From Reyranella massiliensis 521 (lineage in GTDB: Bacteria; Pseudomonadota; Alphaproteobacteria; Reyranellales; Reyranellaceae), in the NCBI GenBank assembly GCA_945862125.1, contig CAMAYC010000045.1, positions 1-34,241 on the forward strand: a stretch of DNA of 34,241 nt, read 5' to 3'. Position 1 is the first letter of the stretch, and the number at the start of each line of letters is the position of its first letter. Made by a program: the position numbers and the translations under genes. Below are positions 1-34,241 of the stretch, piece after piece. A model generated the notes under the pieces. That model made no database searches. It was not told the origin of the DNA and saw only the letters and a program-made list of their open reading frames with translations.

Positions 1-746
1 TCGGGCCGAGCCAGGTCGAGTTCACCTTCCGGACCGCGACGGGCCTGGAATCCGCCGACACGATGATGCTGTTCCGCAGTGCCGTGAAGCAGGTCGCCCA
101 GCGTCACGGCTTCCACGCCACGTTCATGTGCCGGCCCAAGCTGCCGAACGTGATGTCGAGCGGCTGGCACCTGCATCAGTCGCTAAAAGACCGGAAGACC
201 CACGCCAACGCGTTCATGGACCCGGCCGAAACGCTGTCGGCCGTGGGTCGACATTATATGGCGGGGCTTCTCGACCATGCGCGGGCCGCCGCGGCGTTCA
301 GCACGCCCACCCTCAACGGATACAAGCGCTACCGCCCGTTCTCGCTGGCGCCCGACCGCGCCGTCTGGGGCCGCGACAATCGCGGCGTCATGGTCCGCGT
401 GCTGGGTGGGCCGGGCGATCCGGCAACGCATCTGGAAAACCGCGTCGGCGAGCCCGCCGCCAACCCCTACCTTTATATGGCGAGCCAGGTCGCGAGCGGC
501 CTCGACGGGATCAGGCGCGAGCTCGACCCCGGCCCCTCAGCCGACACGCCCTACGACACAAAGGCACCGGCCCTGCCGCGCAGCCTCGGCGAAGCGCTGG
601 AAGCGCTGCGTGGCAACCAGGTGCTGCGCGACGCCTTCGGCGATTTCTTCGTCGACTACTATCTCAAGTTGAAGCAAGCCGAGATCGACCGTTTCGCCTC
701 GGAGGTCAGCGACTGGGAGCAGCGCGAGTATTTCTCACTTTTCTGA
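1..746 (+). CDS. Glutamine synthetase family protein, C-terminal part (5' end outside window)
   Basis: The reading frame is open from the first bases (GPSQVEFTF, in frame from position 3) to TGA at 744-746, so the gene begins before the window. The visible part is the GS catalytic domain: the GWHLHQSL segment matches the family's GSGMHxHxSL metal/substrate strand, NGYKRYRPFSLAPDRAVWG matches the NSYKRLxP block, and NRVGEPAANPYLYMASQVASG matches the C-terminal ExRxxDxxANPYL block. Family members ligate ammonia or an amine to glutamate using ATP. The divergent motifs suggest a GlnT/PuuA-like (type III or gamma-glutamyl-amine) member rather than housekeeping GlnA, but the substrate cannot be read from this part. 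A LysE-type exporter follows 14 bases after the stop, so the two may be cotranscribed. Confidence 0.9.
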   Translation, partial: GPSQVEFTFRTATGLESADTMMLFRSAVKQVAQRHGFHATFMCRPKLPNVMSSGWHLHQSLKDRKTHANAFMDPAETLSAVGRHYMAGLLDHARAAAAFSTPTLNGYKRYRPFSLAPDRAVWGRDNRGVMVRVLGGPGDPATHLENRVGEPAANPYLYMASQVASGLDGIRRELDPGPSADTPYDTKAPALPRSLGEALEALRGNQVLRDAFGDFFVDYYLKLKQAEIDRFASEVSDWEQREYFSLF

Positions 747-760
747 AGGGAGTGCCGGTC

Positions 761-1372
761 GTGAGCCTCGAATTCCTGATCACGTCTCTCATTATCGTCG
801 CCTCGCCCGGCACCGGCGCGCTCTACACGCTGGCGGCCGGTCTCTCGCGCGGATCCCGGGCCAGCGTCGTGGCGGCGTTCGGCTGCACGCTCGGCTGCGT
901 GCCGCACATGGCAGCGGCGATCCTGGGACTGGCGGCGCTCCTGCATACCAGCGCGCTCGCCTTCGAGACCTTCAAGTATCTGGGGGTCGCCTACCTTCTC
1001 TACATGGCCTGGAACACGCTGCGCGAGCGTGGCGCGTTGAGCCTAGACGAGGAGACCGGCGCCAGGACGGACGTGCAAGTGACGGTCGAAGCCGTGCTGA
1101 TCAACATCCTCAATCCCAAGCTGTCGATCTTCTTCCTGGCCTTCCTGCCGCAGTTCGTGAGCACGGACGAAGCGCATCCGGTGCCGCACATGCTGATGCT
1201 GAGCGCCGTCTTCATGCTGATGACCTTCGTGGTCTTCGTGGCCTACGGCCTGTTCGCGGCCTCCGTGCGCGACCATGTGATCTCGCGGCCGCGGGTGATG
1301 ATGTGGATGCGCCGCACCTTTGCCGGGGCGTTCGCAGCGCTGGGCGCCAAGCTGGCATTCACCGAGCGTTGA
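761..1372 (+). CDS. LysE/RhtB family amino-acid exporter
   Basis: The 203-residue protein is almost wholly hydrophobic, as expected of the roughly 200-residue, six-helix LysE/RhtB exporters of amino acids and derivatives. Recognisable family segments are SPGTGALYTLAAGLSRG near residue 15 (family PGPxxxxVxxxGLxxG) and NPKLSIFFLAFLPQFV in the middle. The start was set at GTG 761 because GAAGGG at 745-750 lies 10 bases upstream; the in-frame GTG at 752 has almost no room for a ribosome site. The frame stays open far upstream, but that part is antisense or out-of-frame shadow of the GS gene. Position behind a glutamate-ligase-type gene fits export of an amino acid or gamma-glutamyl compound, which is inference. 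Confidence 0.88.
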   Translation: MSLEFLITSLIIVASPGTGALYTLAAGLSRGSRASVVAAFGCTLGCVPHMAAAILGLAALLHTSALAFETFKYLGVAYLLYMAWNTLRERGALSLDEETGARTDVQVTVEAVLINILNPKLSIFFLAFLPQFVSTDEAHPVPHMLMLSAVFMLMTFVVFVAYGLFAASVRDHVISRPRVMMWMRRTFAGAFAALGAKLAFTER

Positions 1373-1376
1373 GCGG

Positions 1377-1853
1377 CTAGCCGCCCTCCAGCATCCTGGT
1401 CCAACGCTTCTGCATCTCGGCCGGGCTCACATTCTCCTTGGGCGTCGACAGCGCCCAGCGGTAACCGAACGGACAGGCGACCATGCCCATGCGGTCGCCG
1501 TAGAATTCGTCCTGCACTGGGCGCACCGCGGTGGCGCCGGCCTTGAGGGCGCGGGCGACGGCGGCATCGGCATCCGGTACCTGGATATGGAAGGCAACGG
1601 GCGAGCCGCCGACGGAGGCCGGGCTTTTGGCGCCGAAGTCCGGGTATTCATCGTTCAGCATCAGGACGCTGTCGCCGATCTGGATCTCGGCATGGCCGAC
1701 CCGGCCCGCCGGCTCGACCAGACGGAACAGTTCCACCGCGCCGAACGCTTTTATGTAGAACGCGATCGCCGCTTTGGCGTCGTGCACGGTGGCATGGGCC
1801 CGCAAGGTCTGTTGCGCGAAAGTCTGGGGCGCGGCCTTCTGCTTTGCTGTCAT
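1377..1853 (-). CDS. VOC family protein (PhnB/glyoxalase-like)
   Basis: The 158-residue protein has the paired beta-alpha-beta-beta-beta layout of vicinal-oxygen-chelate proteins: LRAHATVHDAKAAIAFYIKAFG at the N-terminus, then HAEIQIGDSVLMLNDEYPD, and a second module with VAFHIQVPDADAAVARALKAGA and VQDEFYGDRMGMVACPFGYRW. The DxFYGDRxGxxxDPFGxxW-like ending is typical of the PhnB/YjdN-like subgroup, although the usual aspartate before PFG is replaced by cysteine (ACPFG). The substrate is unknown. It is transcribed divergently from the TetR gene across 45 bases containing a clear palindrome, so it is the likely target of that regulator. It converges with the LysE gene with only four bases between stops. 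Confidence 0.88.
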   Translation of the reverse strand: MTAKQKAAPQTFAQQTLRAHATVHDAKAAIAFYIKAFGAVELFRLVEPAGRVGHAEIQIGDSVLMLNDEYPDFGAKSPASVGGSPVAFHIQVPDADAAVARALKAGATAVRPVQDEFYGDRMGMVACPFGYRWALSTPKENVSPAEMQKRWTRMLEGG

Positions 1854-1875
1854 GGCATCACCTGTGTTATATTAC

Positions 1876-1890
1876 GTTACGTACCGTAAC
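1876..1890. promoter_or_regulatory. Palindromic operator between VOC gene and tetR-type gene
   Basis: Direct reading gives GTTACG-TAC-CGTAAC, two perfect 6-base inverted arms around a 3-base centre, in the 45-base gap between the divergent VOC and TetR genes. This size and placement match operators of TetR-family regulators that control themselves and a divergent neighbour. The right arm ends 8 bases before the TetR ATG, so no ribosome site fits there. The surrounding sequence is locally AT-rich (TGTTATATTACG), as expected of a promoter. Confidence 0.7.
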
Positions 1891-1898
1891 ATTAATAG

Positions 1899-2492
1899 AT
1901 GGCCCGTCAACCCGCCTCATCCACAACCACGCGCGGCCGGCCGCGCGATCCGCGCACACGCGCCGCGATCCTGGCCGCCGCCCGGGCGCTGCTGGAGCGC
2001 GGCGGCCTGACCGCCGTCACCATCGAGGCGATCGCCCAGAAGGCCGGTGTCAGCCGCCCTACGATCTACCGCTACTGGCCCAACGCGCCCGCCGTGGCGA
2101 TGGCTGCATTCCTCGACGTGACCGGCGCACCGGAGGCGGCTCGCAGCACCCGCTCGCCCTATGCCGCCCTTCGCGCCCAGCTCCACGCGGTGGCCGACGC
2201 CTTTGCCGCCCCCGCCGGCCGCAGCGTGGCGGCCATGGTGGCGGCGGCGCAATCGGAGACCGAACTCGCCAAGGCCTTCCGCAACGAATTCATCGCCCGC
2301 AACCGCGACGCCACGCGCCTGCTGCTAGAACGCTGCATCGAGGACGGGCTGATCGCCCCGCCCGCCGACATGGAGCTCGCCCTCGACCTCGTCTTCGGGC
2401 CGCTGTTCTACCGCCTGTTGATGGGCCACGCGCCGATCACGCGCGGCTTCGTCGACCGGCTGCTCGACACGGTCATCCCCGCGTCCGCTTGA
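1899..2492 (+). CDS. TetR/AcrR family transcriptional regulator
   Basis: The 197-residue protein begins with a basic arm (RGRPRDPRTRAAILAAARALL) and has the TetR helix-turn-helix at about residues 36-60: GLTAVTIEAIAQKAGVSRPTIYRYW. The C-terminal ligand domain contains the RNEFIARNRDATRLLLERCIEDGLI segment common in AcrR-like members. The ATG at 1899 follows the palindrome so closely that no Shine-Dalgarno is present; a leaderless transcript is likely. The gene probably represses itself and the divergent VOC gene. Its last 20 bases overlap the end of the convergent nitronate monooxygenase gene. The ligand is unknown; nitro or electrophilic compounds would fit the neighbours, but that is inference. 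Confidence 0.92.
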   Translation: MARQPASSTTTRGRPRDPRTRAAILAAARALLERGGLTAVTIEAIAQKAGVSRPTIYRYWPNAPAVAMAAFLDVTGAPEAARSTRSPYAALRAQLHAVADAFAAPAGRSVAAMVAAAQSETELAKAFRNEFIARNRDATRLLLERCIEDGLIAPPADMELALDLVFGPLFYRLLMGHAPITRGFVDRLLDTVIPASA

Positions 2493-3546
2493 GCGCCGCG
2501 TCGGTCTCGATCACCAGATTCGCAATGATGCTACCGGCTGGCATCTCCCGCGCCAGCGTCGGCGCCTGGCCGCTCCACAGCGGCGTGAAGTCGGTCGAGC
2601 CCTTGGCCTCGGCCGGGCCGCGCAGAGGCTGCGTCGCTTCGGCGGCGCGTGGAAAAGCGGGCGCGGCGGCGCTCATGGGCCCGACCTCGCGCACGATGCG
2701 ATTGACGATGCCGCGCGCCGGGCGGCCGGTGAACACATTGGTGAGCACGGTGCTGTTGTCGTTGGCCTGCTTCAGCGCCGCGCGATGAAGCGGCCCCGTC
2801 TTGGCCTCCGGCGTCAGCATGAAAGCCGTGCCGATCTGGACGCCGGCAGCCCCCAGCGCCAGCGCCGCCGCAACGCCGCGGCCGTCGCCGATGCCGCCGG
2901 CGGCGATCACTGGCACCTTCACGGCATCCACGACCTGCGGCACCAGCGCCATCGTGCCGGCCTGGCGCGAGATGTCGTCGACCAGGAACATGCCGCGATG
3001 GCCACCGGCCTCGGCGCCTTGCGCGATCACCGCATCGGCGCCCTCGCCTTCCAGCCAGCGCGCCTCCTCGGCCGTGGTTGCCGAACTCAGGACCAGAATC
3101 TTCGCCGCCTTCAGGCGCTTCACCAGGGCACGATCAGGCAGGCCGAAATGGAAACTTGCCACCTTGGGCCTGAACTCCAACAGGAGGTCGCACATCGAGG
3201 TGTCGAACGCGGCGCGCGACGGCCCCTTGGTATCGAGCGCGACACCGAGTTCGCCATAATATTGCGCAAGCTTCTGCCGCCAGCGGGCGTCGCGCTCGGC
3301 GTCCACCGCAGGCAGCTTGTGCACGAAGAAGTTGACGTTAAACGGCCGGCCGGTCCCCTGCTTGACCATCTGAAGCTCCTGGCGCGTGCCCTCCGGCGTC
3401 AGCATCGCGGCGGCAATGGCGCCCAGCGCCCCCGCCTCGGAGGTTGCGATCGCCATCTGCGGTGAGGTCACGCCGGCCATCGGCGCCTGCAGAATGGGGT
3501 GTTCGATCCCGAACAGGTCGAGCAGACGACGGTCCTGCCATTTCAT
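2473..3546 (-). CDS. Nitronate monooxygenase (NMO/2-nitropropane dioxygenase family)
   Basis: The 357-residue flavoprotein is of normal family length and oxidises alkyl nitronates such as propionate-3-nitronate with FMN and oxygen. The N-terminal GIEHPILQAPMAG is the first FMN-site motif. QGAEAGGHRG near residues 176-185 contains the proposed catalytic base H183. AAGGIGDGRG at 215-224 and GVQIGTAFMLTPEA hold the phosphate-binding loops. AAG GAG upstream of ATG 3546 is a good ribosome site. The gene converges with, and overlaps by 20 bases, the TetR gene. NMO-family annotation is broad; some members are enoyl reductases (FabK-like), so the exact substrate is open. Confidence 0.9.
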   Translation of the reverse strand: MKWQDRRLLDLFGIEHPILQAPMAGVTSPQMAIATSEAGALGAIAAAMLTPEGTRQELQMVKQGTGRPFNVNFFVHKLPAVDAERDARWRQKLAQYYGELGVALDTKGPSRAAFDTSMCDLLLEFRPKVASFHFGLPDRALVKRLKAAKILVLSSATTAEEARWLEGEGADAVIAQGAEAGGHRGMFLVDDISRQAGTMALVPQVVDAVKVPVIAAGGIGDGRGVAAALALGAAGVQIGTAFMLTPEAKTGPLHRAALKQANDNSTVLTNVFTGRPARGIVNRIVREVGPMSAAAPAFPRAAEATQPLRGPAEAKGSTDFTPLWSGQAPTLAREMPAGSIIANLVIETDAALKRTRG

Positions 3547-3612
3547 GCCGCTTCTCCTTGCGTTTCGTCCCGAGACTAGCCGCGCACGTTCTTTGCAAGT
3601 AGCTGATTCTCC

Positions 3613-3625
3613 AGGGGCGGCCCCT
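3613..3625. promoter_or_regulatory. Short palindrome in divergent NMO/VOC intergenic region
   Basis: AGGGGC-G-GCCCCT is a perfect 6-base inverted repeat around one base. It lies in the 119 bases between the divergent nitronate monooxygenase and second VOC genes, and GATAAT at 3628-3633 just downstream could serve as a -10 element for the VOC gene. No matching -35 is evident at the proper distance. It could be a regulator site or a minor hairpin. Confidence 0.3.
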
Positions 3626-3665
3626 CTGATAATTTGTGCGGCATCGCCCGCCTGGGAGAAGTCCG

Positions 3666-4031
3666 ATGATGCGCGGCAGCACGACCATCTTCACCGTCAA
3701 GGACATCACGGAGAGCCTCGCCTACTACCGTGATAAGATCGGCTTCGACGTCGCCTTCGAATACGGCACGCCGACCTTCTATGTTGGGCTGTGCTCCGGT
3801 GCGGTCACGCTCCACCTCGTCTCAGCGGCGCAAACGCCGCGCCAGCCCGGCCACGGCGCCGTCAGCATCTTCGTCGACGACGTCGATGCGATGCACGCCG
3901 ATCTCGTCAAGCGCGGCGCCAAGGTGCTCAAGGAACCCAAGGATTACGACTACGGCCTGCGCGACTTCGACGTCTCCGACCTCGACGGCAACGTGATCTT
4001 CTTCGGCATGGAAAGCCGGAAAGCGCCCTGA
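3666..4031 (+). CDS. VOC family protein (glyoxalase/bleomycin-resistance-like)
   Basis: The 121-residue single-domain protein reads STTIFTVKDITESLAYYRDKIGFDVAFEYG at the N-terminus and GAVSIFVDDVDAMHADLVKRGAKV followed by YGLRDFDVSDLDGNVIFFG at the C-terminus. The latter is the standard second VOC module with the DxDGNxIxF metal-site strand and its glutamate nearby (GMESRK). Homologues act on glutathione adducts, catechols or antibiotics; the substrate is not predictable. The start is ATG 3666 with GGAGA at 3655-3659; an ATG three bases later is an alternative. A frame extension upstream to 3636 lacks a ribosome site. Confidence 0.87.
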   Translation: MMRGSTTIFTVKDITESLAYYRDKIGFDVAFEYGTPTFYVGLCSGAVTLHLVSAAQTPRQPGHGAVSIFVDDVDAMHADLVKRGAKVLKEPKDYDYGLRDFDVSDLDGNVIFFGMESRKAP

Positions 4032-4125
4032 GTCGCCTCACGGCAGCATCCCTCAAACGTGACTTCACACGGCGGTCGTTCGACCTCATTACCTGGAGGC
4101 TGAAGCCGAGCGTTGGAGGATTGTC

Positions 4126-4230
4126 ATGGCGTGGAGATTTCTCTTGATCGCGCTATTGCTGACGCCGCTGGCCGCCTGCGGCGACCCGCAACCCTGCCCG
4201 TGGGATTGCACGCGCATGCGCGGGAACTGA
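4126..4230 (+). CDS. Putative 34-residue mini-lipoprotein
   Basis: GGAGGA at 4115-4120 stands five bases before an ATG opening a 34-codon frame. The product starts MAWRFLLIALLLTPLAAC: a positive residue, a hydrophobic stretch and the lipobox LAAC, so signal peptidase II would be expected to cleave before C18. The mature lipopeptide would be 17 residues, CGDPQPCPWDCTRMRGN, with three cysteines (C18, C24, C28) and no other domain. Very small lipoproteins of this type (entericidin-like in size, not in sequence) are often missed in annotation. The amidase gene starts 69 bases later with its own ribosome site. Function is unknown. Confidence 0.6.
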   Translation: MAWRFLLIALLLTPLAACGDPQPCPWDCTRMRGN

Positions 4231-4299
4231 CGCCGCACCGGCATACTTGCCAAAGGCACGCTTCTCCCGGACGCTGCGACGACGCAAGGAGAAGCTCAC

Positions 4300-5700
4300 A
4301 TGGAACTTTGGCAGTACGACGCGACCGACCTGGCGCGACTCATCCGCAACGGACAGGCCTCGGCCCGCGAAGCCGTCGATTCGGTGCTGGGCCGCCTGCA
4401 TAAGGTCAATCCCGCGATCAACGCCGTGGTGCGCGTGCTGGAAGACGATGCCCGCGCCCAGGCCGAGACCGCCGATGCCGCCCGCGCCCGCGGCCACGCG
4501 CTGCCACCGCTGCACGGCGTGCCGGTCACGACCAAGATCAACGTCGACCAGGCGGGCTTGCCGACCGACAACGGCGTCATCCCGCTGAAGGACCTCATCG
4601 CCAAGGAAGACAGCCCCGTCGTCGCCAACCTGAAGCATGCCGGCGCCATCATCGTCGGCCGCACCAATGCGCCAGCCTTCTCCATGCGCATCTTCGCCGA
4701 CAACGCTCTGCACGGCCGCACGCTCAATCCGCGCGACCCCTCAGTGACGCCGGGCGGGTCGAGCGGCGGCGCGGGAGCGGCCGTCGCCACCGGCATCGGC
4801 CCGATCGCACACGGCAACGACATCGGCGGATCGGTGCGAATCCCCGCCTACTGCAACGGTGTGGTCGGCTTGCGCACCGGCTTCGCCCGCATCCCGTCCC
4901 TCAACCCGACCGCAGCGGCATCAGGACGGCCGATCGGCGCCGTGCTGATGGCGGTACAGGGCCCACATACCCGCACGGTACGCGACGCGCGCCTCGCCCT
5001 CGAGGTGATGGCGCGCGGCGACCGGCGCGACTGGCGCTGGAACGACGTGCCGATGCAGGGCCCGCCGCCGGCCCGGCCGATCAAGGTCGCGATCGTGCCC
5101 GAGGTGCCGGGTGGCAAGAGCCATCCCGCACAGGCCGCGGCGGTGCGCCAGGCCGGCAAGCATCTGCAGGCCGCAGGCTACGTCGTCGAGGAAATGCTGC
5201 CGCCCGACATCGAGCGCGGCGTCGAACTCTGGCACGAGATCTGTGTCACCGACGTCATCGGCGGCCTGTGGCCGACCATGCAGAAAATGGGCGATCCCGA
5301 CGGCATTGCCGCCATGAGGGGCTGGCTCGACATCCACAAGCCGGTCGACCTCGCGACCTATGTCGCCGCCCTCACCGAACGCGAAAGCCTGCTGTTCCGC
5401 TGGATGACCTTCTTCCAGCAATGGCCGCTGGTGATCCTGCCCACGCTTTCCGACCTGCCGCCCAAGCAGGTGGCCGACATCACCCGCGACGGCCAGGCGA
5501 CGGTGCTGGACGCGATGCGCCCCGCCCTGCTCGCCCCGCTGCTCGGCCTGCCCGGCCTTGCCGTGCCGGTCGGCAGCCACGGCAAGCTGCGCACGGGTGT
5601 CCAGATCATGGCGATGCGCAATCGCGAGGATCTCTGCCTCGACGCGGGTGAGGTGATCGAGGCGGCCGAGGGCATCGTGACGCCGATCGACCCTTCGTGA
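4300..5700 (+). CDS. Amidase signature family protein
   Basis: The 466-residue enzyme has the amidase-signature catalytic core, which hydrolyses carboxamides through a Ser-cisSer-Lys triad. The lysine is K79 in VPVTTKINVD, the glycine-serine loop is PGGSSGGAGA with S154, and the nucleophile is S178 in HGNDIGGSVRIPAYCNG. The C-terminal segment LLAPLLGLPGLAVPVG matches the usual GxPxxxxP closing block. K79 is followed by isoleucine rather than the common aspartate. AAGGAGAAG lies just before ATG 4300. The substrate is not predictable; this branch is often annotated as amidase or Asp-tRNA amidotransferase subunit A, but no GatB/GatC is adjacent, so a catabolic amidase is more likely. It converges with the PLD-like gene. 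Confidence 0.92.
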   Translation: MELWQYDATDLARLIRNGQASAREAVDSVLGRLHKVNPAINAVVRVLEDDARAQAETADAARARGHALPPLHGVPVTTKINVDQAGLPTDNGVIPLKDLIAKEDSPVVANLKHAGAIIVGRTNAPAFSMRIFADNALHGRTLNPRDPSVTPGGSSGGAGAAVATGIGPIAHGNDIGGSVRIPAYCNGVVGLRTGFARIPSLNPTAAASGRPIGAVLMAVQGPHTRTVRDARLALEVMARGDRRDWRWNDVPMQGPPPARPIKVAIVPEVPGGKSHPAQAAAVRQAGKHLQAAGYVVEEMLPPDIERGVELWHEICVTDVIGGLWPTMQKMGDPDGIAAMRGWLDIHKPVDLATYVAALTERESLLFRWMTFFQQWPLVILPTLSDLPPKQVADITRDGQATVLDAMRPALLAPLLGLPGLAVPVGSHGKLRTGVQIMAMRNREDLCLDAGEVIEAAEGIVTPIDPS

Positions 5701-5701
5701 G

Positions 5702-7507
5702 CTAGCTTCGGATCTCGCGGAAGATGCACTTGTCGACGCCGTCGCCCGAGACGGCGGCGCGCTTCGACCATTGCCACAGCGGATTCCAGTAGGACTCGAG
5801 CATCGCATCGGCGCCCTTGCGATCGTCGATGATGTAGCCGAACTCCTGCAGGTTCACCGGGTACATATTGTCCGAGCCGATATAGAAAACGCGATCGTCG
5901 ACCATCCAGAACTTGGAATGGTTGGCGATCGTCTTGCCGCCGGGCCATGAATCGTCCGGCCCGAAGCGAAACGGTGCGAGGTGGAAGCGGCTGCACAGCA
6001 GCGCGTTCACCGGATCGGGGCCACGGCGAATCGCGTAGCGCGACTTGGGATCGGCTGCATCGACGCGCTTCTGCACGATCTCCTTGAGGCGCTTGGCCAG
6101 CGCTTCCATCGGCACGTCGTTGAAATACGGGCTGCCGCTGTTGCCGATAGAGCCCGGATTGGAGAGCACGACGTAAACGTTTCCCTCGCGCTCCATCATC
6201 AGGTCGACCATCTCGTTCAGCGCGCCTTCGGGAAAGAGCGTGTCGGAGCGGCCGAAGCGGAAACCGAGGTCCTGCTGGGCGAGGTAGATGTTCTTCCGGG
6301 CGGCACCAAACATCAGATCGCGCGCCAGCTCACTCTGATTGGCGAATTCCTCGGTGATGCCCGAGCCCAGGCGGCCTATGGCCATGACTTCCAGGCTGCC
6401 GGCGACCGCAATCGGGCGGCGCTGACCCCGGGCCGCAAAGGCCGGTGGACAGCGTTGCCCCGGCTCGCCCTCGCCCGCGGCGAAACTCACCAGAGAGATC
6501 GATGCTTTCTGGCCGACGTTGTCGCAGACGAAGCGCCACATCCGGTCGGCGAAGCGCGAGGCGCTGGCGGCCGCCGGGCCGCGGACCTGCATCGAGAGAT
6601 CGTGCACCGGATTGTCGGTGAGATAATCCTCGGTCCAGAGATTGTGGCCGCCGACCAGCGCCTCGCGGTCGTCGACCACGATGTACTTACCATGGCTCCA
6701 CGAGAAGCTGTTGCAGGTCTCGAAGGCGGTACAGGATCGCATGGCGGCGACGCTCACCGAGACACGCGACCCCGGGATGCCCCGGGCGCCGGATACGAGT
6801 TCCTTGAGAAGCGCCGCGGCATCGACGCCCTTGGGCGGAAACTGGCCGATCAGGAATCGGACTTCGACTGGACGTCGGCTGTAGGCGATCTGGGTGATGG
6901 CGGCGCGCAGGGCCGCGACGAAGCGGCCATCGGGTGCCGGCTGAAGCTGCACGATGTCGACGGTCTGGCGCGCGCGTGCCACCAACTCGTGGATGCGGAC
7001 CGGCAGGGCATCGGAATGGCCGAGGCAAACCTTGCGCCTGGCATCCCGCCGGCCGGGCGTGAGCGGCCAGATGGCGGCGCAGGTGCCGCCACGGCAGTCG
7101 GCATCGCTGCTGCAGGACGGCAGCGAGATGTCGGGTTCGCAATCCTTGCAGCCCATGGCGAACCAGATGAGGTCGTCGGCCTTGCGGCCCCAGCGGTTGG
7201 GCGTCTGCACCAGCCAGTCGGCCATCAGCGTGTTGCCCCGCGTGAGATCGTAGGTGACGCCGGCATAGGCGCCCGTCGGATCGCTCTTGGCCAGTTCGCG
7301 CTTGAGCTGCCGCAGCAGCGGCTCGGACCTGGAGGGATCGGGCGCCTCCAGTCCGCGGTCGCGGATCAGCGAGCTGAGCGCGGTCGACGGGGTCAGCAGG
7401 CCGTAGGCACGCTCACCCTGCCCCTCGGCGACCGAACCGCTCGGGAGATCGCCACTGCACGAGGCCAGTGCCGCGAACAGCAGCAGTCCCCAGATTTTCC
7501 ATGCCAT
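5702..7507 (-). CDS. Phospholipase D-like lipoprotein with two HKD motifs
   Basis: The chosen ATG 7507 gives 601 residues beginning MAWKIWGLLLFAALASC, a lipoprotein signal with lipobox LASC (C17); the frame is open to 7579, but those codons would bury the signal. Two HxKxxxxD motifs mark the PLD superfamily: HGKYIVVD at H272 followed by GGHN, and HSKFWMVD at H530 followed by GSDN. The pair forms one active site that hydrolyses or transfers phosphodiesters through a phosphohistidine. Around residues 119-162 is a cysteine-rich insert (CKDC, CSSDADCRGGTC) unlike bacterial cardiolipin synthases. Function as an exported phospholipase or nuclease-like enzyme is inference. It converges with the amidase with one base between the genes. 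Confidence 0.85.
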   Translation of the reverse strand: MAWKIWGLLLFAALASCSGDLPSGSVAEGQGERAYGLLTPSTALSSLIRDRGLEAPDPSRSEPLLRQLKRELAKSDPTGAYAGVTYDLTRGNTLMADWLVQTPNRWGRKADDLIWFAMGCKDCEPDISLPSCSSDADCRGGTCAAIWPLTPGRRDARRKVCLGHSDALPVRIHELVARARQTVDIVQLQPAPDGRFVAALRAAITQIAYSRRPVEVRFLIGQFPPKGVDAAALLKELVSGARGIPGSRVSVSVAAMRSCTAFETCNSFSWSHGKYIVVDDREALVGGHNLWTEDYLTDNPVHDLSMQVRGPAAASASRFADRMWRFVCDNVGQKASISLVSFAAGEGEPGQRCPPAFAARGQRRPIAVAGSLEVMAIGRLGSGITEEFANQSELARDLMFGAARKNIYLAQQDLGFRFGRSDTLFPEGALNEMVDLMMEREGNVYVVLSNPGSIGNSGSPYFNDVPMEALAKRLKEIVQKRVDAADPKSRYAIRRGPDPVNALLCSRFHLAPFRFGPDDSWPGGKTIANHSKFWMVDDRVFYIGSDNMYPVNLQEFGYIIDDRKGADAMLESYWNPLWQWSKRAAVSGDGVDKCIFREIRS

Positions 7508-7546
7508 GACAGTAATTGAGCCCTCTTGCAGACCGCAGCGCAACAT

Positions 7547-7576
7547 CCGCCTCCAAAGCAAGTGGCATTGAGGCGG
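7547..7576. promoter_or_regulatory. Inverted repeat in divergent PLD/ABC intergenic region
   Basis: CCGCCTC at 7547-7553 and GAGGCGG at 7570-7576 are perfect inverted arms 16 bases apart. They sit in the 112-base gap between the divergent PLD-like lipoprotein gene and the ABC operon. The placement suits a shared operator or a hairpin in the 5' leader of the ABC transcript. No clear sigma-70 boxes can be assigned. Confidence 0.3.
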
Positions 7577-7619
7577 CATAAGGCGCTACCATCGCCACAA
7601 CGACTATCGGAGGAAAAAG

Positions 7620-8591
7620 ATGCTCAAGACTTCGCGCCGCGCGATGCTGGCCGGCGTTGCCGCCAGCACGACCCTGCCCCGCTTCGCCATCGCCCAGCCG
7701 AAGGAGAAGATCCGCATCGGTGTGCCGACCAAGACCTATTGGCCGACCATCGTGTGCGAGACCGCGCTCCGGCAGAAGCTGTTCGAAAAGGAAGGCCTCG
7801 ACTGCGAACTCACGATCTACCGCGGCGGCGCCGAGGGTTTCGAAGCGATTGCCGCCGGGGCCGCCGACCTGATCCTGAATTCCTCCTCCAGCGTCGCCGC
7901 CGGCATCAAGAAGGGCGTCAACGTGAAGTGCGTCGCCAACGGCTCGAACGGCTACTACGGCTGGTACCTGGTCGTGAAGCCCGACTCCAAGGTGATGAAG
8001 GTCGAGGACCTCGCCGGCAAGAAGGTCGGCATCACCTCGGCCGGATCGGGCTCCGACATCCTGGCACTCTGGACCGTGAACGCGAAGAAGGTCCAGTTCA
8101 CCCGCGTGCCGCTGGGCGGCGGCGGCCTCGTGCCCAACTTGCTGTCAGGCAACATCGACGCCACGGTCCTCTATTCGCCCCTCACCTACAAGGTGATGCA
8201 AGGCAAGGAAGCGCGTCCCATCATCGACTTCGGCGCCGAAGTCCCACCGCACTCGACGGCGAGCTGGATCGCCACCGACAAGATCATCAAGGACCGCCCG
8301 GCCGTCGTGCAGAAGGCTTTGAACGCCATCTATGGCGGCGTGGCCTTCCTCGATGCCGACAAGAACCGCGATGCCGCGGTCAAGATCATCGCCGAGATCG
8401 ACGAGATCCCCGACTCGATCGCCGCGGCCGAGCTCGACGGCAACATCAAGAAGCTGTCCCGCGACGGTCTCTTCACCAAGGACTGGATGCAGCTCGCCCT
8501 CGACATGGCGGCGATGATCGGCATGAAGGACCTGGCGCCGGTCGAGCAGATCTACGTCGAGACCTTCAAACCGGTGCCGACCAAGGCGTGA
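7620..8591 (+). CDS. ABC transporter substrate-binding protein (NitT/TauT, NMT1-like)
   Basis: The 323-residue protein opens with a twin-arginine-type leader (TSRRAMLAGVAASTTLPRFAIAQ), predicting export of the folded protein and cleavage after AIAQ or nearby. The mature part begins KEKIRIGVPTKTYWPTIVCETALRQKLFEKEGLDCELTIY, the standard opening of SsuA/NMT1-type receptors. It continues through GAADLILNSSSSVAAGIKKG and VEDLAGKKVGITSAGSGSDIL, the typical hinge and ligand-lobe signatures. GGAGGA at 7609-7614 is a strong ribosome site. It is the first gene of an operon with two permeases, an ATPase and a MetE-like enzyme. Related systems carry sulfonates, thiamine precursors, nitrate and aromatic acids; the ligand here is unknown. 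Confidence 0.92.
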   Translation: MLKTSRRAMLAGVAASTTLPRFAIAQPKEKIRIGVPTKTYWPTIVCETALRQKLFEKEGLDCELTIYRGGAEGFEAIAAGAADLILNSSSSVAAGIKKGVNVKCVANGSNGYYGWYLVVKPDSKVMKVEDLAGKKVGITSAGSGSDILALWTVNAKKVQFTRVPLGGGGLVPNLLSGNIDATVLYSPLTYKVMQGKEARPIIDFGAEVPPHSTASWIATDKIIKDRPAVVQKALNAIYGGVAFLDADKNRDAAVKIIAEIDEIPDSIAAAELDGNIKKLSRDGLFTKDWMQLALDMAAMIGMKDLAPVEQIYVETFKPVPTKA

Positions 8592-8598
8592 GCTTGCG

Positions 8599-9351
8599 TT
8601 GAGTCAGTCCCAGATCGTCGCTTTCCGGCTGGCGTTGCTGGCGGCTGTCGCCGCCGCGTGGCAACTGCTGCCGAGTTCCGGCATCGTCGACGCGCGGCTG
8701 TTGCCGCCGCTGGGCGACGTGCTGGCCATGCTCGGCCAGCTCCTTGGCCGCCCGCAGGTGCACGAGGCCATCCTGGTCACGGCATCCGAGGTCGTGCTGG
8801 CGTTCGTGATCGCGGTGCCGCTGGGGGCCGCGATCGGCGTGCTGGCGGCCGAGAACGAGTATTTCGGCCAGATCTTCAAGCCGATGCTGTTTTACGTGTT
8901 CAGCGTGCCCAAATCGATCTTCCTGCCGATGTTCATCCTGATCTTCGGTATAGGCTTCGAACAGAAGGTGGCCTATGCCGCCTTCTCCACCGTCTTCATC
9001 GTCATCATGAGCGCCACCGCCGCCGTCGAATCGGTGAAGTCCGACCATGTCCTGGTCGCCCGCTCGTGCGGCGCCACACGCAGCCAGATCCTGCTGCGCA
9101 TCTACGTACCCAGCATGATGCCGGTGCTGCTGGAGACACTGCGGATTTCAATGATCTTCAACTTCACCGGCGTGATGATCGCCGAGATGTATGCGTCGCG
9201 CACCGGCATCGGACATCTGATTGCCAATTGGGGAGAAAACTTCCAGATGCCGCAACTGTTCGCGGGCGTAATCCTGCTGGCCACCGTCGCCATCCTGTTC
9301 AACGAGGTGATCCGCCATCTCGAAGACCGCTTCTCGACTTGGCGTACGTGA
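8599..9351 (+). CDS. ABC transporter permease (BPD inner-membrane component) 1
   Basis: The 250-residue integral membrane protein has about six hydrophobic segments. It carries the cytoplasmic EAA-type loop that contacts the ATPase, VLVARSCGATRSQILLRIYVPSMMPVLLETLRIS at about residues 152-185. The start is TTG 8599, seven bases after the receptor stop; no ATG lies closer than position 8728, which would remove the first membrane helix. It pairs with the second permease (10121-10945), so the channel is probably a heterodimer, a less common arrangement for NitT/TauT systems, where one permease usually forms a homodimer. Confidence 0.9.
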   Translation: MSQSQIVAFRLALLAAVAAAWQLLPSSGIVDARLLPPLGDVLAMLGQLLGRPQVHEAILVTASEVVLAFVIAVPLGAAIGVLAAENEYFGQIFKPMLFYVFSVPKSIFLPMFILIFGIGFEQKVAYAAFSTVFIVIMSATAAVESVKSDHVLVARSCGATRSQILLRIYVPSMMPVLLETLRISMIFNFTGVMIAEMYASRTGIGHLIANWGENFQMPQLFAGVILLATVAILFNEVIRHLEDRFSTWRT

Positions 9352-9362
9352 GTGGAGTGGAC

Positions 9363-10124
9363 ATGAGCGCGATCGCCGTCGAGAAACTGAGCCACGTCTA
9401 CTCTGGTGCCGAGGGTGGCGTGCCGGCGCTCGAGGACATCACCATCGATGTCGAGCCCGGCAAGTTCGTCGTCATCGTGGGCCCCAGCGGCTGCGGCAAG
9501 ACCTCGCTGCTGATGATGCTGGCGGGGCTGCGCCACCAGACCGAAGGCACGATCCTGTGCGCCGGCAAGCCGATCCCCGAGCCCGACCCCGAGCGCGTCG
9601 GCGTCGTCTTCCAGGAGGCGAGCCTGTTTCCCTGGCTGACGGCGCTCGACAATATCGAATTCCCGCTGGCGCTGCGCGGCACCCCGCGCGACGACCGCCG
9701 CCGCCGGGCCGAGGAAATGCTGTCGCTGGTTGGTCTGGACGGCTTCGGCGCCCGCTATCCGCACGAACTGTCGGGCGGCATGAAGCAGCGCGTCTCGATC
9801 GCCCGCGGCCTCGCCCAGGACCCGCCCGTGCTGCTGATGGACGAACCCTTCGCCGCCCTCGATGAGCAGACGCGCATGACCATGGGCCATGAGCTGCTGC
9901 GCATCTGGTCGACCACGCGCAAGACCGTGGTGTTCATCACCCACAGCCTGACCGAAGCGGTCTATCTCGCCGACGAGGTGCTTGTCATGTCGGCCCGCCC
10001 CGGCCGCATAATCGACCGCATAGAAGTCACGCTGCCTCGCCCGCGCACCTACGAGATGATGGCCACCGACACTTTCGGCAAGCTGCGCGAACGGATCTGG
10101 CAGCAGATCCGCAAGGTTCCGTGA
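9363..10124 (+). CDS. ABC transporter ATP-binding protein (NitT/TauT type)
   Basis: The 253-residue ATPase has all the motifs for an active nucleotide-binding domain. Walker A is GPSGCGKTS at residues 40-48, the Q-loop is VVFQEASLFPW with Q84, the signature is LSGGMKQR from 136, Walker B is LLMDEP followed by FAALDE, and the switch histidine is H194 in FITHS. The start is ATG 9363 with GGAG at 9354-9357; the frame is open far upstream but is shadow of the permease. The stop TGA shares bases with the GTG of the next permease (GTGA), so the two are translationally coupled. Confidence 0.95.
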   Translation: MSAIAVEKLSHVYSGAEGGVPALEDITIDVEPGKFVVIVGPSGCGKTSLLMMLAGLRHQTEGTILCAGKPIPEPDPERVGVVFQEASLFPWLTALDNIEFPLALRGTPRDDRRRRAEEMLSLVGLDGFGARYPHELSGGMKQRVSIARGLAQDPPVLLMDEPFAALDEQTRMTMGHELLRIWSTTRKTVVFITHSLTEAVYLADEVLVMSARPGRIIDRIEVTLPRPRTYEMMATDTFGKLRERIWQQIRKVP

Positions 10125-10945
10125 GGCCCGCGATGCGCTGGCCCAAGCCCTCGACCGTGCGCTGGGGAATCCTGGTGGCGTTGCTCGTCCTCTGGGAAGT
10201 GATGCCTAGCACCAAGATCATCCCCGAGCTGTTCCTGCCGTCGCTGTCGAAGACGCTGACGGTGCTGTGGATCGACCGTGTCGAGTACGCCGAAGCACTT
10301 GTCGTCACCCTCTACGAAGTCGGCGTCGCCATGCTGATCGCTTGCGGTGCCGGCATCCTGACCGGGGCAGTGGTGGGCGGGATCGCCACTTTGCGCAACG
10401 TCATGTTGCCGGTCTTCTCCAGCCTCTATGCCGTGCCGATCGTGATCCTCTATCCGATCTTCACCGCCTGGTTCGGCATCGGCTCGGAATCCAAGATCGC
10501 CTTCGCCGGCATCTACGGCTTCTTCCCGGTCATGCTCTCGACGGCGGCCGGCATCCGCACCATCGATCCGCAATACCTGCTCGCCGCCCGCAGCATGGGC
10601 GCGACGCTCTTCCAGCAGATCACCCGCATCATTATCCCGGCTTCGATCCCGACCGTTCTGACCGGGCTCAGGCTGGGCGGCGCGCTCACCATCATCGGCG
10701 TTGTGGTCTCGGAGATGCTGACGTCTTCGGCCGGCATCGGCTATCTGGTCACGCGCTACCGCACCATCCTCGACAGCCCCCACGTCTTCGCCGCGATCCT
10801 GATGATCCTGGTGCTGTCGATCATGTTCGACCTGCTCGCCCGCGCCGTCGAGCGGCATACCCTTGTCTGGCAAACCGCCGGCCGTCGCGAACGCGGCGCG
10901 CCGTCGGCCCGTCCATCCACCCTGCCGGCCCCCGCGCCGGTCTAG
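10121..10945 (+). CDS. ABC transporter permease (BPD inner-membrane component) 2
   Basis: The 274-residue membrane protein has the BPD permease fold with the EAA loop LLAARSMGATLFQQITRIIIPASIPTVLTGLRL in its second half. It is clearly different in sequence from the first permease. The GTG 10121 start overlaps the ATPase stop by four bases; ATG 10133 is an alternative four codons later. The C-terminus is a basic, proline-rich cytoplasmic tail (RRERGAPSARPSTLPAPAP). The MetE-like gene follows 16 bases later with its own ribosome site, so all five genes form one operon. Confidence 0.92.
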   Translation: MRPAMRWPKPSTVRWGILVALLVLWEVMPSTKIIPELFLPSLSKTLTVLWIDRVEYAEALVVTLYEVGVAMLIACGAGILTGAVVGGIATLRNVMLPVFSSLYAVPIVILYPIFTAWFGIGSESKIAFAGIYGFFPVMLSTAAGIRTIDPQYLLAARSMGATLFQQITRIIIPASIPTVLTGLRLGGALTIIGVVVSEMLTSSAGIGYLVTRYRTILDSPHVFAAILMILVLSIMFDLLARAVERHTLVWQTAGRRERGAPSARPSTLPAPAPV

Positions 10946-10961
10946 TCCGAGGAGCGTACCC

Positions 10962-11996
10962 ATGGCCGAGACCCTGTTGCAGACGACCGTCGTTGGCAGC
11001 TACCCGCAGCCCGATTGGCTGGTGAACCGTGAGATGCTGTCCAAAGTCGTGCCGCGCACGCGACTGAAGGAAATCTGGCGCGTGCCCGAGGCATACCTGC
11101 AGCAGGCGCAGGACGACGCCACCCTGCTCGCCATCCGCGACATGGAGCGGGCCGGCATCGACATCATCACCGACGGCGAGATGCGCCGCGAAAGCTACTC
11201 CAACCATTTCGCCACGGCGCTCGAGGGAATAGACCAGGAGACCCCCGGCTACGTGATGACGCGGTCGGGCCAGAAGACGCCGGTGCCGCGTGTCGTCGGC
11301 AAGCTCCGGCGCACGCGGCCAGTCGAAGTGCGAGACATGCAGTTCCTGCGTGCCAACACCGAGCGACCGGCCAAGATCACTCTTCCCGGGCCGTTCACCA
11401 TGGGCCAGCAGGTGAAGGACGAATTCTACAAGGACGCCGAAGCGATGTGCATGGACTACGCCGCAGCGGTGAACGAGGAGGCGCACGAGCTCGTCAAGGC
11501 CGGCGCCGACGTGATCCAGCTCGACGAGCCGTGGCTGCGCAACAATCCAGAGGAAGCCAGCCGTTACGCGGTGAAGGTGATCAATCGGGCGCTGAAAGGC
11601 ATCAACGTGCCGACCGTCATTCATCTCTGCTTCGGCTACGCCGCCGTGGTGCCCGGCCTCAGCAAGCCCACCGGCTATTCGTTCCTGCCGCAGCTTGCCG
11701 ACACCATCGCTCAGCAGATTTCCATCGAATCGGCGCAGCCTAAGATCGACCTCGGCGTGCTGAAGGATCTGGCGCCCAAGAAGGTCATGCTGGGCGTCAT
11801 CGACCTCAACGATCCCGAGATCGAGACTCCGGAGAAGATCGCCGGCCGTATCCGCGCCGGCCTGAAATACATGTCGCCCGACAAGCTGCTGCCGGCGCCC
11901 GATTGCGGCATGAAATACCTGCCGCGCGCGACGGCCTTCGGAAAGTTGAAGTCCCTGGCCGAGGGCGCGGCGATCGTCCGGAAGGAACTCGGCTAG
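10962..11996 (+). CDS. Cobalamin-independent methionine synthase-like protein (MetE C-terminal domain only)
   Basis: The 344-residue protein corresponds to the catalytic C-terminal half of MetE, which transfers a methyl group to a zinc-bound thiol. It starts TTVVGSYPQP, a hallmark of the family. All four zinc-ligand positions seem present: H221 and C223 in VIHLCFGY, E256 in QQISIESAQP (compare ISIETSRS of MetE) and C315 in PDCGMKYL. LDEPWL at 188-193 is the conserved substrate loop. The N-terminal folate-binding half of full MetE is absent, so the methyl donor may be something other than the polyglutamylated folate. GAGGAG at 10949-10954 precedes ATG 10962. Position as the last gene of an ABC operon suggests it acts on the imported compound. 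Confidence 0.88.
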   Translation: MAETLLQTTVVGSYPQPDWLVNREMLSKVVPRTRLKEIWRVPEAYLQQAQDDATLLAIRDMERAGIDIITDGEMRRESYSNHFATALEGIDQETPGYVMTRSGQKTPVPRVVGKLRRTRPVEVRDMQFLRANTERPAKITLPGPFTMGQQVKDEFYKDAEAMCMDYAAAVNEEAHELVKAGADVIQLDEPWLRNNPEEASRYAVKVINRALKGINVPTVIHLCFGYAAVVPGLSKPTGYSFLPQLADTIAQQISIESAQPKIDLGVLKDLAPKKVMLGVIDLNDPEIETPEKIAGRIRAGLKYMSPDKLLPAPDCGMKYLPRATAFGKLKSLAEGAAIVRKELG

Positions 11997-12232
11997 CGGG
12001 CGACGACCGGCCCGCGAGTCGGGACGGTCACCGACTTCTCCACGTTGCCTTTCGTCGCCTTGGCCGTCCATTGACCGTCAGAGCCGCGGCGCAGGTCGTG
12101 CACATCCTTGTAGCCCAGGGTCTGCAGGCGGACCTTGGCGTCGGCGCTGCCGATTGGGGCGCTCTGCTTGGTCTGGGCCGCGGCGACATCGGCCACAGGG
12201 ATCAGGGCGAGCGCGAGGACAATCCGCTTCAT
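11993..12232 (-). CDS. Small secreted PepSY-like protein
   Basis: The 79-residue product has a Sec signal (MKRIVLALALIPVADVAAAQ, cleavage after AAAQ or AAA) and one small domain: AKVRLQTLGYKDVHDLRRGSDGQWTAKATKGN followed by a short strand. The pattern of a GY-xV turn, then G-x-W, then a charged strand resembles the PepSY-like fold, a proposed inhibitor or sensor domain of periplasmic proteins. It is clearly related to the C-terminal domain of the 144-residue protein at 14475-14909. Its ATG overlaps the amidohydrolase stop (ATGA), so it is the third gene of that operon. Its stop shares CTAG with the convergent MetE-like gene. Confidence 0.75.
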   Translation of the reverse strand: MKRIVLALALIPVADVAAAQTKQSAPIGSADAKVRLQTLGYKDVHDLRRGSDGQWTAKATKGNVEKSVTVPTRGPVVAR

Positions 12233-13947
12233 GATGCCAGTTTGCCCTTCAAAACGTGGCCGAAGTAAGCTCCGGTCGCCTCGCCGTTCTCGAAGGCCAC
12301 GGCGCCATTCACCAGCGTCGCCTTGATGCCGTCGGCCTTCTGCACCAAGCGCCGGGCGCCGCCCGGCAGGTCAGTCTCAACCGTCGGCAAACGCGGCCGG
12401 ATGCCGTTCTCCTCGAACAGCACGACATCCGCCCGATAGCCTTCGCGGATCAGGCCGCGGTCGTCGAGTTCCCAGGCCTTGGCGTTGTCATGGGTGATCT
12501 TCTTCACCGCCTGCTCGAGCGTGAAGGCGCCACGCTTGCGCACCCAGTAGCTCAGCAGGTGCGTCTGCAACGACGAGCCCATCTCCTGTGCGACATGGGC
12601 GCCGGAGTCGGAGAAGGTCGCGAGCGTGCGGTCGTGCTTCAGGATGCCCAGTACGTCGTCCGGTGATTCATTGACCAGCGGCTGGACATAGACCTGGTTC
12701 TCGTTGGCCAGCGAAAGGTCGATCATGACTTCGACTGGATGCTGTCCGCGTGCCCGGGCGAGTTGCTCCACGGTCGGATCGTCCCAGTCGACGCCGTTCA
12801 TCGCGTACAGGTTGGAATAGTCCGGCTTGCGCGGATCCGTGGTCGCGGCGCCGCCTCCCTGGAAAACATTGTCGCGCGGTTTCATCCGCTCTTCGGCGGC
12901 AACCAGCCCGCGGCGCACCTCGGGATCGGCCAGCCTCCGCTTCTGCTCCGCCATCGGCAGGTCGCGGACCTTGCGCCAGGCCGGGAGCACGTCGAACGGC
13001 AGGTAGGATTTCAGCGAGAAGATCGCATTGATCGACCGTGTCGTGCCCTGGCCGAACATGCGGCCGCCGGCAGCGACCGTCTCGTCGATATAGCGCGTCT
13101 GGTAGGCCCAGCCTGTCGGGTCGTTGCCCTGTTTGGTGGCCAGTACGCCGAACATGATCGGCCGCTTGTAGGCAAGCGCGACCTCGCGCAGGCGTGCGAG
13201 GAAGGCTCGGTGCGCGGCGCCGCTCGCGATGTCGGGACCGACCTGGAAGATTCCAGCGTCGAGCTCGGCCATCGCCGCCACGATGCGGTCGATCTCCTCC
13301 CATTCGGCGACGCGGCTGGCGACCGGCGTGTCGTCGGGCGTCACATGTGTCGAGGCGCGCGAGCTGGAGAAACCCATGGCGCCGGCGCGCAACGCCTCCT
13401 TCACGGCCGCGGCCATGCGGGTCATGTCGTTCTCGGTGGCCTTCTCCGAGAGCGCGCGCCTGCCCATGACATACATGCGCAGCGCCGAATGGCCGATGTA
13501 CATGCCGTAGTTGATCGCCTTGGGCAGTCGCTCCACGGTCGCGAGATATTCCGGGAAGGTCTCCCAGGTCCAGTCGATGCCGGCCGCCATCGCCGCGGTC
13601 GGGATGTCCTCGACCGCGGAGAGGCAGCGCGCATACCAGTCGCGGTCTTCGGGCTTGCAGGGCGCCAGCGCGAAACCGCAGTTGCTCATCACCACAGAAG
13701 TAACGCCGTGCCAGCACGAACAGGTGCCCAGCGGATCCCAGGCGACCTGGGCATCCATGTGGGTGTGGCCGTCGATGAAGCCCGGCGAGACGATCAGCCC
13801 ATCGGCATCGATGCTGCGCGTGGCGACCGACTTGATGCGGCCGACCTCGACGATCTTGCCGTCGGCAATGCCGACGTCGGCCGTGAAGCGCGCCTTGCCG
13901 GAACCGTCGACGACCGTGCCACCACGGACCACCAGGTCGAGGGCCAT
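12229..13947 (-). CDS. D-aminoacylase-type amidohydrolase (N-acyl-D-amino-acid deacylase family)
   Basis: The 572-residue protein has the composite beta-sandwich plus metal-dependent barrel of this family. The metal site begins with GFIDGHTHMD (H61, H63), continues with the family cysteine C90 in VVMSNCGFALAP and H153 in YIGHSALR, and ends with D447 in FSDSGAHV. The C-terminus YRADVVLFEENGIRPRLPTVETDLPGGARRLVQKADGI is the typical closing sandwich strand. Family members hydrolyse N-acyl-D-amino acids or related cyclic amides. The length exceeds the classic roughly 480-residue D-aminoacylases, placing it in the larger relatives. Its ATG overlaps the SnoaL-like stop (TGATG), and its stop overlaps the PepSY-like start, a tight operon. 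Confidence 0.9.
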   Translation of the reverse strand: MALDLVVRGGTVVDGSGKARFTADVGIADGKIVEVGRIKSVATRSIDADGLIVSPGFIDGHTHMDAQVAWDPLGTCSCWHGVTSVVMSNCGFALAPCKPEDRDWYARCLSAVEDIPTAAMAAGIDWTWETFPEYLATVERLPKAINYGMYIGHSALRMYVMGRRALSEKATENDMTRMAAAVKEALRAGAMGFSSSRASTHVTPDDTPVASRVAEWEEIDRIVAAMAELDAGIFQVGPDIASGAAHRAFLARLREVALAYKRPIMFGVLATKQGNDPTGWAYQTRYIDETVAAGGRMFGQGTTRSINAIFSLKSYLPFDVLPAWRKVRDLPMAEQKRRLADPEVRRGLVAAEERMKPRDNVFQGGGAATTDPRKPDYSNLYAMNGVDWDDPTVEQLARARGQHPVEVMIDLSLANENQVYVQPLVNESPDDVLGILKHDRTLATFSDSGAHVAQEMGSSLQTHLLSYWVRKRGAFTLEQAVKKITHDNAKAWELDDRGLIREGYRADVVLFEENGIRPRLPTVETDLPGGARRLVQKADGIKATLVNGAVAFENGEATGAYFGHVLKGKLAS

Positions 13948-14357
13948 CAGAGACGGTCCTTCTGCTCGACGATCTTCCAGTAGGTGTCCTTGGCCGAGAT
14001 CTTGCCGCCACGGAAGGTGTAGATGTCGCAGCCTTGGTAGTTGAGGTCCTCGCCGTCGGCACCCTTGCCTTTCACGGTCCAGACCGAGATCGCTCGATTG
14101 CCGGCGTAAATGTACTCCTTGTGGTCCCAGCGCATGTCGGGGATCACCTTGAAGCGATCGCTGAGCGTCTTGCGGATCGCCTCCTTGCCTTTGAGCGTAC
14201 GCCCGACCGGCTCCGGTCCGCGCGCCAGCCAGAAAGTGGCGTCGTCGGTAAAGCAGGCCACGATGCGATCGACGTCGCGACTGTTGAAGGCCGCCGAAAT
14301 CGACTTCATGAGTTCAGGTGTGGCGATGTCGGCGTTTGCGGCTGTGATGTCCGGCAT
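13947..14357 (-). CDS. SnoaL/NTF2-like nuclear transport factor 2 fold protein
   Basis: The 136-residue protein shows the cone-shaped NTF2-like fold: a helix with the motif ELMKSISAAFNSRDVDRIVACFTDDATFW, then GRTLKGKEAIRKTLSDRFKVIPDMRW, then three long strands ending with GCDIYTFRGGKISAKDTYWKIV. These are typical of SnoaL-like cyclases and ketosteroid-isomerase relatives, many of which have no known reaction. GGGAGG six bases before ATG 14357 is a good ribosome site. It is the first gene of the operon with the amidohydrolase, overlapping it by one base, so it may act in the same pathway. Confidence 0.85.
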   Translation of the reverse strand: MPDITAANADIATPELMKSISAAFNSRDVDRIVACFTDDATFWLARGPEPVGRTLKGKEAIRKTLSDRFKVIPDMRWDHKEYIYAGNRAISVWTVKGKGADGEDLNYQGCDIYTFRGGKISAKDTYWKIVEQKDRL

Positions 14358-14421
14358 ACGAAACCTCCCGCGCAGCGTTTCGAAACGATTGCAGGCTTCG
14401 CCGGTCGCGGCAACGCCGAAA

Positions 14422-14449
14422 GCCTGCCCCGTCTTGCGACGAGGCAGGC
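14422..14449 (-). terminator. Strong stem-loop, probable terminator of the PepSY-like gene
   Basis: On the minus strand GCCTGCC pairs with GGCAGGC, then after one C/A mismatch CGTC pairs with GACG around the loop GCAA, giving an 11-pair stem. TTT follows immediately on the minus strand. It lies 25 bases past the stop of the PepSY-like gene and ahead of the SnoaL-like operon, so it could separate the two units. The U-run is short, so intrinsic termination is plausible, not certain. It overlaps an alternative stem, described separately. Confidence 0.5.
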
Positions 14450-14474
14450 GATCGTGGCCGTTCCTGAGGAACGC

Positions 14475-14909
14475 CTACTCGGTGGTGACGGTGCCGTTGG
14501 CATCGACGACGATGCCGACACGAGCCCCGCCACGCGTAGCCTGGCCGCGCCACTTGCCGTCGGTGCCGCGATTGAGGCCCTGCACGTTGCTGTAGCCATT
14601 GGCTTCGATGCGAGCCTGGGCGCCTGCCGATCCCTCGGCATTGGGCGCCGGCAGAGTGGCAATGCTAGGCGCCGTGACCGGTGGCGACGTGACGCTGGGC
14701 GTGGTCGCGCCGCCCGACGTGGTGCCCGGCGGCATGATCGTGGCGCCACCGACGGCGGGCGCACCGGGGACAGCCGGAGTCGTCACGGCGCCCGGATTCA
14801 CGGACGGGGTCGTCACGGTTCCGGAGCCGACGGACGGCGGGGTAACGGTCTGGGCGCCAGCGGCGCCGGCGGCAGCCACAAGGGCCAGGGTCAGCAAGGT
14901 GCGTTTCAT
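14475..14909 (-). CDS. Secreted protein with proline/threonine-rich linker and PepSY-like domain
   Basis: The 144-residue protein has a Sec signal peptide (MKRTLLTLALVAAAGAAGAQ). Residues about 21-88 form a low-complexity linker rich in T, P, V and G with repeats of the type TTPSV, TTPAV and TAPSI. The C-terminal domain reads AQARIEANGYSNVQGLNRGTDGKWRGQATRGG followed by a final strand, the same PepSY-like pattern as the 79-residue protein at 11993-12232. The signal sequences are also alike (MKR, hydrophobic, AQ). The two proteins are likely paralogues that flank the amidohydrolase operon. GAGGAG lies seven bases before ATG 14909. Function is unknown; binding of a periplasmic partner is inference. 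Confidence 0.75.
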   Translation of the reverse strand: MKRTLLTLALVAAAGAAGAQTVTPPSVGSGTVTTPSVNPGAVTTPAVPGAPAVGGATIMPPGTTSGGATTPSVTSPPVTAPSIATLPAPNAEGSAGAQARIEANGYSNVQGLNRGTDGKWRGQATRGGARVGIVVDANGTVTTE

Positions 14910-15055
14910 AATCGTGCTCCTCTGTTGAGGCCTCCTGTGTTGGGGGCAATCCGGGAACGCGCCCAGCGGTAGGCAGTTCCGCAGCCAATTCTTGCTTTGG
15001 CCACATCGGCCCGCAGGCGTGCTAGCGTGGGTCCAACAAACAGGGGAAACGCGCG

Positions 15056-16759
15056 GTGTACGACTACATCATTGTGGGCGGTGGCTCGGCCGGTTCGGTC
15101 ATGGCCAACCGACTCTCGGCCAGGAGTTCGAACAAGGTGCTGCTTTGCGAGGCGGGCCAGGACACGCCGCCGGGCAAGGAACCGCCGGAAATCGCCGACA
15201 GCTATTCCGGCACGGCCTACTTCGACCCGCGTTTCCATTGGACCGAACTCAAGGTCCATACCCAGATCGTGAGCCACAACAATCCGCAGGAGAACCGGCC
15301 GCCGCTGCGCAAGTACGAGCAGGCGCGCGTGCTGGGCGGCGGCTCGTCGATCAACGGCCAGATGGCCAACCGCGGCGCCCCCACCGACTATGATGAGTGG
15401 CAGGCGCGCGGCGCCGCCGGCTGGGGCTGGAACGATGTGCTGCCCTATTTCAAAAAGGTCGAGCGCGACCTCGACTTCGATGGGCCGCTGCACGGCAAGG
15501 ACGGGCGCATTCCGGTGCGCCGCATTCCACGCGAGCACTGGAGCGGACACGCCGAGGCCGTCGGCAAGGCCTTCGAGGAGAAGGGTTTCAAGTTCCTGCC
15601 CGACCAGAACGGCGAGTTCGTCGAAGGCTACTTCCCCGTCACCCATTCCAACGCCGAAGAGCGGCGGGTGTCAGCGGCGATGGGCTATCTCGACGCCGAG
15701 ACGCGCAAGCGCGCCAATCTCACGATCTCGACCGACACTCAGGTGAAAGCCCTGCTGTTCGAGGGCACGCGCTGCGTCGGCGTGACGGCGATGATCGGCG
15801 GCAAGGAACAGGAGTTCCGCGGTCGCGAAATCATCCTCTCCAGCGGCGCCATCCACACGCCCGCCCATCTGATGCGGGCGGGCATCGGGCCGGTGGGCCA
15901 ACTCGCCGAGCTCGGCATTCCCGTGGTCGCAGCCCTCGAGGGGGTCGGCCAGCGGCTGATGGACCATCCCTCGATCGCGCTCTCGTCCTTCATCAGGCCC
16001 AGCGCCCGCTTGCGCGAACATACGCGCCGGCACATCCATGTCGGCCTGCGCTACTCCTCGAACCTGCCGGGCATACCCAAGGGCGACATGTTCGTGGCGG
16101 TTGCCAGCAAGTCGGCCTGGCACGCAGTCGGCGAGCAGATCGCCTCGCTCCTCACCTTTATCAACAAGACCTACTCGGAGACCGGCCAGGTCAAGCTCGC
16201 CTCGCGTGACTGGCGGAGCGAGCCGATCGTCGAATTCAATCTGCTGTCCGACAAGCGCGACATCGACCGGCTGATGAGCGGCTTCAAGCTGATGGCCGCG
16301 TTTCAGATGACCGATGCGCTGCGCAAGGTGACAGATGTCCCCTTCCCGGCCTCCTACAGCGACCGGGTGCGCGAGATCGGGGTGGTCAACACCAAGAACA
16401 AGTGGCTGACGAAGTTCGTCGCCACCCTCCTCGATGGTCCGGCGGCGCTCAGGCGCTACATGATCGACAAATATGTCGTCGAGGGTTTCACCTTCGAGCA
16501 GGTGATGACCGACGACGAGGCGCTGGAGGCGTTCGTGCGCAAGGCCGCGATCGGCGTCTGGCATGCCTCCTGTACCTGCCGCATGGGCCGCGACGACGAT
16601 CCGATGGCGGTGGTCGACACCTCAGGGCGGGTACGCGGCGTCCAGGGCCTGCGGGTGGTCGACGCCTCGGTCTTCCCGGTCGTGCCCTGCGCCAACACCA
16701 ATTTCCCCACTTTGATGACGGCCGAGAAGATCTCGGAAGCCGTTCTCGCCGGGCACTGA
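15056..16759 (+). CDS. GMC family FAD-dependent oxidoreductase
   Basis: The 567-residue protein is a typical glucose-methanol-choline oxidoreductase. The N-terminal dinucleotide fold is YDYIIVGGGSAGSVMANRL (residues 2-20). The GMC signature 1 is ARVLGGGSSINGQMANRG near residue 90-107, and RGREIILSSGAIHTPAHLMRAGIG is signature 2. The catalytic base H503 lies in VWHASCTCRMG and the second site residue N547 in CANTNFPTLM. The reaction is oxidation of an alcohol with FAD; the electron acceptor could be oxygen or a carrier. GTG 15056 was chosen because GGGGA at 15043-15047 precedes it and the dinucleotide fold starts at once. The NHL and 2-hydroxyacid dehydrogenase genes follow closely in one operon. 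Confidence 0.92.
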   Translation: MYDYIIVGGGSAGSVMANRLSARSSNKVLLCEAGQDTPPGKEPPEIADSYSGTAYFDPRFHWTELKVHTQIVSHNNPQENRPPLRKYEQARVLGGGSSINGQMANRGAPTDYDEWQARGAAGWGWNDVLPYFKKVERDLDFDGPLHGKDGRIPVRRIPREHWSGHAEAVGKAFEEKGFKFLPDQNGEFVEGYFPVTHSNAEERRVSAAMGYLDAETRKRANLTISTDTQVKALLFEGTRCVGVTAMIGGKEQEFRGREIILSSGAIHTPAHLMRAGIGPVGQLAELGIPVVAALEGVGQRLMDHPSIALSSFIRPSARLREHTRRHIHVGLRYSSNLPGIPKGDMFVAVASKSAWHAVGEQIASLLTFINKTYSETGQVKLASRDWRSEPIVEFNLLSDKRDIDRLMSGFKLMAAFQMTDALRKVTDVPFPASYSDRVREIGVVNTKNKWLTKFVATLLDGPAALRRYMIDKYVVEGFTFEQVMTDDEALEAFVRKAAIGVWHASCTCRMGRDDDPMAVVDTSGRVRGVQGLRVVDASVFPVVPCANTNFPTLMTAEKISEAVLAGH

Positions 16760-16770
16760 AGGAGCAACGC

Positions 16771-17733
16771 ATGTCGGTCGTGCTGGGCAGCGGCGAGCAT
16801 CGTTACCGCGTGGTGGAAAACTGGGCCAAGCTGCCCGACGGCTGGGAGTTCCGCGATGTCGCGGCCGTGGCGGTCGACAGCAAGGACCGCGTCTATGTCT
16901 TCAATCGCGGCCAGCATCCGATGATGGTGTTCGACCGCGAAGGCAACTTCCTGCGTTCCTGGGGCGAAGGCCTGTTCAATCGCGCCCACGGCATCGACAT
17001 CGACAGCGATGACAATCTCTACTGCACCGACGACGGCGACCATACGGTTCGCAAGATCACCACCGACGGCAAGGTGCTGCTGACCATCGGCGTCCCCAAC
17101 CAGCCGGCGCCATTCCTGAGCGGCAAGCCGTTCAACCGTTGCACCCATACGGCGCTCTCGCCCAAGGGCGAAATCTACGTGTCGGACGGTTACGGCAACT
17201 CCTGCGTCCACAAATATTCACCCAGCGGCCAGCACCTGATGTGCTGGGGCACGACCGGTACCGATCCCGGCGAGTTCAACGTCGTGCACAATGTCGTCAC
17301 CGACGATGACGGCTGGGTCTATGTCGCCGATCGCGAGAACCACCGCGTCCAGGTATTTGACGGCAACGGCAAATATGAGGCGCAGTGGAACAACATGCAC
17401 CGGCCTTGCGCCCTCTACTGCTGCGGCGGCAAGAACCCGCAGTTCATCATCGGTGAACTGGGACCGGGCATGCCGGTCAATACCCACCACACCAATCTGG
17501 GCCCACGTCTGGCTATCGTCGACAAGCAGGGCAAGACGCTCGCGCGGCTGGGCGGCGAGCACGGCCCCGGCTTGGAGACTGGTCGTTTCCTGTCCCCGCA
17601 CGGCCTCGCGGTCGATTCGAAGGGCGACATCTATGTCGGCGAAGTGAGCTACACCAATTGGCCAAGCACCCATCCCGGCGTGCCGGTGCCGAAATACCTG
17701 CGCTCATTGCAGAAACTCGAGAAAGTCGTCTGA
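16771..17733 (+). CDS. NHL-repeat protein (peptidylglycine alpha-amidating lyase-like beta-propeller)
   Basis: The 320-residue protein consists of NHL-type repeats, a six-bladed beta-propeller. Repeat signatures are DVAAVAVDSKDRVYVFNRG, AHGIDIDSDDNLYCTDD, TALSPKGEIYVSDGYGN, VVHNVVTDDDGWVYVADRENHRVQVFD and SPHGLAVDSKGDIYVGE. The calcium/zinc-lyase PAL of animals shares this fold, and databases often use that name for bacterial members, but the reaction here is unknown. No signal peptide is visible, so it is probably cytoplasmic. The start is ATG 16771 with AAGGAG at 16759-16764, overlapping the GMC stop; the upstream open frame is shadow of the GMC gene. Confidence 0.88.
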   Translation: MSVVLGSGEHRYRVVENWAKLPDGWEFRDVAAVAVDSKDRVYVFNRGQHPMMVFDREGNFLRSWGEGLFNRAHGIDIDSDDNLYCTDDGDHTVRKITTDGKVLLTIGVPNQPAPFLSGKPFNRCTHTALSPKGEIYVSDGYGNSCVHKYSPSGQHLMCWGTTGTDPGEFNVVHNVVTDDDGWVYVADRENHRVQVFDGNGKYEAQWNNMHRPCALYCCGGKNPQFIIGELGPGMPVNTHHTNLGPRLAIVDKQGKTLARLGGEHGPGLETGRFLSPHGLAVDSKGDIYVGEVSYTNWPSTHPGVPVPKYLRSLQKLEKVV

Positions 17734-17744
17734 GGAGAACATTG

Positions 17745-18707
17745 ATGGTTGAACGCGTACTCGTGGTCGGACCCAAGGACACCATCTCCATGGTCGACGA
17801 CCTCGCGCCCAAGGGCTTCGAGATCGTGAAAGCACTGCACAACTCGCCGGAGATGAAGGCGGCCCTGCCGGGCACCGACTACTTCGTGGGCTTCATCCAG
17901 CAGTACGTCACGCCGCAGCTCTTCAAGGACGCACCGAAGCTGAAGCTGATCCAGATGCTGAGCGCGGGCTACGACCGCGCCGACCTGGACGCCGCGCGCA
18001 AGAGCAAGGTCCCGCTGTGCGCCAATGGCGGCGCCAACTCCGTCGCCGTCTCCGAGCATGCGATGCTGTTGATGCTCGCGGTGTCGCGGCGGATCATCAC
18101 CCAGCACACCAACGTCACAGCCGGCCGCTGGCACGGCAACGCACCCCCGACCGTCCACGAAGTGCGCAACCGGGTGCTGGGCATCGTGGGCCTCGGCACG
18201 ATCGGCAAGAAGGTCGCCAAACTCGCCTTGGCCTTCGGCATGACGGTGCACTACTACGACATCAAGCGCCTCAAGGAAGAAGAAGAGGACGCGCTCGGCG
18301 TGCGCTTCCGGCTGCTGCCTGAGATCCTGCGCAACTCCGACATCCTGTCGCTGCACGTGCCGCTGAATGCCTCGACGCAGCACATGATCGGTCCGGACGA
18401 CCTTGCCATGATGAAACAATCGGCGATCATCGTGAACACCTCGCGAGGACCTGTCATCGATGAGAAGGCGATGACCGCCGCCCTCTCGACCGGCAAACTG
18501 TTCGGGGCCGGCCTCGACGTCTTCGACGAGGAGCCAACGCCACCCGACAATCCCCTGCTCAAGCTGGATAACGTCGTACTGACGGCCCACCTGGCCGGCC
18601 CGACCTATGAGAGCAACATCACACGCCTGCGCAACGGCTTCGATAATGTCCAAAGAGTTGCTCGCGGCGAGCCCGCGCTTTGGGTCGTTCCTGAACTTCT
18701 GGAGTAG
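17745..18707 (+). CDS. D-isomer-specific 2-hydroxyacid dehydrogenase (NAD-dependent)
   Basis: The 320-residue protein has the two-domain architecture of formate/D-lactate dehydrogenase relatives, reducing 2-oxoacids to D-2-hydroxyacids or the reverse. The NAD fold is VLGIVGLGTIGKKVAKLALA with the glycine motif at 149-154 and an aspartate after YYDIKR. The catalytic triad is R234 in NTSRGPVID, E263 in DVFDEEPTPPDNPLL and H282 in TAHLAG. The start is ATG 17745 with GAGGAG at 17732-17737; an upstream open frame overlaps the NHL gene and is not coding. It follows the NHL gene by 11 bases and may take the product of the GMC enzyme further, which is inference. Confidence 0.93.
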   Translation: MVERVLVVGPKDTISMVDDLAPKGFEIVKALHNSPEMKAALPGTDYFVGFIQQYVTPQLFKDAPKLKLIQMLSAGYDRADLDAARKSKVPLCANGGANSVAVSEHAMLLMLAVSRRIITQHTNVTAGRWHGNAPPTVHEVRNRVLGIVGLGTIGKKVAKLALAFGMTVHYYDIKRLKEEEEDALGVRFRLLPEILRNSDILSLHVPLNASTQHMIGPDDLAMMKQSAIIVNTSRGPVIDEKAMTAALSTGKLFGAGLDVFDEEPTPPDNPLLKLDNVVLTAHLAGPTYESNITRLRNGFDNVQRVARGEPALWVVPELLE

Positions 18708-18713
18708 ATCGAA

Positions 18714-19455
18714 ATGGGCAAAATCACGCGCCGCGGCCTCGTCGCGGCGGGTCTCGCCGCAGGCGGCGCGCTAACTTCGTGCTGCAGGCGCCGCGCGGCG
18801 GCCAGACCTTCCTGATCGACGCCGCCAACCAGGTGACCAATCCCCACCTGATCAAGGACCTGCCGTTCGACTATCCGGCGACGTCCTCGTCACGCTGATG
18901 TCGAGCTTCCCGCATGTCGTGGCCGTGAAGCAGGATTTCCCCGCGCAGACGGTCCAGAAGTACCTCGCGGCCGCCACAGCCAAGCCCGGCACCATCAGCT
19001 ACGGCACGCCACCTGCCGCCGGCATGGGCCAGATGGCCGGCGAGGAGCTGCAGCGCCGTGCGGAGATCAAGCTGATCCACGTGCCCTATCGAGGCGGCAC
19101 CGATGCCGCGCGTGAGATCGGAGCGGCTTCCGTCGATTCGGTGATCACCACCCCAATTGGACTCGCCCGCCCGTCGCTGCCCGACGCGTCCACCCTTAAC
19201 GAAAGTGGCCTTCCGGGCTTCGACCTGAACGACTGGAACGGCATGTTCGCCGCCACGGGGACGCCAGCGGCAATCGTCGACCGCATGCAGGCCGTGATCG
19301 CCGAGGCGGTCAAGGATACGAAGGTCCGCGAGCGACTCGACCCCACCGGCGCCGATCTGGTTGCCAATTCCCCAGCCGAGTTCAAGACCTGGCTGACTGG
19401 ACAGCGTGAACTTCTTGGAAAGCTGATCGTCGCTGCCGGCATCAAGTTGCAGTAG
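18714..19455 (+). pseudogene. Decayed Bug/TctC-type tricarboxylate receptor
   Basis: The intact relatives are about 320 residues; this locus is only 742 bases and is spread over three frames. The first frame has a twin-arginine leader (MGKITRRGLVAAGLAAGGAL) and stops at 18813-18815. A second frame, from 18773, reads NFVLQAPRGGQTFLIDAANQ then NPHLIKDLPFDY and stops near 18898. A third, from about 18880, reads SFPHVVAVKQDFPAQTV then YGTPPAAGMGQMAGEELQRRAEIKLIHVPYRGG to the C-terminus KLQ. About 70 residues after the leader (the opening ligand strand and loop) are missing, and a segment near TPIGLARPSLPDAS seems shortened. It sits behind the dehydrogenase with GGAG close by, as if once part of the cassette. 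Confidence 0.8.
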
Positions 19456-19458
19456 GCG

Positions 19459-20715
19459 CTAACCCACTTCTAGCCGGGACCTATAGGTCTCCTTGAAGCC
19501 CAGTAAGGCCACGAAGGTGATCGCCGCCGCGGCCATGATCATGAAGGCCGGGCTATAGTCGTTGCCTGTGCGTTCGACCAGCCAGGTCGCCGCCAGCGGA
19601 CTGAGCCCGCCCACGATGCCCAGGGTGACGTTGTAGCCCAGTGCAATCGCCGTGCAGCGTACGGCCGCGGGCGCGGCCTCGACCATGAGAGTGGGCTGCG
19701 TGCCGACGAAGGTGCCGACGGCTATGACAAAGCCCATCTGACCCAGGAGCACGAGTCCGGGATTGATGCTGTGCATCAGCCAGAAGAACGGCCAAGCGCC
19801 GACGAAGCCGAACACGAGGGCGCACAGCATTACGGGCTTGCGGCCAAAGTGATCCGTCATCCAGCCCATCAGGATCATTAGGGGCAACAGCGCCGCCATG
19901 CTGATGGTATTGATGCCGAGTGCGTGCGCCGGCGGTATGCCGTCGACGAGTTCGAGCCAGGTCACGATGTAGACGAACATCAGGTAGAAGCCGACTGAGT
20001 TGAAGACTGACACGGCAGCGAGGCGCAGTAGCAGTGGACTGTGATTGCGCATCGTCTCGACCAGCGGCGAGCGCCTCTTTTTGTGGACCTTGGGCTCTTC
20101 CTGGACGTGACGCCGCAAAAGGAACCCTGCCAGGCCGACGAGAAGACCGAGCAGGAACGGAATGCGCCAGCCCCAGGCCTCAACGGCTTCGGCCGGCATG
20201 ACCGAGGCCAGCAGCGCGCCAGTCGCCGAGCCGAGCAGGATGCCGCCGACCGCGCCGCAGCCGGCCATCGCACCAATCAGGCCACGCCGGCCCGGTGGCG
20301 CCCGCTCGACCATGAAGACGATCGAGGTCGTGTACTCACCGCCGACCGATAGACCCTGGATCATGCGCAGGAGGGTCAGGAGAATCGGCGCGGCAATCCC
20401 GAGCACCTCGTAGCCCGGCAGGACGCCGACCAGGAACGTCGGGATCGCCATTGCCGCCACCGAAAAGGTGAGCGCAGCGCGACGCCCGAACTTGTCGCCG
20501 ATATGGCCGATCAGCGCGCCGCCTACGGGCCGCATGAGGAAGCCCACGGCGAAGATGCCGAACGCCGCCAGCACCTGGGCCACGGGATCTTCGCTGGGAA
20601 AAAAAATCCGGCCGATGGCGGCGGCGAAGTAGCCGTAAACCGCGAAGTCGTACCATTCCAACACATTGCCGATGGCGCCGACCGCAATGGTCCGCCGTGT
20701 ACTCCCGGAAATCAT
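19459..20715 (-). CDS. MFS transporter of the metabolite:H+ symporter (MHS) family
   Basis: The protein has about 418 residues and twelve predicted membrane helices. The N-terminus RRTIAVGAIGNVLEWYDFAVYGYFA is the standard MHS opening (NxxExYDFxxYG). The loop 2-3 motif is GHIGDKFGRRAALT, and QGLSVGGEYTTSIVFMVERAPPGRRG is the MHS signature after helix 4. Known relatives carry organic acids, proline/betaine or dicarboxylates by proton symport. ATG 20715 has GGTGGGG about five bases upstream; GTG 20721 is an alternative. It starts 42 bases after fdsD on the same strand, so it may be cotranscribed with the formate dehydrogenase operon; uptake of an organic acid oxidised through formate is a possible reading. 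Confidence 0.9.
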   Translation of the reverse strand: MISGSTRRTIAVGAIGNVLEWYDFAVYGYFAAAIGRIFFPSEDPVAQVLAAFGIFAVGFLMRPVGGALIGHIGDKFGRRAALTFSVAAMAIPTFLVGVLPGYEVLGIAAPILLTLLRMIQGLSVGGEYTTSIVFMVERAPPGRRGLIGAMAGCGAVGGILLGSATGALLASVMPAEAVEAWGWRIPFLLGLLVGLAGFLLRRHVQEEPKVHKKRRSPLVETMRNHSPLLLRLAAVSVFNSVGFYLMFVYIVTWLELVDGIPPAHALGINTISMAALLPLMILMGWMTDHFGRKPVMLCALVFGFVGAWPFFWLMHSINPGLVLLGQMGFVIAVGTFVGTQPTLMVEAAPAAVRCTAIALGYNVTLGIVGGLSPLAATWLVERTGNDYSPAFMIMAAAAITFVALLGFKETYRSRLEVG

Positions 20716-20763
20716 CGACACCCCACCGCTCTTTGTCCCATCTTAGAGACGGGGAGAAGCCAC

Positions 20764-21003
20764 TCAAACCCTGATACCCGCCCCCGGCGGACGCGCCTCT
20801 CGCAGACGACCGATCGCCGCGCGCACCGGCTCATCGAGCCCGGCACCGCCTGCCGCCAGGTGCGCGGCGATCTCGGCGCGCATGCGCGGTTCCCAGAACT
20901 TGTCCAGATGATTGGCGATCGCGGCCACAGGGTCGGCGCCGCGCTGGGCGGCGAAGAACTTGCCGATCTGGTTGGCCATCATCACCAGCTTGGCCGCCTC
21001 CAT
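20764..21003 (-). CDS. fdsD: Formate dehydrogenase subunit delta
   Basis: The 79-residue protein MEAAKLVMMANQIGKFFAAQ... has the helical FdsD pattern KLVxMANQIGxFF followed by AAIANHLDKFWEPRMRAEIAAHL. Short delta subunits accompany the soluble molybdenum formate dehydrogenases and are needed for complex maturation or stability in the studied systems. The start is ATG 21003, four bases after the fdsA stop; a longer frame upstream to 21060 lies within fdsA. It is the last of the four fds genes in this order. The maturation gene fdsC (fdhD-like), which in several species lies between fdsA and fdsD, is absent here. Confidence 0.88.
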   Translation of the reverse strand: MEAAKLVMMANQIGKFFAAQRGADPVAAIANHLDKFWEPRMRAEIAAHLAAGGAGLDEPVRAAIGRLREARPPGAGIRV

Positions 21004-21007
21004 GCGC

Positions 21008-23848
21008 CTACTCCACCGGGGGGCCGGCGATACGCAGGTTCCTGCGCGCGTGCTCGCCATGTGCGCGCTGCCAGTCGCTCGGACCGTTCGAGGGCGCCAC
21101 CTGGACTGCCGTCACCTTGTACTCGGGGCAGTTGGTCGCCCAGTCGGAATAGTCGGTGGTCACCACATTCGCCTGGGTCACGGGATGATGGAAGGTCGTA
21201 TAGACCACCCCCGGCGCGACGCGGTCGGTGACGCGCGCCCGCAGCGTCGTGGCGCCGGTGCGGCTGTCGAGCCTCACCCAATAGCCGTTGCGCACGCCGC
21301 GCTCCTCGGCGTCGTGCGGATGGATCTCGAGCACATCCTCCTCGTGCCACACGATGTTGGCGGTGCGCCGTGTCTGGGCGCCGACATTGTACTGCGTCAG
21401 GATGCGCCCGGTCGTGAGCAGCAGCGGAAAGCGCGGCCCGACCTTCTCGTCGGTAGGCACATATTCCGTGATCATGAAATTGCCCTTACCGCGCTGGAAG
21501 GCTTCGGCATGCATCACCGGCGTACCGACCGGCGCTGCGGCGTCGCACGGCCATTGCACCGACCCGACCCTGTCGAGGAGATCGTAGGAAACACCGGCGA
21601 AGCTCGGTGTCAGCCGGGCGATCTCGTCCATCACCTCGGCGGGATGGTCGTAGGACATCTCGAAGCCCATGGCCTTGCCGATGGCGAGCGTGACCTCCCA
21701 GTCGGCCATGCCGTTGCGCGGCGCCATCACGCGGCGCACACGGTTGATCCGCCGCTCGGCGTTGGTGAAGGTGCCGTCCTTCTCGAGGAATGTCGAACCC
21801 GGCAGGAAGACGTGGGCGTAACTGGACGTCTCGTTGAGAAACAGGTCCTGGACGACAACGCATTCCATTGCCGCCAGCGCCGCCGCCACGTGATGCGTGT
21901 TCGGGTCGGACTGCAGGATATCCTCACCCTGCACGTAGAGTCCCTTGAAGCTGCCGTCGAGAGCGGCGTCGAACATGTTGACGATGCGCAAGCCCGGCTC
22001 GGCGTCGAGCGGACGGCCCCACAGTTTCTCGAAGGTCGCGCGCACGCCGTCGTCGGAGACATGGCGGTAGCCAGAGAACTCATGCGGGAACGAGCCCATG
22101 TCGCAGGAGCCCTGGACGTTGTTCTGGCCGCGCAGCGGATTCACGCCGACACCCGGTCGGCCGATGTTGCCCGTCACCATCGCAAGATTGGCGATCGCCA
22201 TGACGGCGGTCGAACCCTGGCTGTGCTCGGTGACGCCGAGGCCGTAGTAGATCGCCCCATTGCCGCCGGTGGCGAAAAGCCGGGCGGCGGCGCGGATCTC
22301 GTCCGGAGAAACGCCCGTCACCGGACCGACCGCCTCGGGACTGTTCTGCGGTTCCGACACGAAGGCGGCCCAATGGGCGAAGGCCGAGAGATCGCAGCGC
22401 TCGCGAATGAACGCCTCGTTCGCCAGCCCCTCGGTCACGATCGTGTGGGCGAGCGCGTTCAGGATCGCGGCATTGGTTCCAGGACGCAGTGCGAGATGGT
22501 GCGCCGCCTCGACATGCGGCGTGCGCACGAGGTCGATACGGCGGGGATCGATGACGATCAGCCGGGCGCCCTGGCGCAGGCGCTTCTTCAGCCGCGAGGC
22601 GAAGACCGGATGGGCGTCGGTCGGGTTGGCGCCGATCACGATCACCACGTCGGCCTGCTCGACCGAATCGAAATCCTGCGTTCCCGCCGAGGCGCCGAAG
22701 GTCGCCTTGAGGCCGTAGCCGGTCGGCGAATGGCAGACACGGGCGCAGGTGTCGATGTTGTTGTTGCCGAAACCACCGCGGACCAGCTTCTGGACCAGGT
22801 AGGTCTCTTCATTGGTGCAGCGCGACGAGGTGATGCCGCCGATCGAACGCACGCCATGGGTCTGCTGGAGGCGCCTGAACTCCGATGCGACACGACCGAT
22901 CGCCTCGTCCCAGCTCACTTCGCGCCATGGCTGGTCGATGCGCTCGCGCATCATCGGCTTCAGGATACGCTCGCGGTGATTTGCATAACCCCAGGCGAAG
23001 CGGCCCTTTACGCAGGAGTGGCCGTGATTGGCCTTGCCGTCCTTGGCGGGAACCATGCGGACCACTTCCTCGCCCCGCATCTCGGCCTTGAAGTTGCAGC
23101 CGACGCCGCAGTAGGCGCAGGTCGTCACCACCGAATGCTCGGGCAGTCCGGTCTCGATGACCGTCTTCTCCATCAGCGTCGCTGTCGGACAGGCCTGGAC
23201 GCAGGCGCCGCACGACACGCACTCGGATTCGATGAAACTCTCCGCCATGCCGGCAGATACCTTGGAGTCGAAGCCGCGACCCTGGATGGTGAGTGCGAAG
23301 GTGCCCTGCACTTCCTCGCAGGCGCGCACGCAGCGCGAACAGACGATGCACTTTGAAGGATCGAAGGTGAAATACGGATTGGACTCGTCCTTCTCCGCCG
23401 TGAGGTGGTTCTCGCCGGCATAGCCGTAGCGCACCTCGCGCAGGCCGACGGCCCCCGCCATATCCTGAAGCTCGCAATCGCCATTCGCCGCACAGGTCAG
23501 GCAATCCAGCGGATGATCCGAGATATAGAGCTCCATCACACCCTTGCGGACCTGCTTCAGCCGTTCCGTCTGGGTCGATACGACCATGCCGGCGAGCACC
23601 GGCGTCGTGCATGAGGCGGGCGTGCCCGCCCGGCCGGCGATCTCGACCAGACACAGGCGGCACGAACCAAAGGCATCGACCGAATCGGTGGCGCAGAGTT
23701 TCGGCACCTGGATGCCGGCCGCCATGGCGGCGCGCATGATCGACGTGCCGGCGGGAACCGTGACTCGGGCGCCGTCGATCGTCAGACAGACGGCTTCCGT
23801 CGACGCGCTGGCAGGCGTTCCATGGTCGGTCTCGAGTACGAGGGGCAT
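21008..23848 (-). CDS. fdsA: Formate dehydrogenase subunit alpha (Mo/bis-MGD catalytic subunit)
   Basis: The 946-residue catalytic subunit oxidises formate to CO2. The N-terminal domain resembles NuoG: a [2Fe-2S] site with C52, C63, C66 and C80; an H112-C116-C119-C125 cluster site; and two ferredoxin-type [4Fe-4S] sites (C167-x2-C170-x2-C173-x3-C177 and C210-x2-C213-x2-C216-x3-C220). The molybdopterin domain starts with the cluster CAYCGVGC (C244, C247, C251, with C279). The active-site residue is a cysteine, C372-H373 in ARVCHSPTGYG, so this is not a selenoprotein. The start is ATG 23848, twelve bases from the fdsB stop; a longer open frame to 24091 overlaps fdsB and is not used. Confidence 0.95.
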   Translation of the reverse strand: MPLVLETDHGTPASASTEAVCLTIDGARVTVPAGTSIMRAAMAAGIQVPKLCATDSVDAFGSCRLCLVEIAGRAGTPASCTTPVLAGMVVSTQTERLKQVRKGVMELYISDHPLDCLTCAANGDCELQDMAGAVGLREVRYGYAGENHLTAEKDESNPYFTFDPSKCIVCSRCVRACEEVQGTFALTIQGRGFDSKVSAGMAESFIESECVSCGACVQACPTATLMEKTVIETGLPEHSVVTTCAYCGVGCNFKAEMRGEEVVRMVPAKDGKANHGHSCVKGRFAWGYANHRERILKPMMRERIDQPWREVSWDEAIGRVASEFRRLQQTHGVRSIGGITSSRCTNEETYLVQKLVRGGFGNNNIDTCARVCHSPTGYGLKATFGASAGTQDFDSVEQADVVIVIGANPTDAHPVFASRLKKRLRQGARLIVIDPRRIDLVRTPHVEAAHHLALRPGTNAAILNALAHTIVTEGLANEAFIRERCDLSAFAHWAAFVSEPQNSPEAVGPVTGVSPDEIRAAARLFATGGNGAIYYGLGVTEHSQGSTAVMAIANLAMVTGNIGRPGVGVNPLRGQNNVQGSCDMGSFPHEFSGYRHVSDDGVRATFEKLWGRPLDAEPGLRIVNMFDAALDGSFKGLYVQGEDILQSDPNTHHVAAALAAMECVVVQDLFLNETSSYAHVFLPGSTFLEKDGTFTNAERRINRVRRVMAPRNGMADWEVTLAIGKAMGFEMSYDHPAEVMDEIARLTPSFAGVSYDLLDRVGSVQWPCDAAAPVGTPVMHAEAFQRGKGNFMITEYVPTDEKVGPRFPLLLTTGRILTQYNVGAQTRRTANIVWHEEDVLEIHPHDAEERGVRNGYWVRLDSRTGATTLRARVTDRVAPGVVYTTFHHPVTQANVVTTDYSDWATNCPEYKVTAVQVAPSNGPSDWQRAHGEHARRNLRIAGPPVE

Positions 23849-23859
23849 GTCGTTCCTCG

Positions 23860-25386
23860 CTAGGCCGCCCGGCGGCGCGGTCGGCCGAAATCCTCGGGAA
23901 AATGCCTGATCGCGCTCATCACCGGATAGGGGGCAAAGCCACCGAGCGCGCAGAGCGACCCGAATTTCAGAGTCTGACAGAGATCCTCGATCAAGGCGAG
24001 GTTGGCATCGCGACGATCGCCTGCGATGACCCGGTCGATCGTCTCGACGCCGCGGACCGAACCGATGCGGCAGGGTGTGCATTTCCCGCACGATTCGATG
24101 CTGCAGAACTCAAGCGCGAAACGCGCCTGGCGGGCCATGTCGACGCTGTCGTCGAACACCACCACCCCGCCGTGGCCGATCAGCCCGTCCCGCGCCGTGT
24201 AGGCTTCGTAGTCGAATGGGGTGTCGAACAGGGCGCGCGGGAAATAGGCGCCCAACGGTCCCCCCACCTGCACGGCGCGAACCGGACGGCCGCTCCTGGT
24301 GCCGCCGCCGACCTCCTCGACGATCTCGCCCAGCTTCAACCCGAACGGCGCCTCGAACAGGCCTCCATGCCGGACATTGCCCGCGATCTGGATCGGCATG
24401 GTGCCGCGTGACCGGCCAACGCCGAGCGCGGCATAGGCGCTCGCGCCGTCGGCCAGGATCGCCGGCACCGTCGCCAGGGTGACCAGGTTGTTGATCACGG
24501 TCGGACGCCCGAACAGTCCCTTGTGCGCCGGCAGCGGCGGCTTGGCCCGCACCTGCCCCCGCCGCCCCTCGATGCTCTCGAGCAGCGCCGTTTCTTCGCC
24601 GCAGACATAGGCGCCGGCGCCGACCCGGATTTCCAGCTCGAAGGCCTTTAGGCAACCGGCGTCGCGCGCAATGACGATGGCCTGCTCCATGGTCCGGATC
24701 GCATCGGGATATTCGGAGCGGATGTAGATGTAGCCCTTGCCGGCGCCGACCGCGTAGCCCGCGATCGTCATGCCTTCGATCACCGAGAACGGATCGCCTT
24801 CCATCAGCATCCGGTCGGCGTAGGTGCCCGAGTCGCCCTCGTCGGCGTTGCAGACGATGTACTTGCGGTCTGCCGCGGCGTCGGCTGCCGTCTTCCACTT
24901 TATGCCTGTCGGAAATCCTGCGCCGCCGCGGCCACGCAGCCCGGAGGCCGCCACTTCCTCGATTGTGCCGGCCGGCCCCAGGTCGCGCGCACGCGCCAGA
25001 CCGCGATAGCCGCCGTGGGCGCGGTAGTCGTCGAGCGAGAGTGGATCGACGATGCCGCAACGGGCGAAGGTGACCCGCGTCTGGCGCTGCAGGAAGGGGA
25101 TCTCCTCGGGCCGGCCGACGCGCAAGGTGTGAGCGGAGCCTTGCATCAATCCGGCTTCGAACAGGGCCGGCACATCGGAGGCCTTCACCGGGCCATAGGC
25201 GATGCGCCCTGCCGCCGTCTCAACCTCGATCATCGGCTCCAGCCAGAAGAGACCGCGCGAGCCGGGGCGGACCAGCATCACGTCCAGCTTGCGCCGGCCC
25301 GCTTCCGCCAGCAGCGCGTCGGCCACGCGGTCGGCGCCGACCGCACGGGCAGCCGCATCGCATGGCACGAAGATTCGCGTCGTCAC
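23860..25386 (-). CDS. fdsB: Formate dehydrogenase subunit beta (NuoF-like, NADH/FMN binding)
   Basis: The 508-residue subunit passes electrons from the alpha subunit to NAD+ through FMN. After an N-terminal thioredoxin-like region (roughly the first 110 residues), the NuoF core shows GLRGRGGAGFPTGIKW at 149-164 for NADH binding, YIVCNADEGDSGTYADR, and AYVCGEETALLESIEG for FMN. The C-terminal [4Fe-4S] site uses C433, C436 and C439 in ESCGKCTPCR with C479 in FGSLCALGG. GTG 25386 was selected because it overlaps the fdsG stop (GTGA) and gives a product of usual size; the frame continues to 25614 only as shadow of fdsG. Confidence 0.93.
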   Translation of the reverse strand: MTTRIFVPCDAAARAVGADRVADALLAEAGRRKLDVMLVRPGSRGLFWLEPMIEVETAAGRIAYGPVKASDVPALFEAGLMQGSAHTLRVGRPEEIPFLQRQTRVTFARCGIVDPLSLDDYRAHGGYRGLARARDLGPAGTIEEVAASGLRGRGGAGFPTGIKWKTAADAAADRKYIVCNADEGDSGTYADRMLMEGDPFSVIEGMTIAGYAVGAGKGYIYIRSEYPDAIRTMEQAIVIARDAGCLKAFELEIRVGAGAYVCGEETALLESIEGRRGQVRAKPPLPAHKGLFGRPTVINNLVTLATVPAILADGASAYAALGVGRSRGTMPIQIAGNVRHGGLFEAPFGLKLGEIVEEVGGGTRSGRPVRAVQVGGPLGAYFPRALFDTPFDYEAYTARDGLIGHGGVVVFDDSVDMARQARFALEFCSIESCGKCTPCRIGSVRGVETIDRVIAGDRRDANLALIEDLCQTLKFGSLCALGGFAPYPVMSAIRHFPEDFGRPRRRAA

Positions 25387-25913
25387 CGCTCCACCTCGCC
25401 GGCAATGTCGTCGAGCGCTGCGTGATCGAGGCGGCCGATCGGCTGGCCATCGAGCATCGCCGCCGGCGCGCACGAGCACAGGCCCAGACAATAGGTCGGC
25501 TCGACCGTGACGGCGCCGTCGGCGGTCGTGCCGCCCCAGGCGATCTTGAAGCGATCGAGCACCGTCCGCGCCACCGCCTCGCCGCCCATCGACTGGCAGG
25601 CCTCGGCGCGACACAATTTCAGGACATGGCGTCCTGCAGGTGCGGCGCGGAAGTCGTGATAGAAGCTCACGACCCCATGAACCTCCGCCCGCGTCAGGTT
25701 GAGCGCGTCGGCGACTACACGCACGGCCTCGGGCGGAACCCAGCCGAAGACGGCCTGAACATCATGCAGGATGGGCAGCAACGGCCCTTCCCGCCCGCTG
25801 TGCCGGCGGACGATCTCCCTGGCTTCGGCCTCGCTCCACGTCGCCACGACAAACTCCGCTTCCGACAGCAGCCACGATATCACATCACCAGCGCGAACCG
25901 AGGAAATCGACAT
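25383..25913 (-). CDS. fdsG: Formate dehydrogenase subunit gamma (NuoE-like, [2Fe-2S])
   Basis: The 176-residue subunit is related to the 24-kDa NuoE subunit and carries a thioredoxin-fold [2Fe-2S] cluster that relays electrons to FMN. The four ligands are C101 and C106 in LCRAEACQSMGG, and C142 and C146 in TYCLGLCSC. The helical N-terminus contains PLLPILHDVQAVFGWVPPEAVRVVADALNL, matching NuoE. ATG 25913 is preferred; a TTG at 25925 in the same frame is an alternative but lies inside an inverted repeat. It is the first gene of the fds operon, divergent from the TRAP operon. No regulator gene (fdsR) is next to it. Confidence 0.92.
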   Translation of the reverse strand: MSISSVRAGDVISWLLSEAEFVVATWSEAEAREIVRRHSGREGPLLPILHDVQAVFGWVPPEAVRVVADALNLTRAEVHGVVSFYHDFRAAPAGRHVLKLCRAEACQSMGGEAVARTVLDRFKIAWGGTTADGAVTVEPTYCLGLCSCAPAAMLDGQPIGRLDHAALDDIAGEVER

Positions 25914-25923
25914 CGGCCCGTTC

Positions 25924-25943
25924 AACAGGGGTTGCCCCGTGTT
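25924..25943. promoter_or_regulatory. Inverted repeat upstream of fdsG in the fds/TRAP intergenic region
   Basis: AACAGGGG-TTG-CCCCG-TGTT reads as two inverted arms with a one-base bulge. It lies immediately before the fdsG ATG in the 157-base gap shared with the TRAP operon. It could be an operator or a hairpin in the fdsG leader. A second small stem, GGGTC/GACCC at 25985-26001, is in the same gap. No sigma boxes can be assigned with confidence. Confidence 0.35.
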
Positions 25944-26028
25944 GCTGGCTTGGCCTAACGTGTGGATGGGAGTGGGAATGACGAGGGTCCGTTAGAGACC
26001 CCGCGCCGCTCTGGGAAGGAAACGGAAC

Positions 26029-26070
26029 ATGGGATCGCGCACCTGCGGCGCCGGTCACGGTGTGCGCTGA
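26029..26070 (+). CDS. Possible 13-residue leader peptide upstream of dctQ
   Basis: ATG 26029 follows AAGGA by eight bases, a better ribosome site than any before the TRAP small-permease ATG. The frame encodes MGSRTCGAGHGVR and ends in TGA at 26068-26070, directly next to and in the same frame as the dctQ ATG at 26071. Translation of dctQ may therefore depend on reinitiation after this short frame. It may equally be a chance frame or a mutated start. Confidence 0.3.
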   Translation: MGSRTCGAGHGVR

Positions 26071-26688
26071 ATGCCCGCCGATGACCGCGCTCAATCGCCT
26101 TCGATACTGCTGCGTCGGGTTGACCAGGTTGTGTCGCACGTCGAGGACAGTCTCAACCTGATCGCCGCCCTCGCGATCTTCTTCCTGATGTTCGTGGGCG
26201 TGGTGCAGATCGTCGGTCGCACCTTCTTCGACTTCGCCATCTTTGGCTACATCGACTGGATGGAGCAGGCTTCGGTACTGTTCGCCTTCCTGGGGATCGC
26301 CTACGCCCAACGCCTGGGCAGCCACATAGGGATGGACCTGACGATGGCCTGGCGGCCGTCGATCCGCTGGAAAATCGAACTATTCGGCGTCTCGATGGCC
26401 TTGGCCATCATCACTGTGCTGGTCTACGCCAGCTTCACCAATTTCCTGCGGGCCTATTCGATCGGCGATTCGACCATGGATATCCGCTTGCCTACCTGGC
26501 CTGCCAAGCTGGTGGTACCGCTGGCGCTTTCCCTGCTGTGGCTGCGTCTGTCGCTGCAGATCTGGGGTTACGTGCGCATGATTGCCTATCCAGATGCAGT
26601 GCCTATCGCCGTGCCCAGGCTCGTGACCATCGAGACCCAGGTGCAGGACGAAATCGCCGAGGTCCTCGGCAAGCAGGACACCAAATGA
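26071..26688 (+). CDS. TRAP transporter small permease (DctQ type)
   Basis: The 205-residue protein has the four-helix DctQ layout: DSLNLIAALAIFFLMFVGVVQIVGRTFF, then the conserved segment DWMEQASVLFAFLGIAYAQRLGSHIGMDL, then two helices around ELFGVSMALAIITVLVYASF and PAKLVVPLALSLLWLRLSLQIWGYV. DctQ pairs with DctM in the inner membrane for sodium- or proton-driven uptake of an acid presented by DctP. The ATG 26071 follows a short open frame, with which it may be coupled. The stop overlaps the DctM ATG (ATGA). Confidence 0.9.
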   Translation: MPADDRAQSPSILLRRVDQVVSHVEDSLNLIAALAIFFLMFVGVVQIVGRTFFDFAIFGYIDWMEQASVLFAFLGIAYAQRLGSHIGMDLTMAWRPSIRWKIELFGVSMALAIITVLVYASFTNFLRAYSIGDSTMDIRLPTWPAKLVVPLALSLLWLRLSLQIWGYVRMIAYPDAVPIAVPRLVTIETQVQDEIAEVLGKQDTK

Positions 26689-27992
26689 TCGAACTCAGCC
26701 CCCTTGCCATCGGCTGCATCGGCGTGGTCGTCCTGCTGGCCTTGTGTTTCGCCGGCGTCCGCTTCGCCTTCGCTGGCGCCCTGACCGGCACGGCAGGCCT
26801 GGTCTGGATGATCGGCTGGGATGCCGGCATCCGCACCGCCGGCATCGCGCCCTATACGTCGGGCGCCAACTACACGCTGTCGGTCCTGCCGATGTTCATC
26901 CTGATCGGCTACCTCGCCTACTACGCCGGCATCACCCAGAGCGCCTTCGAAGCGGCACGGCGATGGTTCGGCTGGCTGCCGGGTGGCCTCGCCACCGGCA
27001 CCGTGTTTGCGGTCGCGGGCTTCTCGGCTGTCTCCGGCGCCAGCAGCGCAGCCGCTGCCGTTTTCGCCAAAGTGGCGATCCCGGAGATGCTGCGGGCGAA
27101 ATACGACAAGCGCCTGGCCGCGGGCGTCTGCGCGGCGGGCGCCACGCTCGATTCGCTGATCCCGCCCAGCACCCTGCTGGTGGTCTATGGCATCATCACG
27201 GAGCAGTCGATTGGCAAGCTCCTGATCGCCGGCTTCGTGCCTGGCATCGTGTCGGCGTTCGTCTATGCCTTGATCATCACCTATCGCTGCTGGCGTCAGC
27301 CCGAACTCGGCCCGCGCATCACGGGCTACAGCTGGCCGCAGCGCTTCCAGTCGCTGCCCGCCACCTCGCCGATCTTCCTGGTCATCCTGATCATCTTCCT
27401 CAGCATGTACTTCGGCTGGGCGACACCCACCGAGGCCGGCGCGCTCGGCGCCTTTTCAGTGCTGATCTTCGCCTTCAAGAACGGAATCAAGCGCGGCGAG
27501 CTCCGCCAGTGCCTGCTCGATTCCGCCAAGCTCACCGTGATGATCTTCACGGTGATCTGGGGAGTGCTGATCTTCGTGCGCTTCCTCGGCTTCTCGGGCA
27601 TGCCGGAGGAGGTCGCGCGCTGGGTGACCGACCTCAACATGCCACCGCTCGCAGTCCTGCTCGCGATCTACATCCTGTATTTCATCCTCGGCACGGTGCT
27701 CGAGGGCATCGGCATGTTCTTGCTCACGCTGCCTGTGGTGTTTCCGGTGGTCATGTCGCTGGGTTACGACCCGATCTGGTTCGGCATCGTACTGGTCAAG
27801 CTCAGTGGCATCGCCTCGCTGTCACCGCCAGTCGGGCTCGTCGTGTTCGTGGTCAACGGCGTGCGGCCCGACATTTCCGTGCGCGACATCTTCAAGGGCG
27901 TCTGGCCGTTCATCTTCGCCGACATCGTCACTCTCGCCGTGCTGACAGCGTTCCCCGAGATCGTCACCTTCATCGTCGAAACCGCAGACTAA
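26685..27992 (+). CDS. TRAP transporter large permease (DctM type)
   Basis: The 435-residue membrane protein is the transport channel of the TRAP system, with about eleven to twelve hydrophobic helices. Family segments seen include LPMFILIGYLAYYAGITQSAFEAARRWFGWLPGGLA, AGFSAVSGASSAAAAVFAKVAIPEM, AAGATLDSLIPPSTLLVVYGIITEQSIGKLLIAG and FGWATPTEAGALGAFS. The C-terminal repeat has LVKLSGIASLSPPVGLVVFVVNG, where the PPVG is characteristic. The start ATG 26685 overlaps the DctQ stop by four bases. The open frame upstream of it is shadow of dctQ. Confidence 0.93.
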   Translation: MIELSPLAIGCIGVVVLLALCFAGVRFAFAGALTGTAGLVWMIGWDAGIRTAGIAPYTSGANYTLSVLPMFILIGYLAYYAGITQSAFEAARRWFGWLPGGLATGTVFAVAGFSAVSGASSAAAAVFAKVAIPEMLRAKYDKRLAAGVCAAGATLDSLIPPSTLLVVYGIITEQSIGKLLIAGFVPGIVSAFVYALIITYRCWRQPELGPRITGYSWPQRFQSLPATSPIFLVILIIFLSMYFGWATPTEAGALGAFSVLIFAFKNGIKRGELRQCLLDSAKLTVMIFTVIWGVLIFVRFLGFSGMPEEVARWVTDLNMPPLAVLLAIYILYFILGTVLEGIGMFLLTLPVVFPVVMSLGYDPIWFGIVLVKLSGIASLSPPVGLVVFVVNGVRPDISVRDIFKGVWPFIFADIVTLAVLTAFPEIVTFIVETAD

Positions 27993-28009
27993 CCTGGGAG
28001 GAAATCATC

Positions 28010-29035
28010 ATGAATCCTGTAACGAAACGTGCGTTGCTGCTGTCGATCGGCCTCGGCTTCGGCCTCTCGGCCGCGGTCCCGGCCATTGCCGCCGACAAGG
28101 TCACCTGGACCTGGTCGCTTTACGGGCCGCCTCGCGCGGCGACCGTTACCTTCGAGCACCTCGCGAAGGTCGCCAAGGAGAAGAGCGGCGGCAATTTCAT
28201 CATCAACCTCAGGTACAACGAGCAGCTCGGCGAGGCGAAGGACTTCCTCGACGGCATCAAGGTCGACTCCTTCCAGGGCGCATTCGTCGCCTATTCCTAC
28301 GCGCCGGCGAAAACACCGCTGCAGGGCGTTCTCGACATGCCGTTCCTTCCGATCCCCGATCTGGTGGCGCAGGCAAAGGTGTTGGATGCCTACCAGGCCT
28401 GGAAGCCGGTGTCCGACGAACTGTCGAAATGGAATGCCATGCACTTCATGACCCTGCTGCTGCCGCAGTACGAGTTCATGGGCACGGGCAAGCCGCCCCG
28501 CAATCTAGAGGACTGGAAAGGCATGCGGGTGCGCGCCCTGGGCGGCCTCGGCGAAGCCATGAAGCTGCTCGGCGCCGTGCCGACCTCGGTGTCGGCACCG
28601 GAAGTCTACACCGCATTGGAGCGCGGCACGTTCCAGGCGGCGTCGTTCCCCTTCACCTACAGCTTTACGGCCTACAAGCTGCACGAGGTATCGAAGTGGT
28701 ACACGCTCGGCATGCAGCTGGGTATCGTGCACAATTCGGTGGTGCTGAGCCAGACGGCGTGGAAGGCGTTGCCCGACGAGTACAAGAAGATCCTGGAAGA
28801 CGCGAGGCCCGAAACCTACCGCCTCCAGCGCGAGGCCTATGCGGAAGCCGACAAGAAGTCCTTCCCGCTGTTCGAGAAGCGCAAGCTCGAGGTCATCAAG
28901 GTGACGCCCGAGATGCGCGACAAGCTGATCGCCACCGCCGGACGGCCGGTGTGGGAGCAGTGGGCGGCGGAGACGGAAAAGAAGGGCTTGCCCGGCAAGG
29001 AAGCACTGGAGAAAGTAATCTCCCTTACGAAGTAA
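28010..29035 (+). CDS. TRAP transporter substrate-binding protein (DctP type)
   Basis: The 341-residue periplasmic receptor has a Sec signal (MNPVTKRALLLSIGLGFGLSAAVPAIAA, cleavage after AIA). The mature part begins DKVTWTWSLYGPPRAATVTFEHLAKVAKEKSGG and continues with DFLDGIKVDSFQGAFVAYSYAP, then the DctP-type ligand loop LEDWKGMRVRALGGLGEAMKLLGAVPTSVSAPEVYTALERGTFQAASFP. The arginine in MRVR is at the position that pairs with the ligand carboxylate. GGGAGG seven to twelve bases upstream is a strong ribosome site. It follows the DctM gene directly, in the usual Q-M-P order. The acid carried is unknown. Confidence 0.92.
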   Translation: MNPVTKRALLLSIGLGFGLSAAVPAIAADKVTWTWSLYGPPRAATVTFEHLAKVAKEKSGGNFIINLRYNEQLGEAKDFLDGIKVDSFQGAFVAYSYAPAKTPLQGVLDMPFLPIPDLVAQAKVLDAYQAWKPVSDELSKWNAMHFMTLLLPQYEFMGTGKPPRNLEDWKGMRVRALGGLGEAMKLLGAVPTSVSAPEVYTALERGTFQAASFPFTYSFTAYKLHEVSKWYTLGMQLGIVHNSVVLSQTAWKALPDEYKKILEDARPETYRLQREAYAEADKKSFPLFEKRKLEVIKVTPEMRDKLIATAGRPVWEQWAAETEKKGLPGKEALEKVISLTK

Positions 29036-29063
29036 ACCATGAATTGAGATTGGAAGCCCGGCC

Positions 29064-30065
29064 ATGACCCCGTCACGACAGACCTCGACTAGACGGCGTG
29101 CCCTGGCGGGCTTCCTCCTGCTTGCGTCGCCGCTGCTCACCTCCACGGCGGGGTCGGCAGCCGACTGGCCGGAACGCACGATCCGCATGATCGTGCCGTT
29201 CGCGGCAGGCTCCGGCGCCGACACCGTGGGCCGCACCTACGCCGAGGAACTCGCCAAGGCGCTCGGCCAGTCCGTCATCGTCGACAACAAGGGCGGTGCG
29301 GGCGGTCTCCTCGGCACGGCGGAGGGCGCCCGCGCGCCCGCCGACGGCTACACTCTGCTGCTTACTTCACAGGGTGCCACGGTCTTCAATATGGGTCTCT
29401 ACAAGACGCCGGGCTACGATCCCCTGAAAGACCTCTCGCCGGTCATCACCACCGGTATCCTCACCAACGTGATGGTCGTCGCCGCCTCCAATCCGGCCAA
29501 CACCGTGGCTGACGTGATCGCGCAGGCGCGCGCCAAGCCGGACCAGCTTACCTACGGATCGAGCGGAGTCGGCAGCAGCCTGCACATGTCGGGCGTCATC
29601 CTCGAGCAGCGCACGGGCATCAAGCTGCAGCACGTGCCCTACCGTGGCGCGCCGGCCGCAGTCCTCGCCGTGATCAACGGCGAAGTCACGATGGGCTTTT
29701 TCAACGCGCCGACAGTCGTGGGTCAGATCAAGGCCGGCAAGCTCAAGGCGCTCGCCGTGACCACCAAGGACCGCTCGGTCATCATGCCCGAGGTGCCGAC
29801 GATGATGGAGACCGGCATCGCCGACTATGTCGTCGCCACATGGCTGGGCTTCGCGGTGCCTGTGAACACGCCGGCGCCGATCGTCACGCGTCTCAACACC
29901 GAACTCGGCCGCATCGGACAGATGCCGCAGGTGAAGGAGAAGCTCCTGGTCCAAGGCTTCGAGGTCCTGCCGCCGAACTCACCCGAAGCCGCCCGCAAGC
30001 TGATCGAGGACGACCAGGCCGTGTGGCTTCCCATCATCAAGCAATCCGGGGCCAAGGCTGAATAG
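29064..30065 (+). CDS. Bug/TctC-type tripartite tricarboxylate receptor, intact
   Basis: The 333-residue protein has an N-terminal leader with consecutive arginines (STRRRALAGFLLLASPLLTSTAGSAA), twin-arginine-like. The mature protein begins DWPERTIRMIVPFAAGSGADTVGRTYAEELAKALGQSVIVDNKGGAGG, the Bug signature, and contains GLLGTAEGARAPADGYTLLL, YGSSGVGSSLHMSGVILEQRTGIKLQHVPYRG and PEVPTMMETGIADYVVATWLG. Bug proteins bind carboxylates, often with no aspecific channel of their own. It lies 28 bases behind DctP on the same strand, yet no TctA/TctB genes are present in the window, so it is an orphan receptor. A related but decayed copy lies at 18714-19455. Confidence 0.92.
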   Translation: MTPSRQTSTRRRALAGFLLLASPLLTSTAGSAADWPERTIRMIVPFAAGSGADTVGRTYAEELAKALGQSVIVDNKGGAGGLLGTAEGARAPADGYTLLLTSQGATVFNMGLYKTPGYDPLKDLSPVITTGILTNVMVVAASNPANTVADVIAQARAKPDQLTYGSSGVGSSLHMSGVILEQRTGIKLQHVPYRGAPAAVLAVINGEVTMGFFNAPTVVGQIKAGKLKALAVTTKDRSVIMPEVPTMMETGIADYVVATWLGFAVPVNTPAPIVTRLNTELGRIGQMPQVKEKLLVQGFEVLPPNSPEAARKLIEDDQAVWLPIIKQSGAKAE

Positions 30066-30078
30066 TCGATCCAGCCGC

Positions 30079-30094
30079 GTCCCCACCTGGGGGC
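30079..30094. terminator. Small hairpin between convergent genes
   Basis: GTCCCC-ACCT-GGGGGC forms a six-pair stem (one T-G wobble) in the 33 bases between the convergent Bug receptor and DUF1194 genes. On the plus strand it is followed by TGCCTTACTT, a weak U-rich stretch. It may terminate the TRAP/Bug operon. Confidence 0.35.
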
Positions 30095-30098
30095 TGCC

Positions 30099-30848
30099 TT
30101 ACTTCTCGGCCGCGAGCTGCTGGTACGGCAAGCCCGCGACCTCCTGGATCAGCTTCTTTGTCATTGCCCGGCCGAACGACCCATGTCCTTCGGCGACAAC
30201 AGTGAAAGCCCCGGGACCGCCGATCACGTTGTCCTGAAAATACTTCTCGAGGCCGCCCGGTGGATTCGTGTGATCCGGGCGGAACGATTCGGCGAGCGGC
30301 GTCAGGATCACCAGCGCATTGATGACGATACCCTTCGCGATGGCCTCGTCGCGGGCATCGATGACCGAACGGCCCGAAACATTGTTGCCGTCGCCGGAAA
30401 CATCGATGACCCGCCGCATCGAGGCGAAAGGCGCGCGCTCGAGCTGGGCCACCGAGAAGTCAATGGCACTGCTGATCGAGGTGCTGCCGGCGAAGGACCT
30501 CGGTGTCTCGATCAACTTGTCGCCGAAGTTGCGCGCGTGGGCGGCACTGCCGATGATCGTCCAGTCGATGACGACGTTGTGTTGGCCGGCCGTAGCCCAT
30601 TCGAGGAAGCACACGGCAATGCGCCGATTCGGGCCTGATGTGATCGCCCTCACCACATCCGGATGCGTGATGGCGGCGGCTGCGCCCTCGCGCTGAAGCT
30701 TGAACTTGGGCTCGGTCACGCTCCGCGAGACATCGGCGGCCAACACCAGCAGCATATCGACGGGTTCCGCCGCACGCGCCGCCTGCGAGGCCAGTGCCAA
30801 TGCCAGGCTCAACAGCGCAACCATCGATCTCACGCGCGTGAGGGCCAT
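30099..30848 (-). CDS. DUF1194 vWA-like secreted protein
   Basis: The 249-residue product has a Sec signal (VRSMVALLSLALALASQAARAA) and then PVDMLLVLAADVSRSVTEPKF. DVSRS is a DxSxS MIDAS start like those of von Willebrand A domains. ISSAIDFSVAQLERAPFASMRRVIDVSGDGNNVSG supplies the conserved threonine/serine and DGxN region of the fold. The family is DUF1194, periplasmic, role unknown. The start is ATG 30848 with GGAGGA five bases upstream; the upstream open frame to 31022 includes parts unlike a protein and overlaps the neighbour. It converges with the Bug receptor gene. Confidence 0.88.
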   Translation of the reverse strand: MALTRVRSMVALLSLALALASQAARAAEPVDMLLVLAADVSRSVTEPKFKLQREGAAAAITHPDVVRAITSGPNRRIAVCFLEWATAGQHNVVIDWTIIGSAAHARNFGDKLIETPRSFAGSTSISSAIDFSVAQLERAPFASMRRVIDVSGDGNNVSGRSVIDARDEAIAKGIVINALVILTPLAESFRPDHTNPPGGLEKYFQDNVIGGPGAFTVVAEGHGSFGRAMTKKLIQEVAGLPYQQLAAEK

Positions 30849-30957
30849 GGAGTCCTCCGAAATCTCTGCAATGCGTTGGCCCACAGAGTGCGCCAGCCGG
30901 CCCTCGCAGCGCAACGGCGATGTCGTCGAGCCGCAGACGAAGGTCCGCGCGATGCGG

Positions 30958-31323
30958 CTATTTCCGAGTGTCCAGCCATTGCCGGGCCGCCACGGCATCC
31001 CGGAAAACACGTGACCGATCACCGTCTGCTTCCGCGATAAGCAAAAACAGTCGGGCGAGACCGTCTACCGGGCCTGTCGCCGGTACGACCACCGCAATCG
31101 GGCTACGGCTTTGATTGCGTGCCATACGGCCTGCCACAATCGCCAGGATCTTTTCGTCGATCTTCGCAAGCGTATTCGTCGCATCCACGAATTTCCGGTA
31201 CGGAATGGCACCGGCTGCCTCGATTGCGTCGAAGAATAGCGTGGCATCCTCTTGGCTGACTTCGCCGTCCAAGGCTAAATCGACGAGCCGTTCCGCGTGA
31301 TTGACGGTCCAGCGGATCGGCAT
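30958..31323 (-). CDS. Small STAS/SpoIIAA-like protein, hypothetical
   Basis: The 121-residue protein alternates strand and helix: MPIRWTVNHAERLVDLALDGEVSQEDATLFFDAIEAAG, then YRKFVDATNTLAKIDEKILAIVAGRMA, then SPIAVVVPATGPVDGLARLFLLIAEADGD. This resembles SpoIIAA-like STAS proteins that are common as unnamed genes in alphaproteobacteria. It could be a regulatory or sensing protein, but no catalytic residue is visible. GGGGG with a following AGG before ATG 31323 is a good ribosome site. The DUF1194 gene follows 109 bases downstream, so an operon is possible. Confidence 0.7.
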   Translation of the reverse strand: MPIRWTVNHAERLVDLALDGEVSQEDATLFFDAIEAAGAIPYRKFVDATNTLAKIDEKILAIVAGRMARNQSRSPIAVVVPATGPVDGLARLFLLIAEADGDRSRVFRDAVAARQWLDTRK

Positions 31324-31433
31324 GGCCTCCCCCTCTGAAGTATGGCGCGCTCAGCATTAATGAACATCGCGTCGCTGTCGAGCAATACGCGGCCTCACTT
31401 ACGGGCAGAGGCCTGCGCAACGAGGATCACGGC

Positions 31434-31461
31434 GCTCGGCAGAGGGATTCTCACGCCGAGC
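31434..31461 (-). terminator. Stem-loop directly after the FKBP stop
   Basis: GCTCGGC at 31434-31440 and GCCGAGC at 31455-31461 are inverted arms of seven bases. The 14-base loop contains a further GAG/CTC pairing. It begins on the base next to the FKBP stop codon. No U-run follows on the minus strand, so a rho-independent terminator is uncertain; it may instead protect the 3' end. Confidence 0.4.
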
Positions 31462-31899
31462 TTACTTGATCCCCAGTAGCTCGACGTCAAAAATCAGCGT
31501 CGCGTTGGGCGGAATAACTCCGCCGGCGCCGCGCGCGCCGTAGCCCAGTTCCGGCGGAATGATCAGGGTTCGCTTGCCGCCGACCTTCATGGTGGCGACA
31601 CCCTCGTCCCAGCCGCCGATGACGCGCTTCATGCCGATGGGAAACTCGAAGGGCTGGCCGCGGTCTACGGACGAATCGAACTTCTTGCCTTTCGCCCCGC
31701 TGTCGTAGAGCCAGCCGGTGTAGTGCATCACACATGTCTGGCCACTCTTGGGGCTGGCGCCCGTGCCGACGGTCGTATCGATGATTTGCAGGCCGGATGG
31801 GGTCGTCATGGCTTTTCCCTGGGTTTGAGCGGCAGCCGGATGAGCGGCGGCGAGAGTTGCGGTTGCGGTCGCGATCAGGACGCGGCGGGTCAGTGGCAT
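31462..31899 (-). CDS. FKBP-type peptidyl-prolyl cis-trans isomerase, exported
   Basis: The 145-residue protein has a signal peptide with paired arginines (MPLTRRVLIATATATLAAAHPAAAQ) and one FKBP domain. The domain runs from TTPSGLQIIDTTVGTGASPKSGQTCVMHYTGWLYDSGAKGKKFDSSVDRGQPFEFPIG to VIGGWDEGVATMKVGGKRTLIIPPELGYGARGAGGVIPPNATLIFDVELLGI. Core residues of the active pocket are present (HYTGWL, FDSS, FPIG, VIGGWDEG, GYG, IPPNATLIFDVEL). It assists folding of prolyl bonds in the periplasm. AAGGAA seven bases upstream of ATG 31899 is a ribosome site. Single-domain FKBPs of this size are common in the group. Confidence 0.93.
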   Translation of the reverse strand: MPLTRRVLIATATATLAAAHPAAAQTQGKAMTTPSGLQIIDTTVGTGASPKSGQTCVMHYTGWLYDSGAKGKKFDSSVDRGQPFEFPIGMKRVIGGWDEGVATMKVGGKRTLIIPPELGYGARGAGGVIPPNATLIFDVELLGIK

Positions 31900-31937
31900 G
31901 TGGTATTTCCTTGGAGAAGTCGCGTGCGCATCAAGCG

Positions 31938-32705
31938 TTACATCGCTGTCATGCCGCCGTCCACGAACAGCAGGGCGCCGGTCACGTAGGAAGCATCGTC
32001 GGATGCCAGGAACAGGATTGCGGCCGCAACCTCCTCGGCCCTGCCCGGACGCTTCATCATGGTGCCTTTCGCGGCGCTGGCATTGTACTGCTCGATGGTC
32101 TCGCCGGCCGCCGCAATGCGGCGTGCATGGAACGGTGTGAAGATCGGGCCAGGGCCGACGGCATTTACGCGAATGCCCTCCGGCGAATGGTCGGCGGCGA
32201 GCGCCCGCGTCAGGCCCGCGATCGCAGCCTTGGTCGTGTCGTACTGCATGTTGCCGCCGCCTGCGACGACGGAACGGACGGAGGCGACGTTGACGATGGC
32301 GCCAGCCTTGTTACGGCGCATCAGCGGAATCGCCGCCTTGGCGCAGAAGGCATAGCTCATCAAGTTGACGTTGAGGATCTCGTTCCAGCTAGCGGCACTC
32401 GCCTCGTCGATCTTCTCGTATTTGCGGATACCGGCATTATTGACGAGGATGTCGAGCCGCCCAAACTTTTCCGCGGCCCCGTTGACGAAGCCAAGGCATG
32501 CCGCCTCGGTACCGACGTCGGCTTGCGTGAACGCGACCTTGGCACCGGCGGCCGCAAGCTCGGCCGCCACGCGCTGGCCGCGCTCGCCGTCCCGATCGCA
32601 GAAAGCCACCGTGGCGCCCTCGGCGACGAAACGCCGGACCGTCGCCTCACCGATCCCGGATGCACCACCCGTCACCGCCGCGATCTTGCCGTCGAGCCTT
32701 CCCAT
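31938..32705 (-). CDS. Short-chain dehydrogenase/reductase (SDR) family oxidoreductase
   Basis: The 255-residue protein is a classical SDR. The cofactor motif is TGGASGIG at 12-19, and D37 after AFC favours NAD(H). The NNAG strand is at 89-92. The catalytic residues are S142 in VASVRSV, Y155 and K159 in YDTTK. The C-terminus has AVGPGPIFTPFH and ASYVTGALLFVDGGMTAM. The substrate cannot be predicted. The start is ATG 32705 because GAGGG lies six bases before it; ATG 32720 and an upstream GTG frame to 32744 are less likely. It ends 38 bases before the FKBP start on the same strand. Confidence 0.9.
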   Translation of the reverse strand: MGRLDGKIAAVTGGASGIGEATVRRFVAEGATVAFCDRDGERGQRVAAELAAAGAKVAFTQADVGTEAACLGFVNGAAEKFGRLDILVNNAGIRKYEKIDEASAASWNEILNVNLMSYAFCAKAAIPLMRRNKAGAIVNVASVRSVVAGGGNMQYDTTKAAIAGLTRALAADHSPEGIRVNAVGPGPIFTPFHARRIAAAGETIEQYNASAAKGTMMKRPGRAEEVAAAILFLASDDASYVTGALLFVDGGMTAM

Positions 32706-32916
32706 GTCCGCCCTCTTCATTACATTGTGAAAACGCACGGTCACGATACATGGCTTTAAGCGACAGTGCAGGTCGCGGCATGCCCGCGCCTGCCGGGCTT
32801 TTCATCGGCCCCGACTGGGCCCGGAGACTGTTGTCTCGGGAGGTAATGGCGGAGGGAAAGGACCTGCCAGCAAACTCTCTCCGCTTAGCGGTGCGGGGCG
32901 CTGCGGGGTGCTGCGA

Positions 32917-33069
32917 GCCCAGCGCGCCTCGCTCGGCGTCCGACAGCTTCATCCGACCGCTCAGCTGGGCCTTCATAATGCGGTTCTCGGCCGCCAGATA
33001 TTCGTTCCGAGCCAGCAGCTTCTGGTCCACCGTCCCCGTCACGTAGGCCAGGATACGCGCCCAATCCAT
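32917..33069 (-). pseudogene. Transposase/integrase N-terminal remnant
   Basis: The 51 residues MDWARILAYVTGTVDQKLLA followed by RNEYLAAENRIMKAQLSGRM and KLSDAERGALG match from memory the N-terminus of a family of integrase-core (rve) transposases widespread in alphaproteobacteria. After LSDAERGALG the recognisable sequence breaks off; the open frame continues with unrelated residues into the SDR gene. The catalytic DDE core is not in the window. The frame therefore looks like a broken fragment left after insertion or deletion. The bases 32706-32916 between it and the SDR gene show nothing else recognisable. Confidence 0.65.
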
Positions 33070-33146
33070 AAACGCCCCCTGCCCCGACTCTCGACGACGG
33101 CATCACGGGCCGTCCGAAAAATTGTACCGGGCCGCCTCCGGCACAG

Positions 33147-33521
33147 CTATCCGACCCCACCCAACGCATTGGTTTCTCGGCCGCTTCTGCTTTTTGCCCT
33201 CACGGGGTCGGCGATGCGATAAATGATGCGCCCTTCAGGGCCGGACACAAGGGCCATACGCGACAGGCTGATGCAGAACTGTGCGTTCCTCACGAAGCTG
33301 TCGGCCTCACTGATCAGCAATTCCAGGCCCGCGCGCGCCGTATCGTTGATGCCGGGAGCGCGCTCGAGCATGACGTGAAGCAACAAGCCCTTGTCGCGGT
33401 CAGTGCCCGTGGCGAAGCGTGCGGTCTCGTCCGGCATGGCGATCCGATCCGGATCTTCAAAAATTGAGTCACTTCCGGCGATGGCTGCCACGGCTCCGAT
33501 GGCGTCGGCTAGCGTCCGCAC
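33147..33521 (-). CDS. Unrecognised protein, start uncertain, possibly truncated
   Basis: The frame encodes 124 residues from GTG 33521 (VRTLADAIGAVAAIAGSDSI...) and ends at TAG 33147-33149. The in-frame reading continues upstream to a stop at 33609-33611 without any ATG, giving RFCALLLPDPSIYLQSARRS and GQIDDLLPG. This upstream part looks protein-like, so the true gene probably began further upstream and has lost its start. No ribosome site precedes GTG 33521. Codon use is coding-like to about YRIADPV and then becomes irregular near the stop. I do not recognise the family. The junction coincides with the end of a direct-repeat copy. Confidence 0.4.
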   Translation of the reverse strand: MRTLADAIGAVAAIAGSDSIFEDPDRIAMPDETARFATGTDRDKGLLLHVMLERAPGINDTARAGLELLISEADSFVRNAQFCISLSRMALVSGPEGRIIYRIADPVRAKSRSGRETNALGGVG

Positions 33522-33586
33522 GCCCGGCAGAAGATCGTCGATCTGGCCGCTGCGGCGCGCGGACTGCAGGTAGATGGACGGATCGG

Positions 33587-33623
33587 GAAGCAGGAGGGCG
33601 CAGAAGCGTCAGCGGTCAGCTAC
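33587..33623. repeat. Direct repeat copy 1 (37 bp)
   Basis: Bases 33587-33623 are identical to 33837-33873, beginning GAAGCAGGAGGGCG and ending GGTCAGCTAC, exactly 250 bases apart. Flanking bases differ on both sides. On the minus strand this copy contains the last codons and the stop of the downstream small precursor-like gene. It points to duplication of a unit or to insertion/recombination. Confidence 0.9.
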
Positions 33624-33761
33624 CGGACCGGATCGGTGCGAAGCGTGATCGGTGCAACCAAGAGTAGCCCTAGCCCCCTTGGGCGGGTCGAGCGCCTCGT
33701 CGCTCAGCTCGTCTGTGAAGTCTTCCACTTCGGCTTCGGTCGTCATTTCCAGTTCCGTCAT
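33609..33761 (-). CDS. Candidate RiPP/bacteriocin-type precursor peptide B
   Basis: The 50-residue product starts at ATG 33761 with AGGAGA about six bases upstream. The leader is MTELEMTTEAEVEDFTDELS followed by DEALDPPKGA. The segment LSDEALDPPKGA fits the double-glycine leader form LSxxELxxIxGG with a GA end; the hydrophobic -4 position is proline. The proposed core is RATLGCTDHASHRSGPVADR (20 residues, one cysteine). It shares MTELE, the acidic stretch and LSDEALD with the second gene at 33895-34008. The end of the frame lies in direct-repeat copy 1, so the C-terminus may have been altered by the duplication. No modification enzyme is visible inside the window. Confidence 0.5.
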   Translation of the reverse strand: MTELEMTTEAEVEDFTDELSDEALDPPKGARATLGCTDHASHRSGPVADR

Positions 33762-33836
33762 GTCGTTCTCCTGTGATTGCACAGTTGCAGAAAGCAGAGC
33801 CGCTGCTCCCGGCCCTCCCGCCGCATGCAACCGCAT

Positions 33837-33873
33837 GAAGCAGGAGGGCGCAGAAGCGTCAGCGGTCAGCTAC
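33837..33873. repeat. Direct repeat copy 2 (37 bp)
   Basis: This is identical to 33587-33623. On the minus strand it lies 21 bases after the stop of precursor gene A and before the ribosome site of precursor gene B. Together the two copies mark out a 250-base unit that contains gene B. Confidence 0.9.
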
Positions 33874-33894
33874 GAAGCAGCGAGCGCCGCCTCG

Positions 33895-34008
33895 TCAACG
33901 GTAAGAGAGACCGCAGACGCAGGAAGCTCCCTCGACCCGGTCGAGCGCCTCGTCGCTGAGGTCGTCGTTGAACTCTTCGGCTTCGATCTTCGTTTCGAGC
34001 TCAGTCAT
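33895..34008 (-). CDS. Candidate RiPP/bacteriocin-type precursor peptide A
   Basis: The 37-residue product starts at ATG 34008 with GGAG seven bases upstream. It reads MTELETKIEAEEFNDDLSDE followed by ALDRVEGASCVCGLSYR. LSDEALDRVEGA matches the double-glycine leader LSxxELxxIxGG with GA at the cleavage position and valine at -4. Cleavage after GA would release SCVCGLSYR, a nine-residue core with two cysteines and two serines. The strongly acidic leader and short Ser/Cys core are those of a peptide that is modified and exported, such as a lanthipeptide-like or related product. This is inference; the modifying and exporting genes are not in the window. It is the better preserved of the two copies. 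Confidence 0.55.
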   Translation of the reverse strand: MTELETKIEAEEFNDDLSDEALDRVEGASCVCGLSYR

Positions 34009-34117
34009 CGCATCGCTCCATGTCGTTTGAACAAGAGCGGTCAATACATCGCCCGATCTCGTCCGAAGCAAGGCAGAACGAGGCACCCCTTTGCTCTGCG
34101 AAGACGTCACGCTTCCG

Positions 34118-34241
34118 TCAGACCGCCTTGGCGGCGTTGAACTGCTGCTCGTAGTGGGCCCGCACCTTGGCCGCGTCGAAGTCGAGGAACGTGCCGCCGC
34201 TCTCGAAATGCTGGATGAACACGCGGCCCGTCGCGTAGCAC
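34118..34241 (-). CDS. Unrecognised protein, C-terminal 40 residues (5' end outside window)
   Basis: The minus-strand frame enters from beyond the window edge and ends at TGA 34118-34120. The visible end reads CYATGRVFIQHFESGGTFLD then FDAAKVRAHYEQQFNAAKAV. The codon pattern is GC-rich and coding-like. I do not recognise the family from this fragment. It lies 109 bases upstream of the candidate precursor gene A on the same strand, and no gene is seen in that gap. Whether it belongs to the same unit cannot be judged. Confidence 0.6.
   Translation of the reverse strand, partial: CYATGRVFIQHFESGGTFLDFDAAKVRAHYEQQFNAAKAV

What the first reader, a model, noticed from the sequence alone, without database searches (positions are those of the whole stretch)
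33609..34008. Tandem double-glycine-leader precursor peptides, candidate undescribed RiPP or bacteriocin locus
Two adjacent small genes (34008-33895 and 33761-33609, minus strand) each have a good ribosome site. They share MTELE, an acidic leader and LSDEALD, and each has GA at the same distance from LS. The pattern LSDEALDRVEGA matches the known double-glycine leader form LSxxELxxIxGG recognised by C39 peptidase transporters. The predicted cores differ (SCVCGLSYR and RATLGCTDHASHRSGPVADR), as is usual for paired precursors. The class is not one I can name, and the modifying enzymes would have to lie beyond 34241 or be supplied from elsewhere. The leader match is established knowledge; the function is inference.
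Basis: partly seen in the sequence, partly recalled or inferred. Interest (0 to 1): 0.8.

Follow-up and report, generated by a model that had tools for sequence, protein, structure and literature searches.

The report
Short-leader azole-peptide precursor gene array
Two tiny neighbouring genes belong to a bacterial family of peptide precursors that share a start segment but have ever-changing ends, probably turned into ring-containing natural products by one shared enzyme set elsewhere in the genome.

Summary
In detail: two tandem minus-strand ORFs (34008-33895, 33761-33609) share an acidic leader with LSDEALD and differ in the core. The same genome (Reyranella) has five more tandem copies on contig C153, with a TruD/LynD-like YcaO cyclodehydratase, SagB dehydrogenase, aminopeptidase N, DUF697 protein and part of a cyclic-peptide-type ABC exporter. 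The window ends inside another DUF697 gene. Leaders occur in 10 of 65 genus genomes and co-occur with this YcaO (Fisher p 5.7e-6). Most likely they are thiazole/oxazole (TOMM/LAP) precursors, modified in trans or by genes beyond the contig edge. LSDEAL is an L(X)4L motif of the kind that contacts YcaO recognition domains and resembles 'motif 2' of nitrile-hydratase-like leaders; here it is most of the leader. The C39 reading is weakened: the exporter shows no C39 match and Gly-Gly is not conserved, but one C39 transporter exists elsewhere in the genome. Unexpected: variable cores often end in a conserved 15-base tail with stops in all three frames, and all three are used; and related leaders are dispersed in about 32 copies in another alphaproteobacterium in which no YcaO was found. 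New variant of a known kind.

The parts
33895..34008 (-). precursor gene 1: leader MTELETKIEAEEFNDDLSDEALDRVEG, core ASCVCGLSYR, TGA stop before the tail
33609..33761 (-). precursor gene 2: leader MTELEMTTEAEVEDFTDELSDEALD, then PPKG and ARATLGCTDHASHRSGPVADR; its stop lies in the tail
33943..33960 (-). LSDEAL of gene 1: L(X)4L motif, proposed contact with the YcaO recognition (RRE) domain
   Evidence: invariant in 24 of 24 aligned members; role by analogy with MprE7/MprC and PatE/LynD (PMC12455567)
33690..33707 (-). LSDEAL of gene 2, same motif
33859..33873 (-). tail GTAGCTGACCGCTGA after gene 1 (stops in all three frames)
33609..33623 (-). tail GTAGCTGACCGCTGA; supplies VADR-stop of gene 2
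33812..33849 (-). inter-unit hairpin between genes 1 and 2; 33797-33850 folds at -35 kcal/mol, z -4.9; no T-run seen; no covariation support
34118..34240 (-). last 40 codons and stop of a DUF697-type protein cut by the contig end, like the DUF697 protein of the YcaO cluster
   Evidence: tblastn 55% to the C153 DUF697 protein, E 6.5e-9; no Pfam match on its own (40 aa)
32917..33200 (-). remnant of a sequence also found near precursor arrays in three other loci; looks like the N-terminal end of an insertion-sequence transposase (my reading, no family search run)
   Evidence: 82-85% identical stretches in L037, L038, L047 near arrays, and at two places in L039 not next to its precursor
33147..33586 (-). 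open gene fragment of unknown kind that begins where the last unit breaks off inside its hairpin
   Evidence: no Pfam match for 33147-33521; reading frame

Best explanation
Both genes encode precursors of thiazole/oxazole-modified peptides (TOMM, also called linear azol(in)e peptides). Proposed mechanism: the LSDEAL motif of the short leader docks, as an added beta-strand, on the recognition domain at the front of the C153 YcaO enzyme (shown: presence, fused domains, TruD/LynD likeness; inferred: docking). The YcaO cyclodehydrates Cys, and perhaps some Ser/Thr, of whatever core follows; the SagB-type enzyme oxidises azolines to azoles; the leader is removed, perhaps with help of the aminopeptidase N encoded next to SagB; the cyclic-peptide-type ABC exporter releases the product; DUF697 and SPFH proteins serve membrane scaffolding or self-protection (all inferred). 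One enzyme set serves at least seven precursors in this genome (inferred from one YcaO found). The units multiply as ~250-base tandem repeats; leader and tail are kept while the core changes, and the all-frame stop tail ends translation whatever the core length.
For: Own genome: five tandem copies on C153 with YcaO (TIGR03604 247.1 bits over 219.25; TIGR03882 leader-binding 112 over 36.9), SagB (TIGR03605 134.9 over 78.4), PepN, DUF697 and the first 410 residues of the exporter; one YcaO was found in the genome. Closest solved structures TruD and LynD over residues 14-763 of 767. Co-occurrence of leader and this YcaO in 65 genomes: 7 both, 3 leader only, 2 YcaO only, 53 neither, p 5.7e-6. Similar gene sets in other Reyranella and some further alphaproteobacterial MAGs. 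Cores: Cys 43 of 335 residues in frame against 28 of 590 in the two other forward frames (p 1.2e-5), Cys in 22 of 24. Leaders conserved, dN/dS about 0.40; cores hardly more alike than shuffles (1 of 120 pairs z > 3, mean z 0.71). The window ends in a DUF697 gene of the cluster's kind.
Against: No modifying gene lies in the window; C45 and C153 cannot be joined with the data held. Leader-only genomes exist (G001, G027, G043), and outside the genus two genomes with the leader family have no YcaO found (G124, G178). Wakeel 2025 found that the L(X)4L motif alone did not suffice for an NHLP leader and its YcaO (PMC12455567). Ser+Thr is not clearly enriched in cores. Gene 2 has PPKG where 13 of 24 members have RAEG and may be decaying. 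The AlphaFold model of the YcaO failed (mean pLDDT 32), so the RRE fold was not seen. No product, expression or binding datum exists.
Confidence: 0.78

Rival explanations
1. One reading: a double-glycine leader peptide system, cleaved after G-A/G-G and exported by a C39-peptidase ABC transporter, with or without azole formation.
For: LSDEALDRxEGG/A resembles motif 2 of NHLP/Nif11 leaders (ELSDEQLDAVAGG). The own genome holds one C39 ABC transporter at C123, NHLM_micro_ABC1-like, 593 bits for a 724-residue part against a cut-off of 853, with an ECG cysteine visible. No NHLP precursor over cut-off was found in the own genome, so that transporter lacks an obvious other substrate.
Against: The cluster's exporter family is TIGR01194-type without a C39 match. 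Residues after the leader are GA in 9, GG in 5 and other in 10 of 24 (fixed offset; a shifted GG in one or two members is not counted). C123 has no precursor of this family.
Confidence: 0.15
2. The window array is a decaying remnant: units copied and moved with an insertion sequence, no longer expressed or modified.
For: Transposon-like remnant and a truncated gene flank it; the last unit breaks off in its hairpin; gene 2 has PPKG for RAEG.
Against: Both ORFs are open with ribosome sites; gene 1 keeps RxEG and two core Cys; between the two leaders change per synonymous site exceeds change per replacement site (5.5 of 11 against 9.5 of 46).
Confidence: 0.17
3. Small proteins unrelated to RiPPs, for example regulators that share an acidic helix.
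For: Some genomes with many copies have no YcaO found.
Against: Linkage and co-occurrence with YcaO/SagB, Cys-rich variable ends, motif-2 likeness.
Confidence: 0.04

Closest known systems
NHLP-type TOMMs (nitrile-hydratase-like leader peptides; Haft 2010 PMC2887384, passages seen; MprE/MprC, PMC12455567, parts 1 and 2 of 3 read)
   Same: Motif 2 ELSDExLD directly before the core; fused leader-binding/YcaO enzyme (TIGR03882 + TIGR03604); hypervariable Cys-bearing cores; many precursors served by one enzyme; precursors may lie far from the enzymes.
   Different: Leader is about 25-30 residues, without the nitrile-hydratase-like domain (NHLP leaders average 87 in Haft Table 3); no match to TIGR03793; Gly-Gly not conserved; exporter without C39; YcaO forms a clade apart.
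Cyanobactin heterocyclases TruD/LynD with the short PatE-type leader
   Same: Enzyme is TruD/LynD-like over 14-763 of 767 residues; short leader with L(X)4L; the oxidase homologue in L043 carries a ThcOx-like region.
   Different: Precursors of 32-53 residues, apparently one core each; PatA/PatG-type proteases were not searched for, and none was met among the few genes that were identified.
Prochlorosins (Nif11 leaders, one promiscuous LanM; recalled, plus the start of the abstract of PMC10783134 in the listing)
   Same: One enzyme, many genomic precursors with conserved leaders and variable cores.
   Different: YcaO/SagB rather than LanM, short leader, tandem DNA units with a common three-frame stop tail.

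Membership tests
TOMM / linear azol(in)e peptide system | YcaO cyclodehydratase with TOMM leader-binding domain | tested here: met
   C153, same genome: TIGR03604 and TIGR03882 over cut-off; not on the window contig
TOMM / linear azol(in)e peptide system | SagB-type dehydrogenase | tested here: met
   C153 462-residue ORF without inner stop, TIGR03605 134.9 over 78.4
TOMM / linear azol(in)e peptide system | short precursor with conserved leader and hypervariable core rich in Cys/Ser/Thr | tested here: met
   Cys enriched in frame; Ser+Thr 0.167 in frame against 0.164 and 0.113, so only Cys is clearly enriched; cores unrelated
TOMM / linear azol(in)e peptide system | azole or azoline in the product | not testable with these tools
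   needs mass spectrometry
NHLP precursor family | match to the TIGR03793 leader model | tested here: not met
   no NCBIfam match for either peptide; the four own-genome TIGR03793 matches are below cut-off and on other contigs; the one translated is a nitrile hydratase alpha subunit with CTLCSC
NHLP precursor family | motif 2 ELSDExLDxVxGG | tested here: inconclusive
   LSDEALD invariant in 24 members, the Gly-Gly part not conserved
double-glycine / C39 peptide | conserved Gly-Gly or Gly-Ala at the cleavage point | tested here: not met
   14 of 24 members at the fixed offset
double-glycine / C39 peptide | C39-peptidase ABC transporter encoded with the precursors | tested here: not met
   cluster exporter without C39 match; one C39 transporter on another contig
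cyanobactin | PatA/PatG-type protease and macrocyclase | not tested
   no specific search was run

The most novel reading that the evidence does not exclude
The arrays are a frame-indifferent diversification device: each unit is a constant leader and a constant all-frame stop tail around an exchangeable core, and cores are swapped or inserted at DNA level, so that any length is translated and terminated and one leader-guided enzyme set modifies it. In related alphaproteobacteria the same leader motif has spread to about 30 chromosomal copies, including a genome in which no YcaO was found, implying a different or transferred modifying enzyme that reads the same motif.
Probability: 0.25. Interest if true: 0.85.

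Novelty: new variant of a known kind. Interest (0 to 1): 0.62.

Why it matters
It ties orphan small ORFs in Reyranella to a nameable enzyme set and gives a natural minimal leader: little more than the L(X)4L motif that Wakeel 2025 found necessary but not sufficient in a long NHLP leader. A natural enzyme that works with it would be useful for peptide engineering. The tandem units with unrelated cores between a constant leader and a three-frame stop give a testable case for how RiPP cores diversify. The dispersed copies elsewhere, near housekeeping genes and in part without a detected YcaO, pose an open question about which enzyme uses them.

Tried and rejected
Pfam and NCBIfam scans of the two peptides: no families. 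C39/double-glycine reading: not rejected outright, lowered. Hairpin as conserved RNA: strong fold in the window unit but no covariation support (covariation term -0.09; 1 of 25 pairs with both sides changed), and no T-run, so not called a terminator. AlphaFold model of the YcaO from five rows: failed, mean pLDDT 32, not used; no fold search run. NHLP in the own genome: only sub-cut-off matches, one of which was translated and is a nitrile hydratase. The truncated gene 33147-33586 has no match. Literature (open-access PMC only): 'DELSDEALDR' and 'SDEALDR' 0 papers; Reyranella with RiPP 7 papers, none about this by title; YcaO/TOMM/Reyranella 28 papers, 20 listed; nitrile hydratase/leader/YcaO/NHLP 39, 20 listed; tandem/hypervariable core 3; YcaO/SPFH/DUF697 26, 10 listed; no title or abstract start in these listings describes this family. 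Cox 2015 (PMC4603692) was searched for words only. Modifying enzyme for G124: ten genes near its arrays scanned; none is a known RiPP enzyme by its Pfam match, though one is of a methyltransferase family; no answer.

Full report
What is in the window. Two short minus-strand ORFs, 34008-33895 (37 aa) and 33761-33609 (50 aa), lie at the right end. They form a tandem repeat with about 250-base spacing: leader DNA 80-82% identical, plus an exact 37-nt repeat behind each. The window is all of contig C45 of a 5.2-Mb, 271-contig genome. Genus: contigs of same-genus genomes (G055, G023, G014) agree in length and position with records titled uncultured Reyranella sp., Reyranella massiliensis and 'Rhodospirillales bacterium URHD0017', so I call it Reyranella; some matching MAG titles carry other names.

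The family. In the own genome 9 matches were returned at E <= 10, of which 7 are family members: two in the window and five in tandem on C153 (ORFs 729-1847); the other two (E 0.64 and 2.2) were dropped. A 24-member alignment was made from eight Reyranella genomes; orthologues identical to a listed one (L039, L042), a cut-off copy (L047) and the divergent G014 copy were left out. Invariant columns are F13 and L17-S-D-E-A-L-D23. With this profile 14 of 65 genus genomes match at E <= 0.1; I count the 10 at E <= 1e-6.

The enzymes. C153 carries, beside its five precursors, a 768-aa YcaO protein, SagB-type dehydrogenase, aminopeptidase N, DUF697 protein and the first 410 residues of an ABC exporter cut by the contig end. 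YcaO: TIGR03604 and TIGR03882 over cut-off; nearest solved structures TruD, LynD, MusD. SagB of C153: 462 residues without a stop, TIGR03605 over cut-off. Exporter: the full-length homologue in L038 passes TIGR01194, 321.9 over 286.2, with no C39 match; the C153 piece is partial and below the cut-off. Relatives add an SPFH/Band_7 protein and an AurF-like diiron protein. C153's YcaO is the only one found in the genome. The last 40 codons before 34241 encode the end of a DUF697 protein like that of the cluster (55%, E 6.5e-9); the family search for DUF697 found only the C153 gene over cut-off (the window piece is too short to ring). So the window array stands next to a typical cluster gene.

Co-occurrence. 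YcaO of this kind (>1000 bits) is in 9 of 65 genus genomes. Both 7, leader only 3 (G001, G027, G043), YcaO only 2 (G007, G009), neither 53; Fisher p 5.7e-6. G102 (652 bits) and four weak partial matches were counted as absent. G001 has the exporter, SPFH and DUF697 genes between its precursors on a 4.8-kb contig, so its missing YcaO may be an assembly gap.

What the leader does. Haft 2010 (PMC2887384, passages) lists motif 2 of NHLP leaders as ELSDEQLDAVAGG. Sister YcaO genes about 40% identical (L062, L064, L065, L066) stand near ORFs with a long nitrile-hydratase-like segment that ends in a similar motif (read by eye; profile E-values there are weak); on G014:C33, the contig of L062 by YcaO position, five such precursors pass TIGR03793. 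In a tree of 14 YcaO proteins the nine of the short-leader kind form one clade and the four NHLP-associated ones another; two of the nine (L144, L145) are labelled by enzyme likeness only, since no precursor was found beside them, and L146 was in no group. The short leader is therefore motif 2 with an acidic front, without the NHLP domain; whether by loss or by gain is not shown. LSDEAL is an L(X)4L motif; its two Leu contact the YcaO recognition domain in PatE/LynD and matter in MprE7/MprC (PMC12455567, parts 1 and 2 of 3 read). In that study the motif alone did not suffice for MprC, which counts against simple transfer of the idea.

Cores. Cys makes 43 of 335 in-frame core residues against 5 of 299 and 23 of 291 in the other two forward frames (p 1.2e-5); Ser+Thr is not clearly enriched. 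22 of 24 cores hold Cys. Leader ends are 84% identical over 120 pairs, with dN/dS about 0.40, while only 1 of 120 core pairs exceeds z 3 against shuffles (the 16 tail-bearing members of 24).

The tail. GTAGCT(G/A)ACCGCTGA was found 30 times in 6 of 16 genomes searched, 0 times for the backward control; by coordinates all 30 lie within about 0.4 kb of a precursor, 7 of 7 in the own genome. Four of the ten leader-bearing genomes (G014, G027, G043, G046) have no copy, so the tail belongs to one part of the family only. It has stops in all three frames; random 15-mers do so at 2-5 in 10,000, a figure weakened by my choosing the 15 bases afterwards. The G-to-A variant turns TGA into TAA and keeps the stop. 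Of 24 members 16 have a tail within 150 nt; in 12 the stop is in the tail, using the three frames 5, 4 and 3 times; in 4, gene 1 included, a stop comes earlier. Of 37 look-alikes with up to 3 mismatches in 12 sources (some orthologous), 31 keep all three stops. Recent copying, not selection, could explain the sameness.

Mobility. A remnant at 32917-33200 is 82-85% identical to stretches near arrays in L037, L038 and L047 and to two places in L039 away from its precursor; it looks like a transposase end (my reading). An inter-unit hairpin folds at -35 kcal/mol, z -4.9, but without covariation.

Beyond the genus. Of 385 class-level genomes 5 match at E <= 1e-4, the own one and four others. In the stretches fetched around matches of G124 I count 32 precursor-like ORFs on nine contigs, near genes such as those of a gyrase/topoisomerase A subunit, MlaA, Dfp (CoaBC-like), MeaB, CobS-like and DsbD; no YcaO was found in G124 or G178. 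G445 has two short-leader ORFs beside a cluster with a 68%-identical YcaO and many elsewhere; its YcaO contig has the length of that of L059, RBC064. In one pair of syntenic arrays of G178 and G445 (L180, L173) the cores are alike (GCIPGGTFFSR and GCVPGGTLFSR); in another (L179, L170) they differ. So cores are not always hypervariable.

Verdict. Real, and most likely TOMM precursors with a minimal motif-2 leader; a new variant of a known kind. Steps shown: family, linkage, co-occurrence, composition, tail. Steps inferred: docking, azole formation, leader removal, export, function.

Noticed in passing
L174-L178, L185-L188 (genome G124): 32 precursor-like ORFs with leader MPKTDxKKIESEDVAELSDEALDR and Cys-rich cores, on nine contigs near housekeeping genes in a 2.5-Mb alphaproteobacterial genome (95% complete) in which no YcaO was found.
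   Followed up: partly
L165-L173 (G445), L179-L181 (G178): Dispersed short-leader ORFs in partly syntenic places in two species of one genus; some orthologous cores are conserved, others differ.
   Followed up: partly
L143:9923-12349 (own genome C123): NHLM-type ABC transporter with a C39 peptidase domain and no obvious substrate; no NHLP precursor over cut-off was found in this genome.
   Followed up: partly
window 33147-33586: Truncated open frame of unknown kind starting where the last precursor unit breaks off inside its hairpin.
   Followed up: no
L038:10080-11144, L050:13412-14488, L052:4553-5542: SPFH/Band_7 protein near the exporter in 7 of 11 short-leader loci with cluster genes (L037-L039, L041-L043, L050, L052, L058-L060; several are cut by contig ends), DUF697 in 7 of the same 11; not seen described for TOMM clusters's listing.
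   Followed up: partly
contig ends of C45, C153, G018:C539, G023:C186 and C189, G052:C59, G001:C86, G055:C241: Many precursor arrays lie near contig ends in Reyranella assemblies, so true arrays may be longer than seen.
   Followed up: no
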